From: Bacteroides zoogleoformans
Lineage (GTDB): Bacteria; Bacteroidota; Bacteroidia; Bacteroidales; Bacteroidaceae
Length of the DNA: 64,000 nt
Direction: 5' to 3'
NCBI RefSeq assembly: GCF_002998435.1
Contig: NZ_CP027231.1
Span: forward strand, 718,501 to 782,500
Numbering within the stretch: position 1 is the stretch's first letter; each line of letters opens with the position of its first letter. Positions 1 to 64,000 of the stretch are shown piece after piece. A program made the translations under genes and the position numbers. The notes under the pieces were generated by a model. That model was not told where the DNA came from. It saw only the letters and a program-made list of their open reading frames with translations, and did no database searches.

Positions 1-1
1 C

Positions 2-442
2 ATCCACGACCGCTGTGACATACCCTACACCTATTCATGGAAAAAGGAGCACAACCTGCCGGGGCACTATGGTCCTTATGACAAGGATCTTGAGGAACTC
101 TTCCGACGTGCCTCGGAAATAGACAATATCGTATTGAATTATCTCCGGGAAGTGGAGCGTGTCATGCAATATCCTCCAAAAGCGTTCAGATCCTGTCGGG
201 GCATACTGACGCTGGAGAAAAAATACGGCCGTGACCGTTTGGTCGCTGCCTGCGCCTGCGCAGAACAGAAGCTACAATACGGGTATCAGGCCTTACGCGA
301 GGTGCTTGAACTGGGAGAAGACGCGGATTTCCTTCCTGATGAGGACGGGAGGATACAGCCTGACATGACATCCCCGACACCACTGACCCACAAGAATATA
401 CGTGGACGTGACTATTACAGAAAAGACAAACAGGAACAATAA
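2..442 (+). CDS. istA: IS21-family transposase IstA, C-terminal part
   Basis: The reading frame is open from base 2, so this is the C-terminal 146 residues of a longer protein whose start lies before the window. The visible part includes the run PYTYSWKKEHNLPGHYG followed by a helical tail, typical of the region after the DDE catalytic core in IstA transposases. IstA cuts and joins the IS ends and works with the AAA+ helper IstB encoded directly downstream. The stop codon lies 10 bp before the probable istB start. The catalytic acidic residues themselves are not in the window, so activity cannot be judged. Confidence 0.88.
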   Translation: MHDRCDIPYTYSWKKEHNLPGHYGPYDKDLEELFRRASEIDNIVLNYLREVERVMQYPPKAFRSCRGILTLEKKYGRDRLVAACACAEQKLQYGYQALREVLELGEDADFLPDEDGRIQPDMTSPTPLTHKNIRGRDYYRKDKQEQ

Positions 443-452
443 AGCTAAAATT

Positions 453-1232
453 ATGGAAATAAATAATAAGACAGCTCCCGTAACGGGACAACAAGACCAG
501 AACACCATATCACTGGATTTGATGAGCCGCATGAAATTACACGGTATGGCGGAGGCTTTCAGGGAAAGCCTTGCCGGCACCACTCCACAGTCCATGACCG
601 CGGACACCTTCCTTTCCATGCTCCTTGCACGCGAATGGGATTACCGTGCCCAGGCTGCCATAGTGCGGCTTACTAAGAATGCGGCGTTCCGATACAAGGC
701 TTATCTCGAACAGATTGACTATGCCACAAACCGGGGCCTTGAGCGCAATCAGATGGAACGCCTCGCCACCCTTGACTTTGTACATAAGGGGCAGAACCTC
801 TTCATTACCGGCTCTTCAGGTACAGGGAAAAGCTATCTGGCATGTGCCCTTGGCCACGAGGCATGCAAAAGGGGATTCCGTACTTTCTATGCCAATGCAC
901 CCAAACTGCTTGGTGCACTGAAGGTTGCCAAAGTCAAAGGTACACTTGAAACTGAGCTCAAGAAGATTGAGCGTTGCCAGTTACTCATCCTTGACGACCT
1001 GTTTCTTGTACCTCTTGATGCCAAGGAACGTCCCATCCTGCTCGAAATTATTGAGGACAGGCATGAAAGGAAATCCACTATCATAACCTCGCAGTACCCA
1101 TCGTCCAACTGGTATGACATGGTTGGTGATCCGACAATAGCCGACGCCATCCTTGACCGAATCATTCATACGGCCCATACCATTGAGTTGTACGGTGAAA
1201 GTATGCGCAAGTTAAGGTCTAAGAAAAACTAG
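453..1232 (+). CDS. istB: IS21-family helper ATPase IstB
   Basis: This 259-residue AAA+ protein assists the IstA transposase in target capture and strand transfer. A Walker A motif (GSSGTGKS) sits near residue 120 and a Walker B-like LLILDDLFL near residue 175, followed by the conserved DRHERKSTIITSQYP stretch (sensor 1 region) and a C-terminal DRIIHTAHTIEL segment, all typical of the DnaC-like IstB family. The frame is open upstream to 402 inside istA, but the ATG at 453 follows the istA stop by 10 bp and gives the usual family length, so it is preferred. The gene appears intact. Confidence 0.92.
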   Translation: MEINNKTAPVTGQQDQNTISLDLMSRMKLHGMAEAFRESLAGTTPQSMTADTFLSMLLAREWDYRAQAAIVRLTKNAAFRYKAYLEQIDYATNRGLERNQMERLATLDFVHKGQNLFITGSSGTGKSYLACALGHEACKRGFRTFYANAPKLLGALKVAKVKGTLETELKKIERCQLLILDDLFLVPLDAKERPILLEIIEDRHERKSTIITSQYPSSNWYDMVGDPTIADAILDRIIHTAHTIELYGESMRKLRSKKN

Positions 1233-1282
1233 AGAATCAAAAGGATAAAATAAAATTGACCCCTATCACCAGGACTTTAAAG

Positions 1283-1326
1283 GGGCAATCATATTATGGC
1301 CAAGATGGGCAATCCTGTTTGGCCAA
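1283..1326 (-). repeat. Multiple terminal repeats of the IS21 element (right end)
   Basis: Two near-direct copies lie head to tail: GGGCAATC, then a spacer, then GGCCAA at 1,283-1,303 and again at 1,307-1,326. Repeated internal sites next to the tip are the hallmark of IS21-family ends, where IstA binds. Confidence 0.75.
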
Positions 1327-2268
1327 AAGGGTCAAAGTAGAGTGGCTTTTCCAACGGCCGCCGTTCTTCTCGTTCAGCTCCACCACGAGGCACTTGCCGT
1401 CGGGTATGGTGAACTTCGCCATCGTGAAGACCGTGCGTTCGCTTTTTTTGCCCGGCACGAGCGTGGCGTAGTTCTGCGCGCGGAGCGGCAGGATGATACG
1501 CTCCTGCACGGCGGTACGCTTCGCCACCTTCTTGTCCACGATTTTCCATGTGATGTAGTCCACATCGAAAGGCACGTTGCTCTGGTTCTTGATTTCCGTG
1601 TGGAAATACAGAAGCCCGTTGTGCGTGTAGATGCCTTTCAGAAGGTACTGGATGCCGAAACGCTTGCAGCCGATATGCTTCACCTCACGTTTGTTCTGCT
1701 TGTGGATGGACTTCATGATAAGGCGCACCAGCATCGGACTTTCGCTGCCTAATTCTTTCAGGTAGATTTCCTGCGCGTTGTTCGGACGGTTCACCGCCTC
1801 GCCGTCATGGATGAAGTCGCACATCTCCACGTTGAGCAGCAGCGGTTCGGCGGCGTATTTCACGTTGAAGGTGTAGAAACTCCCGTCCTCCGTGATGACG
1901 GACATGTTGGTTTCGTTCGGGAAATTCCTCACGGTAGCCTTCACACGGATGACGTTCTCCGCTCCGTCGGCTTTGCCCGCAATCAGGTCGGGCGAGCCTA
2001 AATCGACATAGCGCACCTCCGCCGGGAAGATGACATGCACGGTCTTGTCGTAGGTCACTTCCAAGCCGTGCGGGGGAACCATGCGGTCAAAGCCCAGCTT
2101 TCTCGTCAGACCGTGATACAGGTCGCCGTCCGCCTCCTTCTGCGGATAGACCTCTTTTGTCAAGGTCAGTTCTTCACTTCCGTTGGTCGTTTCAACGGTT
2201 ACGTTTTCCTGCGCGTTGGCAGTTGCGATGCCCATAGCGAGGGCAAACATCATGATTACTTTTCTCAT
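1294..2268 (-). CDS. traN: Conjugative transposon protein TraN (DUF4138), 3' end truncated by IS21
   Basis: TraN belongs to the mating-pore proteins of Bacteroides conjugative transposons. The N-terminus MRKVIMMFALAMGIATANAQ is a clear signal peptide, so the protein is exported. About 311 native residues are followed by 13 residues encoded by the IS21 end (LTLLAKQDCPSWP) before an accidental stop; native sequence resumes upstream of about 1,335. The true C-terminus is therefore lost, and any traO-traQ genes further downstream would be separated from the operon promoter by the insertion. The start is fixed by the signal peptide and by the CCACTAAATTCAAAGTA motif a few bases upstream. Whether the shortened protein works is unknown. 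Confidence 0.9.
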   Translation of the reverse strand: MRKVIMMFALAMGIATANAQENVTVETTNGSEELTLTKEVYPQKEADGDLYHGLTRKLGFDRMVPPHGLEVTYDKTVHVIFPAEVRYVDLGSPDLIAGKADGAENVIRVKATVRNFPNETNMSVITEDGSFYTFNVKYAAEPLLLNVEMCDFIHDGEAVNRPNNAQEIYLKELGSESPMLVRLIMKSIHKQNKREVKHIGCKRFGIQYLLKGIYTHNGLLYFHTEIKNQSNVPFDVDYITWKIVDKKVAKRTAVQERIILPLRAQNYATLVPGKKSERTVFTMAKFTIPDGKCLVVELNEKNGGRWKSHSTLTLLAKQDCPSWP

Positions 2269-2271
2269 TTT

Positions 2272-2290
2272 ACTTTGAATTTAGTGGGTT
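2272..2290 (-). promoter_or_regulatory. RteR-complementary leader motif, traN
   Basis: On the coding strand this reads CCACTAAATTCAAAGTA, ending 3 nt before the traN ATG. All 17 bases can pair with the segment of RteR at 34,391-34,407, one of them as a G-U wobble. The location over the ribosome-binding region suggests a target for antisense control of translation. Confidence 0.6.
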
Positions 2291-2323
2291 GTTGTTATTG
2301 ATTGGATTTCTTATGATTATACA

Positions 2324-3673
2324 TCAGTTCTTCTCCTGATAGAGCATGACCCTGTACCCGGCTTTCAGATGCACTTTGACGGTGCGCATCTTCTTGGCAA
2401 TGTACTGGCTCGTGCCTTGTATCAGCCCCTTGCCCAAGTCGGAGGCGAGCTGCGCCCCGGCATTGGTGGAGATGTTGATGCTACTGCCGAGCGAACCGCC
2501 CATGTTGGCGGCAACCTCCCTGACGGCGTTCATCTCCATCGAGTTGGGGATGAATATGCCGGGCTGCCCGTCCGTGTCATAGACCTCCAACTCCACCGGG
2601 ATAACCGTACCGTCGTGTTCCAGCGAGGTGATTTCGATGCCGAGCCGTTCACCCTGAATCTTGGCTGCGCCGACCACCACCGCATTACGGGGGATGATCC
2701 GGTCTGCTACCGCCATCGGCTCCAACAGCCGCAACCTGACCGCCTGCCCGTCCGTCACGCTCTGCGCCCCATAGACGCATGCCGGTATGGTGTTCCTGTC
2801 CGGTACGGTTGTAACGCCCACCGCCGTGTTGAAACTGCGGTTGCGTTCCTGCGAGAAGGAAGCGACAAATTCGGCATTGCTCATGGGCTGTCCGAGCGAG
2901 GACACCACCTGATGCGTCACTTGCCTGACGGGTTTTGCCGTGTTCTTTCCGGTTTTCTGCACGGGGGACGGCTCTGCGGTCTGTCCCGCTGCCGCCTGCG
3001 TGCCGTTCTGACCGCCCATGTACTTCGCCGCCAGTTCGTAGGATTTTTCCATGAGTGCCACCTGCTCGTCCATCGTGGAGCTTCTCTCTTTTCCGCTTTC
3101 CAGTTCGGATTCGAGGGTGGCGATGCGTTCCAGCAGCTCGTCCATCTCCGCATTGTCGTTCTTCGGCTGCTCGTAGAAGTTGCCGAGCGTGGCATTGAGG
3201 TCACGGTAGGCGGCTGCCGAGGACTGGATGGTCTTCGGTGCTGGCTTCACCGCCTCTTCCGTTCCGCCGGGATTGGCAAGGTCGAAGTCGCTGTCCCCAT
3301 CCGCTTCCACCGTTTCGCGGTCGAACAGGTCGCCCAACTGCTGCATGGCGCGGCTGCGGTTCTCCTGCCGTTCCTCCATTGCCCCCTGCTCGTAGGCTTT
3401 CGCCTTGTCACCGATAATCCGGCGGTTCTCCTTGTCCGCATCGGGCATCTCGATGTTGTAGCCGCTTGTTCCCGGCTCCTGCTCCTTGCCGGAGGACGGG
3501 GCGAATATCAGCCACATAGCCCCGATGAATACCAGCACCATAGCGGGAAGCACTATCATTTTCTGGCGTTTCAGCCGTTGGGCTTCGGTCAGCGGCTTGC
3601 GCTCCTTTTTCGGCTTGTCGTTGCCGGGAGCCGCCTTGTTTTCGTTCTTGGGTTCATTCTTCGTCTGTTCCAT
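2324..3673 (-). CDS. traM: Conjugative transposon protein TraM
   Basis: A 449-residue protein of the conjugation channel. A basic, charged cytoplasmic start (residues 1-38) leads to one membrane helix, MIVLPAMVLVFIGAMWLIF (about 39-57). A long Q/E-rich, probably coiled-coil region follows (about 80-240, including the run MDELLERIATLESELE), then a conserved C-terminal domain of about 200 residues. The layout resembles VirB10/TrbI-type scaffold proteins, and TraM of this family is generally treated as its counterpart. The C-terminal domain contains the typical AVADRIIPRNAVVVGAAK segment. Its start overlaps the end of traL by 20 bp, indicating coupled translation. Confidence 0.93.
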   Translation of the reverse strand: MEQTKNEPKNENKAAPGNDKPKKERKPLTEAQRLKRQKMIVLPAMVLVFIGAMWLIFAPSSGKEQEPGTSGYNIEMPDADKENRRIIGDKAKAYEQGAMEERQENRSRAMQQLGDLFDRETVEADGDSDFDLANPGGTEEAVKPAPKTIQSSAAAYRDLNATLGNFYEQPKNDNAEMDELLERIATLESELESGKERSSTMDEQVALMEKSYELAAKYMGGQNGTQAAAGQTAEPSPVQKTGKNTAKPVRQVTHQVVSSLGQPMSNAEFVASFSQERNRSFNTAVGVTTVPDRNTIPACVYGAQSVTDGQAVRLRLLEPMAVADRIIPRNAVVVGAAKIQGERLGIEITSLEHDGTVIPVELEVYDTDGQPGIFIPNSMEMNAVREVAANMGGSLGSSINISTNAGAQLASDLGKGLIQGTSQYIAKKMRTVKVHLKAGYRVMLYQEKN

Positions 3674-3962
3674 ATAAATAAGGTATTACATTGTGATTGT
3701 TATCCGGCTTCACGGACAGTTCCACCTGTCCGGCATGGTCTATCTCCATCCGGCTGCCGTCATTCCTGCCGATGTCATAGACGGCTTTACCGAAGGTGTA
3801 GAGGGCAAGTGCGGCGAATGCGATGAGCATCGCCAGCACGATGCGCCTGCGTGTCTTCGGCGGCAAGCCGTCCAGATACCCTTTGAGCCGTTCCACCAGC
3901 ATTTTCTTTTTGTCGTGGAGTTTCCAGTACGCACTCCACAGTGATTTCTTGATTTTCTTCAT
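3654..3962 (-). CDS. traL: Conjugative transposon protein TraL (DUF3989)
   Basis: A small 102-residue protein with a very basic N-terminus (about 38 residues rich in Lys and Arg), one membrane helix (RIVLAMLIAFAALALYTFG, about 40-58) and a short acidic tail. This matches the TraL/DUF3989 family found between traK and traM in CTnDOT-like elements. The biochemical role is not established; position and topology suggest a bitopic inner-membrane component of the mating apparatus. It overlaps traM by 20 bp and lies 6 bp after traK, so it is part of one transcript. Confidence 0.88.
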   Translation of the reverse strand: MKKIKKSLWSAYWKLHDKKKMLVERLKGYLDGLPPKTRRRIVLAMLIAFAALALYTFGKAVYDIGRNDGSRMEIDHAGQVELSVKPDNNHNVIPYLYGTDEE

Positions 3963-3968
3963 GTCCGT

Positions 3969-4592
3969 TTACCTTTTGATGGTTTGTAAATCTTTGTTCT
4001 CGATGATGGTGAATCCCTCGATGGTGAACCCGTTGGGGTTGTCGTCCGAACGGGACGAGTTCAAGAGGCGGCACGTGGTCACGAGGCTGCGCTCTGTGAC
4101 GTTGCTCTGCCGGATGATTTTCTGCGTGGCGTAGGTCACGGTGCGGTAGGGATAGCCGTTGAAGTCGCACACCACGCTGTCCACCTTCAGCACTTGGTTG
4201 ATGTTACCGGCGATGATGCGGTTGTAGTACCCCTTCTCGGCGAAGTCCGAATAGTAGTTGTACACGCTCTTGTCTGCCAGCAGCAACGCACGCTTCACGT
4301 TGTGTTCTATCGCGCTCTTTTCGGGCGAGAGCGTGAAGAACAGCTCGTGGAAGCGGCGCACATGCTCCCTCGCTTCCGCCGGACGGTTCTGCGAGAGGTC
4401 CTGCGAGAGTGCCAGCATCAGCGACTTGCCGTTGTCCAGCACATAGATCTTTTCCCGCTGCCGCTCCGCGAAGCGGTAGGAACTCCACACGCTCCATACC
4501 GTTATCACTGCGCACAGCGAGAGGAAGACGATACCGAACAGGCGTATCTGCCTGAACGATGATTCGATGTTTTTGAGTGACTTGAATTCCAT
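3969..4592 (-). CDS. traK: Conjugative transposon protein TraK
   Basis: A 207-residue protein with a short cytoplasmic start, one membrane helix (about 18-36, LFGIVFLSLCAVITVWSVW) and a soluble C-terminal domain. TraK of Bacteroides conjugative transposons has the topology of a VirB8-like periplasmic core component; that function is inferred from fold predictions for the family and cannot be proven here. The segment KSLMLALSQDLSQNRPAEAREHVRRFHELFF is characteristic of the family in its central part. The gene sits 31 bp after traJ and 6 bp before traL. Confidence 0.92.
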   Translation of the reverse strand: MEFKSLKNIESSFRQIRLFGIVFLSLCAVITVWSVWSSYRFAERQREKIYVLDNGKSLMLALSQDLSQNRPAEAREHVRRFHELFFTLSPEKSAIEHNVKRALLLADKSVYNYYSDFAEKGYYNRIIAGNINQVLKVDSVVCDFNGYPYRTVTYATQKIIRQSNVTERSLVTTCRLLNSSRSDDNPNGFTIEGFTIIENKDLQTIKR

Positions 4593-4623
4593 TTTACTTT
4601 TTCCGTTTATAATTCCACATTGA

Positions 4624-5628
4624 TTATTTCAGCAGTTTCCCGGCACGTCCGACCATGTTGCCTGCGGTAGCACCCGCCACGCTTCCCGCCATGCCTCCGG
4701 CGCGTCCCGCCATCTGGTTCACGTTGCGCCCGTAGCCGCCCATGCCCCCGGCTTGGATGATCCAGCCCGCCACCGTCGGAATGGTGAAGTAGCCGATGAT
4801 GCCGATTATCATGAACACGATATACACCCCGTCGCTGGAATCCAGCGAGAAGTTGGGGTCGGTCTGCATGCGCTCGATGTCGCTCTGGAGCATCAACACC
4901 TGAATCTTGGCGAGTATGGTGCTGAATATGTCCGACACGGGCAGCCACAGATAGACCTGAATGTAGCGGCATATCCACTGCGTGAGCGTGCTTTGGAAGC
5001 CGTCCCACACCGATATGGCGAAGGCTATCGGACCGAGTATCGCCAGCACCACGAGGAAGAAGGTGCGGATGGTGTCTATCACGAGGGCGGCGGCTTGGAA
5101 CATCAGTTCCAGTATCTCGCGGAAGAAGTCGCGGATGCCCTTCTTCATCTTGTACATCCCCCGGTCGATATACATCCCCGCCATCGTCACCATGTCGGAG
5201 GGCGACCAGCCCAATTCCTCCAGTTGCTTGTCAAACTCCTCGTTGGACACGAGGTAGGCGGTTTCGGGGTTGCGCACCATCGCCTCGTATTCCAGCCTGT
5301 CCTTCTGCTCCCGGTACTTGTTCATGTCCAAAGTCTGCGTTTCGAGCAGTTTCGCCGTACCCTGCACGACGGGCGAGAGGACGCTGTTTATCGTGCCAAG
5401 CACCACCGTAGGGAAGAACATGATGCACAGACCGACGGCAAAGGGACGGAGCATCGGGAAGACGTCTATCGGTTCGGCTCTCGCCAACGACTGCCATACC
5501 CGGTAGGCGACATAGAAGAGCGCGCCCAGCCCGGCGATGCCTTTCGCCACGCCCGCCATGTCGGCGCACAGCGGCATCATCTGCTCGTAGAGCGAGCGGA
5601 GAATCTGGTGAAGGTTGTCGAACTCCAT
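4624..5628 (-). CDS. traJ: Conjugative transposon protein TraJ (polytopic membrane protein)
   Basis: A 334-residue membrane protein with at least five hydrophobic segments, including FAVGLCIMFFPTVVLGTIN, TFFLVVLAILGPIAFAISVW and GVYIVFMIIGIIGYFTIPT, and a glycine-rich C-terminus (GGMGGYGRNVNQMAGRAGG). It resembles VirB6/TrbL-type channel proteins, and TraJ is usually taken as that component in CTnDOT elements. The stretch between residues about 95 and 150 is hydrophilic and probably exposed. The start is ATG at 5,628, three bases after the traI stop, so translation is likely coupled to traI. Confidence 0.92.
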   Translation of the reverse strand: MEFDNLHQILRSLYEQMMPLCADMAGVAKGIAGLGALFYVAYRVWQSLARAEPIDVFPMLRPFAVGLCIMFFPTVVLGTINSVLSPVVQGTAKLLETQTLDMNKYREQKDRLEYEAMVRNPETAYLVSNEEFDKQLEELGWSPSDMVTMAGMYIDRGMYKMKKGIRDFFREILELMFQAAALVIDTIRTFFLVVLAILGPIAFAISVWDGFQSTLTQWICRYIQVYLWLPVSDIFSTILAKIQVLMLQSDIERMQTDPNFSLDSSDGVYIVFMIIGIIGYFTIPTVAGWIIQAGGMGGYGRNVNQMAGRAGGMAGSVAGATAGNMVGRAGKLLK

Positions 5629-5631
5629 AGG

Positions 5632-6261
5632 CTACCAGTATCTTTCGTTCATGCTCCCGTACAGCCCCATGATGCGGTCAAGGTCGTTTTTCTTCTTCGC
5701 ACGCAGGTAGCTCACGCTGATATTCTTGTTGGTGTAGTAGCTCACGAGGTTGCGGTAACGCTTCATCTTGGAGTGGCAGCGTTCCACCACGTCCATGCGC
5801 TCCTTGTCCGTCATGGAGAGCGTGGTGATGTTCACCACGTTCTTCAACTCCGTAAGCACGTCATTGGATTCCTCCAGCAGCTTCGTGTACCCGAAGGCGA
5901 TGGCTCCGAGTTCCTCCACCGTGAAGTTGTCGTCGCGCAGCATCTTCTGGAAGCTGGTCACGTAGATGTCCGTGATGTCGCCTACCATCAGTATGGTCTG
6001 CTGCACCTTGCGGGCGTCCTTGACCAGATTGTTCACGGATTTGAGGGCGTCGTAATACTTCTTGCCCTGCTCGTAGATTTTCACCGTTTCCTGAAAGTTA
6101 TTCACCATGTTCGTGGCGGTCTTCGAGGTGTGGATGATGTTCTTCGAGGCATTGATGATGCCCTGCGCCAGATTGCCCGGATCGCTCACGACCCATTGGG
6201 CGGAAGCCCTGCCCGCGAGAAGCAGGCACAGGCAGATGACGAATGTTATTCTTGTTCTCAT
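5632..6261 (-). CDS. traI: Conjugative transposon protein TraI (DUF4141)
   Basis: A 209-residue exported protein. Residues 1-21 (MRTRITFVICLCLLLAGRASA) form a signal peptide with an Ala-x-Ala-like cleavage site before QWVV. The rest is mostly helical with heptad-like runs (KMLRDDNFTVEELGAIAFGY), consistent with the DUF4141/TraI family and with VirB5-like periplasmic proteins; the VirB5 link is an inference. It is three bases from traJ. A CCGCTAAAATCCAAAG motif lies directly before the start codon. Confidence 0.92.
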   Translation of the reverse strand: MRTRITFVICLCLLLAGRASAQWVVSDPGNLAQGIINASKNIIHTSKTATNMVNNFQETVKIYEQGKKYYDALKSVNNLVKDARKVQQTILMVGDITDIYVTSFQKMLRDDNFTVEELGAIAFGYTKLLEESNDVLTELKNVVNITTLSMTDKERMDVVERCHSKMKRYRNLVSYYTNKNISVSYLRAKKKNDLDRIMGLYGSMNERYW

Positions 6262-6265
6262 GTTT

Positions 6266-6281
6266 CTTTGGATTTTAGCGG
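6266..6281 (-). promoter_or_regulatory. RteR-complementary leader motif, traI
   Basis: The coding strand reads CCGCTAAAATCCAAAG, ending 4 nt before the traI ATG. It differs from the consensus by one A-to-G change that keeps a G-U pair with RteR and by one extra A that would be bulged. Confidence 0.5.
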
Positions 6282-6284
6282 TTC

Positions 6285-6665
6285 TTATTTTCCTGCCGGA
6301 GTTTCCGGCTGCGGCTTCACACGCACGTAGTCCCCGTTCGGTGAGAAGGTCAGCACGTCGGTGGCTTCGTTATACGCCACGTCGATGCGGAAGCCGGTGT
6401 TCATGAACAGGTTGCCGTTCTCCTCCTGCAAGAGGTAGGTTTCCGGTTTCAGCCTGCGGCGGATGCCGCTCCGTTTGAATACCGTCACCTTGTAGGCTTC
6501 GCCCTCCTTGTAGATAAGCACGTCGGGCTTGCCCTCCACGCTTTCCCAATTCCCGCACAGCAGGTCGCGGCGGTTCTCCGCCACGTCGCAGGATTGCAGC
6601 ACCATGACCGCCAATCCGATCAGACACTTGCTGACTTGCAGCATCTTCATTCTTGATATGCTCAT
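6285..6665 (-). CDS. traH: Small lipoprotein of the transfer operon, TraH (DUF3876)
   Basis: A 126-residue protein with a hydrophobic start and the lipobox-like VLQSC, so it is probably a lipoprotein acylated at that Cys. The mature part matches the DUF3876 family placed between traG and traI in CTnDOT-like elements (RDLLCGNWESVEGKPDVLIYK). An internal ATG at 6,650 would give a shorter and more typical signal sequence (MKMLQVSK), so the true start may be there rather than at 6,665. Exact function is unknown; the context implies a role in the mating pore or in protection from surface exclusion. Confidence 0.85.
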   Translation of the reverse strand: MSISRMKMLQVSKCLIGLAVMVLQSCDVAENRRDLLCGNWESVEGKPDVLIYKEGEAYKVTVFKRSGIRRRLKPETYLLQEENGNLFMNTGFRIDVAYNEATDVLTFSPNGDYVRVKPQPETPAGK

Positions 6666-6714
6666 ACGCTTTTCTTTTTTCGTTGATAAATCTGTTTTAC
6701 CGATTATTGATTAC

Positions 6715-9219
6715 TTACTGCTTGTTTCTCCGTCTTTCGGCAAGCTGTCGGATGGCGGCTTCGATGTCGCCGCCCAATTGCTCCGCCAGACGGTACACCT
6801 CCACCTTTTCCGTTTCCTCGGTGGTGTACGCCAGATACTCTTCCGCGCTCACCTCGGTGGCATAGACCGCCGACTGCGTGCCGCCCAAGCCTATCCACAC
6901 CTCCTTGTAGAGCCGTGAGGGGTTGTTCGCCATGTTGATGGAGAGTATCTGCGACTTCTCCTTCTCCGTCAGTCCGAGCAACGCCTGAATCTGGTCGAAC
7001 TTGTTCATGTACTTGCGCTGGTCAAGCAGGATTTTACAGTCCGAGTTGTTGATGATGCTCTCCTTGACGACGGGCGAGGAAATGATGTCGTCCACCTCCT
7101 GCGTCACCACGATTGCCTCACCGAAGTATTTGCGCACCGTCTTGTACATATAGCGCAGGTAATCAGCCATGTTCGCCGACGAGAGAGCCTTCCAAGCCTC
7201 TTCCACGATAAGCTGCTTTCTCACACCTTTCAGACGCCGCATCTTGTTGATGAAGGCTTCCATGATGATGATGGTCACTACCGGGAACAGTTCGCGGTTG
7301 TCCTTGATGGAATCGATCTCGAAGACGATGAACCGTTTGCCCAGCAGGTCGATGTTCTCCGCCGAGTTGAGCAGGAAGTCGTAGCGTCCGCCCCGGTAAT
7401 ACTGCCGCATGGTGGTGAGCATGTTGTCGATGTTGAAGTCCTCCTTCTCCACCTTGATGTCGCGTTCCGCCAGTTCCCTGCGGTAGTCGTCGCGCATGTA
7501 CTCGTAGAAGGTGTTGAACGAGGGGACGATGCTCCGGTCAGCCCTGATGCGCTCGATGTAGGCACTCACGGCACTGCCCAATTCCCCGCTTTCGGTTTTC
7601 GTCACCTTGTCGTCCTCCGACTTCCAGAGCGTCAGCAGCAGCGTCTTTATGCTGTCCTTTTTCTCCACGTCGAACACGTAGTCGTCGGTATAGAACGGGT
7701 TGAAGCTGATGGGCTTCTCCTCCGTGTAGGTAAAATACACGCCGTCCGTGCCGCCCGTCTTGCGCCGTATCATCTCGCATAGCCCTTGATAGGAGTTTCC
7801 CGTGTCCACCAATACCACATGCGCGCCCTGCTCGTAGTATTGCCGCACGAGGTGGTTCATGAAGAACGACTTGCCACTGCCCGAAGGACCTAATACGAAC
7901 TTGTTACGGTTCGTGGTGATGCCCCGCTTCATCGGCAGGTCACTGATGTCGAGGTGCAGCGGTTTTCCCGTGAGCCTGTCCACCATCTTGATGCCGAAGG
8001 GCGAGAGCGAGCTGCGGTAGTTGGTTTCCTCCGTGAAGAGGCACACCGCCTGTTCGATGAAGGTGTGGAAACTCTCTTCCGCCGGAAAGTCCGCCGCGTT
8101 GCCGGGCATAGCCGCCCAATAAAGTGTCGGGCAGTCGATGGTGTTGTGGCGCGGCACGCACTCCATGCTTGCCAGCTGGCTGCCCACGTCGTTCTTTATG
8201 TGCTTCAGCTCTTCCGCGTCGTCGCTCCACGCCATGACGTTGAAGTGCGCCCGCACCGAGGTCAGCCCGTAGGAGTGCGCCTCGTTCAGGTAGCGGTCTA
8301 TCCACTCGCGGTTGATGCTGTTGCTCCGGCTGTATCGGGATAACGACTGCATATTCCTTGCGGACTTCTCGAATTTTTGAAGGTTCTCCTCGCTGTTGTC
8401 GATAATCACGTACTGGTTGTAAATGTGGTTGCAGGAGAGCAGCAGCCCCACCGGGGAGGCGAAGGAGAGGCGGCAGTCCGAGCGGTCGGTGGAGAGTTTC
8501 TCATACCGTGTGTCGGTAGCCACCGTGCCGGGAAGGTCTTCCGCGTCGGACAGGGTGTGCAGGCACAGGCGATTGTCGCCGATGCGCATCTCCCGTGCCG
8601 AGAGGTCTATGTCCTGTAACGTGGCGTCGCCTTCGGGCATGAGCGAGAAGTAACGCTCTATCAGTCCGGCTTTGCCGTCTGTCCCCACGATCTCGTCGGT
8701 GGAGAGGCGGCGCAGCCTGACAAAGCCGCTGTCGTTGATGATGCGCTCGAACTGTTCCGCAGCCTCCATGAACTTCGCGGCTGTTTCCTTGTCCAGTTCC
8801 TTCGGGATGATATGCCCCCGGCACAGCGTGCTGAAATTGCTCTGCATCCGGTTACGCTCCTTCGTCGTCTTGGTCAGGTAGAGGTAGCACGTGTGCTTCA
8901 GGTACGGTCGCTCGTTGAAGTGCCGCTCGAAAGAGCGGCTCAAAAAACTCATGTCGTCCTTGTGAAGTTCCGGCGTGTACTTCTCCTTGATGAACCAGTC
9001 CTGCTTGTGGACGACGGAGAAGTCCGGCAGCACCTTGATCGCCTTGCACCAGCAGCCGTGTATAGCCTCGTACTCCGCACCCGTCACGGTATAAAGCTCC
9101 GGCAGTTCCACCTCGAAAGCCACCGTGATGTCGGCGTCTTTGGAGATGATGCAACCTTGCTCCACCGCCAATAGCGGGAACTTGTTTTCCAGTGTTGTCA
9201 TTTTGGATGTATTCCTCAT
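6715..9219 (-). CDS. traG: Conjugation ATPase TraG (VirB4-like)
   Basis: An 834-residue cytoplasmic ATPase that would power assembly of the conjugation channel. Walker A is GPSGSGKS (about residues 443-450, followed by FFMNHLVRQYY) and Walker B is the LIVEEAWKAL region (about 670), both typical of VirB4/TraG of Bacteroides conjugative transposons. The DNA is open further upstream to 9,405, but that part lies over traF in another frame. The ATG at 9,219 overlaps the traF stop (ATGA) and gives the normal family length, so it is preferred. An additional start (MTTLENKF) lies six codons in. Confidence 0.95.
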   Translation of the reverse strand: MRNTSKMTTLENKFPLLAVEQGCIISKDADITVAFEVELPELYTVTGAEYEAIHGCWCKAIKVLPDFSVVHKQDWFIKEKYTPELHKDDMSFLSRSFERHFNERPYLKHTCYLYLTKTTKERNRMQSNFSTLCRGHIIPKELDKETAAKFMEAAEQFERIINDSGFVRLRRLSTDEIVGTDGKAGLIERYFSLMPEGDATLQDIDLSAREMRIGDNRLCLHTLSDAEDLPGTVATDTRYEKLSTDRSDCRLSFASPVGLLLSCNHIYNQYVIIDNSEENLQKFEKSARNMQSLSRYSRSNSINREWIDRYLNEAHSYGLTSVRAHFNVMAWSDDAEELKHIKNDVGSQLASMECVPRHNTIDCPTLYWAAMPGNAADFPAEESFHTFIEQAVCLFTEETNYRSSLSPFGIKMVDRLTGKPLHLDISDLPMKRGITTNRNKFVLGPSGSGKSFFMNHLVRQYYEQGAHVVLVDTGNSYQGLCEMIRRKTGGTDGVYFTYTEEKPISFNPFYTDDYVFDVEKKDSIKTLLLTLWKSEDDKVTKTESGELGSAVSAYIERIRADRSIVPSFNTFYEYMRDDYRRELAERDIKVEKEDFNIDNMLTTMRQYYRGGRYDFLLNSAENIDLLGKRFIVFEIDSIKDNRELFPVVTIIIMEAFINKMRRLKGVRKQLIVEEAWKALSSANMADYLRYMYKTVRKYFGEAIVVTQEVDDIISSPVVKESIINNSDCKILLDQRKYMNKFDQIQALLGLTEKEKSQILSINMANNPSRLYKEVWIGLGGTQSAVYATEVSAEEYLAYTTEETEKVEVYRLAEQLGGDIEAAIRQLAERRRNKQ

Positions 9220-9548
9220 GTCGTTTCTTCCTTTCGTTTCCGTTTGAATAATCGGGTGATCCGCCGCCGGTTGATAAGGTATCGGGGATGGCTCCTTGTT
9301 GCCCCTAATTTCATCAGTCCGTGTTCGCCGTACCGGGCGTTCAGCGCGAAGGTCTGCCATACGAGGATGGAAGACGATGCCACGCCGAAGCCGATACATA
9401 CCCACTGGTCGATGCCGACCATGTAGAGGATGACGAACAGGACGAAGAGAGCCAGCAGACCTCCGCAGAAGATGAAGAGGTACTGAGCCTTCAAACCCTT
9501 GAACTCTACCGGACGGCCGATACCCTTGTTTATCGGGTATTCAGCCAT
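9216..9548 (-). CDS. traF: Conjugative transposon protein TraF (DUF4133)
   Basis: A 110-residue protein with two adjacent membrane helices (AQYLFIFCGGLLALFVLFVILY and VCIGFGVASSSILVWQTFAL) and a basic C-terminus. This is the DUF4133 family, placed between traE and traG and similar in layout to VirB3. The ATG at 9,548 begins MAEYPINKGIGRP, the standard N-terminus of the family; the frame runs 16 codons further upstream but those overlap the traE end. It shares ATGA with traG, so translation is coupled. Confidence 0.92.
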   Translation of the reverse strand: MAEYPINKGIGRPVEFKGLKAQYLFIFCGGLLALFVLFVILYMVGIDQWVCIGFGVASSSILVWQTFALNARYGEHGLMKLGATRSHPRYLINRRRITRLFKRKRKEETT

Positions 9549-9558
9549 ACATTGTTTA

Positions 9559-9870
9559 TTAAAGGAAGAATGAGCGCAGGATGGTGGCGGCGACAATCAG
9601 GAAGATGCACGCCCCGAACCACGAGGCGGCAGTCTTGGATGTGTCGGGATCGCCGGACGAGAATTTCCCATACACTTTCACGCCCCCGATAAGCCCGACT
9701 ACCGCGCCGATGGCGTAGATGAGTTTCGTGCCGGGGTCGAAGTACGAACTCACCATAGAGGTGGCTTCGTTGATGCCCGCGATGCCGTTTCCCTGCGCGA
9801 AGGCGGAGGCGGTTGCGGCAACCAGAAGTGCCGCAGAGAGGATAAGTTTCTGTCTGTTGTTCTTGTTCAT
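9559..9870 (-). CDS. traE: Conjugative transposon protein TraE (DUF4134), pilin-like
   Basis: A 103-residue protein with a cleavable N-terminal signal (MNKNNRQKLILSAALLVAATASAFAQ) followed by two hydrophobic helices separated by a short polar loop (KVYGKFSSGDPDTSK). This layout is like VirB2/TrbC pilins, and DUF4134/TraE occupies that place in the operon. The start ATG at 9,870 is set by the signal peptide. It lies 10 bp upstream of traF. An unusually long leader of about 200 bp separates it from traD and carries one of the RteR-complementary motifs. Confidence 0.92.
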   Translation of the reverse strand: MNKNNRQKLILSAALLVAATASAFAQGNGIAGINEATSMVSSYFDPGTKLIYAIGAVVGLIGGVKVYGKFSSGDPDTSKTAASWFGACIFLIVAATILRSFFL

Positions 9871-10072
9871 AAACTGTTCTTGTTTTGTGCCGTCCAAAGG
9901 GTGGATGGTCCTTTGTCGGGCGGTTGATACTCGATTACTTTACTTTGGTTTAGTGGGTTGCCCGTTTGTTTCTACGGACTTGGGTGTGTCCGTTGCGAAT
10001 TGGCTGTACCTTGTACCGCCGTGCGCGTGGGTGATGCCGTCTTACGTTTTCATTCTCATTCTTTTTTAGTCG
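9871..10072 (-). other. traD-traE intergenic leader
   Basis: This 202-bp gap is the longest break inside the tra operon. On the coding strand it carries CCACTAAACCAAAGTA (9,942-9,957), which is complementary to RteR apart from one missing base, about 70 nt before the traE start. No clear gene or strong Bacteroides -7 box is visible. Its length and the motif make it a candidate point where the transcript is controlled internally. Confidence 0.5.
9942..9960 (-). promoter_or_regulatory. RteR-complementary leader motif, traE leader
   Basis: The coding strand has CCCACTAAACCAAAGTA. Relative to the consensus one T is missing, so pairing with RteR would leave a single bulged base. Unlike the other copies it is far (about 70 nt) from the start codon. 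Confidence 0.45.
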
Positions 10073-10807
10073 TTATACATAGTTGCGGATGTCGAAGTTC
10101 TCAATACTGTCCGGGACGACAAAATCCTTTTTCGGTTTATTCTTCTTCAGCCGGATTTCGATAAGTCCCTTGATGCGGATGCTCATTTCAGACGAGCCGG
10201 TCATCAGCTTCTCGTACAGCTCCGTCCCTTCCATGTCGGTGAAGACCTTTGCCGCCCGCTCCCGTTCCGTCGTTGTCGCTTCCGGGTTCTTGGCGGTTCT
10301 GACCGCATCGTCTATCTCGTCGAAACTGCTTCCCGATGCCCTCGGCGCGTCGGGCGTTTCTTCCTCCGGCTCGTCCTCCCCGAACTCCAGTTCCGAAGGC
10401 GTGAGGCTCGTGAAGGTTTCGTCGAGTTTATCCTCCGGGACTTGTGCGGGACGGGACACGGTTTCCGTGTTTCCGTCGTCAAAAGTAGTCTCTTCCTCCG
10501 TCAGCTCAATGCCTTTTTCCGAAGTGGCGGCTTCTTGCGTCGGTATGGCAGCGGTTGTCCGGGGCGATGCCATCCTGAAACGGCTCTTGCCGATGATGTC
10601 CGGGGTGTCTGCGGGCGGTGTGTCCCTTACCGTTTCGGGCTTTGCCGCCGTGCCGCCCAACGACCGCCACACTCCGGCTATGCTTCTTAGGAAGCGGACA
10701 AGTCTGGTTTCCATGATCCTGTCATAAAGGAGCAGGAACAGGAACCACAGGTTGCAGCCGACCGATACGGTCAGCAGAATATCAGTCATGCTTATTGTTT
10801 CACTCAT
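10073..10807 (-). CDS. traD: Conjugal transfer protein TraD
   Basis: A 244-residue protein with one N-terminal membrane helix (DILLTVSVGCNLWFLFLLLYD, about 8-28) and a long, mostly disordered acidic middle (about 95-180, e.g. EDEPEEETPDAPRA), ending in a basic, helical tail with KNKPKKDFVVPDSIENFDIRNYV. It matches TraD of CTnDOT-like elements by position and composition; it should not be confused with the F-plasmid coupling protein of the same name. The ATG at 10,807 (MSETISMTD) is preferred over the open frame reaching 10,882. Function is unknown. Confidence 0.85.
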   Translation of the reverse strand: MSETISMTDILLTVSVGCNLWFLFLLLYDRIMETRLVRFLRSIAGVWRSLGGTAAKPETVRDTPPADTPDIIGKSRFRMASPRTTAAIPTQEAATSEKGIELTEEETTFDDGNTETVSRPAQVPEDKLDETFTSLTPSELEFGEDEPEEETPDAPRASGSSFDEIDDAVRTAKNPEATTTERERAAKVFTDMEGTELYEKLMTGSSEMSIRIKGLIEIRLKKNKPKKDFVVPDSIENFDIRNYV

Positions 10808-10827
10808 GCACGTTCTCTTTTTGAGGG

Positions 10828-11175
10828 TTAAAATACTGCGTCGTAATTCTGGGCGTAAAGGCTCTTTATCGCCTCCTCGCACTGGTTGAAGTGGTGCGTA
10901 AGCACATGGTCGATGTAGGCGGACAGCGACAATTTGTCATGCCCGATCACACGGGTGATGCGCATGATGCGGTCGTGGTACTCCGGACGCACATACGCCA
11001 TCTTTCCCTCGCGTGCCTTCACTTCGGCTTCACGGATGAACAGCCGTTCATAGTCCTTTTCACCGCATTTGCCGCCTAACGGCACGGGGGATAGGATTTC
11101 CACACTCGCCTGCACTTGGGCAAGCATACCGCCGCCGTCATGCTGCGGACTTCTGTTTTTCTGGTTCTTTTCCAT
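10828..11175 (-). CDS. traC: DUF3408 protein TraC
   Basis: A 115-residue protein with a DUF3408-type C-terminal helical domain (YVRPEYHDRIMRITRVIGHDKLSLSAYIDHVLTHHF), related in pattern to ribbon-helix-helix DNA-binding proteins and clearly paralogous to its neighbour TraB. The ATG at 11,175 follows the traB stop by two bases. In CTnDOT the gene lies second or third in the tra operon. A role in regulation or DNA processing at the operon head is plausible but not shown. Confidence 0.85.
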   Translation of the reverse strand: MEKNQKNRSPQHDGGGMLAQVQASVEILSPVPLGGKCGEKDYERLFIREAEVKAREGKMAYVRPEYHDRIMRITRVIGHDKLSLSAYIDHVLTHHFNQCEEAIKSLYAQNYDAVF

Positions 11176-11177
11176 AT

Positions 11178-11618
11178 TCAAATCAAGTCTTCACGTTGTT
11201 TCTTGTACAGTTCGTTTATTTTCTCCTTGTGCTGTTCCAGATGTTGGCGCAGCACGGTGTCCACGTAGCCGCCTACCGAGATTTCACGCCCGGCGATGTC
11301 GTTCACGATTTTGAGAATCTTGCTGTGGACATCGCGGCTGATATAGACGCACTGGCGCGTCTTTATCTCGTTGCGGCGGAGGAACAGCCCGGAATAGTCG
11401 TCCTCCTGCCGTTTGCGGCGGACAGTGTCCCTCTGCGGTTTTTCCTTTGCCGTGTATTGCGCGGGCGGCGGTTCCGTTTCAGGGACGCTTTTTTCTTCGG
11501 GAGCAGGCGCGGGCGGCTCCTGCGCGTGGTACAGGGTCCCGTCCTGCCTGCGTCTGCCGATGGAGGCTATCAACAGTTCCTCGTCAATGCCTTCGGTGTT
11601 CACTTTCCTGCTGCCCAT
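11178..11618 (-). CDS. traB: DUF3408 protein TraB
   Basis: A 146-residue protein with a Pro/Glu-rich, probably unstructured N-terminal half (residues 30-75) and a C-terminal DUF3408 domain (QCVYISRDVHSKILKIVNDIAGREISVGGYVDTVLRQHL). The domain aligns with that of TraC downstream, so the two probably arose by duplication. It starts two bases after the traA stop, in one operon with the ParA-like TraA. The RHH-like pattern suggests DNA binding, perhaps as the ParB-like partner of TraA; this is inference. Confidence 0.85.
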   Translation of the reverse strand: MGSRKVNTEGIDEELLIASIGRRRQDGTLYHAQEPPAPAPEEKSVPETEPPPAQYTAKEKPQRDTVRRKRQEDDYSGLFLRRNEIKTRQCVYISRDVHSKILKIVNDIAGREISVGGYVDTVLRQHLEQHKEKINELYKKQREDLI

Positions 11619-11620
11619 GA

Positions 11621-12382
11621 TTATTGAGGTCTGATGATACGGCTTATCTCTTCCGAGAACTCACGGATGCCGCTCCCTTTCAGCAGGGACGCATCCATCG
11701 GGAAGATGGTCGAGCGGAACACGCTCTTGCGCTCTTCCGAGAGGTCGCGCCGGAACTTCTTGCTGTCGGGCAGGCGGGTGGACAGCACCGGCAGCCCCAT
11801 CTCGGCGATCACATCCTCATACAGGTCGTAAAGCCCGTTCTTCTCCCTGCCGTCCACCATCGTCCAGAACAGGTACAGCCCTTTTGTTTTCGCCTGTCCC
11901 GTCGTCATGAGGTTGTCACGGAACATCACAGCGAATTGCAGGGTGCTTTCCACGACAAAACGGTCGGCACTCATGGGCGCGAAGATGTAGTCCATCTGCG
12001 AGAGGGTCTTGACCACGCCGTTGCTTTTCAGGGTTCCCGGCATGTCGAAAAACACGATGTCGGGTTTCACCTCTTCTTCGGCAAGCATCCTTTCGGCATC
12101 ATCGAGGGCGTTAAGGGCGTCGCTTGCGATGACCGGGTAGGCGTTCTTCCTTATCTTGCGGAAGTGGTCACACGCGAGTGCCTTGAAATAGAGGCTCCCG
12201 CCGATAAGTCCCGTTTCACGTTCACGCAACCCGTGTATGCTGTGCTGCGGGGTGTCGCAGTCTATGACTGCGACATTGTGTCCTTTCACGTTGTGGAGGT
12301 AGTTGGCGGCAAGTGCCGTGACGGTGGATTTGCCGATACCCCCTTTCTGTGTTGCGAATGCAACGAATGTTTCATTACTCAT
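11621..12382 (-). CDS. traA: ParA-family ATPase TraA
   Basis: A 253-residue MinD/ParA-type ATPase at the head of the tra operon. The deviant Walker A motif KGGIGKST (residues 13-20) carries the signature Lys, DCDTPQHS is the switch I region and VFFDMPGT the Walker B. Such proteins position DNA or protein complexes; here it may organise the transfer machinery or the excised circle. The ATG at 12,382 (MSNETFVAFATQKGG) gives the family length. The reading frame stays open for a further 108 codons upstream, with an ATG at 12,670, which is noted separately. Confidence 0.93.
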   Translation of the reverse strand: MSNETFVAFATQKGGIGKSTVTALAANYLHNVKGHNVAVIDCDTPQHSIHGLRERETGLIGGSLYFKALACDHFRKIRKNAYPVIASDALNALDDAERMLAEEEVKPDIVFFDMPGTLKSNGVVKTLSQMDYIFAPMSADRFVVESTLQFAVMFRDNLMTTGQAKTKGLYLFWTMVDGREKNGLYDLYEDVIAEMGLPVLSTRLPDSKKFRRDLSEERKSVFRSTIFPMDASLLKGSGIREFSEEISRIIRPQ

Positions 12383-12794
12383 GGTTCTGTTGGTTTTAAT
12401 GGTTGATGAATTGTTTTCCTGCTCCGATACGGAATCGGTGACATGTATATCCGCGTCCGCGAATCTCTGACTGTCCGGTTCGTCACGTATCCGCTTCAAC
12501 GGTGGGGCAGGGATTCGGATAACTGATGAATGACGACATTGCGTCATGAAGTCATTGAATCCGTGAATCACCGCGTCATTGTAAAACCGGGTATCCGAAG
12601 GTTCGGGTATCCGGTCAGGCAAATAGCCGCCGAAGCGGTTTGCCGGGTATTTGAAAGCCTCATTTTTCATATCTTCAAATCGTTCGTTTCTTGAATCATG
12701 CTGCAAATAAACAAGGATATTTTTGAACCTGTATCACTTCCCCGACAAGTGGCGGCATGTTGCGCCGGTTGGCACTGATTGTCCGGGTCAAGCC

Positions 12795-12827
12795 TCTGTC
12801 CGATACCGCTTTAAGGGCGTAACTTTG
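12795..12827 (+). promoter_or_regulatory. Promoter for mobABC
   Basis: The -7 box TAACTTTG at 12,820-12,827 fits the Bacteroides consensus TAnnTTTG exactly. A -33-like TCTG (12,795-12,798) lies 21 bp upstream. It points toward mobA, about 265 bp away. Confidence 0.5.
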
Positions 12828-13072
12828 CACCCGAACGGCAGGGTTCGCCGCAGGTGGCGCAGCCCGGAGTTTGAAAGGCATTCCCCCAATCCGGCCCCGA
12901 CGGATTTTTATGTTCGCCTGAACATAGCAAGATGTCTTTTCAGCCGCTCAAAACGTTTTGAGCAGCCACGAAAAGCACTTGCCCTTGCAGGGGGCGGGCT
13001 TCCTCTCCGAAGTCGGGAAGCTTTTCAAACCTGCGGTGTCTGTGACCCCAAGCGGCGGCTTATGCCGTCCAT

Positions 13073-13088
13073 CCGCTAAATCCAAAGT
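13073..13088 (+). promoter_or_regulatory. RteR-complementary leader motif, mobA
   Basis: The sequence CCGCTAAATCCAAAGT ends 4 nt before the mobA ATG. All 16 bases can pair with RteR, one as a G-U wobble. It lies on the plus strand, unlike the tra copies, but again in sense orientation relative to its gene. Confidence 0.6.
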
Positions 13089-13092
13089 TTAT

Positions 13093-13518
13093 ATGAAAGA
13101 GAAAAGAAACAAGACCGGGAGAAATCCCAAACTTGATCCGGCGGTATTCCGCTACACCGTCCGTTTCAACGAGGAGGAACACAACCGTTTCCTCGCCATG
13201 TTCGAGAAGTCGGGCGTTTACGCCAAGTCGGTTTTCATCAAGGCGCACTTCTTCGGGCAGCCGTTCAGGGTGCTGAAAGTGGACAGGACGCTGGTGGATT
13301 ACTACACCAGACTGTCCGATTTCCATGCGCAGTTCCGCGCGGTAGGCACGAACTACAACCAAGTCGTGAAGGAACTCAGGCTGCATTTTTCCGAGAAAAA
13401 GGCAATGGCGTTGCTCTACAAGCTGGAGCAACAGACCGTCGAACTCGTGAAACTGAGCCGTCAGATTGTGGAACTTTCAAGGGAAATGGAGGCGAAATGG
13501 TCGCAAAAATCAGTGTAG
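13093..13518 (+). CDS. mobA: Mobilization accessory protein MobA
   Basis: A 141-residue basic protein that begins MKEKRNKTGRNPKLDPAVFRYTVRFNEEEHNRF, the pattern of MobC/MbeC-type relaxosome accessory proteins with a ribbon-helix-helix region. The conserved YNQVVKEL segment and a C-terminal coiled coil (residues about 105-135) follow. It probably binds oriT and helps the relaxase. The ATG at 13,093 is chosen because of the family N-terminus and the leader motif just upstream; the frame is open to 12,958. It overlaps mobB by 22 bp. Confidence 0.88.
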   Translation: MKEKRNKTGRNPKLDPAVFRYTVRFNEEEHNRFLAMFEKSGVYAKSVFIKAHFFGQPFRVLKVDRTLVDYYTRLSDFHAQFRAVGTNYNQVVKELRLHFSEKKAMALLYKLEQQTVELVKLSRQIVELSREMEAKWSQKSV

Positions 13519-14747
13519 GAAAGTCGCTGTACGGCGCACTTGCCTACAACGGGGAAAAGATCAACGAGGCGAAAGGGCGTCTGCTCACCACCAACCGCAT
13601 CTACAATGACGGCACGGGGACGGTGGACATACGCAAGGCGATGGAGGGTTTTCTCGCCTGTATGCCGGAGCATACGAGGGTGGAGAAACCGGTACTCCAT
13701 ATCTCGCTCAACCCGCATCCCGACGATGTGCTGACCGATACGGAATTGCAGGACATCGCACGCGAGTATCTGGAAAAACTCGGCTACGGGGACCAGCCGT
13801 ATCTTATTGTAAAGCACGAGGACATAGACCGCCACCACCTGCACATCGTGACAATCAATGTGGACGAGAAAGGCAGGCGGCTCAATCAGGATTTCCTTTT
13901 CCGCCGCAGCGACCGCATCCGGCGGGAACTGGAACAAAAGTACGGGCTGCACCCGGCGGAACGTAAGAATCAACGGATAGAGAACCCTCTGCGAAAGGTG
14001 GACGCTTCGGCGGGCGACGTGAAAAGGCAGGTCGGGAATACCGTCAAGGCTCTGAGTGGACAGTACCGTTTCCAGACGATGGGCGAATATCGCGCCCTCC
14101 TTTCCTTATATAATATGACGGTGGAGGAAGCGCGGGGAAACGTGTGCGGGCGTGAGTATCACGGGCTGGTCTATTCCGTCACCGATGATGCCGGGAACAA
14201 GACGGGCAACCCGTTCAAGTCCTCGCTTTTCGGGAAGTCCGCAGGCTATGAAGCCGTGCAGAAGAAGTTTGCCCGTTCCAAGCAGGAGATTAAGGACCGG
14301 AAACTCGCCGACATGACAAAACGCACCGTCCTTTCCGTGCTTGAAGGCACGTATGACAAGGAGAAGTTCGTTTCGCGGCTCAGGGAGAAGGGTATCGACA
14401 CCGTGCTGCGCTACACGGAGGAAGGGCGCATCTACGGAGCCACGTTTATCGACCATCGCACGGGCTGCGTGCTGAACGGCTCGCGCATGGGCAAGGAACT
14501 TTCCGCCAACGCTTTGCAGGAACACTTCACGCTGCCTTATGCCGGACAGCCACCGATTCCGCTTTCCGTTCCGGTGGAAACAGTAGAGGATATGCGCGAA
14601 CAGACAGCATCCGACCACGAGAACACGGCGGGAGGTATCGGTCTGCTCACTCCCGAAGGTCCGGCTGTGGATGCCGAGGAGGAAGCCTTTATCCGGGCGA
14701 TGCAGCGCAAGAAGAAAAAGAAAAGGCGCAAGGGTTTGGGAATGTAA
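13497..14747 (+). CDS. mobB: Relaxase / mobilization nuclease MobB
   Basis: A 416-residue relaxase that would nick one strand at oriT and pilot it into the recipient. The N-terminal 130 residues show the relaxase/mobilization nuclease domain: an early LAYNGEKI segment with a Tyr suited to transesterification, LHISLNPHP, and the metal-binding HxD...HxH motif (KHEDIDRHHLHIVTINVD). The C-terminal half is less conserved and ends in a Lys-rich tail. The start overlaps mobA by 22 bp. The set mobA-mobB-mobC corresponds to the CTnDOT mobilization region. Confidence 0.93.
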   Translation: MVAKISVGKSLYGALAYNGEKINEAKGRLLTTNRIYNDGTGTVDIRKAMEGFLACMPEHTRVEKPVLHISLNPHPDDVLTDTELQDIAREYLEKLGYGDQPYLIVKHEDIDRHHLHIVTINVDEKGRRLNQDFLFRRSDRIRRELEQKYGLHPAERKNQRIENPLRKVDASAGDVKRQVGNTVKALSGQYRFQTMGEYRALLSLYNMTVEEARGNVCGREYHGLVYSVTDDAGNKTGNPFKSSLFGKSAGYEAVQKKFARSKQEIKDRKLADMTKRTVLSVLEGTYDKEKFVSRLREKGIDTVLRYTEEGRIYGATFIDHRTGCVLNGSRMGKELSANALQEHFTLPYAGQPPIPLSVPVETVEDMREQTASDHENTAGGIGLLTPEGPAVDAEEEAFIRAMQRKKKKKRRKGLGM

Positions 14748-14778
14748 TCGAGGTATCAACATCAAAATTTTTCAATCT

Positions 14779-16788
14779 ATGTCACAACAAGAAGACGATT
14801 TGAGGGCATTGGCGAAAATCATGGATTTTCTGCGTGCCGTGAGTATTATTTTAGTGGTCATGAACGTGTACTGGTTCTGCTATGAAGCCATACGGCTCTG
14901 GAGCGTGGACATCGGCGTGGTGGACAGAATCCTGATGAATTTCAACCGCACGGCGGGGCTGTTCCGTTCCATCCTCTACACGAAACTGTTTGCCGTCCTC
15001 CTCCTTGCCCTGTCCTGTCTGGGAACGAAGGGCGTCAAGGGAGAGAAAATTACTTGGGGACGGATCTGGACGGCTCTTGCCGCAGGGTTCGTACTGTTCT
15101 TCCTCAACTGGTGGATACTGGCGTTGCCGCTACCGGTTGAAGCGGTGACGGGGCTTTACGTGCTGACCGTAGGCACGGGCTATGTATGCCTGCTGATGGG
15201 CGGTCTGTGGATGAGCCGCCTGTTGAAACACAACCTCATGGATGACGTGTTCAACAACGAGAACGAGAGCTTCATGCAGGAAACACGGCTCATCGAAAGC
15301 GAGTATTCGGTCAATCTGCCCACCCGCTTTTATTACAGGAAACGTTGGAACAACGGCTGGATTAACGTAGTGAATCCCTTCAGGGCTTCCATCGTATTGG
15401 GTACGCCGGGCAGCGGAAAGTCATACGCGGTGGTAAACAATTTTATCAAGCAGCAGATTGAGAAGGGCTTCTCGATGTATGTTTACGACTTCAAATTCAG
15501 CGACTTGTCCACGATAGCCTATAATCATCTGCTCAACCACCCGGAGGGATACAAGGTGAAGCCGAAGTTCTACGTGATAAACTTCGATGACCCGCGACGC
15601 TCGCACCGTTGCAATCCCATTCACCCGGACTTCATGGAGGATATTACGGACGCTTACGAAAGCGCGTACACCATCATGCTCAACTTAAACAAGAGTTGGG
15701 TGCAGAAGCAGGGCGACTTCTTTGTGGAATCGCCCATCATCCTCTTCGCGGCTATCATCTGGTATCTTAAAATTTTCCAAAATGGCAAGTATTGCACGTT
15801 CCCCCATGCCATCGAGTTCCTGAACCGCCGTTACGAGGATATCTTCCCGATACTGACATCTTACCCGGAATTGGAGAACTATCTCTCACCGTTCATGGAC
15901 GCGTGGCTCGGAGGGGCTGCCGAGCAGTTGATGGGGCAGATTGCATCGGCGAAAATCCCGCTGTCACGCATGATTTCCCCGCAGCTCTATTGGGTGATGT
16001 CGGACAGTGAGTTCACGCTGGACATCAACAATCCCAAAGAGCCGAAAATACTCTGCGTGGGCAACAATCCGGACCGTCAGAACATTTACGGGGCGGCTCT
16101 CGGTCTGTATAATTCCCGTATCGTGAAGCTCATCAACAAGAAAGGGATGTTGAAGTCGTCAGTTATCATCGACGAGCTTCCGACGATATATTTCAAGGGG
16201 CTGGACAACCTTATCGCCACCGCACGAAGCAACAAGGTTGCCGTATGTCTGGGATTTCAGGATTTCAGCCAGTTGGTGCGTGACTACGGGGACAAGGAGG
16301 CGAAAGTGGTGATGAACACCGTCGGCAATATTTTCTCCGGTCAGGTGGTGGGCGAAACCGCCAAGACGCTCTCGGAACGGTTCGGAAAGGTGTTGCAGAA
16401 ACGGCAGTCCATTTCCATCAACAGGCAGGATGTTTCCACCTCCATCAACACGCAGATGGACGCGCTTATCCCGCCGAGCAAGATTTCCGGCTTGACGCAG
16501 GGAATGTTTGTCGGTTCGGTGTCCGACAACTTCAACGAACGTATAGAACAGAAGATTTTCCACTGTGAGATTGTCGTGGATGCCGAGAAGGTCAAGCGCG
16601 AGGAGAAAGCCTACAAGCCGATACCCGTAATTACTGACTTCACGGACGAGGATGGCAAAGACTGCATGAAGGAAACAGTGCAGGCGAATTACAGGCGTAT
16701 CAAGGAGGAGGTGAAACAGATTGTCGCCGACGAGCTGGAACGCATCGCGGGTGACGAAAATCTGAAACATCTGTTGCAGCAGAAATAG
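14779..16788 (+). CDS. mobC: Type IV coupling protein MobC (VirD4-like, YWFCY domain)
   Basis: This 669-residue inner-membrane ATPase links the relaxosome to the secretion channel. The N-terminus has about four membrane helices and the signature MNVYWFCYEAIRLW that names the YWFCY domain of Bacteroidetes coupling proteins. Walker A is GTPGSGKS (about residue 208), Walker B SSVIIDELPTIYFKGL (about 460), and the ARSNKVAVCLGFQDFSQL segment is the usual TraG/VirD4 feature. The ATG at 14,779 (MSQQEDDL) lies 31 bp after mobB; the longer open frame overlaps mobB and lacks support. Confidence 0.95.
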   Translation: MSQQEDDLRALAKIMDFLRAVSIILVVMNVYWFCYEAIRLWSVDIGVVDRILMNFNRTAGLFRSILYTKLFAVLLLALSCLGTKGVKGEKITWGRIWTALAAGFVLFFLNWWILALPLPVEAVTGLYVLTVGTGYVCLLMGGLWMSRLLKHNLMDDVFNNENESFMQETRLIESEYSVNLPTRFYYRKRWNNGWINVVNPFRASIVLGTPGSGKSYAVVNNFIKQQIEKGFSMYVYDFKFSDLSTIAYNHLLNHPEGYKVKPKFYVINFDDPRRSHRCNPIHPDFMEDITDAYESAYTIMLNLNKSWVQKQGDFFVESPIILFAAIIWYLKIFQNGKYCTFPHAIEFLNRRYEDIFPILTSYPELENYLSPFMDAWLGGAAEQLMGQIASAKIPLSRMISPQLYWVMSDSEFTLDINNPKEPKILCVGNNPDRQNIYGAALGLYNSRIVKLINKKGMLKSSVIIDELPTIYFKGLDNLIATARSNKVAVCLGFQDFSQLVRDYGDKEAKVVMNTVGNIFSGQVVGETAKTLSERFGKVLQKRQSISINRQDVSTSINTQMDALIPPSKISGLTQGMFVGSVSDNFNERIEQKIFHCEIVVDAEKVKREEKAYKPIPVITDFTDEDGKDCMKETVQANYRRIKEEVKQIVADELERIAGDENLKHLLQQK

Positions 16789-16807
16789 TATATCCGTTTA
16801 TATATGG

Positions 16808-16845
16808 AAAATCCGTAGCCGACGACCGGTTACGGATTTTTATTT
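16808..16845 (+). terminator. Terminator of the mob operon
   Basis: A perfect 10-bp stem, AAAATCCGTA (16,808-16,817) with TACGGATTTT (16,831-16,840), encloses a 13-nt loop and is followed by T-rich sequence. It can act for the rightward mob operon and overlaps the last codons of the leftward gene at 16,830. Confidence 0.75.
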
Positions 16846-17222
16846 TCAGATTGGAGATGCTTGTTGATGGTGGTAATGACAAGCATGAGCAGATAGTTTT
16901 TCAGTTCTGTATCATCTTTTAGTAGTATGCTGTATTCTTCGGCGAAGATTCTCAACAGTCGGATTCTGAGTTTCGACATTTCCTCACCGAAAGGTATCTG
17001 CCGGTTTTCTTTCCAATACTCTATTGTTATAGAAGACGCCAACCATTTGAACTCCGCTTTCATTTCCTTGCGGAGTTTCTTGAAACGGGTTTGCTCGGTG
17101 ACAGGCGGGTCATTGTATGGCATCATATCAACCGGGTCATAAATGGATATGCAACCGATGCCGTAATCCATGATTACAGGCAAGTCTGCATCTGAATCTT
17201 TCTTATGTTTCTTCTTAGCCAT
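16830..17222 (-). CDS. Uncharacterised small protein, co-translated with the upstream AlbA_2 regulator
   Basis: A 130-residue protein I do not recognise. It has a very basic start (MAKKKHKKDSDAD), a central conserved-looking GIGCISIYDPVDMMPYNDPPV and a helical C-terminal half (FKKLRKEMKAEFKWLASSITIEYWK). No signal peptide or membrane segment is seen. Its ATG overlaps the stop of the preceding gene by eight bases (ATGGCTAA), so it is probably translated together with that gene and may act with it. The C-terminal codons overlap the mob terminator. Confidence 0.7.
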   Translation of the reverse strand: MAKKKHKKDSDADLPVIMDYGIGCISIYDPVDMMPYNDPPVTEQTRFKKLRKEMKAEFKWLASSITIEYWKENRQIPFGEEMSKLRIRLLRIFAEEYSILLKDDTELKNYLLMLVITTINKHLQSENKNP

Positions 17223-18678
17223 CCTTCCTGTTGCCTTTTGACAAAATGATTTTTCCAGCTTCAGTAAGCCTGTATTTTTGGTTGCGGTGCTTGGGATTTT
17301 CCGGATGGGTTTGTTCGACAAGTCCCTCTCTCAATGCAGGATTTAGGTAACTGGTAAGGAAATTATCACGTCCCCTCAAAGATAAACGCTCCATGATTTC
17401 TTTCAACGGCAAAATATCATTTCCCAAAGCTGATACAAGCGACATTACTTGTCCTGCTACTTGTCCTGCTACTTGTCCTGTTTCTTGTCCTGTTTCTTGT
17501 CCTGCCACCTTATATCTGAAGACAAGTTTCACTTCATTGGTTGTTATTTGATATTCAGGCTCCGGCAAATTAACCTTTTGACATTCTTCTATTATGAGAT
17601 TTATGCCGCGTCCCCAGCTCTCCAATACTTTTCGCACATAAAGCGTGTCTGCAATTAAAGGATTATGGGGCTTTGAACCATGTTCGGATTTGATTTTATT
17701 CATATCCCATTCGGACGGAAACGAACCGGGATTCTCTATTTCAACACGGTCATCATAGATGGCTATGGCTACCGAACCTCCAATATCACGGTAACTCCTG
17801 TGACATAGGGAGTTGATTACAGCTTCTCGTATAGCCTTATGCGGTATTTCCAAATGTTCCTCACGCTCCAATGCGTCCGTTGTTCCGGATAATGAAAGAT
17901 GTCTGAACACAAAAGCCATTGCCTCGTCAAGCAGATGGAACAAGTTCCCGTGTACCCGTTTGTTGTCTATAAATACGGTTTTGTCTGTACCTCTGAATCG
18001 GGCAAGTCGCAGCAAGTTCTGCGGATAATGTACCAGTTTCTTTTTGGCGAACAATACGGCGGCTGCATTTTTAAGTACACCGCCTTCAAGAAGATTCAGT
18101 TTTTCAAGTATGATAGGAACTTCGTCACCTGTCGATTCGGGTAAACGTCCGTACTCTATTCCTAAACGTACCGTCTTGTGGATTTCCTCTTCATCCAAAT
18201 CCGTAATCTTCAAATCGGTATTCGGGTAGGTTTCCCAGCTATGCCAGACTTTTTCATGCTGCAAAAGAAGTTCATTATACTTTGATTGTGGCATCGTTGT
18301 GGTCGCACTTTCCACCCGCATATATGGTCTTCCTTTATAGCAGAACGGACGGTTGAGCCTTGAATCTTCAACACGAAAAACAATTACTTTCTTCTCACTG
18401 TCCGGCAGCGGTGCATAAGATATTTGTACCATTGCCACAGGCTCCAACCGGTTGATCGCGTCCGCTATATCCCTCTTGGTCTTGTCGCTCACGTCTTGTC
18501 CGATGATTTTTTCCTTGTCGGTAACACCGAACAATACCGTGCCGCCTTCTCCGTTAAGGAAAGCGCAAAGCGTTTCCATGCCACGCTCCAACTGTCCGGT
18601 GGTTTCCTTGAACTCCACCCGTCCGCATTCTTTTTCGGCTATCAGCCGTTTTACTATGTCGAGGTTGTCTATGCTCAT
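17215..18678 (-). CDS. AlbA_2-type ATP-binding transcriptional regulator-like protein
   Basis: A 487-residue protein of the family with an N-terminal AlbA_2 (divergent AAA-4) nucleic-acid-binding domain (EFKETTGQL...FLNGEGGTVLFGVTD, residues 16-50) and a C-terminal ATP-binding domain with EAVINSLCHRSYRDIGGSVAIAIYDD and the GRGINLI motif. A Gly-Gln repeat linker (GQETGQETGQVAGQVAGQV, about 403-421) leads into a final winged-helix-like domain. Members are often annotated as ATP-dependent helicase or transcriptional regulator, but activity is unproven. The ATG at 18,678 (MSIDNLD) is preferred over the open frame to 18,768. Confidence 0.82.
   Translation of the reverse strand: MSIDNLDIVKRLIAEKECGRVEFKETTGQLERGMETLCAFLNGEGGTVLFGVTDKEKIIGQDVSDKTKRDIADAINRLEPVAMVQISYAPLPDSEKKVIVFRVEDSRLNRPFCYKGRPYMRVESATTTMPQSKYNELLLQHEKVWHSWETYPNTDLKITDLDEEEIHKTVRLGIEYGRLPESTGDEVPIILEKLNLLEGGVLKNAAAVLFAKKKLVHYPQNLLRLARFRGTDKTVFIDNKRVHGNLFHLLDEAMAFVFRHLSLSGTTDALEREEHLEIPHKAIREAVINSLCHRSYRDIGGSVAIAIYDDRVEIENPGSFPSEWDMNKIKSEHGSKPHNPLIADTLYVRKVLESWGRGINLIIEECQKVNLPEPEYQITTNEVKLVFRYKVAGQETGQETGQVAGQVAGQVMSLVSALGNDILPLKEIMERLSLRGRDNFLTSYLNPALREGLVEQTHPENPKHRNQKYRLTEAGKIILSKGNRKDG
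17447..17506 (-). repeat. Five 12-bp tandem repeats coding a GQxx linker
   Basis: Five consecutive 12-bp units (ACTTGTCCTGCT and variants on the plus strand) encode the repeating tetrapeptide GQET/GQVA. In-frame 12-bp slippage could change linker length without a frameshift. Confidence 0.85.
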
Positions 18679-18828
18679 ATACAATTCTGTAAGGTGGGTA
18701 CAAAGATAGTGCTTTTCGCTGGTTTTCGGGCGAATAGATAACGAAATGTATCTGCACGGCAGGTACAAAACCTACAAAAAATCAGAGAGTGGCATAACGT
18801 CACCCCCTGATTCATCATTGGTACAGGA

Positions 18829-19446
18829 TTATTTTCTCAAACGTTCCATTTCCTCGTCGCGGAGCATCTTCTCGTTCAGTTTCTCCTGCATCCTGTCAAG
18901 GAAGTAGGTGCGGCTTTCGTTCTTCCGTCGTTTGATGTCGATATAGAAGCGGTAGCAGTCCTTTGATTCGACACCGAAAATCTTGTAGAGGAGCGGGGCG
19001 AGCTGTTTGAGCGGCATGTTGCCGTTATTGATGCAGCCCATCTCGTTGATGCCGTAGATAAGTTCCACGAGGTCGATGGCGTTGCCCGTCCATTGCAGGG
19101 GTGAGGCGGGATTTTCGGTTGTGTTGTCGGAGGATGTACGGATGGGGATTAGTGGTGACACTTGGGGAGCGGCAAGGAACTTCTGCATCTTCCTAACGAA
19201 AGAGAGTGCCTTGCTGATGTAGGCTGCAACCTCCCTCTTTTCTTCGGGAAGATTGCGCACGGGATGGTGCTGCAACTCGATTTCAATGTAAGCCAGCGCG
19301 ATGATGGTGCGGGTGGTGTCCACATTGCCGTTGCATAGTTCGATCACTTGCGTGGCGAAAGCCGTGTATGCCGTTTCCATATTGCAGTCCCCGGCTTCGT
19401 TTATACGGCGGAAGAACTCTGTTTCCGTCAATAAGAAATAATTCAT
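18829..19446 (-). CDS. rteC: Excision-operon activator RteC
   Basis: A 205-residue protein of the RteC family, which in CTnDOT binds upstream of xis2c and switches on the excision operon. The N-terminal half is helical (ALAYIEIELQHHPVRNLPEEKREVAAYISKAL in parts), and the C-terminal half (TGNAIDLVELIYGINEMGCINNG...MPLKQLAPLLYKIFGVESKD) has the winged-helix pattern described for RteC. It is slightly shorter than the roughly 217-residue CTnDOT protein. Upstream are a terminator and a possible sigma-54-like promoter (19,508-19,522), fitting activation by RteB. Confidence 0.9.
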   Translation of the reverse strand: MNYFLLTETEFFRRINEAGDCNMETAYTAFATQVIELCNGNVDTTRTIIALAYIEIELQHHPVRNLPEEKREVAAYISKALSFVRKMQKFLAAPQVSPLIPIRTSSDNTTENPASPLQWTGNAIDLVELIYGINEMGCINNGNMPLKQLAPLLYKIFGVESKDCYRFYIDIKRRKNESRTYFLDRMQEKLNEKMLRDEEMERLRK

Positions 19447-19507
19447 GTCCTGTCAATTTTGAAATTTTACACTCTGTTTTTTCGGTATGCGCACATGAAT
19501 ATGATTG

Positions 19508-19522
19508 GCAAAAAGCGTGTCC
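19508..19522 (-). promoter_or_regulatory. Candidate sigma-54-type promoter for rteC
   Basis: The minus strand reads GGACACGCTTTTTGC, against the consensus TGGCACGnnnnTTGC: CACG and TTGC are intact, with two mismatches at the -24 end. Start would fall near 19,497, about 50 nt before rteC. RteB is an NtrC-type activator, which would need such a promoter. Confidence 0.35.
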
Positions 19523-19532
19523 ATAAAATAAA

Positions 19533-19566
19533 AAATCCGGCACGCTCTCTGCAAGGTGCTGGATTT
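19533..19566 (-). terminator. Terminator downstream of the reductase-like gene
   Basis: Minus-strand arms AAATCCAGCAC and GTGCCGGATTT form an 11-bp stem with one mismatch, followed by TTTTTTATTTT. It separates the reductase-like gene from rteC, so rteC needs its own promoter. Confidence 0.75.
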
Positions 19567-19657
19567 CAGAGTGATAATTTCGCGATTTATTTATCTGAAA
19601 GGAATTGTATTCAGCTTAAAGTGTTCATTTACTGAACATTCGTCCATTTTATGGACA

Positions 19658-20071
19658 TCAAACGCACGCTTTATAGATATGGCGGACCACTCCGTTGCGG
19701 TACACCTTCTGTGAGGTCAGCGTCCATTGTTCCTGCGGCAAGGCGGATTGGAAGAAACGCTTTCCCGTTCCGGCAATGAAAGGAATCGTGTAAAGTATGA
19801 TTTCATCCACCACACGCATACGCAGCAGCCCGTTGATGTAGTCCGCTTTTTCAGGAGTGACTTCCGCCAGATAGCAGATGTCTGTTGTGGATTTCCGCCA
19901 TTCGTCAAGCATGGAGATGGAATAATCCGGTGTGATATGATAAAGGGCGTTTTCCCTTATCTCATTGATGCCGCAATCTTCAAGGCGCAGTTCCTTATAC
20001 GCTTTGCAATATAACTCGGAGCTTTGACAACCGTCTATCGTGAGGACGGCAAGAATCTGTACTTTACCCAT
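19658..20071 (-). CDS. RibD/dihydrofolate reductase-like protein
   Basis: A 137-residue protein resembling the DHFR/RibD C-terminal reductase fold: a first strand VQILAVLTIDGCQSS, a central helix-strand unit (STTDICYLAEVTPEKADYINGLLR) and the closing VVDEIILYTIPFIAGTGKRFF, which matches the typical DEI.L...PV..G.G..LF pattern. It is shorter than full RibD-like reductases (about 175-200 residues), so the nucleotide-binding part is reduced. Substrate is unknown. Such genes are common beside rteABC in CTnDOT-like elements. A long structured RNA region with a terminator lies directly upstream. Confidence 0.8.
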   Translation of the reverse strand: MGKVQILAVLTIDGCQSSELYCKAYKELRLEDCGINEIRENALYHITPDYSISMLDEWRKSTTDICYLAEVTPEKADYINGLLRMRVVDEIILYTIPFIAGTGKRFFQSALPQEQWTLTSQKVYRNGVVRHIYKACV

Positions 20072-20097
20072 TATCGTTTCCTTTCGTTGGGCAAGGG

Positions 20098-20316
20098 CAA
20101 AAAAGTAGCGTGCAAATCACACTACTTTCAAGCGACGGCTCTGGTAAAGCCTTTTACGGAGAGTACGTGAATGCACGCTATGCGTAGGCATAGCATAAGC
20201 ATCACGCAATCGTCTCCGTAGTGTCAATTTACCAGATTTTCGCTCGAAACGCCTTGCGGTCTTATGTTATATATAGGCGGCAAAAGGCTCTGCCAGTCGC
20301 CGTTACCTTCTAATAT
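20098..20316 (-). ncRNA. Candidate structured RNA or attenuator upstream of the reductase-like gene
   Basis: A Bacteroides -7 box (TATCTTTG on the minus strand, 20,323-20,330) precedes about 220 nt of strongly folded sequence. Nested helices are CTGGTAAA/TTTACCAG (20,141-20,148 with 20,228-20,235), TACGGAGA/TCTCCGTA (20,155-20,162 with 20,213-20,220), CGTGA/TCACG and an apical GCTATGC-GTAG-GCATAGC (20,177-20,194). It ends in a 10-bp stem with six T residues (20,099-20,127), an intrinsic terminator 28 bp before the gene at 20,071. It may be a free RNA, a conditional attenuator, or simply the end of the rteB transcript. No known family is recognised. Confidence 0.55.
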
Positions 20317-20352
20317 GTCATGCAAAGATAGCCATTTTCAGCGAATTGCGGG

Positions 20353-21675
20353 CTATGGTTGCTCAAATTTATACTTCAATCCATATTCTTCCAGTTTATT
20401 ATAGAGTGTTGTCCTGCCTATTCCAAGCAATTCGGCAGCAACCTTCCGGTTCCCGCCAGCCTGCTTCAAAGCACGTATAATCCGCTCTTTATCTTCCTCT
20501 TCGTTGCGTAGGGAGAAGCCGACAACAGAGGTTGTTTCGGTTATTCCAAGTTCCAGATGCTCTTTCGTGACAAGTCCCGTCTGAGCCTGCAACACCGCAC
20601 CCATGATTTTCTGCCGAAGTTCGCGCACGTTACCCGGCCATGAATGGATCAGTAACACTTTCCGCGCTTCGGAACTGAAGCCACTAACATTGCATTCCAA
20701 TTCCTTATTGGCAATCTCACGGAAGAACTCCGCCAGCGGCATGATGTCCTCCTGACAGTCACGTAAGGGCAGAACGGTTATCTCGAAGTCATGTAGGCGG
20801 TATAACAAATCCTGTCGGAAACGCTTTTCATTGACCGCCTTTTCCAGATCCTCGTTGGTGGCGGCGATGATGCGGACGTTGAAACTGCGGTCGGACTTGT
20901 CGCCAACGGGACGGAACCGCCGTTCCTGTATGGCACGGAGTAACATCTGTTGGGTTTCCGGTGCGAGATTACCCACTTCATCCAAAAACAATGTGCCGCC
21001 TTCCGCCTCGTGGAAATAGCCTTTCTTTGTGTTTTCAGCACCAGTGAACGCTCCTTTAACGTGTCCGAAGAACGCCGATGGCGCAAGTTCTTTGGTGAGT
21101 GAGCCGCAGTCCACCGCCACGAAAGGCTTGCCTGAACGCTTGCTTTTATCGTGCAGTAGATGGGCAATATGCTCTTTGCCAGTACCGTTCTCCCCGAATA
21201 TCAGTACGCTCATGTCGGTAGGAGCTACCAGCCTTATCCGGTGCATGATTTTCTGAAAGGCTGAACCGTCACGGGCAAATACGGGCATGCGGCTTCGCCC
21301 GATATTCCGCTCTTTCAGTATGGTGCGGAGCAAAGGCACGAGTTTGTCCTCCACGAGTTGCTTGGGTATGTAGTCCAGCGAACCGAGTTTCATGCTTTCA
21401 ACCGCCGTATGTACTTCGGCATAGTCGGTCATGATGATGAACGGCTGCGTCATGCCTTCTTTGCGCATCCAGCGCAATAGGTCGATGCCGTCACCGTCAG
21501 GCAAACGCAAATCAGAAACTACTATATCATTGTCAGCGGCTTGTTGCAGAAGTTTCTTCGCTGTCGAGAGGTGGAAAGCCTGCACGGTACGGAATTTCTC
21601 CCGTGCCAGCAGGTTGCAGACAAACTCGCAATATACGATGTTGTCCTCCACCACGATGATTTTTGTTTTATCCAT
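20353..21675 (-). CDS. rteB: Response regulator RteB, NtrC-type
   Basis: A 440-residue activator of the RteA-RteB two-component pair. The receiver domain (1-120) has the phospho-acceptor Asp55 (IVVSDLRLPD). The AAA+ domain (about 130-370) has Walker A GENGTGKE (161-168), the sigma-54 contact loop GAFTGA (208-213) and Walker B GTLFLDEVGNL. A Fis-type helix-turn-helix closes the protein (GGNRKVAAELLGIGRTTLYNKLEEYG). In CTnDOT RteB activates rteC. The start overlaps the end of rteA by 8 bp, so the two are co-translated from the tetQ transcript. Confidence 0.96.
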   Translation of the reverse strand: MDKTKIIVVEDNIVYCEFVCNLLAREKFRTVQAFHLSTAKKLLQQAADNDIVVSDLRLPDGDGIDLLRWMRKEGMTQPFIIMTDYAEVHTAVESMKLGSLDYIPKQLVEDKLVPLLRTILKERNIGRSRMPVFARDGSAFQKIMHRIRLVAPTDMSVLIFGENGTGKEHIAHLLHDKSKRSGKPFVAVDCGSLTKELAPSAFFGHVKGAFTGAENTKKGYFHEAEGGTLFLDEVGNLAPETQQMLLRAIQERRFRPVGDKSDRSFNVRIIAATNEDLEKAVNEKRFRQDLLYRLHDFEITVLPLRDCQEDIMPLAEFFREIANKELECNVSGFSSEARKVLLIHSWPGNVRELRQKIMGAVLQAQTGLVTKEHLELGITETTSVVGFSLRNEEEDKERIIRALKQAGGNRKVAAELLGIGRTTLYNKLEEYGLKYKFEQP

Positions 21676-23986
21676 TTTCGTATTTTCTCCTTTCTTCTTT
21701 TGCCAGCCGGATTATCTCCGAACCCTTATCCAATACGGCAGTCACGGCGTTGTTCAATGCTTCATAATCGGGAACGGCACTCCCATGAAGCTGTTTATAA
21801 AGTTCCCTTAATGGTTGGTCGGCACGCAGTATCTCCCACGAACTACGTAGGTGGTGTGTCAGGGCGTCCAGTTCTTGAAAGTCTTTCCGTTGTTCCCCAT
21901 CCCTGACCGACTGCATTTCCTTTTCGGTTTCCGCTATCAGTTTATCCAACATGACGGATTCATTGCCGTAAGACAGTAGGGAGGAGAAATCAGGCTTTTC
22001 ATTTTGTTTACCTTTCATGGCGCACTTGTCGGAAACTTCCATCAGCTCCGATATGGAAAACGGCTTGAGAAGGCAATCAGAAAATCCACGTTCTAAAAGT
22101 TCCTCTCTGTTGCAACTGCCCGAAGCGGTTGTTACAATAATCGGAATGATCCTTGAATTGCCCACATTGGAGGTGCGTAGCAGTTCCAACAGCTCGAAGC
22201 CGTTTATATCCGGCATATTCAAATCGGTCAGAAGCAGACTGTATTCTTTCCGGCGTATCATTTCCATCAGTTCCGCCGCATTGGTACAGGTATCGCAATG
22301 TATCCCTTCTTGTGCATACATTTCTTTCAGCATTAGGAGAAGTACCTTGTCATTGTCGATGGCAACAATATCATGGAGTGTTCGGTTATGATGAATCTGT
22401 GTTTTATTTATCCGTTCCGGCAATTCCTCGGCTGACTGCATGGGTATCTCCACCGTGAAACGGCTGCCCTTGCCTTTCTCGCTCTTCAGCTGGATTGTGC
22501 CGCCGAGCATTGTCACAATGCGCTGAACAATGGAAAGACCTAATCCGAAGCCGTCCTTTGCGGCAGCGTTTGACAAACGTTCAAACGCACCGAACACACG
22601 TTGCTGTTCCTCTTCGGTCATACCCGAACCCGTATCTTTGACGATAAGTTTCAGCATACCGTTATCATACCCCATTGTCAGAGAAACGGCACCGTTCTCA
22701 GTGAACTTGATGGCGTTTGACAGCAGGTTATTTCCAATTTGTAGAATGCGTTCCTTATCGGTCAGTACAACAGCATCCGTGTGATTCGTCACAGTAAGAG
22801 CAAGTCCCTTGTTTATGGCAATTGGCATAAACTCTGATTCGAGCGTATGCGCTATTGATGAAATCCTACACGTGGAGAAATTAGGTTGTTCCTTGCCGTC
22901 GTCCAGCCGGAAGAAACTCAGAAGAGTATTAAGCATTTCACGCATACGGTCGGAGGATTGCTGAATATTTCGGATATACATCCCGGTTTTATCCGCATTG
23001 AAGTTTTTTTGTATCAGTCCGGCATAGCCCGTTATTGCAGTCAGCGGTGTGCGTAATTCATGGGTAATGGTATGTACGGCTTTCTTGCGGGAGGTTATCA
23101 GTGCCTCGTTTCGCTTTGCCATTTGTTGCAGTCGCTCGATTAAATCTGCGGTTTCCTGTTTATATCGCTTGATGCGGTTGGCATTTCGGTGTATGATGAT
23201 ATATGATATGACCAGTAGCAGTATAACGAACCCTGTCAAGCCCCCAATCTGAATGAACGACCGTTCCCGCATGGCTGTTATCTCGGCTTCCCGCTTTTGT
23301 AGGTCAGTTTGTACTTTCCCGTCTATTTGAACAACCAGTCCTTGCAGTTGCCTGTTAAGTTCCGCATTTCGTGCGGCAAGGCTATCGGCATGAACCGATA
23401 AGCGGCGGCTTTGCGCCTGTTGTTCGGTTCTCATATTCCGGTTAAAGGAACGGTGCATCGTGGTAGTCACAGTTGGTTTCGCTTCTTCCTTTTTGCCGAA
23501 GATGCCCAAGAAACCTTTGCGCTTGGACTTCTTGGGCTGTTCCTGCACACTCTTCTGCACGATTACAGGTACTTGACTGGTTATCTTATCGTTGATGGCT
23601 TGTTGTTGTTCAAGTATTTGAACGATTTGGCACATCTGCCGTTCCTTATCTTCGAGAAGATGGCGTACGCTGTCTATACGCTCTGCCGGATAGGTAGCTT
23701 TGAAACGGCAGAGCATACTATCCATTGCCATACGCTGTGCATGGTAATGTTCGATATCTTTATCGTTCCATTCCAGTATTGTTTCACCAAATAGAGAAAA
23801 TTTTATCATTTGAATATTGATATTGTTTATCTCTTTTCGGAACTCGTCTATTTTTTTATTGTCAAGTTCTAATGCTTCTATCTCCTGCCATTCATAGAAG
23901 CTATTATATGCTATACATCCGATAAGAACGGAGATAAGTATATACCCCAACCGTATTGTCTTATAGAAATTCCTGGATCGTTCCAT
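21668..23986 (-). CDS. rteA: Hybrid sensor histidine kinase RteA
   Basis: A 772-residue membrane sensor. Membrane helices lie at about 13-31 and 246-265, flanking a periplasmic, coiled-coil-prone sensing region. The kinase core has His309 (HTITHELRTPLTA), the N box NNLLSNAIKF and G boxes DTGSGM and GFGLGLSI. A receiver domain follows with Asp588 (LLLTDLNMPD), and the C-terminus looks like a phosphotransfer domain with His711 (LTHHLRSSWEIL). A phosphorelay His-Asp-His to RteB Asp55 is thus encoded. The ATG shares one base with the tetQ stop (TAATG). The signal sensed is not known. Confidence 0.96.
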   Translation of the reverse strand: MERSRNFYKTIRLGYILISVLIGCIAYNSFYEWQEIEALELDNKKIDEFRKEINNINIQMIKFSLFGETILEWNDKDIEHYHAQRMAMDSMLCRFKATYPAERIDSVRHLLEDKERQMCQIVQILEQQQAINDKITSQVPVIVQKSVQEQPKKSKRKGFLGIFGKKEEAKPTVTTTMHRSFNRNMRTEQQAQSRRLSVHADSLAARNAELNRQLQGLVVQIDGKVQTDLQKREAEITAMRERSFIQIGGLTGFVILLLVISYIIIHRNANRIKRYKQETADLIERLQQMAKRNEALITSRKKAVHTITHELRTPLTAITGYAGLIQKNFNADKTGMYIRNIQQSSDRMREMLNTLLSFFRLDDGKEQPNFSTCRISSIAHTLESEFMPIAINKGLALTVTNHTDAVVLTDKERILQIGNNLLSNAIKFTENGAVSLTMGYDNGMLKLIVKDTGSGMTEEEQQRVFGAFERLSNAAAKDGFGLGLSIVQRIVTMLGGTIQLKSEKGKGSRFTVEIPMQSAEELPERINKTQIHHNRTLHDIVAIDNDKVLLLMLKEMYAQEGIHCDTCTNAAELMEMIRRKEYSLLLTDLNMPDINGFELLELLRTSNVGNSRIIPIIVTTASGSCNREELLERGFSDCLLKPFSISELMEVSDKCAMKGKQNEKPDFSSLLSYGNESVMLDKLIAETEKEMQSVRDGEQRKDFQELDALTHHLRSSWEILRADQPLRELYKQLHGSAVPDYEALNNAVTAVLDKGSEIIRLAKEERRKYENG

Positions 23987-25911
23987 TATTTTGATGATAC
24001 TGATTTTTCAAACATGAATAAAAGTTTATCCTTTTCTTCCATACGGGTATTATCAGAATAACCGCCTTTTGTTATTTGATACCCACACGGCTTAACCATA
24101 AAAGTGCCTAAGCCTTTAGTGTATGAACTTACTTCTGAAGCATAGTCTTTACTTGTATTTAATGGAACTTTCCCTTCAATAAGACACCACTCTTTATTAC
24201 AACTGATACCTTTAATCTCAGACATCATTTTTTGCAGATCTGTAATAGCTTTGGAACTTGCTACTTGTGGTATCTGTAACTCAAAATAGAGCATCGGTTC
24301 GAGAATATCCACTCCTGATTGTTGCAAAGCCAACCTGAAGACATAAGGAGACAATTGTCTAAAATCGGCAGGGGTACTTATCGGACTATAATAAAGGGCA
24401 TAAGTAAAGGTTACTTTCAAATCCGTCACTTCCCATCCATGCAATCCCGATTGGCAAGACATACGGATTCCTTCAAAAACGGCATTTTGAAAAGAATGGT
24501 TCAGATAACCAAAGGAGATTTCACTTTCGATTTGCACCCCTGACCCTATCGGTAAAGGTTCCAGAGTCAGTCCTATTGAGGCCCAGTAAGGGTTGGGAGG
24601 GACTTCGATATGGATAATCTTATTCACCTTCTTTTTAGGTCGTTCTTTGTAGATAGTCTTGATTTCATCAAAATGGGTCTTTACGGAGAATCGTTCTTCC
24701 AGCAATGTTTGTATGATTTCTTTTTGGGTTAAACCATATAACGAGATTTCCAATTCATCACTATATGAATTTATGGAAAAGGACAGAGACGGGTCTTCAA
24801 TAAACAATACATTTAGAGCGGATATCAACTTGCTTCTCTCTTCGGGCTTGTCTGGTCGGACAGAAGATTTGAGGGCGGGATGCTGATGAGATAATCCTTG
24901 AATCAGACAAGGTTTAACACCTAAATAATCTCCGATTCTTAATTCTTCTATATCTTCTATAATTGCGATATCATTAGCAACCACTTCATCAACATTTATC
25001 TCTTTGCCCTGATAAATGGTTTTTAGATTTTTAATCTTGATGAATTTTTCCGAATCATTGACTTTTATAACGGTTCGAAGTCTCAGACTTCCGTCAATAA
25101 TTTTTAGAAAACTTCTTTTATGCCCTTTGGGGTCATGTTCTATTTTATAAAGATAAGCTGAAAGTCTATTTGGGACTGATGCCGGAGGAAATATAAAAGA
25201 AATGATGGCGTCTAACAACTCATTGATGCCAATATTGCACATTGCTGATCCATGCAAGACCGGATAGGCTTTGGCTTTTGCCACAAGAGCGATTATCGCA
25301 TTCCAATAATCTGCCGGTAAGATTTCTTTATCCGCCAAATATAGTTCTAATATATCGTCGTCATGGTTGCATACAAATTCTTTGTGTTCTGCCCTTATAT
25401 CTGTTGAGGTGCAAATCGGGTAAACTACTCCATCGACAACCGTTTGCATAAACAAGACGTCTTGCGACAGATTTGTTTTTATGTCCAGATATAAACGCTC
25501 AAGATTTACGCCGGCACGATCAATCTTATTGATAAATATAATTGTCGGGATTTGCAGTTTTTGCAAAGTCTTGAACAGCAACTTTGTTTGTGCTTGTATG
25601 CCTTCCTTTGCCGATAATATGAGGACTGCTCCATCAAGCATTTTGAATGTCCGCTCCACCTCTGCAATAAAATCCATGTGTCCCGGAGTGTCAATGATAT
25701 TGCATTTCACACCATTCCAAACAATAGATGTCGTAGAAGCCCGAATAGTAATTCCTCTACGTTTTTCTATATCCATAGAGTCTGTTATGGTGTCACCTTT
25801 ATCAACACTGCCGCGCTTTTCCGTTGCTCCGCAGGCAAATAGCAGATTTTCGGTTACGGAAGTTTTTCCTGCATCAATGTGAGCAAGAATTCCTAAATTT
25901 ATAATGTTCAT
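23986..25911 (-). CDS. tetQ: Tetracycline resistance ribosomal protection protein Tet(Q)
   Basis: A 641-residue translational GTPase related to EF-G that removes tetracycline from the ribosome. GTPase motifs are clear: AHIDAGKTS (G1), GITI (G3 approach), DTPGHMDF (G3) and INKIDR (G4). The C-terminal domains carry the family runs [21 protein letters not shown] and [13 protein letters not shown] sequence. The start at 25,911 ([17 protein letters not shown]) gives the common 641-residue form; a TTG four codons upstream is also in frame. It heads the tetQ-rteA-rteB operon. It is AT-rich compared with the rest of the element, a sign of separate origin. Confidence 0.98.
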
Positions 25912-25959
25912 TTGATTAAGCAATAATATACTACAATAGATGCATTGCCGAAACGCACC

Positions 25960-26046
25960 TTTTAATACCTCCTCGTAGCATGTGGAAAACTACAGGATTC
26001 TTAACTCGTATTAATATGTATATTATTACTGCCGCATAATTGAACG
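25960..26046 (-). promoter_or_regulatory. tetQ 5' leader (translational attenuation region)
   Basis: Between the promoter and tetQ the transcript carries a three-codon leader ORF and, at 25,967-25,978, a purine run with AGGAGG. In CTnDOT tetracycline-stalled ribosomes on such a leader peptide are known to alter mRNA folding and free the tetQ start region. Confidence 0.7.
26026..26037 (-). CDS. tetQ leader peptide (Met-Arg-Gln)
   Basis: The minus strand reads ATG CGG CAG TAA ten bases after the tetQ -7 box. CTnDOT tetQ is reported to be controlled by a three-residue leader peptide, and this is the only short ORF of that size in the leader. The identity is inferred from position and length. 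Confidence 0.6.
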   Translation of the reverse strand: MRQ

Positions 26047-26077
26047 CAAATTTACGAAAAAAAAGTTCCCTGACAAA
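26047..26077 (-). promoter_or_regulatory. tetQ-rteA-rteB promoter
   Basis: On the minus strand TTTG (-33, 26,074-26,077) and TAAATTTG (-7, 26,047-26,054) are separated by exactly 19 bp, a perfect match to the Bacteroides housekeeping promoter. It drives the tetracycline-controlled operon. Confidence 0.88.
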
Positions 26078-26167
26078 AGCACAAAGAACTTTTTTAATCT
26101 ATACGTATTTTTATTTGGTATTATTAATTTGTTATTTGATGATGAGGGCTATTCATATAAATGTAGG

Positions 26168-27025
26168 TTAAATTTTTCTGACCATTTCAAACTGTTGTCC
26201 TTTTGGGGTAAGTCCTAATGATGACAAGAAACCAGTGACTGATTCACAATCGCAATCAACATTAGTAAATTTGAGTACATCGCTTTGAAAATGACTGACA
26301 GCACTTTTAAGCAAGGACTTGCCTATTCCTTTACGCCGGTAATCTTTTGCAACTGCGAGGGATGAAATATCGCCTGATGCCGGTTCAAAGATAACAAATC
26401 CGACAAGTTCTTCTCTTTCATAAGCTCCCAATATGTCCAAATTGTCGATTCCGCGTTCCAGTGAAGCCCTGTCATTTTGCCATGAAGGATGAAAATCGAA
26501 CCAGGCCGTTTGGTTAAGGCAGTTTTTTAAATCCGATGGGAGTATGCGACATGCAGTATGGTTTACTTGCAATACAGGAACAATATCGCTCAGTTTGGCA
26601 GAGTAGTAGTTGAAATTTCTCTGTGTTTCAAAGCCTAATTTGCGATATATTTTTATTGCTTTGTGATTGTGTTGCAAAACTTCCAGTACATATTGCCGAA
26701 CTCCTTGTTGATATATCAATTCGAGGCTGAAAGTGAATATTTTTTGGGTTAGGTGTAATCCCCGGAATGAAGGTACGGTTCCCGTCCCTGTGTCATAAGC
26801 CGTCAAGATGTTGTTGTACATGCCTGTTCCGTTAAACACAAAAGAAATCAGCCGTCCTTCGAAAAATGCTCCGAAAGATAGTTGTGGATTGTATCCTCGT
26901 CGGTCGAGCATGCGTCGCAATTCATCCGCATTCAAAGAGAAATCATAATCTTTGAATGCGGATGAGAATGCCGCATACAAATCTTTGAAAGAAACGGACT
27001 CTAAAGAATGAATGATGATTCCCAT
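26168..27025 (-). CDS. GNAT-family N-acetyltransferase, two-domain
   Basis: A 285-residue protein with two GNAT-like halves. The second contains the acetyl-CoA pyrophosphate loop AKDYRRKGIGKSLL (Q/RxxGxG/A pattern) and ends VTGFLSSLGLTPKGQQFEM. The first half includes VPSFRGLHLTQKIFTFSLELI and AIKIYRKLGF, a further GNAT-like core with a weaker CoA loop. The substrate is unknown; acetyltransferases beside resistance genes sometimes modify antibiotics, but nothing here shows that. It follows the SnoaL-like gene by 11 bp, so the two form one unit. AT-rich, like tetQ. Confidence 0.85.
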   Translation of the reverse strand: MGIIIHSLESVSFKDLYAAFSSAFKDYDFSLNADELRRMLDRRGYNPQLSFGAFFEGRLISFVFNGTGMYNNILTAYDTGTGTVPSFRGLHLTQKIFTFSLELIYQQGVRQYVLEVLQHNHKAIKIYRKLGFETQRNFNYYSAKLSDIVPVLQVNHTACRILPSDLKNCLNQTAWFDFHPSWQNDRASLERGIDNLDILGAYEREELVGFVIFEPASGDISSLAVAKDYRRKGIGKSLLKSAVSHFQSDVLKFTNVDCDCESVTGFLSSLGLTPKGQQFEMVRKI

Positions 27026-27036
27026 ATCGGACGGTG

Positions 27037-27414
27037 TTATGTGTTTGGATTTTTATCACTATTCTCTACGGTTAAACCGTGCTGTTTGAGAAAGCTGAGC
27101 TTATCCCAATAACCTCTTTGGAAAACGATTTTATCGTTTTGCACATGGAAGAATCCGCATCCTCGCAACCCGAGCGGATCTTTCCATTCCATGATAGCCC
27201 ATTCTCCATCCTCGAATATATGCTCAACAATACAAACCATTTTTGAGGTTGCAAATTCATTTACAAACATTTTATGGATAGCTGTTTTTCCTATAACCGG
27301 GGTGTTTGCGACTTGATGGTTTATGGCATCCTGAGCGTATAAGTTTGCCAAAGCGACTGCATCGGCGGCGTTGAAGCAGTCAATCCATTCTTGTAGTATC
27401 TCTTTTGGCGTCAT
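27037..27414 (-). CDS. SnoaL-like / NTF2-fold protein
   Basis: A 125-residue protein with the start TPKEILQEWIDCFNAADAVALANLYAQDAINH, typical of SnoaL-like members of the NTF2 superfamily, followed by beta strands (GEWAIMEWKDPLGLRGCGFFHVQNDKIVFQRGYWDK) that complete the cone-shaped fold. Members act as isomerases, hydrolases or ligand binders; which applies here cannot be said. It lies 11 bp upstream of the acetyltransferase gene in the AT-rich cargo block. No signal peptide. Confidence 0.82.
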   Translation of the reverse strand: MTPKEILQEWIDCFNAADAVALANLYAQDAINHQVANTPVIGKTAIHKMFVNEFATSKMVCIVEHIFEDGEWAIMEWKDPLGLRGCGFFHVQNDKIVFQRGYWDKLSFLKQHGLTVENSDKNPNT

Positions 27415-27501
27415 ATTTTTCGTATCTTTTATTCTTTAATATTTAATTGTTGCTTTTTCCTCTATAAGTTAGAATTAGATATTTTTCTAATTCCTTTTGA
27501 A

Positions 27502-27810
27502 ATGATCATCAAAAACAAAATTAGTATTTTTTTCTGTTTTACTGATGATTCTGTAGAAATATTCTCGTTCATATTATTGTGTCATAAGGAACGTGTCAAA
27601 AAAGCGGTTTCCACATTACAGCTTTATGGTAAAATGAGTTTAACCAACTACATAACGCAATCTGTTGTCGGTACTGTTATCTATTTCCCATTCGTATTCT
27701 ATTTAGCCCCTTATTGTGGGTATGCAGCAAGTTATCTTATCGAATTCACTCTCTTTGGGAGTCAAATATGGTTGTGCAAATGGTGGCTGACAAAACATAA
27801 ACAAGGTTAG
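27502..27810 (+). pseudogene. Fragment of a DUF418 membrane protein gene
   Basis: The open frame encodes 102 residues; from about residue 40 it reads LYGKMSLTNYITQSVVGTVIYFPFV, the signature of the C-terminal part of DUF418-family membrane proteins, which are normally three to four times longer. The first 35 residues (MIIKNKISIFFCFTDDSVEIFS) look like read-in from unrelated sequence with a lost frame. The end (WWLTKHKQG) stops short of the usual tail. It is therefore a decayed remnant, probably carried in with the tetQ-linked cargo. Confidence 0.7.
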
Positions 27811-27864
27811 TTGGAATATTTTTTGGTATAATGTTTATAAACATAAATCAAGAAAGAATAAATA

Positions 27865-27978
27865 AATTTAATAGAGGCTGCCCAAAAAGAAAGAAATCCT
27901 TACAATCACTCTTCTACAGATACTTGCAGAGGGGATAAGATTTACTTTTAGACCTTTTGGATAGCCCCTATTAATATT
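27865..27978. repeat. Short element with 25-bp imperfect terminal inverted repeats (MITE-like)
   Basis: The left arm (27,865-27,889; core TAATAGAGGCTGCCCAAAAA) and right arm (27,953-27,978; core CTTTTGGATAGCCCCTATTA) are imperfect inverted copies around 63 bp of AT-rich DNA. No ORF is present. The arms resemble ends of insertion sequences, so it may be a non-autonomous remnant marking the edge of the cargo block. Confidence 0.5.
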
Positions 27979-27997
27979 TTATATAAAATTCATAATT

Positions 27998-30900
27998 TTA
28001 AATTTTTATCCCTTTCGATCGGTTTTCATCCTTAAACTGAAAACCCGGACGCCCGATAATGATATGATTGGCAATGAAATTGCCAGACGGACTTCGTTTA
28101 TCCATCGGGCTGCGTATCGGTGGTGCATCATCGGTTTGTTGTGGCGATATGCTCCGTACACCTTCCGAAACAGGCTTGACCTCCTGTCCGTCGTTCTCCT
28201 TTTCGGCGACATCGGGTGTAGGCGGCGCAAGCTCTAACTGTATTTTGCGGTCAAGCGCGGCAAGTTCGGACTTCAACTGTTTCAGTTCGTCCTCCTTTTT
28301 CCATACCTTACTTGCTATCTCCTGCAACTGTGGGACTTCCTTTTCCAGCACCTCGTTCTTTCCCTTATACTGGTCGATGATGGACGGAATCCTCTCCAAT
28401 GCGTTCAGGAAATTACGTGCGGCGGCTACCGGATCAGCCATCGCCAGATGCCCGTTATTGTAAGTGTACTTGTAGTTTCCCTCCACCACGAAACGGTTGT
28501 CGGTAAACTCCAGCCCCTCTTTGAGTATTCTCTCGCTGACCACCTTTATCGGAAAACCGTAAAGTTCCCCGACAGGCTTGTACAAACCGCCCGTCGTGGC
28601 GTTCTTGGCGATTTCCTGCAAACGCTTTCCGATAACCTTTTCATCGGTAGAATCCACACCGTCCACCTTGACAGCATTCTGGCGATTGCCCTCCTTATCG
28701 GTCTTGACAACGGAAAGAAAGCGGTTCCAATCTTCCGTCATGGCTTCGATTACCGCCGTATTGTTGCGCAGTTCCCCCGTCTTGGCTTCCAGCTTGAACT
28801 CCGAATCGCGCTTGCCCTTGTTGAACGACTTGCGTTCCCCTTCGAGCGAGGCGATACGCTTTTCCAGTTTCGCCTTGTCCAAAAGGTCGGTATTGCCGGA
28901 GAGCAACGCCATGTACTCCGAGAAGTTCATGCCCGATTTCTCGTCCATAGCCCCCTCGTCGATGGTACGCGCGCCCATCGCCCCGCTTTTGAGCTGCGAG
29001 ATGAATGTCTGCTTGCAGTGCAGCAGGTTGAACTTGTAGCTGTCCAGCGACTTTTCCACAGCGTAGATGATGACATCCACGTTGTTCCCGGCAAAATGCT
29101 TGGCAATCTCGTTGCCTGCCCTGACTCCCCGTCCGTCACGCTGTTGTAGGTCGGACGGACGCCACGGCGTATCCAAATGATGGATTGCGACACACCGTTT
29201 CTGCGCGTTCACACCCGTTCCGAGCATGGAGGTGGAGCCGAACAGCACGCGCACCGTTCCGGCGTTCATGGCGTCTATCACCCCCTTGCGTGCCTTGTCG
29301 GTCTTGCACTCCTGAATGAAGCGCACCTCGCCTGCCGGGATGCCGTAGTCCTCCGTCAGTTTCCGCTTTATCTCGCTGTACACGTTCCACCCGTCGCCCG
29401 GCTGGTACGTTCCCAGATCCGAGAACACGAACTGCGTGCCTTTCTGCGCGTCATACCTGTGGTAATACTCCGCAATCGTCTTGGCGCAGTGCGAAGCCTT
29501 GTTGTCGGGGTGGTCTTCGTAATGCGGGTCTATCATGCGCATATCGAGAGCCATCTTGCGGGCGTAGTCGGTGGCGATAAGCATCTTCGCCTTCTCCTCC
29601 GTTTCCGACAGGGGTGGTCTGCCCAGCAGCGTGGCGTCACCCGTCTTGGCGAACTGCATCAGCTTTTGGATGAAGTCCTCCTGCTCCGGCGTCGGCGGTA
29701 TGTGGTGCAGTATCTCGTTCTTGTGCGGACGGTCCACGCCCACGTCCTCCGCCGTGCGGTAGTCGGTTATCTCGTTGTAGAAGGCGGCAAGCTCCGGCAC
29801 TTTGATGAAGTAGCGGAAACGCTCCTTCTGCACCACGTTGTTCGTCACGTTGAACTCGAAGTCGGTCGTCTTCTTGGCAAAGATAGCCGCCCAAGCGTCA
29901 AAGCAACGAATATCCTGCCGTTCCAGTTCCTTAGGGCGAAGGTACTTGAAGAGCAGGTACAGCTCCGTCAGCGAGTTGCTGATGGTCGTACCGGACAGGA
30001 ACGTAGCCCCCAAGTCCTTGCCCGTGCGTTCCTGTATGGTACGTATGGCAAAGAGCATGTTCAGGGCTTTCTGGCTTCCTTCCGAGTTTCCCAATCCCGC
30101 CACACGGTCGTGCCGCGTGTTGAAAGTCAGGTTCTTGAATTGATGGCTCTCGTCAATGAAGATATGGTCGATGCCCATCTGCTTGAAGTCCACCACATCA
30201 TCCGTGCGCGATTGGATGGCATGTTCCACCTTCTCCAACTTCGCTTCAAGGTTGTGCTTGCGCTTTTCCAGCCCTTTCAGCATCGCCCTCGACACGTTCT
30301 TGCCCTGTTGCCGCAGGACTTCGAGATTTTCCTCCACCGTGTCAAGCTCCGCTTGCAGGATGCGCTGCTGCAACTCCGGCGACTGCGGAATCTTGCCGAA
30401 CTGGTCGTGCGACATGATGACGCAATCGTAGTCGTTGTTCTTGATGTTGTTGAAGAAACGCACGCGGTTGGCGGTCGAGAAGTCCTTCTCCGAGGCATAG
30501 AGAATCCGCGCGTTGGGATATGCCGCCTGATAGGTGGCGGCAATCTCCGCGACATTGGCTTTCAGCCCGATAATCATCGGTTTGTGCGCCAAGTTCAGGC
30601 GCTTCATCTCATGCGCTGCAATACACATTATCAGCGTTTTACCGGTTCCCACCTCGTGGTCACAAATGCCACCGCCATTCTGTTTGAGCATCCAGACGCA
30701 ATCCATCTGTGACGGATAGACGCTCTTGATACCCCGGCTTGCCAGCCCTTTGAGGTTGAGGTCGGGAAATGTCTGGTGAGAGCCGTCATACTTTGGGCGC
30801 ACGAAACAGTTGAACTTGCGGTTGTACATCGTCGTCAGCCGTTCCTTGAACTGCGGCGACTGCTCTTCCAGCCATTCCGAGAACCCGTTGCGGATTTCAT

Positions 30901-33862
30901 CAATCTTGGCGTTGGCGAGCTGTATGCCCTCGCTGTCACGCACCTTGATGTCATTGCCATGCTCGTCCTTACCGATGGATTTCATCATGTCCGGGCAGGT
31001 GTTGTGCAGGGCGTGTTTCAACAGGTGCATGCCGTCATAGTTCCGGTAATAGCCCTTCACTAAAAACTCGTCCGTGATTTTCATGGTGCGGCAGCCGCAC
31101 GCCACCGAAAACTCATCCATGCTTGCGGAGTAGGCGATTTTCACGTCCGTGTCGAAAAGATGGCTCATATAGGCGGCATACACGCCCGTCGGAATCCAGC
31201 GTTCCCCGAAATTGAAGTCGAGGTCCTCAAAGGCGATGCGCGGCGGCTCGGCTTCTTTCAGAGCCTCCAACGCCTGCTTCACTTCCGGCATACGTCCGTT
31301 TTCGGGGTTGTCGCCCATCCATGCCTCGATGCGCTCCGCCTTTTCTATCACATTCCCGGCGATGAACCTGTCCTTTATCTCGTAACCGGTTACGAGCGGG
31401 TTGTAGAAGATGCGTCCTTTGAGGGCGTCAAGCAATCCCTCCTCCGTGCTGTCGGTTATCTCCCGCATATAGTCGAGATTGACCGTGCCGAACTTGTTGA
31501 GCGACGCGGAGAGTGCCTCTTCGGGAGAGCTTACGTTGGCATGGCTCTCCACAGAGAAGGAAACGGGACGCTCGAAAATGTCCGCCTTGACGAACCTGCC
31601 GTCCTCCGCCCGTTCCAGCGAAAGGATGTCGCGTCCGGCGACATCCATCATCAACAGTTTCACGTTATGCTTGGCATTGAGGTTGCCGTAGCGCATGACA
31701 AACTCATCGTAGCAGGTGTTCAACGCTCCGCGTTGCGCAGACCCTTCATCGTGATACTCCGCCTCGTAGCGGTAAAGCCGCTCGTATGCGTCACGGAGTG
31801 ACACATACAACATCGCTTTCTCCTTCTGGTAGCCGGTCAGGTCAAGCGGTTGGAATGTCGCGCCGTAAGGCGTGAGGCCCTTCAAATAACCGAGATTGCG
31901 TGAAGCATCCAGTACCATAGAGCCGTCACGGTAGTGCGGCTCCAGCATACCGTTGAACGGACGGGGAGAAAGGTCGAGAGGTTCCTCCTTCGGCTTTTCC
32001 GTTTCAAATTCAGGGAAAAGGGAAGTTGTTGTCTCACTTGCGTTATTGTCCGTAACGGGAACGGTTGCGACTTCCGTCTGTGCTTCGGGGCGTTTTGTCG
32101 CTTCCTTTTCCGGCATGTCAATGGCGGGAGCGGCTTTCACCGCCGTCCCGTCCACCCGTTGCTTCTCCTGATGCTGTGCCGCCAGCCTGCGAAGTTCCTT
32201 GCGTCGCTCCGGCGTGAGGTCCATCATCATTTCATAGAAACCGTTGATGGGCGGATTGGTGTCCCAATCCAAAGAGGCGTAAATATCATCCAGATCGCCT
32301 TTGGCTGCGAAACTCACCGGCTTTGTTTCATGGCTGTCCCTCTTCTCCGTCAGTGGTGCAACAGACGGCTGTGGCGGTGCAGTCGTAACCTTCGGCGTAA
32401 CCTGCGCCTGCGGTTTGGGAGGCATACGCCTTGCCGGGCTTTCCTTTTTCGCCGTCTTTTTCTTCTTGGCGGGGGCTTCCTGCTTGCGTACTTCCTCGGT
32501 CATGCCCCAGAGGTCGAGCAGGGAGAGCTGCACGCCCTCCGAATAATCGGGGCGGCGCGGCTCTATCTCCGACTTTTCTTCCTCCGGCTGCGGTGTTGCC
32601 GCTTCGGGCTTCGCTGCCATTTCATGACGTGGCTGTATCTCAGGAGTGACAACCGGTGTGGAAATGGTTTCTGTTACCGTGCTTTTCCCCTGTGCCGGAT
32701 GCAGGCTGTGCATTTCATACAGCTTTTTGTCCAACTTATACAGCTCAATATCCATATGTTCCCGCAAATCCTCCGCCATTTGCCCGATGCCGTCCCGGTG
32801 CATGACTTTATAGGCTGGTTTCCCGTAAGGGTCTGTGCCGCTTATCAGATCCGAGTGGGGAATCATGCCGATGCTGCCGACATACCCGTTCTGGAAACTG
32901 CCTATCGGTGTCTTTTCCGTCTGCACGAACAACTCTTCATAATCGTACAGCTCCCGTTTCTTGCCGCTGTTCTTTTGCAGGATAATCAGGTCGCTGCCCA
33001 CTTCCGTACCCGCGTTGTCCGTGAAGAGGTTGTTCGGCAGGCGTGCGACTCCCACCAGATTGGCATTACGCATCATATACTCGCGTATGGGCGCGTTGGA
33101 CGGTGCGTCCAGTACCCCTTGAGAGGTGATGAACGCCACGATGCCGCCCTCACGCACCGCGTCAAGGCTTTTCAGGAAGAAGTAGTTGTGTATTGCCTTC
33201 GGTGCGGAACGCCTTGCCGGGTCTTGGCTTCCTGTAAATTCCGGGTCGAACACAGCCACGTCGCCGAACGGGATGTTCGAGATGGCAAGGTCGAAATAGT
33301 CCGTGAAGGGCTTCTCTATCTTCTCGAATCCCTGCACCCTTACCTTTTGGTCGGGATGCAGGTGTCCCAATATCTTGCCCGTCATCAGGTCTTTCTCGAA
33401 AGCCATGATGTCCGCGTCCGGCTTGTTTTCCAGCACGGCATCCACGAATGCGCCCACGCCCGCCGACGGCTCCAGCACACGGTCGGGACGTATGCCGTGT
33501 TCATGCAGAGCCTCCGCAATCGTGCCGGTTATCTCCGGCGGGGTGTAGAAAGCGGTCAGCACGGACTGCTTCATGGCATCCACGTACCGCTTGTACTCCG
33601 TATCGTCCTTGCTGTTTTCACGCACCAGCCTGTGCAGTTCTACCGTAGGGGTAAACAGTTCGAGGTCCGATTTCGCCCAATGCACGGCATCCGTCAGTTC
33701 CTTTGCAGGATTCAGTATGCACTTCAACCCGCCGAAACCGCAATACTTCCGAAGTATGGCTTGTTCCTCGGCGGTTGCCGTCCTCCGTTCCCTGTCAAGG
33801 ATGAATGCCGTCCGTATCGCCTCGATGTTGTCCCGCAGCCGTTGTTTGCGGTTAAACGCCAT
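27998..33862 (-). CDS. Giant DNA methylase-like / superfamily 2 helicase protein
   Basis: A 1,954-residue protein combining an N-terminal N6-adenine methylase-like domain with a C-terminal helicase. The first has SAM motif EPSAGVGAF (131-139) and the variant catalytic motif NIPF (196-199), the form seen in such phage and element proteins. Residues 400-650 are low-complexity Pro/Lys/Glu linker. The helicase has Walker A HEVGTGKT (about 1,070), motif II DESH (about 1,240) and motif [13 protein letters not shown] (about 1,577). A C-terminal coiled coil ends the protein. It probably acts on element DNA during excision or protects the entering strand; not proven. Its start overlaps the DUF1896 gene by 11 bp. 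Confidence 0.9.
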
Positions 33863-34304
33863 ATTCCCCGATATAAAGGACGGCGGCTCCCGTCAGCTCC
33901 GTGTAGAGCAGGTCGTATTCGGGCGACAGGGCGAAATTGTCGTCCGAAAGGTCATAGGCGGAGAATACGTTGCCGACCGGCGGCAGCAACTTTCGGATGA
34001 AGGCTTCGCGTTTCTTTCCCGGCACTTCGTCGGCAAACTCGTTTTCCACGACTTCGCGGAGGATGGCGTACTTGGAATAGCGAAGCCCCCGCAGGAGCGT
34101 GTCCATCGCCAACTCCTGCGCCCCTTCGGGCGGATAGCCTTCGAGCCGCGCACGCTCATACGTTTCGGCGGCACGGTCGGCACGCTCCCGGATGAAGGCA
34201 TCGTCGGAAGCCTGTTCAAACCTGTTCGTGCGGAGGTAGTCCAGCAGGTACAGACCGTAATAGGAAAAGTCGGTCTGACCCTCGTTTTTCTTCTTGTTGT
34301 TCAT
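33852..34304 (-). CDS. DUF1896 family protein
   Basis: A 150-residue protein of the DUF1896 family found in CTnDOT-like elements just before the large helicase. The conserved [38 protein letters not shown] is followed by a Tyr/Asp-rich end. No catalytic motif is evident. The ATG at 34,304 immediately follows an RteR-complementary motif. It overlaps the helicase start by 11 bp, so the two are translated together. The frame is open to 34,370 upstream but the terminator-rich leader there makes a longer protein unlikely. Confidence 0.85.
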
Positions 34305-34305
34305 T

Positions 34306-34322
34306 ACTTTGGAATTTAGTGG
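34306..34322 (-). promoter_or_regulatory. RteR-complementary leader motif, DUF1896-helicase operon
   Basis: The coding strand reads CCACTAAATTCCAAAGT, one base before the ATG at 34,304. It matches the RteR complement except for one extra T. Because it lies about 70-100 nt downstream of the RteR segment on the same strand, a read-through transcript could also fold it in cis. Confidence 0.6.
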
Positions 34323-34354
34323 ATTGATAATGACGGGGATAGTCGTCTGAAAAG

Positions 34355-34450
34355 GAGAAAGAAAAGGCACTCGGTATCCCTCCGAGTGCCACCACTAAAT
34401 CCAAAGTATGAGTGTAATCCGGTATCGAAGAACAATTCATTACTCTGAAC
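34355..34450 (-). ncRNA. rteR: Small RNA RteR
   Basis: In CTnDOT an RNA of about 90 nt, RteR, encoded just downstream of exc, represses tra expression. Here the same place holds a -7 box TACCTTTG (34,457-34,464, minus strand), then about 90 nt ending in a perfect 9-bp GC-rich stem (34,366-34,390) and a U-rich tract. Upstream of the stem the RNA contains TACTTTGGATTTAGTGG (34,407-34,391), complementary to motifs before at least seven genes of the element. The 5' and 3' ends are estimates. Confidence 0.78.
34366..34390 (-). terminator. Terminator of rteR (and of topB/exc)
   Basis: Arms GGCACTCGG and CCGAGTGCC pair perfectly around a 7-nt loop. On the minus strand TTTTCTTTCTCCTTTT follows. It would end RteR and any read-through from topB. 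Confidence 0.85.
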
Positions 34451-34456
34451 AAGTGG

Positions 34457-34464
34457 CAAAGGTA
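34457..34464 (-). promoter_or_regulatory. -7 box of the rteR promoter
   Basis: TACCTTTG on the minus strand fits TAnnTTTG. A weak -33-like TTTCG lies 19 bp upstream. It starts transcription about 90 nt before the terminator. Confidence 0.65.
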
Positions 34465-34542
34465 GTGCAAATCGAAGACAATACGAAATAAACCCGTTTA
34501 TTTCTATTGTTGAGGTGCAGCCTACTTTCTCAAAAGTTAATA

Positions 34543-36633
34543 CTATTTCTTCCGTCCTGAAAATTTCCTGCTCGTGTTCCTTTCGGGGAACACGAAAGTC
34601 GTGTTATAGTCCCCGTCAAAGGCGACTATGGCGTCGAAGCTCTTGCCCTGCTTGCTCTTGAAGCCTTTGAGCAGCTTCGTATGCCCGTCGGTGAGCAGGT
34701 CTTTGATCTCGTCATCGGAAAGGGTGCGGTTCGCTTTCAGGCGGAACACGGGCAGCCCGCACTCCGCGTTGTCGCAGCGTACCACCTTGCCGTAGAACTG
34801 CATGCTGCCCGTCCCGCACTTGGGACACTTGCAGCCGGAATCCCTGCGGGCGAACAGTTTGTCGCACGAGAGCAGTTCGGAGGTGATTTCGCGTGTGTAC
34901 GCCTCTATCTCCCTGCGGAAGGTTTCGGCGGGCATTTCCCCGCGCTCGATGCGTGCCAGATTCTTCTCCCATTCGCCCGTCATGGTTACGTCGGCGATGC
35001 GCATCGTCTTCACGACCGAATAGAGGGCAAGCCCTTTTTCAGTCGGCACAAGCGATTTCTTGCAGCGTTCCATGTAGCCGCGCTTGAAGAGCGTTTCGAT
35101 AATCGCCGCACGGGTGGCGGGCGTGCCGATGCCGCAGTCCTTCAACGCCTGACGGAGTGCATCGTCCTCTATGTCCTTGCCCGCCGTTTCCATTGCCGAC
35201 AACAGTGTCGCTTCTGTATGCAGCGGCTTGGGTTTGGTCTTTCCCTCCGTGATGGAGCAGCCTTTCAGCGTCAGCGTGTCGCCTTCCCGCCAATCGGGGA
35301 TGGAGGTTTCTTCCTTGTCCTCCACGCTATAGACGGCACGCCATCCGGCTTGCCTGATGACGCTGCCTTTCACCGTGAACTCCACTCCGGCACACTCCGC
35401 CGTGACGGTGGCGGTGTCCTTGACGCATTTTTCGGAGAAAGCCTCGATCATGCGTCCGGCAACCATCTGATAGACGGTGCTGTCCTCTTTGGAGAGGAAT
35501 AGTGGCTTCTCGCCCGTGACGAGCAGGGCGTGGTGGTCCGTCACCTTGCCGCCGTCCACGCTTCTGCGTGTCGGGACGCATTTCGGCTGCACCTTGCCTT
35601 TCCATTCGGGCAAAGCCCCGATGAAGGCGAGCAGCTTGGGGATTTCGGCGAACACGTCTTCGGGTATGTAGCGGCTTCCGGTTCGCGGATAGGTGATGAG
35701 CTTCTTCTCGTAAAGCTTCTGCGCGATTTCAAGCGTCTGTTCCGCCGTGAAGCCGTGCTTGGCGTTGGCTTCCTTCTGGAGCGTCGTCAGGTCGTACAGC
35801 AGCGGTGTTTCCTCCGTCTTCTCCTTGCGTTCGGCTTTCGTGACGGTGGCTGTGCCTGCCGACTTCACCTTATTATATAGTTCCGTCGCAGGCTCTTTCT
35901 CTTTCCACTTTTCGGAAGAGGAAAACTTCACCGTTCCTTCATCGCAGCCGTCCGTTGCGATATGGAGCTGCCAGAAGGCTTCGGGCGTGAAGCGGCGGTT
36001 CTCCCAATAGCGTGCGCACACCATCGCCAACGTGGGTGTCTGCACCCGCCCGATGGAGTACGTGCCGTGTCCGGCGGCGATGGAGAGTGCCTGCGTGCCG
36101 TTGATGCCCACGAGCCAGTCTGATTCGCTCCGCGCTTTGGCGGCAAGATAGAGGTTGTCGTATTTGCCGCCCGCTTCGAGGTTGCGCAGTCCCTCGCGGA
36201 TAGCCTTGTCGGTAAGCGAGCTTATCCAGAGGCGGACGAACGGGGTGGTGCATCCGGTATAATGGTAGAGGTAGCGGAAGATAAGCTCACCCTCGCGCCC
36301 TGCATCGGTCGCCACGATGATCTGTTCGCTTTCCTTGAATAGCCGGGCAACGGTCTTGATCTGCGCCACCACGCCGCTGTCGGGCTTGTAGCCCTTCTCC
36401 GTCTTTACCTGACGGGGGACGAGCGTGAAGGTGTCGGGAATGACGGGCAGATTGTCACGGACGAAACCGCGTATGCCGTAGCCGTCGGGCATGGCAAGCT
36501 GCACAAGGTGTCCGAACGCCCAAGTCACGGCGTAGCCGCCTCCCTCGAAATATCCTTCCTCTCTCTTTGTCGCGCCCACGATACGGGCGATCTCACGTGC
36601 CACAGACGGCTTTTCTGCAATGATTGTCTTCAT
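34543..36633 (-). CDS. topB: DNA topoisomerase III (Exc)
   Basis: A 696-residue type IA topoisomerase, the Exc protein of the CTnDOT excision operon. The TOPRIM domain begins at once (MKTIIAEKPSVAREIA) and has the acidic ATDAGREGELIFRY motif. The active-site Tyr lies in KKLITYPRTGSRYIP (about residue 317). A C-terminal zinc-ribbon-like CKCPKCGTGSMQFYGKVVRCDNAEC follows. In CTnDOT the topoisomerase activity is dispensable for excision in some assays although the gene belongs to the operon. It lies 59 bp after orf3, with an RteR-complementary motif in the gap. Confidence 0.95.
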   Translation of the reverse strand: MKTIIAEKPSVAREIARIVGATKREEGYFEGGGYAVTWAFGHLVQLAMPDGYGIRGFVRDNLPVIPDTFTLVPRQVKTEKGYKPDSGVVAQIKTVARLFKESEQIIVATDAGREGELIFRYLYHYTGCTTPFVRLWISSLTDKAIREGLRNLEAGGKYDNLYLAAKARSESDWLVGINGTQALSIAAGHGTYSIGRVQTPTLAMVCARYWENRRFTPEAFWQLHIATDGCDEGTVKFSSSEKWKEKEPATELYNKVKSAGTATVTKAERKEKTEETPLLYDLTTLQKEANAKHGFTAEQTLEIAQKLYEKKLITYPRTGSRYIPEDVFAEIPKLLAFIGALPEWKGKVQPKCVPTRRSVDGGKVTDHHALLVTGEKPLFLSKEDSTVYQMVAGRMIEAFSEKCVKDTATVTAECAGVEFTVKGSVIRQAGWRAVYSVEDKEETSIPDWREGDTLTLKGCSITEGKTKPKPLHTEATLLSAMETAGKDIEDDALRQALKDCGIGTPATRAAIIETLFKRGYMERCKKSLVPTEKGLALYSVVKTMRIADVTMTGEWEKNLARIERGEMPAETFRREIEAYTREITSELLSCDKLFARRDSGCKCPKCGTGSMQFYGKVVRCDNAECGLPVFRLKANRTLSDDEIKDLLTDGHTKLLKGFKSKQGKSFDAIVAFDGDYNTTFVFPERNTSRKFSGRKK

Positions 36634-36664
36634 ATTCTTCTGTCGTTTTGAATTTTACAAATGT

Positions 36665-36681
36665 TACTTCGGATTTAGTGG
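36665..36681 (-). promoter_or_regulatory. RteR-complementary leader motif, topB/exc
   Basis: The coding strand reads CCACTAAATCCGAAGTA, 31 nt before the topB start. All 17 bases can pair with RteR, with a single G-U wobble. It is the best match together with that of traN, and rteR lies just downstream of this gene. Confidence 0.6.
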
Positions 36682-36692
36682 CGGACACGGGA

Positions 36693-38270
36693 TTACATCT
36701 TCATGCCCTTGTTGTTTCTTTTCTGCTGCTGTTGCTGTGCGGTGTCCTTCGGGGCGGTCTGTCCCTTCCGCAACGGCTCTTTCAGGTTCTTGGTAGCCTC
36801 GTTGGTCTTGCCCTCGCTGTTCACCGCCACCTGCGTGCGGCTCTCGTTGGAAGGGGCGACCTTCTGCGCGTTGTCGGGGTTGGTGTCGTAGCGGTACGGG
36901 CGTCCCTTCTCCGGGTTGAACTTGATGTACATCGTGGCGTGGAAGCCCTGCTTGTCGGTCACGTTCTCTAATTTCACGGCTTTGCCAGCCACGTAGTCGG
37001 CTTTCTGCTGTTCGGTGAAGTCCACGCCGCTCCATTTGCTGATGGGGCGGATGCTGCCGTCGGCGTTCGTCCACGTGTTGCGGCGTTGCTCCTTGTTCGT
37101 GCCTCCGGCATTCTCCGTACCCTGCGCCTGTCCCTGTGCGGGGGTGTTCTTCGTTTCCTGCGTCCGGGCGGTACGGGGCGACCTGCCGGTTCCCGGCACG
37201 AACTCCACGCCGCGCTGCTCCACGTTCACTTGCAGGGTGGTGACGAACTTCCTGCCGTCCTTGCGCTCGATGAGCTTGTCGCGCACGGGCAGCCCGGCAC
37301 GCAGCATGTCCTGCTCCTGCTTGGTGATTTCCGTCTTGCCGATGCGTTCCGGTATGCGCACCTTGTTCGTCGGGACATCCGTGATTTCGTTCGTCTTGCG
37401 GTCAATACTGACGAACGAGGGGATGATCTCGCCCGTTTCCCTGTCCACGAGGTCCACGACCCTGCCGAGGTTGCCTGTTTCGCGCAGGTTCTTCCGGTCG
37501 TCGTCGGAGAACTTGTGTTCCTTGTACTCGTCGAGCTTCTGCTCCTTGCGGATGAAGTGCGGCACAAGGCTGACATTGCCCTCGCCGTCCTTCTTGAAGG
37601 AGAGGCGGGCGTCCAGCTCGAAAGCCTCTCCGCCGAAATTGGGCGACACCCTCACCAAGTCGGACTTGCCGTAGTTGAGCATTCTGTTAAGGTCGCCCGA
37701 CTTTTCAAGGTCGTCGCGCTTCACGCCCCATTTCTCCTCCAACTCCTGCCAGTTGATCTTGCTCTCGTCGATGGGCTGGTAGCCCCGGTTGCCCTGCGTC
37801 TGCTGCGGGCTTTCCTGATTCTGTTCGTTTTTCTGTTCCATCTCTTCCTGTTTTTTAGGTTCGTCATCTTGTTTCTGTTCCGGTTGTTCCTGCTTTTCGG
37901 CGGACTGCTCCTCCTGTACTTTCTTTTCGTAGCCGGAGGTGTCCACCTTGTGGGGCGCAAGCAGTTCCTTGTTGCCGTCGGGGTCTTTCAGCAAGTCCTT
38001 GATAACCTCCAGCAGCTTGTCGGCTTGGTCCGCCGCGACACGGTAGAAACCGAAGCGGCTGGGTTCCTTGCACTGCCGGAAGAAGTTCTTGAAGAAGTTG
38101 TCCAGCACGTCGCCGTGCCGGTCGAATTGCAGGAAACTCTGCGCGTTCTCCGCTTTCGCGGGGATGCGCTTGGGGGAGCCGTCGGCGTTCAGCCCGGCTA
38201 CCACGCTGATTTCGCCCGTCTTCTCGTCACGGACAACCAGCACGTCCTTTTCGTCTTTTTTCTTTGCCAT
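36693..38270 (-). CDS. DUF3945/DUF4099 protein (orf3 of the excision operon)
   Basis: A 525-residue protein that matches Orf3 of the CTnDOT excision operon in place and domain make-up. The N-terminal part (about 1-115, KDVLVVRDEKTGEISVV...) is followed by a strongly low-complexity Gln/Glu/Lys segment (about 120-165) and then DUF4099- and DUF3945-type repeats, with GINWQELEEKWGV-like and DLVDRETGEIIPSFVSIDRKTNE motifs. The tail is Asn/Gln-rich. Molecular function is unknown; in CTnDOT orf3 is not essential for excision. It follows xis2d by 19 bp. Confidence 0.88.
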   Translation of the reverse strand: MAKKKDEKDVLVVRDEKTGEISVVAGLNADGSPKRIPAKAENAQSFLQFDRHGDVLDNFFKNFFRQCKEPSRFGFYRVAADQADKLLEVIKDLLKDPDGNKELLAPHKVDTSGYEKKVQEEQSAEKQEQPEQKQDDEPKKQEEMEQKNEQNQESPQQTQGNRGYQPIDESKINWQELEEKWGVKRDDLEKSGDLNRMLNYGKSDLVRVSPNFGGEAFELDARLSFKKDGEGNVSLVPHFIRKEQKLDEYKEHKFSDDDRKNLRETGNLGRVVDLVDRETGEIIPSFVSIDRKTNEITDVPTNKVRIPERIGKTEITKQEQDMLRAGLPVRDKLIERKDGRKFVTTLQVNVEQRGVEFVPGTGRSPRTARTQETKNTPAQGQAQGTENAGGTNKEQRRNTWTNADGSIRPISKWSGVDFTEQQKADYVAGKAVKLENVTDKQGFHATMYIKFNPEKGRPYRYDTNPDNAQKVAPSNESRTQVAVNSEGKTNEATKNLKEPLRKGQTAPKDTAQQQQQKRNNKGMKM

Positions 38271-38289
38271 CTGAAAAATGTTTTAATGG

Positions 38290-38640
38290 TTATTTTTGAA
38301 AGAAATTATGGATACGGGCCTTGTAGAAGGCTATATCTTCCTTGCGGAAGTCCTTTACATGTTCGGAGAGGAACGTCAGCACGTCCGCCTCGCTGTAATA
38401 GGTCTTTTTGCCGAGCGTCTTGTAAGGCAGCGCGCCGATGCTGCGGTAGCGTTGCAGGGTGCGCTTGCTGATTTGGAGCAGCATGCACAGGTCTTGGTTG
38501 TCGAAAAGCCTGATCCCGTTCATCGGGTTCGGGGCTTTGCCGGACGGCTGCATGGAGAGCAGCATCTCGTCCTGACGGTCGAGCCGTTCCATCACCTTCT
38601 GCATCCAGTTCTCGAAATTGTTGCGGGTAAGCAGTTCCAT
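38290..38640 (-). CDS. xis2d: Excisionase-type HTH protein Xis2d
   Basis: A 116-residue basic protein with a MerR/excisionase-like helix-turn-helix: LFDNQDLCMLLQISKRTLQRYRSIGALPYKTLGKKTYYSEADVLTFL. It corresponds to Xis2d of CTnDOT, which is needed with IntDOT, Xis2c and Exc for excision and also activates tra and mob transcription. It starts 3 bp after the xis2c stop, so both are co-translated. Length matches the CTnDOT protein closely. Confidence 0.9.
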   Translation of the reverse strand: MELLTRNNFENWMQKVMERLDRQDEMLLSMQPSGKAPNPMNGIRLFDNQDLCMLLQISKRTLQRYRSIGALPYKTLGKKTYYSEADVLTFLSEHVKDFRKEDIAFYKARIHNFFQK

Positions 38641-38643
38641 GTC

Positions 38644-39000
38644 CTACGTCCTCCTTCCTTTGGGTCTGCCGCCCGTGCGCAGCGTGTGGTTGCGTTTCAG
38701 CTGTTCCGGTGTCGCGGCTTCGCCCGTGACGGTGCTGTCTTCGAGCAGGCGGTCTATTTCAGACTGCCGGTAGCGGCACTTGCCGCGCAGCACGACATAG
38801 GCGATGCGCTGTTCGCTGCGCATGCGCTGGAGGGTGCGGCAACTCACGTTCAGCAGGTGCGCCGCCTCGCGGGTGGTGAGCAGCCTGTCGGGGGATTCTT
38901 CCTTCCTACCGCCGGAAACGGCACGCACGTGTGCCGCTATCTCGGCTATCTGTTCCGTCAATGCGGTGAAGGCGGAACTTTCCATCGTTATCACTTTCAT
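38644..39000 (-). CDS. xis2c: Excisionase-type HTH protein Xis2c
   Basis: A 118-residue protein with an excisionase-like HTH (LLTTREAAHLLNVSCRTLQRMRSEQRIAYVVLRGKCRYRQSEIDRLL) and a basic tail. It is the first gene of the excision operon and the CTnDOT counterpart, Xis2c, is required for excision. The ATG at 39,000 (MKVITMESS) is chosen since it gives the normal length; the frame is open to 39,234 through the promoter region. RteC is expected to act just upstream. Confidence 0.9.
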   Translation of the reverse strand: MKVITMESSAFTALTEQIAEIAAHVRAVSGGRKEESPDRLLTTREAAHLLNVSCRTLQRMRSEQRIAYVVLRGKCRYRQSEIDRLLEDSTVTGEAATPEQLKRNHTLRTGGRPKGRRT

Positions 39001-39146
39001 ATTCAGTCCTTTCTTTTGGTTTATTTGCATGAACATAGGCTGCGCCTCGGCATACCGTTCAAGCGAGCTTGACGTGCTGCGCTCGGCTTGCGCTATGTTT
39101 CTGCGACAAAATTCGGCAATAAACCAAAGGGGCTTTAACAGCTCAC

Positions 39147-39161
39147 TACGTGGCTCACGTA
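39147..39161. promoter_or_regulatory. 15-bp palindrome, candidate RteC operator
   Basis: TACGTG-GCT-CACGTA is a perfect inverted repeat with 6-bp arms, about 40 bp upstream of the weak -7 box for xis2c. The assignment to RteC rests only on position. Confidence 0.35.
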
Positions 39162-39253
39162 AGATTTTTACGGATAATGGCTCCGTAACCCGGACAGACG
39201 ACGCAACAAGCTGCCTTTTAGTGGGAAACGGCACGTGTTCAAGGCGGCTTCGT

Positions 39254-39261
39254 TACCTTTG
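39254..39261 (+). promoter_or_regulatory. -7 box for the HTH gene at 39,287
   Basis: TACCTTTG matches the Bacteroides -7 consensus and lies 25 bp before the start codon. No good -33 box is seen 19-21 bp upstream. Confidence 0.5.
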
Positions 39262-39286
39262 CGGCAAACTCTGAAATGTTTTGCTT

Positions 39287-39580
39287 ATGGAAATAGTATC
39301 TATCGAGAAAAAGACCTTCGAGATGATGGTGGCGTCCTTCAACGCCCTCGCGGAGAAGGTAGCCGCCCTGAGGCGCAGGAGCGACGGCGGGCGGATGGAA
39401 AGGTGGCTCACGGGCGAGGAGGTCTGCGGGCAGTTGAGGATCAGCCCGCGCACGTTGCAGACCTTGCGTGACAGGCGGCTTATCGGCTACTCGCAGATTA
39501 ACCGCAGGTTCTATTACAAGCCGGAGGAGGTCAAAAAGCTCATTCCGCTTGTCGGCACGCTCTATCCCTGCGGGAAATGA
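39287..39580 (+). CDS. Small helix-turn-helix protein (excisionase-like)
   Basis: A 97-residue protein with a coiled N-terminus (EKKTFEMMVASFNALAEKVAALRRR) and an HTH typical of the HTH_17/excisionase type (WLTGEEVCGQLRISPRTLQTLRDRRLIGYSQINRRFYYKPEEVKKLI). It is a clear paralogue of Xis2c and Xis2d in layout but is transcribed in the opposite direction. The ATG at 39,287 is the first in frame. It may regulate the divergent excision operon or the HTH gene that follows by 36 bp. Confidence 0.85.
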   Translation: MEIVSIEKKTFEMMVASFNALAEKVAALRRRSDGGRMERWLTGEEVCGQLRISPRTLQTLRDRRLIGYSQINRRFYYKPEEVKKLIPLVGTLYPCGK

Positions 39581-39601
39581 TTTGATTTTTATTATTCACA
39601 A

Positions 39602-39616
39602 CCCACTGAATCCGAA
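39602..39616 (+). promoter_or_regulatory. RteR-complementary leader motif, HTH gene at 39,617
   Basis: CCACTGAATCCGAA ends directly at the first of three consecutive ATG codons. Fourteen bases can pair with RteR, two of them as G-U wobbles. It is the most diverged of the seven copies. Confidence 0.45.
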
Positions 39617-39925
39617 ATGATGATGAACGAGAACAATGAAGTGTTTACAATGGAGGACGAGCCGCTTGCCTCCGTCGTGCAGAACATGCGCAAAGGCTCG
39701 AAATGGCTCTCCGCCTTTCTGGAAAGTTACCGCCCGCCGTTGGACGGGGAACGTTACCTGACGGACAGGGAGGTGGCGGAACTGCTCCGTGTCAGCCGCC
39801 GCACCTTGCAGGAGTACCGCAACAACAGGGTGCTGCCCTTTATCCTTTTGGGAGGGAAGGTGCTTTACCCCGAATCGGGGTTGCGTGAGCTGCTGGAGGC
39901 GAACTACCGCAAGCCGATGGAATAA
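39617..39925 (+). CDS. Small helix-turn-helix protein (excisionase-like)
   Basis: A 102-residue protein with an acidic start and the HTH run YLTDREVAELLRVSRRTLQEYRNNRVLPFILLGGKVLYPESGLREL, again of the excisionase/HTH_17 type and related to the preceding gene. Three consecutive ATG codons at 39,617-39,625 all give nearly the same protein. An RteR-complementary motif abuts the first. It ends 16 bp before a strong two-way terminator. Confidence 0.85.
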   Translation: MMMNENNEVFTMEDEPLASVVQNMRKGSKWLSAFLESYRPPLDGERYLTDREVAELLRVSRRTLQEYRNNRVLPFILLGGKVLYPESGLRELLEANYRKPME

Positions 39926-39940
39926 GGCGGCTGCATGAAA

Positions 39941-39987
39941 AAAAAGGAAACGGGCAACTCCTTCACGGGGCTGTCCGTTTCCTTTTT
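39941..39987. terminator. Bidirectional terminator
   Basis: A perfect 13-bp stem (AAAAAGGAAACGG with CCGTTTCCTTTTT) between two converging genes works in both directions, with A and T tracts at the two sides. Confidence 0.85.
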
Positions 39988-40016
39988 ATTCTTATTATTA
40001 TATGTCTTCTGCGTTT

Positions 40017-40379
40017 TCAGCAATACCCGGCTTTTCCGTTCTGTATGAACATCACGTATGCCTGCCGCTTTTCCTTCGAGAGTGCTTTCTCTACCAGCCA
40101 CGTGCGGAACACGTGTGCATGGTAGGTGTTCAGCCGGAAGGCAACGGGGATGATGATTTCAAGCGAGTAAACATCCGCGTGCAGCCCGTTTTCAAGCCGC
40201 ATGTAGCGGCACACCTCGTAGTCGTTCAGCACGTCCGGCTTGCGGACGGCTCTGATGGCGGCGTTCACAGCCGGGACGCCCGTGTGGAACAGTCCGGCGA
40301 TTTCTGTGGCGGTCATCCATATCTCGTTACCGGTTACGCTGACCGTGTTGTCCTCTATGATGATGGTTCCTCGTGTCAT
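40017..40379 (-). CDS. Short RhuM-like protein
   Basis: A 120-residue protein that resembles the N-terminal part of RhuM-family proteins: IIIEDNTVSVTGNEIWMTATEIAGLFHTGVPAVNAAIRAV is HTH-like, and NDYEVCRYMR...VYSLEIIIPVAFRLNTYHAHVFRTWLVEKAL is the conserved RhuM core. RhuM proteins are usually about 330 residues, so the C-terminal domain is absent; the end looks natural rather than broken. Function of the family is unknown. It begins 13 bp after the integrase stop and is probably co-transcribed with it. Confidence 0.65.
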   Translation of the reverse strand: MTRGTIIIEDNTVSVTGNEIWMTATEIAGLFHTGVPAVNAAIRAVRKPDVLNDYEVCRYMRLENGLHADVYSLEIIIPVAFRLNTYHAHVFRTWLVEKALSKEKRQAYVMFIQNGKAGYC

Positions 40380-40392
40380 GGCTTCTCTGTTT

Positions 40393-41628
40393 TTAGATGG
40401 TGCAACATGAAAATTCCTCGATGCCGTTCAACCTTGCGGCAAGGTTCTCCATGTCTTGGTTGAGCTTCTCTTTGGTGATTTTCGCGTATATCTGCGTCGT
40501 CTTTATGCTCTTGTGTCCCAGCATGGAACTCACCGTTTCGATGGGTACGCCGTTGGAGAGGAACACCGTCGTGGCTGCCGTGTGGCGGCTCTGATGCCAC
40601 GTGATATGCTTGGTGATACCGCAACGCTTGGCGACGGAACGGATTCCGGCAAGGCACGTGTTGTAGTGGGGAACGGGGAAAATCCTGCCGTTCCCGCACA
40701 GACCCCGGTATTTGTCGATGATGCGCTTTGCGATGTCGAGCAGGCGGATATTGGACACCACGCCCGTCTTCTGGCGGTTGATGTTTATCCACTCGTGTTC
40801 GTCGAAGTAGGTATGGATGTTCTCTTCCGTCAGGTTGCGCATGTCGGCGAACGACAAGCCCGTGAAGGCGCAGAACAGGTAGAGGTCGCGGTAAAGCTCC
40901 TGCTTGGCGTTTTTCAGCCTGCCCTCCATCAGCAGCCGGATTTCCTCTTTCGTCAGGAAACTGCGTGTCGTTTCCTCCTTCTTGATTTCATACTCCCGGA
41001 ACGGGTCGCGTGTGAGCCACTCGTTGTTGATGGCGATGAACACCATCGTCCGCAAGGGGCAGACATACAGCCACACGGTATTGGTGCAGCAGTGCTTGTC
41101 CGTGCGTAGGAACATCTCGAAGTCGGAGATGAAAGCGGGCGTAAGCTCTTTCAGCGCGATGTCCTTCACGCGGTAGCGGATGGTGAGGAATTCTTGCAGG
41201 TGCTTGTAAACGGTCTTGTACTTCAGGAGCGTGCCTTTGGCTTTCATGCCAGCCTCCACCTGTTTCTCGTAGTCCTCGTTGTGCTGGCGGAACACCTGCA
41301 TCAGCGTGTGGTAGCGGTGTTCCAGTCCGAGAAAGGCGTTCTTGACCTTCTCCGCCGTGACGAAATTGTCACGCTCCATGATTTCCTGATAATGTCTGTT
41401 GATGCGCACACGCATCTTGTCGAGCATGCGGTTCGTTTCGAGTGCCGCCGTGCTTCTGCCCGTGACACGTCCCCCTTTGGTGTCCCACAGCTTGGGATCG
41501 ACGGTCAGTTTGCAACTGAACTGCGTCTGGCTGCCGTCCACCGTGATGCGTCCCATGACGGGTACTGTCCCGTCCTTTTTCACTACCTGACGTTTGAGGT
41601 AGTAGATTACTGAAAATGTACTCTTCAT
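40393..41628 (-). CDS. int: Tyrosine recombinase IntDOT
   Basis: A 411-residue integrase, the same length as IntDOT of CTnDOT. It has an N-terminal arm-binding domain (1-100), a core-binding domain (101-215) and a catalytic domain with Lys287, His345, Arg348, His372 and the nucleophile Tyr381. The first catalytic Arg is replaced by Ser259 (FTGLSFADM), the known IntDOT oddity that goes with its tolerance of mismatched 7-bp overlaps. The ATG at 41,628 (MKSTFSVIYYLKRQ) is the family start; the open frame to 41,745 lies in attachment-site DNA. Confidence 0.97.
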   Translation of the reverse strand: MKSTFSVIYYLKRQVVKKDGTVPVMGRITVDGSQTQFSCKLTVDPKLWDTKGGRVTGRSTAALETNRMLDKMRVRINRHYQEIMERDNFVTAEKVKNAFLGLEHRYHTLMQVFRQHNEDYEKQVEAGMKAKGTLLKYKTVYKHLQEFLTIRYRVKDIALKELTPAFISDFEMFLRTDKHCCTNTVWLYVCPLRTMVFIAINNEWLTRDPFREYEIKKEETTRSFLTKEEIRLLMEGRLKNAKQELYRDLYLFCAFTGLSFADMRNLTEENIHTYFDEHEWININRQKTGVVSNIRLLDIAKRIIDKYRGLCGNGRIFPVPHYNTCLAGIRSVAKRCGITKHITWHQSRHTAATTVFLSNGVPIETVSSMLGHKSIKTTQIYAKITKEKLNQDMENLAARLNGIEEFSCCTI

Positions 41629-41948
41629 CGTCCTTAATTTTTTTAGGTTCAAAATTAGTCGGTGAAGAGTCCGTCGCCGGTACGCAAAACGGGGAGGAAC
41701 GGCGCAATCTTTTTCCGTAACCGGATTTGTTGCGTGGGTTGTCAATAACTCACTAATCCTTAACGCCTTGTTTCGTTATCCGTGTCCGTTTGTCGCCTTT
41801 TCGGGCATGGTTACGGACAAGTAACGTAGCGGCGTCCTGATTTGGCTTTAGGGGTGATTGCGATGGCTTCACGAATAATCGGAAGCACAACTGAAACCCT
41901 TGTAACTCAATTCTATCACTATATCTTTCCGCATTTCACTTTTTTGTA
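41629..41948. other. attDOT arm region beside the integrase
   Basis: This 320-bp stretch has no gene. It contains several copies of GTAAC, two of them as an inverted pair (GTTAC at 41,810-41,814 and GTAAC at 41,821-41,825), plausible IntDOT arm-type sites. They sit between the integrase start and the crossover core, as in the attDOT region. Individual arm sites are not assigned with confidence. Confidence 0.5.
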
Positions 41949-41957
41949 GTAACTTTG
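41926..41957 (+). promoter_or_regulatory. Promoter of the LacI gene, straddling the att core
   Basis: The -7 box TAACTTTG (41,950-41,957) is part of the IntDOT core. A -33-like TTTC (41,926-41,929) lies 20 bp upstream and is supplied by the element. The start codon is 70 bp downstream. Confidence 0.6.
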
Positions 41958-41958
41958 T
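41949..41958. other. IntDOT core attachment site (element-chromosome junction)
   Basis: GTAACTTTGT matches the IntDOT core GTAnnTTTGC except for the last base. The element side carries int and arm-like repeats; the other side is ordinary chromosome beginning with a LacI gene. The exact crossover base cannot be set without the empty site. Confidence 0.7.
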
Positions 41959-42026
41959 GCCCAAAATATTAAAATTATTATTGTGTACGAACACAGATGA
42001 GAGATCATCAAATAGAATAAAGCTGT

Positions 42027-43082
42027 ATGGAAAGAATCAGAATCAAAGATATAGCTAAACTGGCGGATGTATCGGTAGGAACCGTTGACCGTGTGATTCA
42101 CAGGCGAAGCGGCGTTTCCGAAGCCAGCCGCAAACGGGTGGAGGAAATCTTGAAGCAACTGGATTATCAGCCCAACATGTATGCCAGCGCATTGGCGTCG
42201 AACAAGAAGTATGCTTTCGCCTGCCTGCTGCCACAGCACGAAGAAGGAGAATATTGGACGGATGTGGAAACCGGAATACACAATGCTATGGAGACTTATT
42301 CGGACTTCAACGTTGCCGTACAGATATCCTACTACGACCCGTATGACTACCACTCGTTTGCCAAGGCGTCCGAACAGATTCTGGTCCAGCGACCGGACGG
42401 TATAATGTTTGCCCCCACCATTCCGCAATATACCAAACCCTTCACTGAGGAACTGAAGTCGCAAGGCACACCTTATATATATATAGACTCAAACATCAAA
42501 GAAGAACCCGCCCTCTCCTTCTTCGGACAAGACTCGCACCAAAGCGGCTATTTCGCGGCTCGTATGCTGATGTTATTAGCCGGAAAAGATGCGGAAGAAG
42601 TGGTCATCTTCCGCAAGATCAACGAGGGTATCGTGGGGTCTAATCAGCAGGAACGCCGCGAGATAGGATTCAAAAAATATATGCAAGAATATCATTCCTC
42701 TTGCCGTATCCTTGAATTGAATCTCCATGCCAAACGCAATGGAGAAGACGCACGGATGTTGGATGAGTTTTTTATGAATCATCCCGACATAAAGAATGGA
42801 GTCACCTTCAACTCCAAAGCATACGTCATCGGCGAATATCTCCTGAAAAAACAAAAAACAGACTTTAACCTCATGGGTTATGACTTGTTGCAACGCAATG
42901 TGGATTGCCTGAAACGGGGAAGCATCTTCTTCCTCATTGCCCAGCAGCCTACCCGGCAAGGATTTGACGGCATCAAGGCACTATGCGAACATCTCATCTT
43001 GAAAAAAGAAATAGCAAGAGAACACTTCATGCCCATCGACTTGCTGACCAAAGAGAATATTGATTTTTACTATAACAAATAA
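42027..43082 (+). CDS. LacI-family transcriptional regulator
   Basis: A 351-residue regulator. The N-terminal HTH and hinge read RIKDIAKLADVSVGTVDRVIHRRSGVSEASRKRVEEILKQL, and YQPNMYASALASNKKYAFACLLP begins the periplasmic-binding-protein-like sensor domain, which contains GYFAARML and a long C-terminal lobe. The SVGTVDRVIH recognition region is typical of Bacteroides LacI proteins. It precedes uxaA by 113 bp on the same strand, so its likely target is hexuronate (altronate) catabolism. It is the first chromosomal gene beyond the transposon, and its promoter now has element DNA upstream. Confidence 0.92.
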   Translation: MERIRIKDIAKLADVSVGTVDRVIHRRSGVSEASRKRVEEILKQLDYQPNMYASALASNKKYAFACLLPQHEEGEYWTDVETGIHNAMETYSDFNVAVQISYYDPYDYHSFAKASEQILVQRPDGIMFAPTIPQYTKPFTEELKSQGTPYIYIDSNIKEEPALSFFGQDSHQSGYFAARMLMLLAGKDAEEVVIFRKINEGIVGSNQQERREIGFKKYMQEYHSSCRILELNLHAKRNGEDARMLDEFFMNHPDIKNGVTFNSKAYVIGEYLLKKQKTDFNLMGYDLLQRNVDCLKRGSIFFLIAQQPTRQGFDGIKALCEHLILKKEIAREHFMPIDLLTKENIDFYYNK

Positions 43083-43195
43083 TCGCATTTGCAAGCAGAC
43101 GATGTATAATCATGCCGCATGAATAAAAAACTGATGCATGAAATACAGATAAACGATACGTTGCAAGTGGTGAAACATAAATAAAAATAACCTAT

Positions 43196-44689
43196 ATGTT
43201 GGAAACAAAGTTCTTGAAAATTAATCCGACCGACAATGTAGCGATAGCCATCTCCGCACTCTCAGCCGGTGAAACAATCACGATAGACGGCAAGAATATC
43301 ATTCTGAACGAGGACATTCCCGCCGGACATAAATTTGCATTGAAAGATTTTGCGGAAGGAGAAAATATCATTAAATATGGCTATCCCATAGGACATGCGA
43401 TGAAAGTACAAAAAGAAGGCGATTGGATGAACGAGCACAACATCAAAACCAATCTCTCCGGACTGCTGGAGTATTCCTACCGACCTGTCAATGCCGATTT
43501 GGATATACCCAAAAAGCACCTGACTTTCAAAGGATACCGACGCAAAAATGGTGATGTAGGCGTGCGAAACGAGATATGGATCATCCCCACGGTGGGCTGC
43601 GTAAACGGCATTATCAGCCGACTTGCCGAAAGTTTGCGTCGCGAAACGGGAGGCAAAGGAGTGGACGCCATCATGGCCTACCCGCACAACTACGGCTGCT
43701 CACAGCTGGGCAAAGACCACGAAAACACCAAGAAGATTCTTCGCGACATGGCGCTACATCCCAATGCAGGGGCCGTACTCGTGGTGGGGCTGGGATGTGA
43801 AAACAACCAGCCGGACGTGTTCCGCGAGTTTCTGGGAGATTTTGACCCGGAGCGCATAGAGTTCATGGTCAGCCAGAAAGTGGGCAATGAGTATGAGGAA
43901 GGCATGAAACTGCTCCGCAAACTCTACGCAAAAGCCAGCCAAGACCAACGCGAGGACATCCCGTTGAGCGAACTACGAGTAGGTTTGAAGTGTGGCGGGT
44001 CGGATGGTTTCTCCGGCATCACGGCCAATCCGCTGCTGGGCATGTTCTCCGATTTTCTGATAGCCCAAGGTGGTACAAGTGTACTGACGGAGGTGCCCGA
44101 AATGTTTGGTGCGGAAACCATACTGATGAACCGTTGCCGCACCAAAGAGTTATTTGAGGAGACCGTAAAACTCATCAACGACTTTAAGGAGTATTTCCTC
44201 TCGCACGGCGAACCGGTAGGCGAAAATCCTTCGCCGGGCAATAAGGCTGGAGGCATCTCCACGCTGGAGGACAAAGCGCTGGGATGTACGCAGAAATGCG
44301 GCAAGAGCTACGTGGAGGGAGTACTTCCGTACGGCGAACGCTTGAAAGTGAAAGGACTGAACTTACTATCCGCTCCGGGCAACGATTTGGTCGCCGCCAC
44401 TGCCCTCGCCTCGTGCGGTTGCCACATAGTACTGTTCACCACGGGCCGCGGAACACCGTTTGGAACCTATGTGCCTACCATGAAGATTTCCACCAACTCC
44501 ACACTGGCCAAGAACAAACCGGGCTGGATTGATTTCAATGCGGGAGTAATCGTTGAAAACGAGGCGATGGAAAAAAACTGCGAATGCTTCATCGACTACA
44601 TCATCAAGGTGGCAAGCGGCGAGTTCGTGAACAACGAAAAGAATGGATACAAGGAAATCGCCATCTTCAAGACGGGAGTAACGCTATAA
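43196..44689 (+). CDS. uxaA: Altronate dehydratase
   Basis: A 497-residue enzyme of the UxaA/GarD family that removes water from D-altronate to give 2-keto-3-deoxygluconate in galacturonate breakdown. An N-terminal SAF-like domain (about 1-90, with FALKDFAEGENIIKYGYPIG) is joined to the large catalytic domain, which has the conserved GYRRKNGDVGVRNEIWIIPTVGCVN, the Cys-containing GCSQLG and LKCGGSDGFSGITANP stretches that bind the iron. Length is normal. The upstream LacI regulator likely controls it. No other uronate genes lie beside it in the window. Confidence 0.95.
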   Translation: MLETKFLKINPTDNVAIAISALSAGETITIDGKNIILNEDIPAGHKFALKDFAEGENIIKYGYPIGHAMKVQKEGDWMNEHNIKTNLSGLLEYSYRPVNADLDIPKKHLTFKGYRRKNGDVGVRNEIWIIPTVGCVNGIISRLAESLRRETGGKGVDAIMAYPHNYGCSQLGKDHENTKKILRDMALHPNAGAVLVVGLGCENNQPDVFREFLGDFDPERIEFMVSQKVGNEYEEGMKLLRKLYAKASQDQREDIPLSELRVGLKCGGSDGFSGITANPLLGMFSDFLIAQGGTSVLTEVPEMFGAETILMNRCRTKELFEETVKLINDFKEYFLSHGEPVGENPSPGNKAGGISTLEDKALGCTQKCGKSYVEGVLPYGERLKVKGLNLLSAPGNDLVAATALASCGCHIVLFTTGRGTPFGTYVPTMKISTNSTLAKNKPGWIDFNAGVIVENEAMEKNCECFIDYIIKVASGEFVNNEKNGYKEIAIFKTGVTL

Positions 44690-44731
44690 AACACCCTCGC
44701 TGTGCGTAAAAAGAAAAAAACAGAAGAAATC

Positions 44732-44763
44732 TTTGGCTATCAAAAGGGAAAAACGTACCTTTG
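44732..44763 (+). promoter_or_regulatory. rpsP promoter
   Basis: TTTG (44,732-44,735) and TACCTTTG (44,756-44,763) are separated by exactly 20 bp, an ideal Bacteroides promoter. The start codon is 58 bp further on. Confidence 0.88.
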
Positions 44764-44821
44764 CGCCGCTATTACGAGATAATAGCATAATTCAAATCAT
44801 TAATCAAAACATTTTAATTAA

Positions 44822-45370
44822 ATGGCAACAAAAATCAGATTGCAAAGACATGGACGTAAAAGCTATGCTTTCTACTCTATCGTGATTGCAGACGTAAGAG
44901 CACCACGTGATGGTAAATTTATTGAAAAGATTGGTACTTACAACCCTAACACCAATCCCGCCACAGTAGATTTGAAATTCGACCGCGCACTCGACTGGGT
45001 ACTGAAAGGTGCACAACCCACCGACACCGTCCGTAACATTCTTTCCCGTGAAGGCGTTTACATGAAGAAACACCTCCTTGGCGGTGTGGCTAAAGGCGCA
45101 TTCGGCGAAGCCGAAGCCGAAGCAAAATTCGAAGCTTGGAAGAACAACAAACAAAGCGGTCTGGCTGCTCTGAAAGCAAAGGAAGAAGATGCCAAGAAAG
45201 CCGAAGCAAAAGCCCGTCTGGCAGCTGAGAAAAAAATAAACGAAGAAAAAGCCAAAGTATTAGCTGAAAAGAAAGCCGCTGAAGAAGCCGCTAAAGCCGC
45301 AGCCCAAGCACCTGCAGAAGAGGCTCCGGCAGCCGAAGAAGCTCCTGCTGAAGAAACTGCTGCTGAATAA
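44822..45370 (+). CDS. rpsP: 30S ribosomal protein S16 with long C-terminal extension
   Basis: A 182-residue S16. The first 80 residues are the conserved ribosomal core ([41 protein letters not shown] in pieces). The remaining hundred residues form an Ala/Glu/Lys-rich helical tail ([21 protein letters not shown] and an [13 protein letters not shown] end), a feature of Bacteroidetes S16 and absent from E. coli (82 residues). It has its own strong promoter and a good terminator, so it is monocistronic. Confidence 0.96.
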
Positions 45371-45400
45371 TTAGCAATATAAAATAGGATTAAAATGATA

Positions 45401-45440
45401 AAATCCTCTCCGGTTCATATCGGAGAGGATTTTTATTTAT
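45401..45440 (+). terminator. rpsP terminator
   Basis: A perfect 12-bp stem, AAATCCTCTCCG (45,401-45,412) with CGGAGAGGATTT (45,421-45,432), has an 8-nt loop and a T-rich tail. Confidence 0.92.
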
Positions 45441-45448
45441 TATCTTTG
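45441..45448 (+). promoter_or_regulatory. -7 box for the TlpA-like gene
   Basis: TATCTTTG matches TAnnTTTG and lies 32 bp before the start codon, directly behind the rpsP terminator. The -33 region falls within the terminator and is poor. Confidence 0.6.
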
Positions 45449-45480
45449 TTGCTATATTATTTTCACAAAAAAAGAATAGC

Positions 45481-46578
45481 ATGAAAAAGTTTACTTATCT
45501 ACTGGCTGCTGCCGCTGTGTTTGCAGCTTGTAACAGCGAAAACAAAGGTTACACCATAACCGGAACCGTAGATGGTGCAGCCGACGGCGACACCGTATAT
45601 CTGGGAAGTATGGAAGGACGCCAATTCGTGAAACTGGACTCCACCACCATCAAAGGCGGAACGTTTACCTTCGAGGGTAAGCAAGACACTGCCGTAAACC
45701 GCTACATCTCTTATAAAGCAGAAGGAAAAGAAGGGGCGACCATTGACTTCTTCCTCGAAAACGGCAAAATCAACATTAAACTCTCCGAAGGAAACAATTC
45801 GGCCACCGGTACGGCAAACAACGATGCTTATCAAGAAATCAGAACGCAAGTCAACGCACTGAGCAAACAGATGATGACCATCTACGAATCCATGTCGGAC
45901 ACCACCCTGACCGACGAAAAGCGCGAAGCCAACAACAAGGAAATGGAAAGCCTGGAGGAGAAGATGATAGAAGCCATCAAAGCCGGAATCAACAAGAACA
46001 TCGCCACCCCCGTAGGCGTACAGCTGCTCAAGCAGAATTACTACTACATGGACGTGAAAGAGCTTGACCCGCTTATGCCGCAGATTCCCGCCGCTTTCGA
46101 TAGCGACGAAACCATCGTCAAAATCAAAAACAATGTAGAAAAGATGAAAGCCACTGCCGTAGGCCAAAAGTTTACGGACTTCGAAATGCAGTCTCCGGAA
46201 GGCAAAACCGTGAAACTGTCCGACTACGTGGGCAAAGGCAAAGTGGTGCTCGTTGACTTCTGGGCAAGCTGGTGCGGACCATGCCGCCGCGAAATGCCCA
46301 ATCTGGTAGATGCTTACGCCAAATACAAAAACAAGAACTTCGAAATCGTGGGCGTATCTTTAGACCAAAGCGCCGACGCATGGAAAGAAGCCATCAAGAA
46401 GCTGAACATTACCTGGCCGCAAATGTCCGACCTGAAATACTGGAACTGCGAAGGCGCTCAACTATATGCCGTAAGCAGCATTCCTCACACCGTACTGATT
46501 GACGGTGAAGGGGCCATCCTTGCACGCGGACTGCATGGCGACGAAATTCAGAAAAAGCTGGCCGAACTACTGAAGTAA
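45481..46578 (+). CDS. TlpA-like thiol:disulfide lipoprotein (DUF4369 + thioredoxin fold)
   Basis: A 365-residue lipoprotein: MKKFTYLLAAAAVFAAC has a lipobox with Cys17. A DUF4369 domain (about 25-120, YTITGTVDGAADGDTVYLGS) precedes a helical linker and a C-terminal AhpC/TSA-thioredoxin domain (230-365) with the redox motif WCGPC (VDFWASWCGPCRREMPNL) and the cis-Pro in SSIPHTVLID. It is probably anchored in the periplasm or outer membrane and handles disulfides or cytochrome maturation. It has its own -7 box and is not obviously in an operon. Confidence 0.93.
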   Translation: MKKFTYLLAAAAVFAACNSENKGYTITGTVDGAADGDTVYLGSMEGRQFVKLDSTTIKGGTFTFEGKQDTAVNRYISYKAEGKEGATIDFFLENGKINIKLSEGNNSATGTANNDAYQEIRTQVNALSKQMMTIYESMSDTTLTDEKREANNKEMESLEEKMIEAIKAGINKNIATPVGVQLLKQNYYYMDVKELDPLMPQIPAAFDSDETIVKIKNNVEKMKATAVGQKFTDFEMQSPEGKTVKLSDYVGKGKVVLVDFWASWCGPCRREMPNLVDAYAKYKNKNFEIVGVSLDQSADAWKEAIKKLNITWPQMSDLKYWNCEGAQLYAVSSIPHTVLIDGEGAILARGLHGDEIQKKLAELLK

Positions 46579-46638
46579 GCTCTCCCTACTCAGTAGTCAA
46601 AAAATAAGGACATGCGGTTTAAAAAGATATTTTTAGAC

Positions 46639-46701
46639 GCGGATTTCGCAGATTCCACGGATTTTCAGTTTACAAAAACCGTGTTGATTCGCGAAACCCG
46701 C
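46639..46701. repeat. Intergenic hairpin repeat, copy 1
   Basis: Imperfect 27-28-bp inverted arms (core GCGGATTTCGCAGATT and GATTCGCGAAACCCGC) face each other across 8 bp between converging genes. The sequence type recurs at 57,099-57,159. It may serve as a terminator, but no T tract follows. Confidence 0.6.
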
Positions 46702-46859
46702 GCCCGTCGTATATCATAACGCAACGCAACGAATGAAGAGTATGAGATTGTGAGTCACAAAGTGTAGGATTACAAGTCACGAAATGCGGGTTTTCAGCCG
46801 ATGACATGCAGAGCGGAAGAAGTTCTCCGCCATGCCAGACTCCTCGTTTTTCGCCTGCC

Positions 46860-47831
46860 TCAAGAAAAAATACGTTCCACCATTATCATCCCAAGCCGCA
46901 CGGTTTCCCACTGCTTCTCTTCATCGGCAAGCGACGAAGAAAGAAGTGCATTGGCATCCGGCAAACACAAGGTGAAACGTTTCAGAGGAATATAATTCAA
47001 TACACTTTCTGTTTTGGCCTGCAATCCATCTAATTCGTCTTCGTCAGGATAATGAGACAGGACAAAACCGAAAACAGCCTCTTTTTCGTGTATGAACCAA
47101 AGCAGACGGTTGCGGTCGCAGGCACCGCAATCATAGTTCAGAAAATAAGCATCGGCACCATGCAATTGCACCAGCATATCGGTAGGTGCATGAAAAGCCA
47201 CATACATCCCCGCAGGACGTTCGCGCAAAACACGGTTGTTCAGCCTGACGGTCTCTTCCATGATGACGGAATGCACCCCGTCAAACTGTATATAGCGGCA
47301 ACCGGCATCGTAGAGCCAACCAAGCAGGGTTTTATAGCAAGAAGCAATGTCATCCGTCAATTGCCGGATGTCGGGATATACCATTTCCAATTGAGACCGC
47401 TCCACCCGTTGAAGAATCTGTGTCATGACTTCGGCCGGCGAAGGAACGTGCTGCTTCTTCATCACATCCTCTCCCGCTACGGACACCAAAAAGGCAAATT
47501 CCTCCAGAACGGGATGCCGAAGCAGGCCGAGCCTTCCTGTAATCTCCAAAAGAGAGCCTTCGGAGAAAAGACGATTGTCCTTTGAGCGGATGCCTTCCCA
47601 ACTTTCCAAAAAATCGCGGGTGCGAAAACCGCCATCAGACACCACTTTCATGCCTCCCTGCTTCAGACGCTCCACGAGACGACGCACTTCCGCGTCCTCA
47701 ACCGCCTGCAAAGTTTGCCGGCCCATTTTTCCTTCGTAATACTGTTTGCGGGCATCCTTCAGCACAGAGGGCACACAGAACGCCCCGGCTATATCAATCT
47801 TGAGTGGAAGAGACACATTGGCCATATTCAT
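46860..47831 (-). CDS. MetE-like (cobalamin-independent methionine synthase fold) protein lacking zinc Cys
   Basis: A 323-residue protein that resembles the C-terminal barrel of MetE and the YxjG/YxjH group: DGGFRTRDFLESWEGI, MVYPDIRQLTDDIASCYKTLLGWLYDAGCRYIQFDG and YVAFHAPTDMLVQL. In true methionine synthases zinc is bound by His-x-Cys, Glu and a late Cys. Here the first site reads HAP and the late PDCG-like motif reads PDAN, so both Cys are missing. It is therefore unlikely to be a classical methionine synthase. Start is ATG at 47,831, or 47,825 two codons later. Transcribed alone, divergent from nrdD. Confidence 0.75.
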   Translation of the reverse strand: MNMANVSLPLKIDIAGAFCVPSVLKDARKQYYEGKMGRQTLQAVEDAEVRRLVERLKQGGMKVVSDGGFRTRDFLESWEGIRSKDNRLFSEGSLLEITGRLGLLRHPVLEEFAFLVSVAGEDVMKKQHVPSPAEVMTQILQRVERSQLEMVYPDIRQLTDDIASCYKTLLGWLYDAGCRYIQFDGVHSVIMEETVRLNNRVLRERPAGMYVAFHAPTDMLVQLHGADAYFLNYDCGACDRNRLLWFIHEKEAVFGFVLSHYPDEDELDGLQAKTESVLNYIPLKRFTLCLPDANALLSSSLADEEKQWETVRLGMIMVERIFS

Positions 47832-48233
47832 CCTTTTTTTGATTATTGTAAAAAACGAACGGCGCTTTGCCCGGATTTCACAGGAAGCAAAGCCACACAT
47901 CCGTGAAAGAGAACTCTCAAAAAAAACCGATTAGCCGCAAATATAACCAAAGAATTTGAAAATACACCATCTCATCAAAATATTTATCTTCATTTGACAT
48001 TTCGAAATTCATCAGCCGTCAAAAAAGAGTTCGGCGCACAACAACAAACATTTTAGAAAACTTTATTTCGCCAGAAGTTTCCACATTTCTAAACGAAAAC
48101 AATTAACAATCAACCGATTAACACTTTTTAAAGCGACAAAAGTTTCCCAAAAACATAAACTTATAAATAAGAATGATAACTTTGTTTCCACAATTACTCT
48201 AAATAACCAATCCCGTTTTAAGCATAAAAAGTT
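47832..48233. other. Divergent promoter region, MetE-like gene / nrdD
   Basis: About 400 bp of AT-rich DNA. A leftward -7 box TATATTTG (47,938-47,945, minus strand) serves the MetE-like gene. The rightward TAACTTTG (48,177-48,184) lies 49 bp before nrdD. No NrdR-like paired boxes or other regulatory palindrome could be recognised by eye. Confidence 0.6.
48177..48184 (+). promoter_or_regulatory. -7 box of nrdDG
   Basis: TAACTTTG fits TAnnTTTG. The -33 region is not clear. Confidence 0.65.
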
Positions 48234-50441
48234 ATGATACAAACAGTACTAAAGCGTGATGGACGCATCGTCGGCTTCAACGAAGAAAAGATAGCCACGG
48301 CCATCCGTAAGGCCATGCTGCACACCGATAAGGGTGAAGATTTACAGCTGATACACCAGATTACAGACCACATCTCCTTCAAAGGAGACTCTCAGATGAC
48401 AGTGGAAGCCATTCAGGACATGGTGGAACTGGAACTGATGAAGAGCAGCCGCAAAGACGTGGCCCAAAAGTACATAGCATACCGCAACCAGCGAAGCATC
48501 GCCCGCAAAGCAAAGACGCGCGACATGTTTCTGGAAATCATCAATATCAAATCCAACGACATCACGCGCGAGAACGCCAACATGAATGCCGACACCCCGG
48601 CCGGCATGATGATGAAGTTTGCCAGCGAAACCACCAAACCGTTTGTCGACGACTATTTGCTGAGCGAAGAAGCGCTGGAAGCCGTCAGCCACAACTACCT
48701 GCACATCCACGACAAGGATTACTACCCCACCAAGAGCCTGACCTGCGTGCAGCATCCGCTGGACCATATTCTGAAATACGGTTTCTCTGCCGGACACGGA
48801 GAATCGCGCCCGGCCAAACGCATCGAAACCGCCAGCATCCTTGGCTGCATTTCGCTGGAAACGGCCCAAAACGAGATGCACGGCGGACAAGCCATTCCTG
48901 CATTCGACTTCTATCTGGCGCCCTACGTCCGAAACAGCTACATCGAGGAAATCAAGAATCTGGAAGAGCTTAACTGCAAGGATTATTCACACCTCTACCA
49001 AAAGGAACTGACCGATTATTTGCAGCAGCCTCTGGACGGGCTGACTGACGAGAAACGCATCGTGCAGCATGCCGTCAACAACACGGTGGCACGCGTGCAT
49101 CAGGCCATGGAAGCATTTATACACAACATGAACACCATCCACTCGCGCGGCGGTAATCAGGTGGTGTTCAGCTCCATCAACTACGGCACGGACACTTCGG
49201 CAGAGGGGCGCTGCATCATCCGCGAACTGCTGAAAAGCACCTATCAGGGCGTGGGAAACGGCGAAACCGCCATCTTCCCCATACAGATATGGAAGAAAAA
49301 ACGGGGCGTCAGCTACCTGCCGGAAGACCGCAACCACGACCTCTACCAGTTGGCCTGCAAAGTCACGGCACGCCGTTTCTTCCCCAACTTCCTGAATCTG
49401 GACGCCACCTTCAACCAAAGCGAAGAGTGGAAAGCCAACGACCCGAAGCGCTATCAGCACGAGGTTGCCACCATGGGATGCCGCACCCGTGTCTTCGAGA
49501 ACCGTTTCGGCCCGAAGACGTCCATCGGACGAGGAAACCTCTCCTTCTCCACCATCAACATTGTCCGTCTGGGCATCGAGTGCATGGAGATAGAAAATAA
49601 AGAACAACGCATCGCCCGTTTCTTTTCCCGGCTGGACTACATGCTCGAAGTCACCGCACGCCAACTGCACGAGCGCATGGAATTCCAAAAGACAGCTTTC
49701 GCCAAGCAATTCCCGTTGCTGATGTCCGCCTTGTGGATAGGCAGCGACAAACTGAAGCCCAATGACACCATTGCCCCCGTCATCAATCAGGGAACGCTGG
49801 GCATCGGCTTCATCGGATTGGCCGAGTGTCTCGTGGCTCTCCTCGGAAAGCACCACGGCGAATCGGAGGAAGCACAGGAACTTGGACTGAAAATCGTGAC
49901 CTACATGCGCGACCGGGCCAATCAGTTCTCCGACCAATATCAGCACAATTACAGCATTCTGGCCACCCCGGCCGAAGGATTGTCGGGCAAGTTCACCCGC
50001 ATAGACCGCAAGAAGTTCGGAATGTTGCCGGGCATCACCGACCGCGAATATTACACCAACTCCAATCACGTGCCCGTGTATTACAAATGCAGCGCCCGCC
50101 ACAAGGCCGAAGTCGAAGCCCCCTATCACGACCTCACCCGGGGCGGCCACATCTTCTATGTGGAGATTGACGGCGACGCCACCCACAATCCGGAAGTTAT
50201 CATGCGCGTGGTGGACATGATGGACTGCTACAACATCGGGTACGGCTCGGTGAACCACAACCGCAACCGTTGTCTGGATTGCGGTTACGAAAACTCCGTT
50301 CCGAATCTGGAAGTATGTCCCAAATGCGGCAGCAAGCACATAGACAAGCTGCAGCGCATCACCGGCTATCTGGTAGGCACTACCGACCGGTGGAACAATG
50401 CCAAGCTGGCCGAACTGAACGATAGAACGATACACGAGTAA
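48234..50441 (+). CDS. nrdD: Anaerobic (class III) ribonucleoside-triphosphate reductase
   Basis: A 735-residue glycyl-radical enzyme that makes deoxynucleotides without oxygen. An ATP-cone allosteric domain opens the protein (MIQTVLKRDGRIVGFNEEKIATAIRKAM). The C-terminal zinc site is CLDCGYENSVPNLEVCPKCG and the radical Gly lies in RITGYL (Gly711, 25 residues before the end). The catalytic barrel in between includes NRFGPKTSIGRGNLSF. Normal length. nrdG, its activating enzyme, starts 8 bp downstream, as expected for an obligate anaerobe. Confidence 0.97.
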   Translation: MIQTVLKRDGRIVGFNEEKIATAIRKAMLHTDKGEDLQLIHQITDHISFKGDSQMTVEAIQDMVELELMKSSRKDVAQKYIAYRNQRSIARKAKTRDMFLEIINIKSNDITRENANMNADTPAGMMMKFASETTKPFVDDYLLSEEALEAVSHNYLHIHDKDYYPTKSLTCVQHPLDHILKYGFSAGHGESRPAKRIETASILGCISLETAQNEMHGGQAIPAFDFYLAPYVRNSYIEEIKNLEELNCKDYSHLYQKELTDYLQQPLDGLTDEKRIVQHAVNNTVARVHQAMEAFIHNMNTIHSRGGNQVVFSSINYGTDTSAEGRCIIRELLKSTYQGVGNGETAIFPIQIWKKKRGVSYLPEDRNHDLYQLACKVTARRFFPNFLNLDATFNQSEEWKANDPKRYQHEVATMGCRTRVFENRFGPKTSIGRGNLSFSTINIVRLGIECMEIENKEQRIARFFSRLDYMLEVTARQLHERMEFQKTAFAKQFPLLMSALWIGSDKLKPNDTIAPVINQGTLGIGFIGLAECLVALLGKHHGESEEAQELGLKIVTYMRDRANQFSDQYQHNYSILATPAEGLSGKFTRIDRKKFGMLPGITDREYYTNSNHVPVYYKCSARHKAEVEAPYHDLTRGGHIFYVEIDGDATHNPEVIMRVVDMMDCYNIGYGSVNHNRNRCLDCGYENSVPNLEVCPKCGSKHIDKLQRITGYLVGTTDRWNNAKLAELNDRTIHE

Positions 50442-50449
50442 ATACAGCC

Positions 50450-50950
50450 ATGCTTTCCATTCTTGATATATTAGAAGATACCACAGTGGACGGTCCGGGA
50501 TTCCGGACCGCCATTTATGCCGCCGGATGCCCCAACCGATGTCCCGGATGCCACAATCCCGATTCGTGGGACATCAACCGAGGACGCCGGATGAGCGTCG
50601 ACGAGATTCTGGAAAAAGTGCTTGCCGACAATTTTGCAGACGTCACCTTCAGTGGCGGCGACCCCATGTTTCAGCCCGAAGGCTTCGCCCAACTGGCATA
50701 CGCCATCAAAAAACAGAGCCGGAAAAACATCTGGTGCTATACGGGATATACTTTTGAAAAGCTGCTGAACAATCCGCGCCAAGCCAAGCTGCTGGAATAC
50801 ATCGACGTGCTGGTGGACGGAAAATTCAAAGAAGAGCTGCGGGATGAAGAGCTCTACTTCCGGGGAAGCCGCAACCAGCGTCTGATAGACGTGCAGGCTT
50901 CGCTGAAAAGGAACGAAACCGTGACCTACAACTACAATCCCAAGATTTAG
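50450..50950 (+). CDS. nrdG: Anaerobic ribonucleotide reductase activating enzyme
   Basis: A 166-residue radical-SAM protein that forms the glycyl radical on NrdD. The iron-sulfur motif CPNRCPGC (C-x3-C-x2-C) sits near residue 28, preceded by DGPGFRTAIYAAG and followed by the TFSGGDPMFQ SAM-binding loop. It is co-transcribed with nrdD, 8 bp apart. Length and motifs are normal. Confidence 0.96.
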   Translation: MLSILDILEDTTVDGPGFRTAIYAAGCPNRCPGCHNPDSWDINRGRRMSVDEILEKVLADNFADVTFSGGDPMFQPEGFAQLAYAIKKQSRKNIWCYTGYTFEKLLNNPRQAKLLEYIDVLVDGKFKEELRDEELYFRGSRNQRLIDVQASLKRNETVTYNYNPKI

Positions 50951-51107
50951 AAGCTGTCTTGAAATTACCTTAGTTCCTGTTTAAATTCTCACAGAAAAGT
51001 TTTTTACCCGGCTTGCTTTAAGTCTATTTTCGGTCTATTTTCTGTTTTCAGGAAGGACAGAGCGGAACAATCCATACCTCTTCAACACTTGCACCTACCG
51101 ACAACGC

Positions 51108-51217
51108 ACACTTGTACAAGTGATAGCTTACACTCCTACAAGTGAAAGGCTACACTTGTACAAATAAAAAGCGATGCTTGTACAAGTGTGGCCTCTCACT
51201 TGTACAAGCGTAAGTCG
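51108..51217. repeat. 22-bp tandem array with palindromic ACTTGTACAAGT core (five units)
   Basis: Five units of exactly 22 bp follow each other. Each has a palindromic core CACTTGTACAAGTG or a close variant, joined by 8 bp of variable sequence. A decayed sixth copy precedes at about 51,085. The period equals two helical turns, so the cores face the same side of the DNA, as operator arrays do. Single units could also fold as small hairpins in RNA. Confidence 0.9.
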
Positions 51218-51398
51218 CTTGTTATCAGCAATAATTATTTCCATCAGCCCGCGTCCTCCTCATTGCGCTCCGTCACCCGAAAATGTGTAAAGGGCATACA
51301 GCATCCCCATTAATAGGTAGGCCGAGAAACATCTCTACACAAAACAAGCTAACCAAAAATAGGGAGCTGCACACCGTGAAAAGCCCCACAAGTAGGTA

Positions 51399-51429
51399 TT
51401 TCACATTCTCCGGCAAAGGCTTTACTTTG
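51399..51429 (+). promoter_or_regulatory. Flavodoxin promoter
   Basis: TTTC, 19 bp and TTACTTTG form a near-consensus Bacteroides promoter ending 30 bp before the start codon. Confidence 0.6.
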
Positions 51430-51458
51430 CAGCAGACAAATTAATTATTTTATTCACG

Positions 51459-51965
51459 ATGAAGAAAACAGGTGTTTTTTATGGTTCCAGCACCGGAACC
51501 TGCGAAGAGTTGGCTACTCAGATAGCCGGGAAATTAGGCGTTTCCTCCGCTGACGTACACAGTGTGGACAAGATGACCGCCGAACTGATTCAGGAATACG
51601 AGGTATTGGTATTGGGAACTTCGACGTGGGGTGACGGCGAATTGCAAGACGACTGGTACGACGGTATGAAAGTGCTGAAAAGCGCAGATCTTTCCATGAA
51701 GTTTGTCGCTCTGTTCGGATGTGGAGATTCAGAATCCTACTGCGACACATTCTGCGACGGTATCGGAATACTTTATGAAGACCTGAAAGACTCCGGATGC
51801 ACGTTCTTGGGCAATAAAGTCAGTCCGGACGATTATTCTTTCTCTTCATCCATCGCTGTGGTGAACGGCGCTTTCGTAGGGCTTGCCCTCGACGAAGTGA
51901 ACGAAAGCCACAAAACCGCCGGGCGTATCGATGCTTGGACGGCCGAACTGAAGAGCAAGCTTTAA
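51459..51965 (+). CDS. fldA: Flavodoxin
   Basis: A 168-residue FMN-binding electron carrier. The phosphate loop [11 protein letters not shown] (about residues 9-19) follows the first strand KTGVFYG. The 50s loop [16 protein letters not shown] and the 90s segment [16 protein letters not shown] give the long-chain flavodoxin pattern, ending in ...[14 protein letters not shown]. It replaces ferredoxin under low iron. The DUF2023 gene 49 bp downstream commonly accompanies it and is likely co-transcribed. Confidence 0.95.
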
Positions 51966-52014
51966 GGCTTGTTCAAAATATCCTTTTGATTTTTTCTTTG
52001 CATGTGTTTATTAT

Positions 52015-52383
52015 ATGACGATATCATCCGCCGACATTCTGCCCGCAGACCTGAAAGTCTTTCTGAACCACGTCTATGAGTTCAAGAAGGGAGTTCGCCA
52101 GATGGTGCTCTATACTGTCAACCGCAAATACGAAGAATTTGCCACAGCCCGTCTGAGAAATCAGAAGATAGAGTACCTTATCCAGCCGGTAGACAAAAAT
52201 AAAATTAATCTATTCTTCGGAAGACCGGAGTGTATACACGCTATCCGTTGCATGGTGACCCGCCCGCTGAATCAACTGACACCCGAAGAAGACTTCATTC
52301 TCGGTGCCATGTTGGGTTATGATATCTGTGCCCAGTGCGAACGTTATTGTGCACGCAAAAACAAGAGTATGACAAGTGCATAA
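52015..52383 (+). CDS. DUF2023 family protein
   Basis: A 122-residue protein of the DUF2023 family, usually coded next to flavodoxin. The body [23 protein letters not shown] is well conserved, and the C-terminus has three Cys in [15 protein letters not shown], enough for a metal or iron-sulfur site together with the earlier IRCMVT Cys; that is an inference. ATG at 52,015 is used. It lies in an apparent two-gene unit with fldA. Confidence 0.88.
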
Positions 52384-52585
52384 TTTCCCCGAACGTTTCG
52401 GCACAAAAAATGAAGCCGCAAGGATGTCGTAAAGACATTTTTGTGGCTTTGTTTGAGGGCATCGCATCAAAACCGTGTAATCAGCACTTTTGTCATACCG
52501 TTCGGAGAGTACGTTCAGAAAAACGGTTTCTCTTTTGAATCACACAGGTGAATGATGTTTTTCGGGTTAACTTTACAGAAGCGAA

Positions 52586-52623
52586 AGAAGGCTGTCCCGT
52601 TTCTCTCCGAGGACAGCCTTCTT
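52586..52623. terminator. Terminator between the DUF2023 gene and glgP
   Basis: A perfect 13-bp stem, AAGAAGGCTGTCC (52,586-52,598) with GGACAGCCTTCTT (52,611-52,623), lies between converging genes and can serve both. Confidence 0.75.
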
Positions 52624-52646
52624 CTTTCAGCATCGCGTGCTCAAAC

Positions 52647-55211
52647 TCAAATGAACCAGCGAACGTAGCAGAAATCCTGACGGTGAGGCAGGTCGGCATT
52701 CTTCGGGAACATACGGTAGGATACCTTGAAGCTGCCGGCATTCTCCAGCTTGTGCTTCACCCTGAACGTATATAGGTTGCCCTCCTTCTTCACCACCTCG
52801 AACGGCTCTACGGAGTAGACGTGCTGCTGACCGTCGTGAGCCATATAAGTAGTTACCAGTTCCAGACCGACAGCATCGTTCAATCCCTTCTCGTTGATGA
52901 CGTAAGTAATGGTATATTCCTTACCGCTCTCGATGGAACCCTTCATCAAATCTTCCGTCATTTCGGAAGACACCACTTCGATGCTATCCCACTTCCCGGC
53001 CACTTCTTCCTTCCAAGCTGCAATCTCTTTGGCTTTGGCATAACCATCGGCGGCCAGCGTCTTGAAACGTTCGGCCTGCTTGTTGTAGAACTTGCTGAAG
53101 TAATCGTCCAACTGGCGCTTCATGGTGTAATGAGGAGCAATCCGGGCGATGGAGTTCTTGATGGTTTTCACCCATCCTTCGGAATAACCTTTCTTGTTGC
53201 GCGCATAATACAGAGGCAGGATTTCCTGTTCGAGGATGCTGTAAATGGTGGCGGCATCCAGTTGGTCCTGATGCTCCTGATTTTGATAAGTACGCTTTTC
53301 GGTCAACGCCCAGCCTGCACCTTCGCGGTAGCCTTCCAGCCACCAGCCATCGAGTACGGAGAAGTTCAGCACACCGTTCATCAGCGCTTTCTCGCCGGAA
53401 GTTCCGGATGCTTCGAGCGGACGGGTCGGCGTGTTCAGCCAGATATCCACACCCGAAACCAGACGGCGAGCCAACTGCATATCGTAGTTCTCCAAGAAGA
53501 TAATCTTGCCGAGGAATTCGGGACGACGGGAGATTTCAATGATGCGCTTAATCAATCCCTGACCTGCGCCATCGTGGGGATGAGCCTTGCCGGTGAACAG
53601 GAATTGTACCGGATAATCGGGATTGTTCACAATCTTGGACAGACGCTCCAAGTCGGTAAACAGCAGGTGTGCACGCTTATAGGTGGCGAAACGACGGCCG
53701 AAACCTATCATCAACGCGTTCGGATTAATCTTGTCCAGCAAAGAAACGATGCGCGAAGGATCGCCCTGATTCTTCAGCCAGCTTTCACGGTATTGCTTGC
53801 GCACGTAGTCAATCAGTTTATTCTTCATCACCATGCGCGTCTTCCAGATTTCTTCGTCGGAAACATTGTAAATAGCTTCCCAAATCTTGGGATTGGACTG
53901 GTCGTACCAGAAGTTCTCATCGAAATGCGAAGCGTAGAGATGCTTCCACTCCGTTGCGCTCCATGTGGGGAAGTGAACACCGTTGGTGACATAGCCCACG
54001 TGGCTTTCTTCGGGGAAATAGCCCTTCCAGATGGAAGCGAACATCTCCTGCGAAACCTTTCCGTGCAGCCAGCTCACGCCGTTCACCTCCTGCGAAGTGT
54101 TGCATGCAAACACCGACATGCAGAAACGCTCGTTCTTGTCGCCCGGATTATTACGTCCGAGGTCCATCAAGTCGTCCCAACTGATGCCCATCTTAGAAGG
54201 ATAGCCTCCCATGTACTTCCCGAACAGGCCTTCGTCAAAGTAATCGTGACCTGCGGGCACCGGTGTGTGTACCGTGTAAAGCGAAGAGACGCGCACCAGC
54301 TCAATGGCCTGATCGTAGGTCAATCCTTCAGCCACATAGTCGCAAATACGCTGCACGTTTATCAAGGCGGCATGCCCTTCGTTGCAATGATAAATATCTT
54401 TCTTGATGCCCAGCTTCTTCAAGGTCAGCATACCTCCGATACCAAGCAGAATCTCTTGCTTCAGACGGTTCTCCCAGTCGCCGCCATAAAGCTGATGCGT
54501 GATGGGACGGTCGAACTCGCTGTTCATCTCGTTGTCCGTATCGAGCAGATAGAGGGCGATGCGTCCTACGTTCACTCTCCACACATAGGCATGCACGTAG
54601 TAGTCCATATAAGGCACATCCACCACCACTTGCTGGCCGTTTTCGTCCAACACACGGTCGATGGGTAACTGGCCGAAGTTCTGCGCTTCGTAATTGGCCA
54701 CTTGCTGCCCGTCCATAGACAATGTTTGAGTGAAATAGCCGTAACGATACAGGAAACCGACCGCACACATATCGACGTTGCTGTCGGATGCTTCTTTCAG
54801 GTAGTCGCCGGCAAGCACACCCAAGCCGCCGGAGTATATTTTAAGTACATGATTCAACCCATACTCCATACTGAAATATGCCACCGACGGGCGGTTACTG
54901 TCAGGAGCCATATCCATATAAGCGCGGAATTTGGAATAAACGTCTTCCATTCTGCGCAAAATCGCCTTATCTTTGGCAAGTGCTTCGAGTTTAGCATAAC
55001 TCATACGTTCCAGCAGCAGTATCGGATTCTGTCCTACTTCTTTCCAGAGCTCAGAGTCAAGATCTCTGAACAGTTCGGTGGCTTCATAATTCCATGACCA
55101 CCAAATGTTGCGTGCAATTTCCGATAATTTCTCCAATTCGGGAGGAATGTGAGCCTTCACATTCACATCTTTCCAGTTCGGAGTGTTTGCATTACTAACT
55201 TTAATCTTCAT
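52647..55211 (-). CDS. glgP: Alpha-glucan (glycogen) phosphorylase, GT35
   Basis: An 854-residue phosphorylase that releases glucose-1-phosphate from glycogen or maltodextrins using pyridoxal phosphate. Recognisable stretches are [59 protein letters not shown] and the PLP region [17 protein letters not shown]. The N-terminal [12 protein letters not shown] run marks the archaeal/bacterial short type rather than the E. coli GlgP type. It has a C-terminal extension of about 120 residues. It lies 36 bp after the glycogen synthase gene in one operon. Confidence 0.95.
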
Positions 55212-55247
55212 TGTATGATTACTAATTGATTAATAAATCTTTAAAAT

Positions 55248-56903
55248 TTAACAACGCTTTGCAGCATTGCGCAAGGCAATGTCGTAAGCCTCATAATAAT
55301 ATTGTATAAAGTGTTTCCACAAAGCCTGCTCGGCCACCCGGGCGGCACGCTTTCTTATTTCCTTGACTTCTGTTTCCGTCTTGGCAGAAAACAAGGCAAT
55401 GGTATCTTTGATACCGTCAGCCACTTCAGAACAGTTGTAGTCCGAACGGTGTAGTACCTCCACGCCATCGTCTATGCCATGCTGGTTCTTCAGGCCATTC
55501 ACCCAGCGTCCAAAGCCGGCGAGATCGGTAGTGATAGTAGGCACGCGGAAAGCCACACTTTCCAGCGGCGTATAGCCCCATGGCTCGTAATAGGAGGGAT
55601 AAACGCTAAGGTCTTGGCCTAAAATGATGTCATAGTAATGTTTGTTGAAGATGCCGTCTTTGCCATCGAGGTAGCAAGGCACGAAAATCACTTTCACTTT
55701 ATCTTCAGGACGATTTCCCATGCCGAGATATTTCAGCATATCAAGCACTTGATCGTGCGTCATGTTGCGCAACCAATGTGTGATAAAAGGACACTCCAGA
55801 GCAGTGGAGAAATTATCTTTACTCTTGAGGCGCTGCCGCAAATCTTCGCGGGGTTCTCCTACCCAACCGGGTACATTTACGAAGGCCAACACTTTCTTCT
55901 TCAGGTTTCTGTCACGGTTCAGCCGGTTCAATGCTTCGAGAAAAAGATTGATGCCTTTGTTCTTGAACTCATATCGTCCGCTGGTGCCTACAATCAGTGT
56001 GTCGTCATCCAAATCCTCGCCCAACAGGCAGTTTGCCACCCGCAACATGGCGGAACGGGCACGTTTGCGCTTGCCGGTAAAAGTAGAGCCCTTTGGCACA
56101 AAGCCGTCCTCAAAACCATTCATCAGCACCACGTCGGCCGATTTTTCGAGCAGTTCCTTGCACTCGTTGTTCGTAATTTCGCTCACTGTGGTGAAGCAAT
56201 CTACATAATGGGCCGCCTGCTTCTCTATGGAATGTTTTGACTCGATATTCAGTTCTTGCGCCATCTGGTCGCCGTTGTATGCAAAAAGATAGTCATACAA
56301 AGGCTTGCCGTTGCCTGCAATGGAACGACCTATGGAGGTGGCATGGGTAGTGAAGATAGTTGCTATTTCGGGAACTGCGGCCTGAAGGTAGAGCGCCCCC
56401 ATACCGGTCATCCACTCATGTGCCTGAAACACAATGCTGTCTGTCTCCAGCAGATTATAGCGACAGAAACTTTCCGTCACCTTCCCGGTGGCATAAGCAA
56501 ACATAGATGCTTCATCATAATCACCATAAGCATGCAACGAATCCACCTGAAAGCGATTCCACATGTCGGTATAGATTTCGTTTTTCCGTGCGAAGAATGG
56601 GGTGAAGTCTACCAAAATAACGATGGGAGCACCGGGGATATTCCAACGTCCGATGCGGACTGAAAGGTTTTCTTTCTCGGCTGCATGCTTTCTCCATGCT
56701 GCCCAAAGAGTGTCGGACTCGACAAACAATGGATTTTCTTTTCCTTGCCAAATATCCGGTCCGATATAAAACAGCTTATCACGAAACTTTGCCTGCAAAG
56801 TAGTTGCCTTGGTGGATAAGACTGTATAGATACCGCCTACTTTATTACATACTTCCCAACTTGCTTCGAAGATATAATCGGGGGTAAGTAGTTCTTTAAT
56901 CAT
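55248..56903 (-). CDS. Glycogen synthase, GT3 (eukaryotic-type)
   Basis: A 551-residue retaining glucosyltransferase of family GT3, the group of fungal and animal glycogen synthases. The start contains the UDP-glucose-binding WEVCNKVGGIYTVLSTKA. The catalytic Glu pair lies in PSYYEPWGYTPLES, and VGTSGRYEFKNKGINLFLEAL is the typical hinge. The ATG at 56,903 (MIKELLTPDYIFEASWE) is used; the frame is open to 56,945 over the promoter. With glgP it makes a short glycogen turnover operon. Not related to the ADP-glucose-dependent GlgA. Confidence 0.94.
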   Translation of the reverse strand: MIKELLTPDYIFEASWEVCNKVGGIYTVLSTKATTLQAKFRDKLFYIGPDIWQGKENPLFVESDTLWAAWRKHAAEKENLSVRIGRWNIPGAPIVILVDFTPFFARKNEIYTDMWNRFQVDSLHAYGDYDEASMFAYATGKVTESFCRYNLLETDSIVFQAHEWMTGMGALYLQAAVPEIATIFTTHATSIGRSIAGNGKPLYDYLFAYNGDQMAQELNIESKHSIEKQAAHYVDCFTTVSEITNNECKELLEKSADVVLMNGFEDGFVPKGSTFTGKRKRARSAMLRVANCLLGEDLDDDTLIVGTSGRYEFKNKGINLFLEALNRLNRDRNLKKKVLAFVNVPGWVGEPREDLRQRLKSKDNFSTALECPFITHWLRNMTHDQVLDMLKYLGMGNRPEDKVKVIFVPCYLDGKDGIFNKHYYDIILGQDLSVYPSYYEPWGYTPLESVAFRVPTITTDLAGFGRWVNGLKNQHGIDDGVEVLHRSDYNCSEVADGIKDTIALFSAKTETEVKEIRKRAARVAEQALWKHFIQYYYEAYDIALRNAAKRC

Positions 56904-56942
56904 ATTTACGTTACAATCTCTTTTTCTAAAAATAATGCGGCG

Positions 56943-56950
56943 CAAAATTA
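56943..56950 (-). promoter_or_regulatory. -7 box of the glycogen operon
   Basis: TAATTTTG on the minus strand fits TAnnTTTG and lies 40 bp before the glycogen synthase start. No clear -33 box. Confidence 0.55.
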
Positions 56951-57098
56951 CATATTATTCTTTGAAAAATAGCCTTTTAATCGAAAAAACTAATGAAAGA
57001 TGCATAAACATCACACTTGGTACCTGACAAAGTTTGGAAAGAAAGGGAGATGAAATGTGAGGACAGGAAAGAAAAAGCATGAGGAGATAAAAAGGTAG

Positions 57099-57159
57099 CG
57101 GACTTTGCGGATTAGCACGGTGTGTCTACCGACAAAATCCGTGAAATCCGCAAAGTCCG
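57099..57159. repeat. Intergenic hairpin repeat, copy 2
   Basis: Arms of 21-22 bp (core CGGACTTTGCGGATT with AATCCGCAAAGTCCG, perfect over 15 bp) enclose 18 bp, giving a very stable hairpin. It lies after the V-ATPase operon. The arms resemble those of the repeat at 46,639-46,701. Confidence 0.7.
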
Positions 57160-57211
57160 TGTCTATAAAGACATTATGGAGGCTTCTTGAGAATAAGCCT
57201 CTATTTTATGC

Positions 57212-59488
<2,277 letters not shown>

Positions 59489-59492
<4 letters not shown>

Positions 59493-60094
59493 GCCTCTGC
59501 CTCCTTCCTTTTCTCTTGATGGGACTTCATGATTTTCTGCGACGACTTGGAGAGGTTTTCTTCGTCTTCCATGAATCGTTTGATTTTGCGCAGCGCATCC
59601 TGATAACCCGGAATCTGTACTTTCTCAAAAAGATTCACCTTCTGGGTGGTCTTTTTACGCGCATGTTCCAGCAAGTTCAGTTTGGCAACGGTAAATTCGC
59701 GCTCAATGGCGGTATGCGCCAACGACTTGAGCAAGTGCAACCCGTCCGCATACCATTTGGGAGCGCTGAACAGACTGTACGGACGTATCTCGAAATCCAC
59801 GTTTTCGAGCAACGGCACCCTTACGCCGGCAATCTTCTTCACGCCGAGATGAACATCGCTGACCTTTATCAATGAGGCGTCGAACTCATTCCAAAGGGCG
59901 AACATGGCTTCGTAAGCTTGGATTTCCTTTTCCAACCTCGCGTCCAGCGCGGCAGCATCGGTTTTGCAGCGCTTCACTTCCATGCGCAGGGCACTCTCCT
60001 TGTTCTTGATGATGGGAAGTGTACGCACGCGCACCTTCAGTTGCTTTTCCAACTGCTGGAGGGAGGTCTTGTTATATTGAAACTTGATAGCCAC
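59489..60094 (-). CDS. ntpD: V-type ATPase subunit D (central shaft)
   Basis: A 201-residue protein with long N- and C-terminal coiled-coil helices (FQYNKTSLQQLEKQLKVRVRTLPIIKNKESALRM in part, and RKIKRFMEDEENLSKSSQKIMKSHQEKRKE), the central rotor shaft that turns inside A3B3. The central part is shorter than average for the family. It shares ATGA with subunit I and lies 26 bp after subunit B; that gap has three copies of ATTAGTGA-like repeats. Confidence 0.92.
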
Positions 60095-60120
60095 TTCTTT
60101 TAGTGATTAACGATTAGTGA

Positions 60121-61449
60121 TTAGTGATTTGTTTTCGGCCAAAATTCGTCTACCAACTCTTTCTTGATATTCACTTCCTCGGAACGGAAATACTTGCCGA
60201 ACAAGTCCCAAGCTACATCGAGCATTTCGGTGGTATCGAGATTGACGTCAATGGCCAACAGTTGGTTGGAGTAGTCTTTCGCAAAAGCAAGCGTACGTTC
60301 GTCGTAATTCGTCAGGTCGAAACCGTTTTCAAGCTTGGTCTTGGCATTGGCGGCATCGGCGTACAGACGCACGGCGGCGTTCATCACCTGTGGATGGTCT
60401 TTACGCGTCTTCTTTCCCGTAACCAACTGCTTCAGACGCGACAAGGAACGGAAAGGATCTACAATCACCTTACCGATATCGCTGTCACGGCGGAGGAACA
60501 ACTGTCCTTCCGTGATATACCCTGTATTGTCGGGTACGGCATGCGTGATATCGCCACCTGAGAGGGTCGTCACTGCAATAATCGTTATCGAACCGCCACT
60601 TGGGAACTGCACCGCCTTCTCGTATATCTTTGCCAAATCCGAATAGAGGGAGCCGGGCATGGAGTCCTTGGAAGGAATCTGATCCATACGGTTGGACACA
60701 ATGGCCAAGGCATCGGCATAAGAAGTCATGTCCGTCAGCAGAACCAGCACCTTCTCATTATTGTTCACCGCGAAATATTCGGCAGCTGTCAGGGCCATGT
60801 CCGGAATCAGCAGACGCTCCACCGGAGGGTTCTCGGTAGTGTTCATGAAGCTGACGATACGGTCGAGCGCACCGGCATTGGAAAACACGTTCTTGAAGTA
60901 GAGGTAGTCGTCATTCGTCATACCCATGCCGCCCAGAATAATCTTGTCCGTCTCGGCACGCAGCGCCACATTGGCCATCACCTGATTGAAAGGCTGGTCG
61001 GGGTCAGCAAAAAACGGAATCTTCTGTCCGGACACCAGCGTATTGTTTAAGTCGATACCTGCAATACCGGTTGCAATGAGTTCCGAAGGCTGTTTACGAC
61101 GGACCGGATTCACTGACGGACCGCCGATTTCCACCTCTTCGCCTTCAATGGCGGGACCGCCGTCAATGGGGTCGCCAAATGCGTTGAAGAAGCGTCCGGC
61201 AAGCTGCTCGCTCACTTTGATTGTAGGAGCCTTGCCCAAGAATACCACCTCTGCATTGGTAGGAATGCCTTCCGTACCTTCAAACACCTGCAAAGTCACT
61301 TCGTCGCCGGCAATCTTTACCACCTGCGCCAGTTTACCGTTCACCGTCGCCAACTCGTCATATCCCACTCCGGTTGCCTTGAGCGAACACGTAGCTTTGG
61401 TAATCTGCGTTATCTTGGTATATATTTTTTGAAATGCTTTTGTTGCCAT
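60121..61449 (-). CDS. ntpB: V-type ATPase subunit B
   Basis: A 442-residue non-catalytic nucleotide-binding subunit of the A3B3 head. The N-terminal barrel (ITKATCSLKATGVGYDELATV) leads to a nucleotide domain with SGQKIPFFADPDQPFNQV in place of a Walker A, as usual for B subunits, and LLTDMTSYADALAIVSNRMDQIPSKDSMPGSLYSDLAKIYEKA. Length is typical. It begins about 150 bp after subunit A; that gap holds no visible gene. Confidence 0.96.
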   Translation of the reverse strand: MATKAFQKIYTKITQITKATCSLKATGVGYDELATVNGKLAQVVKIAGDEVTLQVFEGTEGIPTNAEVVFLGKAPTIKVSEQLAGRFFNAFGDPIDGGPAIEGEEVEIGGPSVNPVRRKQPSELIATGIAGIDLNNTLVSGQKIPFFADPDQPFNQVMANVALRAETDKIILGGMGMTNDDYLYFKNVFSNAGALDRIVSFMNTTENPPVERLLIPDMALTAAEYFAVNNNEKVLVLLTDMTSYADALAIVSNRMDQIPSKDSMPGSLYSDLAKIYEKAVQFPSGGSITIIAVTTLSGGDITHAVPDNTGYITEGQLFLRRDSDIGKVIVDPFRSLSRLKQLVTGKKTRKDHPQVMNAAVRLYADAANAKTKLENGFDLTNYDERTLAFAKDYSNQLLAIDVNLDTTEMLDVAWDLFGKYFRSEEVNIKKELVDEFWPKTNH

Positions 61450-61598
61450 TTATTTATCTATTTGACAATTTACTATTTACCATTTTAATCTCTCGTCATT
61501 CTTCCCGCAATTTCTCCGCTCACCCTTCTGCCGCAAGGCCTGTATCTGTAAAACCCCTGAACAGAAAATCGTAAACTTCAAAACGGCAAGTCGTTCTT

Positions 61599-63353
61599 TC
61601 AAGCTCTACGCTCTTCAATCAGTTCCGACAACTGCTTGTAAAAGCCATCGTAAGCTTCAGACTTGAACTTCGAGTAGTTCATCTGCTTGCAGATGTTAAT
61701 CATCTTCTTGAAGTAGTCCATCACCTCATTGAAGTTATCAAACTTAAATTCAGTATGACAGATGTTTATCACCATATTCAGAATTTCTTCCTGACGATCC
61801 ATTGGAGTCACGGCATCAATCTCGTCGAAAGCGTCTTGCTGCAAGATAACGAAGTCTATCAATTCCGATTTCCAGAACGTCACGTGATACTCTACAGGCA
61901 CACCGTCATCACCCAGAATGTTGATTTGCTCTGCAATCTCCTTACCCCGCTGCAAACGGGTCTTGACTTCATTTACCTTTCCAATCCACTCGCCGTTGAT
62001 GCGCTTGCTGATGTAGTCCGCGAATTCGGGATATTCAATGTATTTAGAATAAGAATCAATCGGGTTAACCGCCGGATAACGTTTTTTGTCGGCACGGTCT
62101 TGCTCAAGGGCATAGAAACAACGGGCCACCTTTTTTGTATTCTCGGTTACCGGCTCCTTCAAGTTACCGCCGGCGGGAGATACCGTACCGATGAATGTAA
62201 TGGAACCCGTCTCGCCGTTGTTCAACGTCACATAACCGGCACGACCGTAGAAGTTGGATATGATGGATGACAAGTCCATCGGGAAAGCATCGGGTCCGGG
62301 AAGTTCTTCCATACGGTTGGACATCTCGCGCAATGCCTGTGCCCAACGCGATGTGGAATCGGCCATCAGCAATACCTTCAATCCCATGCTGCGATAATAT
62401 TCGGCAATCGTCATGGCCGTGTAGACAGATGCTTCACGCGCGGCAACCGGCATGTTCGAGGTATTGGCAATGATAATGGTACGCTCCATCAGTTTACGTC
62501 CGGTGTGCGGGTCTACCAGCTCGGGAAATTCCGTAAAGATTTCCACCACCTCGTTGGCACGCTCTCCGCAAGCCGCTATGATAACGATATCCGCCTCCGC
62601 CTGCTTGGAAATGGCATGCTGAAGCACCGTCTTGCCTGTACCGAACGGACCGGGAATAAATCCCGTACCTCCTTCCACTATCGGATTGGCCGTATCGATG
62701 ACACGTACTCCGGTTTCCAACAATTTGAAAGGACGGGGCTTTTCTTTATAGCTCGTCATGGCACGCTTCACGGGCCATTTCTGTATCATGTTCACTTGGA
62801 TGTCGTTGCCTTCTTCATCGGTCAGCACCGCAACAGTATCTTCAATGGTGTAGTCACCTTCTGCTACAATGGACTTCACAGTACATACACCCTTTTGTTC
62901 AAAAGGCACCATGATTTTCAACGGCTGGAAATTTTCATTCACTTGCCCCAGCCAAGCGGCAGCTTCTACCTTGTCGCCCACCTTCACCAAAGGGACAAAA
63001 TGCCATTTGCTTGCTTTATCCAGCGGATAGGTGTATTGTCCGCGTTTCAGGAAAACGCCATCCATTTTGTCTAGGTCGTTCTGCAGACCATCATAATTCT
63101 TTGAAAGCATACCCGGCCCCAGCGTCACTTCGAGCATGTGTCCGGTAAACTCGGCCTCGGCTCCCACCTTTAGTCCGCGGGTGCTTTCAAACACCTGTAC
63201 ATAAACCTGGGTGCCTACCACCTTAATCACCTCCGCCATCAACCTGTCTCCACCGGTCGAGATATAGCAAATCTCGTTTTGCGCTACCGGTCCGTCAACG
63301 ACGAGGGTCACCATGTTGGCTATTACGCCACTTACAGTTCCTTTTGTTGCCAT
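61599..63353 (-). CDS. ntpA: V-type ATPase catalytic subunit A
   Basis: The 584-residue catalytic subunit. Walker A is GPFGTGKT (about 233-240) within PFGTGKTVLQHAISKQ, preceded by the family-specific non-homologous insert. The catalytic Glu region is AACGERANEVVE, and DSTSRWAQALREMSNRMEELPGPDAFPMDL is strongly conserved. The enzyme may work as an ATP-driven sodium pump in this anaerobe. It follows the DUF2764 gene by 18 bp. Confidence 0.97.
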   Translation of the reverse strand: MATKGTVSGVIANMVTLVVDGPVAQNEICYISTGGDRLMAEVIKVVGTQVYVQVFESTRGLKVGAEAEFTGHMLEVTLGPGMLSKNYDGLQNDLDKMDGVFLKRGQYTYPLDKASKWHFVPLVKVGDKVEAAAWLGQVNENFQPLKIMVPFEQKGVCTVKSIVAEGDYTIEDTVAVLTDEEGNDIQVNMIQKWPVKRAMTSYKEKPRPFKLLETGVRVIDTANPIVEGGTGFIPGPFGTGKTVLQHAISKQAEADIVIIAACGERANEVVEIFTEFPELVDPHTGRKLMERTIIIANTSNMPVAAREASVYTAMTIAEYYRSMGLKVLLMADSTSRWAQALREMSNRMEELPGPDAFPMDLSSIISNFYGRAGYVTLNNGETGSITFIGTVSPAGGNLKEPVTENTKKVARCFYALEQDRADKKRYPAVNPIDSYSKYIEYPEFADYISKRINGEWIGKVNEVKTRLQRGKEIAEQINILGDDGVPVEYHVTFWKSELIDFVILQQDAFDEIDAVTPMDRQEEILNMVINICHTEFKFDNFNEVMDYFKKMINICKQMNYSKFKSEAYDGFYKQLSELIEERRA

Positions 63354-63371
63354 ATAATCATGTTATTTATT

Positions 63372-64000
63372 TTATCTGAATTCTGCGGGTATCTGTACTT
63401 CGTCTTTCAAAGCAGCAATCATGCTGCGAAACAATCGGTTACCCTTTTCTTTGTCCAATGAAATCCAACGCTCAATCATCTCCAGCTGTTGCAGGAAGAC
63501 GAACAGACGTTCTACCGTGAAATAGTCGAAAACGGTAGCTTCTTCCATCCAATCCCAACGGAGTTGGTCTATCTTCTTTTCCCGTTCCACCAACTCATTC
63601 GTTTCACTGATTTTCACCAACTGCTCCAAATATTCCACCTCACTGCCCAAGCCGAAATCACGCGCATTCGAAGTTCGCAACGCTTCGCACACCTCCGTAT
63701 CACCCACAATAAGCGGGGCAACCTCCATCTTGAACTTTCGAGCCGTAAGTGCTGTCAATACATTGTTCACGGTAAGATTGAAAGTAAACCATGAAGCTAC
63801 AAAACGATTCTTACACTTCATTGCATAGGCATAATAAAGCGCAGCCAGACGGTTCTCATACAAGACACCATTTCCGCCGGCAGGCATACTGAAATATTCA
63901 GAGATAAAAGCACACAGATAGGAAGGGAAGACACCATCGGGCAGTTCATCACCCTCTTTCAATCGAGAGATATACTCCGTCAATTCCCCGGCAGCATAGT
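63372..64000 (-). CDS. DUF2764 family protein, V-ATPase-associated (5' end outside window)
   Basis: The open frame continues past the right edge, so the N-terminus is missing; about 209 residues are visible. The sequence is helical and hydrophilic (YENRLAALYYAYAMKCKNRFVASWFTFNLTVNNVLTALTARK) and matches DUF2764, found just before subunit A in Bacteroidetes V-ATPase operons. No subunit C gene is seen among the genes present, and the NVLTALTARKFK pattern resembles part of subunit C, so DUF2764 may fill that place. This is inference. Confidence 0.85.
   Translation of the reverse strand, partial: YAAGELTEYISRLKEGDELPDGVFPSYLCAFISEYFSMPAGGNGVLYENRLAALYYAYAMKCKNRFVASWFTFNLTVNNVLTALTARKFKMEVAPLIVGDTEVCEALRTSNARDFGLGSEVEYLEQLVKISETNELVEREKKIDQLRWDWMEEATVFDYFTVERLFVFLQQLEMIERWISLDKEKGNRLFRSMIAALKDEVQIPAEFR

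What the first reader, a model, noticed from the sequence alone, without database searches (positions are those of the whole stretch)
34391..34407. RteR carries a 17-nt segment complementary to a leader motif before at least seven genes of the element
The RteR RNA contains TACTTTGGATTTAGTGG just before its terminator stem. Its complement, consensus CCACTAAATCCAAAGTA, occurs in sense orientation before traN (2,272), traI (6,266), traE (9,942), mobA (13,073), the DUF1896-helicase operon (34,306), topB/exc (36,665) and the HTH gene at 39,617. Five copies end within 0-4 nt of the start codon. Most base changes are A-to-G or C-to-U in the target, which still pair with RteR as G-U wobbles; traI, traE and DUF1896 also have a one-base bulge, and the HTH copy mismatches at its end. 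RteR is known to repress transfer of CTnDOT, but to my knowledge a shared antisense target has not been described. This would make RteR a single RNA acting on tra, mob, excision and helicase genes at once. An alternative is that the motif is a protein site or translation signal and RteR acts as its decoy.
Basis: partly seen in the sequence, partly recalled or inferred. Interest (0 to 1): 0.92.

Follow-up and report, generated by a model that had tools for sequence, protein, structure and literature searches.

The report
RteR: one RNA, many matched targets
A small RNA of a gut-bacterial conjugative element carries a short stretch complementary to a sequence placed just before several of the element's transfer genes, and in related elements the stretch and these sequences change together, which points to direct pairing as the way one RNA controls many transfer genes.

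Summary
In a duplex scan of both strands of the window, the seven claimed leaders are the seven strongest non-self hits, all in sense orientation. Genome-wide, all four ungapped matches with at most 2 mismatches lie in the element.

I tested base-pairing by comparing elements. RteR-like RNAs with different segments occur in many related genomes, usually just downstream of topB (38 of 41 read). Over 10 segment classes, an element's own RteR pairs best with 44 of 64 leaders of traE, traN, mobA, DUF1896 and topB (6.4 expected), against 9 of 90 control leaders; five of the 14 RNAs there had been found through leader matches. In 15 further classes, found by a covariance model without looking at leaders, it is 17 of 41 (2.7 expected; permutation p 5e-5) against 3 of 42. 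Several single-base swaps are compensated. Where a genome holds several elements, each RteR usually fits its own best.

Most likely RteR is a multi-target antisense repressor with element-specific codes. Pairing is strongly supported; translational repression is inferred. No experiment was available, and not every leader fits.

The parts
34361..34455 (-). RteR small RNA (inferred transcript, about 95 nt; 5' end uncertain by a few nt)
   Evidence: Fold z -4.5 for 34358-34452; two-hairpin fold; 91.5 bits with family model R1, which was built with it; Rfam RF04181 rteR 40.5 bits, below its gathering score of 72
34392..34408 (-). antisense segment of RteR, TACTTTGGATTTAGTGG
34366..34390 (-). intrinsic terminator hairpin of RteR
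34457..34464 (-). promoter-like TACCTTTG box (Bacteroides -7 type; consensus recalled)
   Evidence: a similar box precedes most RteR-like RNAs read
2271..2287 (-). target site before traN (ATG at 2268)
   Evidence: -25.9 kcal/mol
6264..6281 (-). target site before traI (ATG at 6261), one-base bulge
   Evidence: -22.1 kcal/mol
9941..9956 (-). target site before traE (ATG at 9870), one base shorter
   Evidence: -21.0 kcal/mol
13073..13089 (+). target site before mobA (MobC_2 family protein, ATG at 13093)
   Evidence: -24.9 kcal/mol
34305..34322 (-). target site before the DUF1896-helicase operon (ATG at 34304)
   Evidence: -23.6 kcal/mol
36665..36681 (-). target site before the topoisomerase gene topB (ATG at 36633)
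   Evidence: -25.2 kcal/mol
39603..39619 (+). target site overlapping the start of the HTH_17 gene (ATG at 39617)
   Evidence: -21.9 kcal/mol

Best explanation
RteR is a trans-acting antisense RNA of the element. Shown here: one 17-22 nt segment at the 3' side of a long predicted hairpin, next to the terminator, is complementary to a sequence repeated in sense orientation before or over the start codons of transfer, mobilization and DNA-processing genes, and this complementarity is kept while both sides change between element types. Inferred: the RNAs pair in the cell; pairing covers the initiation region (in this type RteR's CUCAU can also pair with AUGAG at start codons), blocks ribosomes, and lowers or destabilizes the mRNA piece by piece. 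[quoted passage not shown] Inferred: RteR's 5' arm is a weaker mimic of the target that holds the segment in a hairpin until a better-matched leader displaces it.
For: Discovery set, leaders chosen by gene orthology, 14 RNAs in 10 segment classes: own RteR best in 44 of 64 leaders of traE, traN, mobA, DUF1896, topB; 9 of 90 for traG, traJ, traK, traM, mobB, mobC, helicase. With all seven claimed genes it is 51 of 86. Leaving out the five RNAs that were found through leader matches: 30 of 42, controls 9 of 57. Mean duplex energy -19.3 against -12.7 with labels permuted, 0 of 20000 permutations as good; controls p 0.36. Matches within 3 edits: 42 in sense leaders, 2 elsewhere; six sets of shuffled seeds gave 0-4 and 0-6. 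Held-out set, 15 classes found by covariance model: 17 of 41, p 5e-5; controls 3 of 42, p 0.18. Compensated changes: RteR TTAAGTGG with CCACTTAATCC before DUF1896 and HTH (L258); GGATTCAGTGG with CCACTGAATCC before topB (L285); GGATTTTAGCGG with CCGCTAAAATCC before topB (L274); GATCTTTTAGTGG with CCACTAAAAGATC before traE (L262); 6 to 7 Us with 6 to 7 As before traE, traN, topB and mobA (R6 and R7). One genome holds four elements with four codes: own RteR best among the four in 17 of 19 leaders (G658); 15 of 15 among three in G595. Reported role: (passages in PMC7366714 and PMC9299015).
Against: Not all leaders fit: traN is weak for R5, R11, R12 and R13, mobA for R9-R11, topB for R9 and R10; six of the 44 best ranks, all from R12 and R13, rest on weak energies of -9.1 to -12.5, the other 38 on -16.8 or stronger. 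traI fits only class 1 (best in 4 of 13 overall, 0 of 5 held-out). None of R3's and R4's DUF1896, topB, mobA or traE leaders tested ranks its own seed first. topB has no site in L251, L253 or L258; L264 and L266 show no good match at the genes found. No RteR was found for two elements with the motif in leaders (G592:C18; G454:C16, where of the leaders printed only traN has it). In G518, with a 7-U RteR, mobA has six As. In predicted folds most of the segment is paired inside RteR. No expression or pairing data were available, and the primary RteR papers are not held.
Confidence: 0.84

Rival explanations
1. The motif is a binding site for a DNA-binding protein of the element, and one inverted copy happens to lie in the RteR gene.
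For: Eight copies of a similar DNA word in one element; a site and its protein could coevolve.
Against: Sites are in sense orientation at starts in 42 of 44 near matches; several lie inside operons (traI, traE); substitutions favour G-U pairs; in the RNAs read, RteR's copy is antisense, inside a predicted RNA hairpin next to a terminator.
Confidence: 0.05
2. The leader is a translation or RNA-protein signal; RteR's 5' arm, which resembles the leader, acts as a decoy, and the antisense arm only holds the hairpin.
For: RteR begins CCAC-U-A-like and its 5' arm pairs with the antisense arm (own segment the best partner of the arm in 13 of 24 classes).
Against: In the window type the antisense arm pairs better with 5 of 5 tested leaders than with its own 5' arm; sites lie 0 to 70 nt from start codons, which does not suit one fixed translation signal.
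Confidence: 0.06
3. RteR pairs with the leaders but acts mainly by premature transcription termination or by activation, not by blocking translation.
For: 'Discoordinate' tra expression fits termination inside the operon; topB and traE sites lie 31 and 70 nt upstream of the start.
Against: Five of seven sites touch the start region; the reported net effect is inhibition of transfer (passages and cited titles).
Confidence: 0.25

Closest known systems
RteR of CTnDOT (Waters and Salyers 2012; Jeters 2009; neither read here) and Rfam RF04181 rteR
   Same: Element-encoded RNA of about 90 nt (length from the passage) ending in a terminator; class 9 and 10 relatives reach RF04181's cut-off (93.5 and 94.3 bits against 72).
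   Different: The window copy scores only 40.5, and its closest relatives tested score the same, so RF04181 as built covers one sub-type. I found no description of leader targets in the library searched.
Multi-target trans-acting sRNAs of Proteobacteria such as RyhB or GcvB (recalled)
   Same: One segment pairing with initiation regions of many mRNAs.
   Different: Targets are one mobile element's own genes sharing a nearly identical leader word; sRNA and leaders change together, giving element-specific codes; no Hfq partner known here (recalled).
FinP of F-like plasmids (passage in PMC9299015)
   Same: Hairpin antisense RNA restraining conjugation.
   Different: FinP is encoded opposite its single target traJ (partly recalled); RteR is encoded apart from most of its targets and matches several.

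Membership tests
Rfam RF04181 (rteR) | score at or above the curated gathering score | tested here: not met
   Window copy 40.5 bits, cut-off 72. Class 9 and 10 relatives 93.5 and 94.3
Rfam RF04181 (rteR) | 5' hairpin joined to a 3' terminator hairpin with a GGAGGGAUAC-like loop | tested here: met
   folds; alignment, where several pairs of the 5' hairpin are not standard
RteR-like RNAs of CTnDOT-type elements (as defined here) | homologous sequence and position just downstream of the topoisomerase gene | tested here: met
   model R1 finds matches in 62 of 399 genomes; 38 of the 41 RNAs read lie 17-676 nt behind a topB hit in the same orientation; exceptions are one RNA in L261, L265 and L266. 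In R12 and R13 the RNA is convergent with topB
trans-acting base-pairing sRNA | own promoter and terminator | tested here: inconclusive
   Terminator found, promoter-like box; transcription not measured
trans-acting base-pairing sRNA | complementarity to target mRNAs kept by compensatory change | tested here: met
trans-acting base-pairing sRNA | regulation lost and restored by paired mutations | not testable with these tools
   needs reporter experiments
cis-antisense RNA of the FinP kind | encoded opposite its target | tested here: not met
   the segment lies 0.07 to 32 kb from its seven sites, which are on both strands; the nearest is on the same strand, downstream

The most novel reading that the evidence does not exclude
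CTnDOT-type elements carry private RNA address codes: RteR's segment and the leaders of the element's transfer genes coevolve as a lock and key, the codes have diversified so that elements sharing a cell do not control each other, and elements with the same code would silence each other, as in plasmid incompatibility. RteR may have arisen by inverted duplication of a target leader, whose trace is the target-like 5' arm.
Probability: 0.4. Interest if true: 0.92.

Novelty: new variant of a known kind. Interest (0 to 1): 0.85.

Why it matters
RteR was one of the only two small RNAs known in Bacteroides in 2020 (passage in PMC7366714), and in the papers I could search its direct targets were not described. 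If right, one RNA coordinates pilus, mating-channel, mobilization, topoisomerase and helicase genes of a family of elements that includes tetracycline-resistance elements (passage in PMC5729914); the target set is predicted base by base and easy to test. The matched, mutually distinct codes in genomes holding several elements would be a natural set of orthogonal regulators and a new view of how co-resident elements stay out of each other's way.

Tried and rejected
A raw-energy scan of all terminators against all leaders was confounded by base composition: RteR ranked first or tied first in only three of 21 stretches. I replaced it by cognate versus non-cognate comparison on orthologous genes. 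A first terminator scan timed out; an exact 10-mer scan (its output was cut) gave many chance hits but first showed R8, R9 and R10, and first showed R5 and R11. These five RNAs were thus noticed because they match leaders, so their part of the discovery test is partly circular; one search gives the counts without them, and the held-out set is free of this. Partial RteR matches L014-L018 look like ordinary promoter similarity or chance. RNAalifold on the RteR alignment found only the terminator stem, because the 5' hairpin aligns poorly across classes; the two-hairpin shape rests on single-sequence folds. My script label 'exc' means the DUF4099/DUF3945 gene 36693-38270, not the topoisomerase; it shows sites for R5, R9, R12 and R13 only and no signal in the held-out set. 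I separated traI and the HTH gene from the five core targets; with all seven claimed genes the counts are 51 of 86 (discovery) and 20 of 60 (held-out). For G576 the tra contig was assigned to the RteR seen at its DUF1896 locus; I did not search that genome for others. Of the 51 matches below 77 bits, 3 were already in the discovery set, 41 were read and 7 were not. Four of 19 held-out seed strings were dropped because they repeat discovery classes. An earlier, finer ranking over all 19 strings gave weaker counts: topB 3 of 16, DUF1896 5 of 12, HTH 3 of 13, helicase 1 of 12. The site list behind the G-U count was typed by hand, and its rows are not independent.

Full report
What is there. On the minus strand between topB and the DUF1896-helicase operon lies an RNA gene of about 95 nt (34455-34361), with a TACCTTTG promoter-like box upstream, a long predicted 5' hairpin, the segment TACTTTGGATTTAGTGG (complement of 34392-34408) and a strong terminator hairpin. 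The fold is much better than shuffles (z -4.5). Rfam holds a family rteR (RF04181); the window copy matches it at 40.5 bits, under its cut-off of 72, while relatives of classes 9 and 10 reach 93.5 and 94.3. I call it RteR by homology and position; the sequence in the original papers could not be read here.

The observation. The seven sites are real, with coordinates corrected by a base or so. A duplex scan of the whole window on both strands puts exactly these seven first after RteR's own complement. All are in sense orientation before genes; five end 0-3 nt before or overlap the start codon, topB is 31 nt and traE 70 nt away. Energies and hit numbers alone are not extreme: eight shuffled seeds found 10 to 101 hits at -17.5 or better, the real one 11. 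Genome-wide, every ungapped match with at most two mismatches (4 of 4, RteR itself included) is in the element; that search cannot see the three sites with an insertion or deletion.

First comparative test. A scan with the DUF1896 protein gave 80 close loci in named genomes (168 confirmed, best 80 kept), mostly Bacteroides, Prevotella and relatives, with nearly the same RteR and leader, which tells little. More distant elements from the window's order gave RteR-like RNAs with different segments: CTATTGAATTTTTTAGTGG, AACATTGATTTTTTAGTGG, ATAATTGAAATTTTAGTGG, ATAATTGAAATTTTTGTGG, AACTTTGAGAAATTAGTGGA, ATAGCTTGGATAATTAGCTA and others; 14 RNAs in 10 classes. To avoid choosing leaders by their match, I located orthologs of 18 window genes by tblastn, took 75 nt before and 12 nt after each estimated start, and computed duplex energies with all classes. 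The element's own RteR was the best of ten in 10/13 traE, 11/13 traN, 7/13 mobA, 8/12 DUF1896 and 8/13 topB leaders, 44 of 64 in all (6.4 expected); for traG, traJ, traK, traM, mobB, mobC and the helicase it was 9 of 90, the chance value. traI gave 4/13, the HTH gene 3/9, and four other genes 7 of 38. Six of the 44, all from R12 and R13, have weak energies; the other 38 are -16.8 kcal/mol or stronger. Five RNAs (R5, R8, R9, R10, R11) had been noticed through leader matches; without them the counts are 30 of 42 and, for controls, 9 of 57; without the window's RteR as well, 26 of 37 and 9 of 50. Permuting the class labels never reached the observed mean in 20000 trials for the five targets; for controls p was 0.36. 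Near matches of the segment's complement (at most 3 edits) fell in sense leaders 42 times and elsewhere twice, one of the two being an RteR's own 5' arm; by my definition 23-32% of random positions in the two stretches sampled count as leader.

Held-out test. I built a covariance model from 11 RteRs and searched 399 genomes of the family: 62 had a match. Of 51 matches below 77 bits, 41 were fetched and read in 40 loci; 38 of the 41 lie 17-676 nt behind a topB hit in the same orientation. Of 19 seed strings, 15 were new. Their leaders, again by orthology and with extra regions, gave own RteR best in 17 of 41 target leaders (2.7 expected; permutation p 5e-5) and 3 of 42 control leaders (p 0.18). 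The HTH gene gave 3 of 14 (p 0.022); traI 0 of 5, HTH38640 0 of 14 and the DUF4099 gene 1 of 14 gave nothing.

Base-level compensation. In L258 RteR reads TTAAGTGG and both DUF1896 and HTH leaders read CCACTTAATCC. In L285 RteR reads GGATTCAGTGG and topB's leader CCACTGAATCC. In L274 RteR reads GGATTTTAGCGG and topB's leader CCGCTAAAATCC. In L262 RteR reads GATCTTTTAGTGG and traE's leader CCACTAAAAGATC, while topB there keeps the form CCACTAAAAAATC. Class 10 differs from class 9 by one base in the core segment (A to T), and its traE leader has the matching change. Between R6 and R7 the U-run grows from six to seven and the A-run grows likewise before traE, traN, topB and mobA, but not before DUF1896; in G518, also with seven Us, traE, traN and topB have seven As and mobA six. 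At A or C positions of the complement, 33 of 44 substitutions keep a G-U pair, against 17 of 40 for the opposite transitions at G or U positions (Fisher p 0.004).

Several codes in one cell. Genome G658 holds four elements with four RteR classes; own RteR is best among the four for 17 of 19 target leaders. In G595 it is 15 of 15 among three, some by small margins. G139 (7 of 9) and G032 (4 of 6) hold two each.

Shape. In most classes RteR's 5' arm resembles the target leader and pairs with the antisense segment; L256, L258 and L264 are exceptions. In the window type all five leaders tested pair more strongly with the segment than the 5' arm does (-21.0 to -25.9 against -18.7 kcal/mol); in some other classes the arm is the stronger. 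I infer a hairpin opened by a better-matched leader, and possibly an origin by inverted duplication of a leader; neither is shown.

How it works. Pairing between RteR and leaders is the only reading I found that explains antisense orientation, sense sites at gene starts, near-chance control genes, and joint change on both sides. Blocking of translation is inferred from the sites' position and from the report that RteR causes discoordinate tra expression (passage). Termination inside the operon is a live alternative.

Limits. Leaders that do not fit are listed under evidence against. Elements are related and mobile, so counts of leaders are not independent; permutations move whole classes for that reason. 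Of papers I saw only search listings and passages found by term (PMC7366714, PMC10994844, PMC9299015, PMC5729914, PMC5418344, PMC12121999); no paper was read whole. The statement that targets were not described rests on the ten listed searches of an open-access library that lacks the primary RteR papers.

Noticed in passing
window 9880-9935 (-) and traE leaders of other elements: Between the RteR site and the traE start lies a hairpin-like stretch whose loop reads about GGACYATCCACC in most of the traE leaders printed; a similar stretch stands before traN in G032:C3.
   Followed up: no
L264 (G784:C1:22754): RteR-like RNA with an ATGGATTTAGTGG just upstream of the modelled RNA; the DUF1896 leader matches that upstream copy better than the segment next to the terminator.
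   Followed up: no
Rfam RF04181: The Rfam rteR model represents one sub-type and misses the window's type at its cut-off.
   Followed up: yes
L095, L114, L110: Loci with an RteR-DUF1896 leader identical to that of 48 other loci sit in records titled Lachnospiraceae MAG, Clostridia MAG and Riemerella: recent transfer or mis-binning.
   Followed up: no
window 18829-25923: RteC, a sigma-54-type response regulator, a hybrid histidine kinase and an EF-G-like protein (tetQ-like; name recalled) lie between mob and helicase genes, as in CTnDOT (gene order recalled).
   Followed up: no
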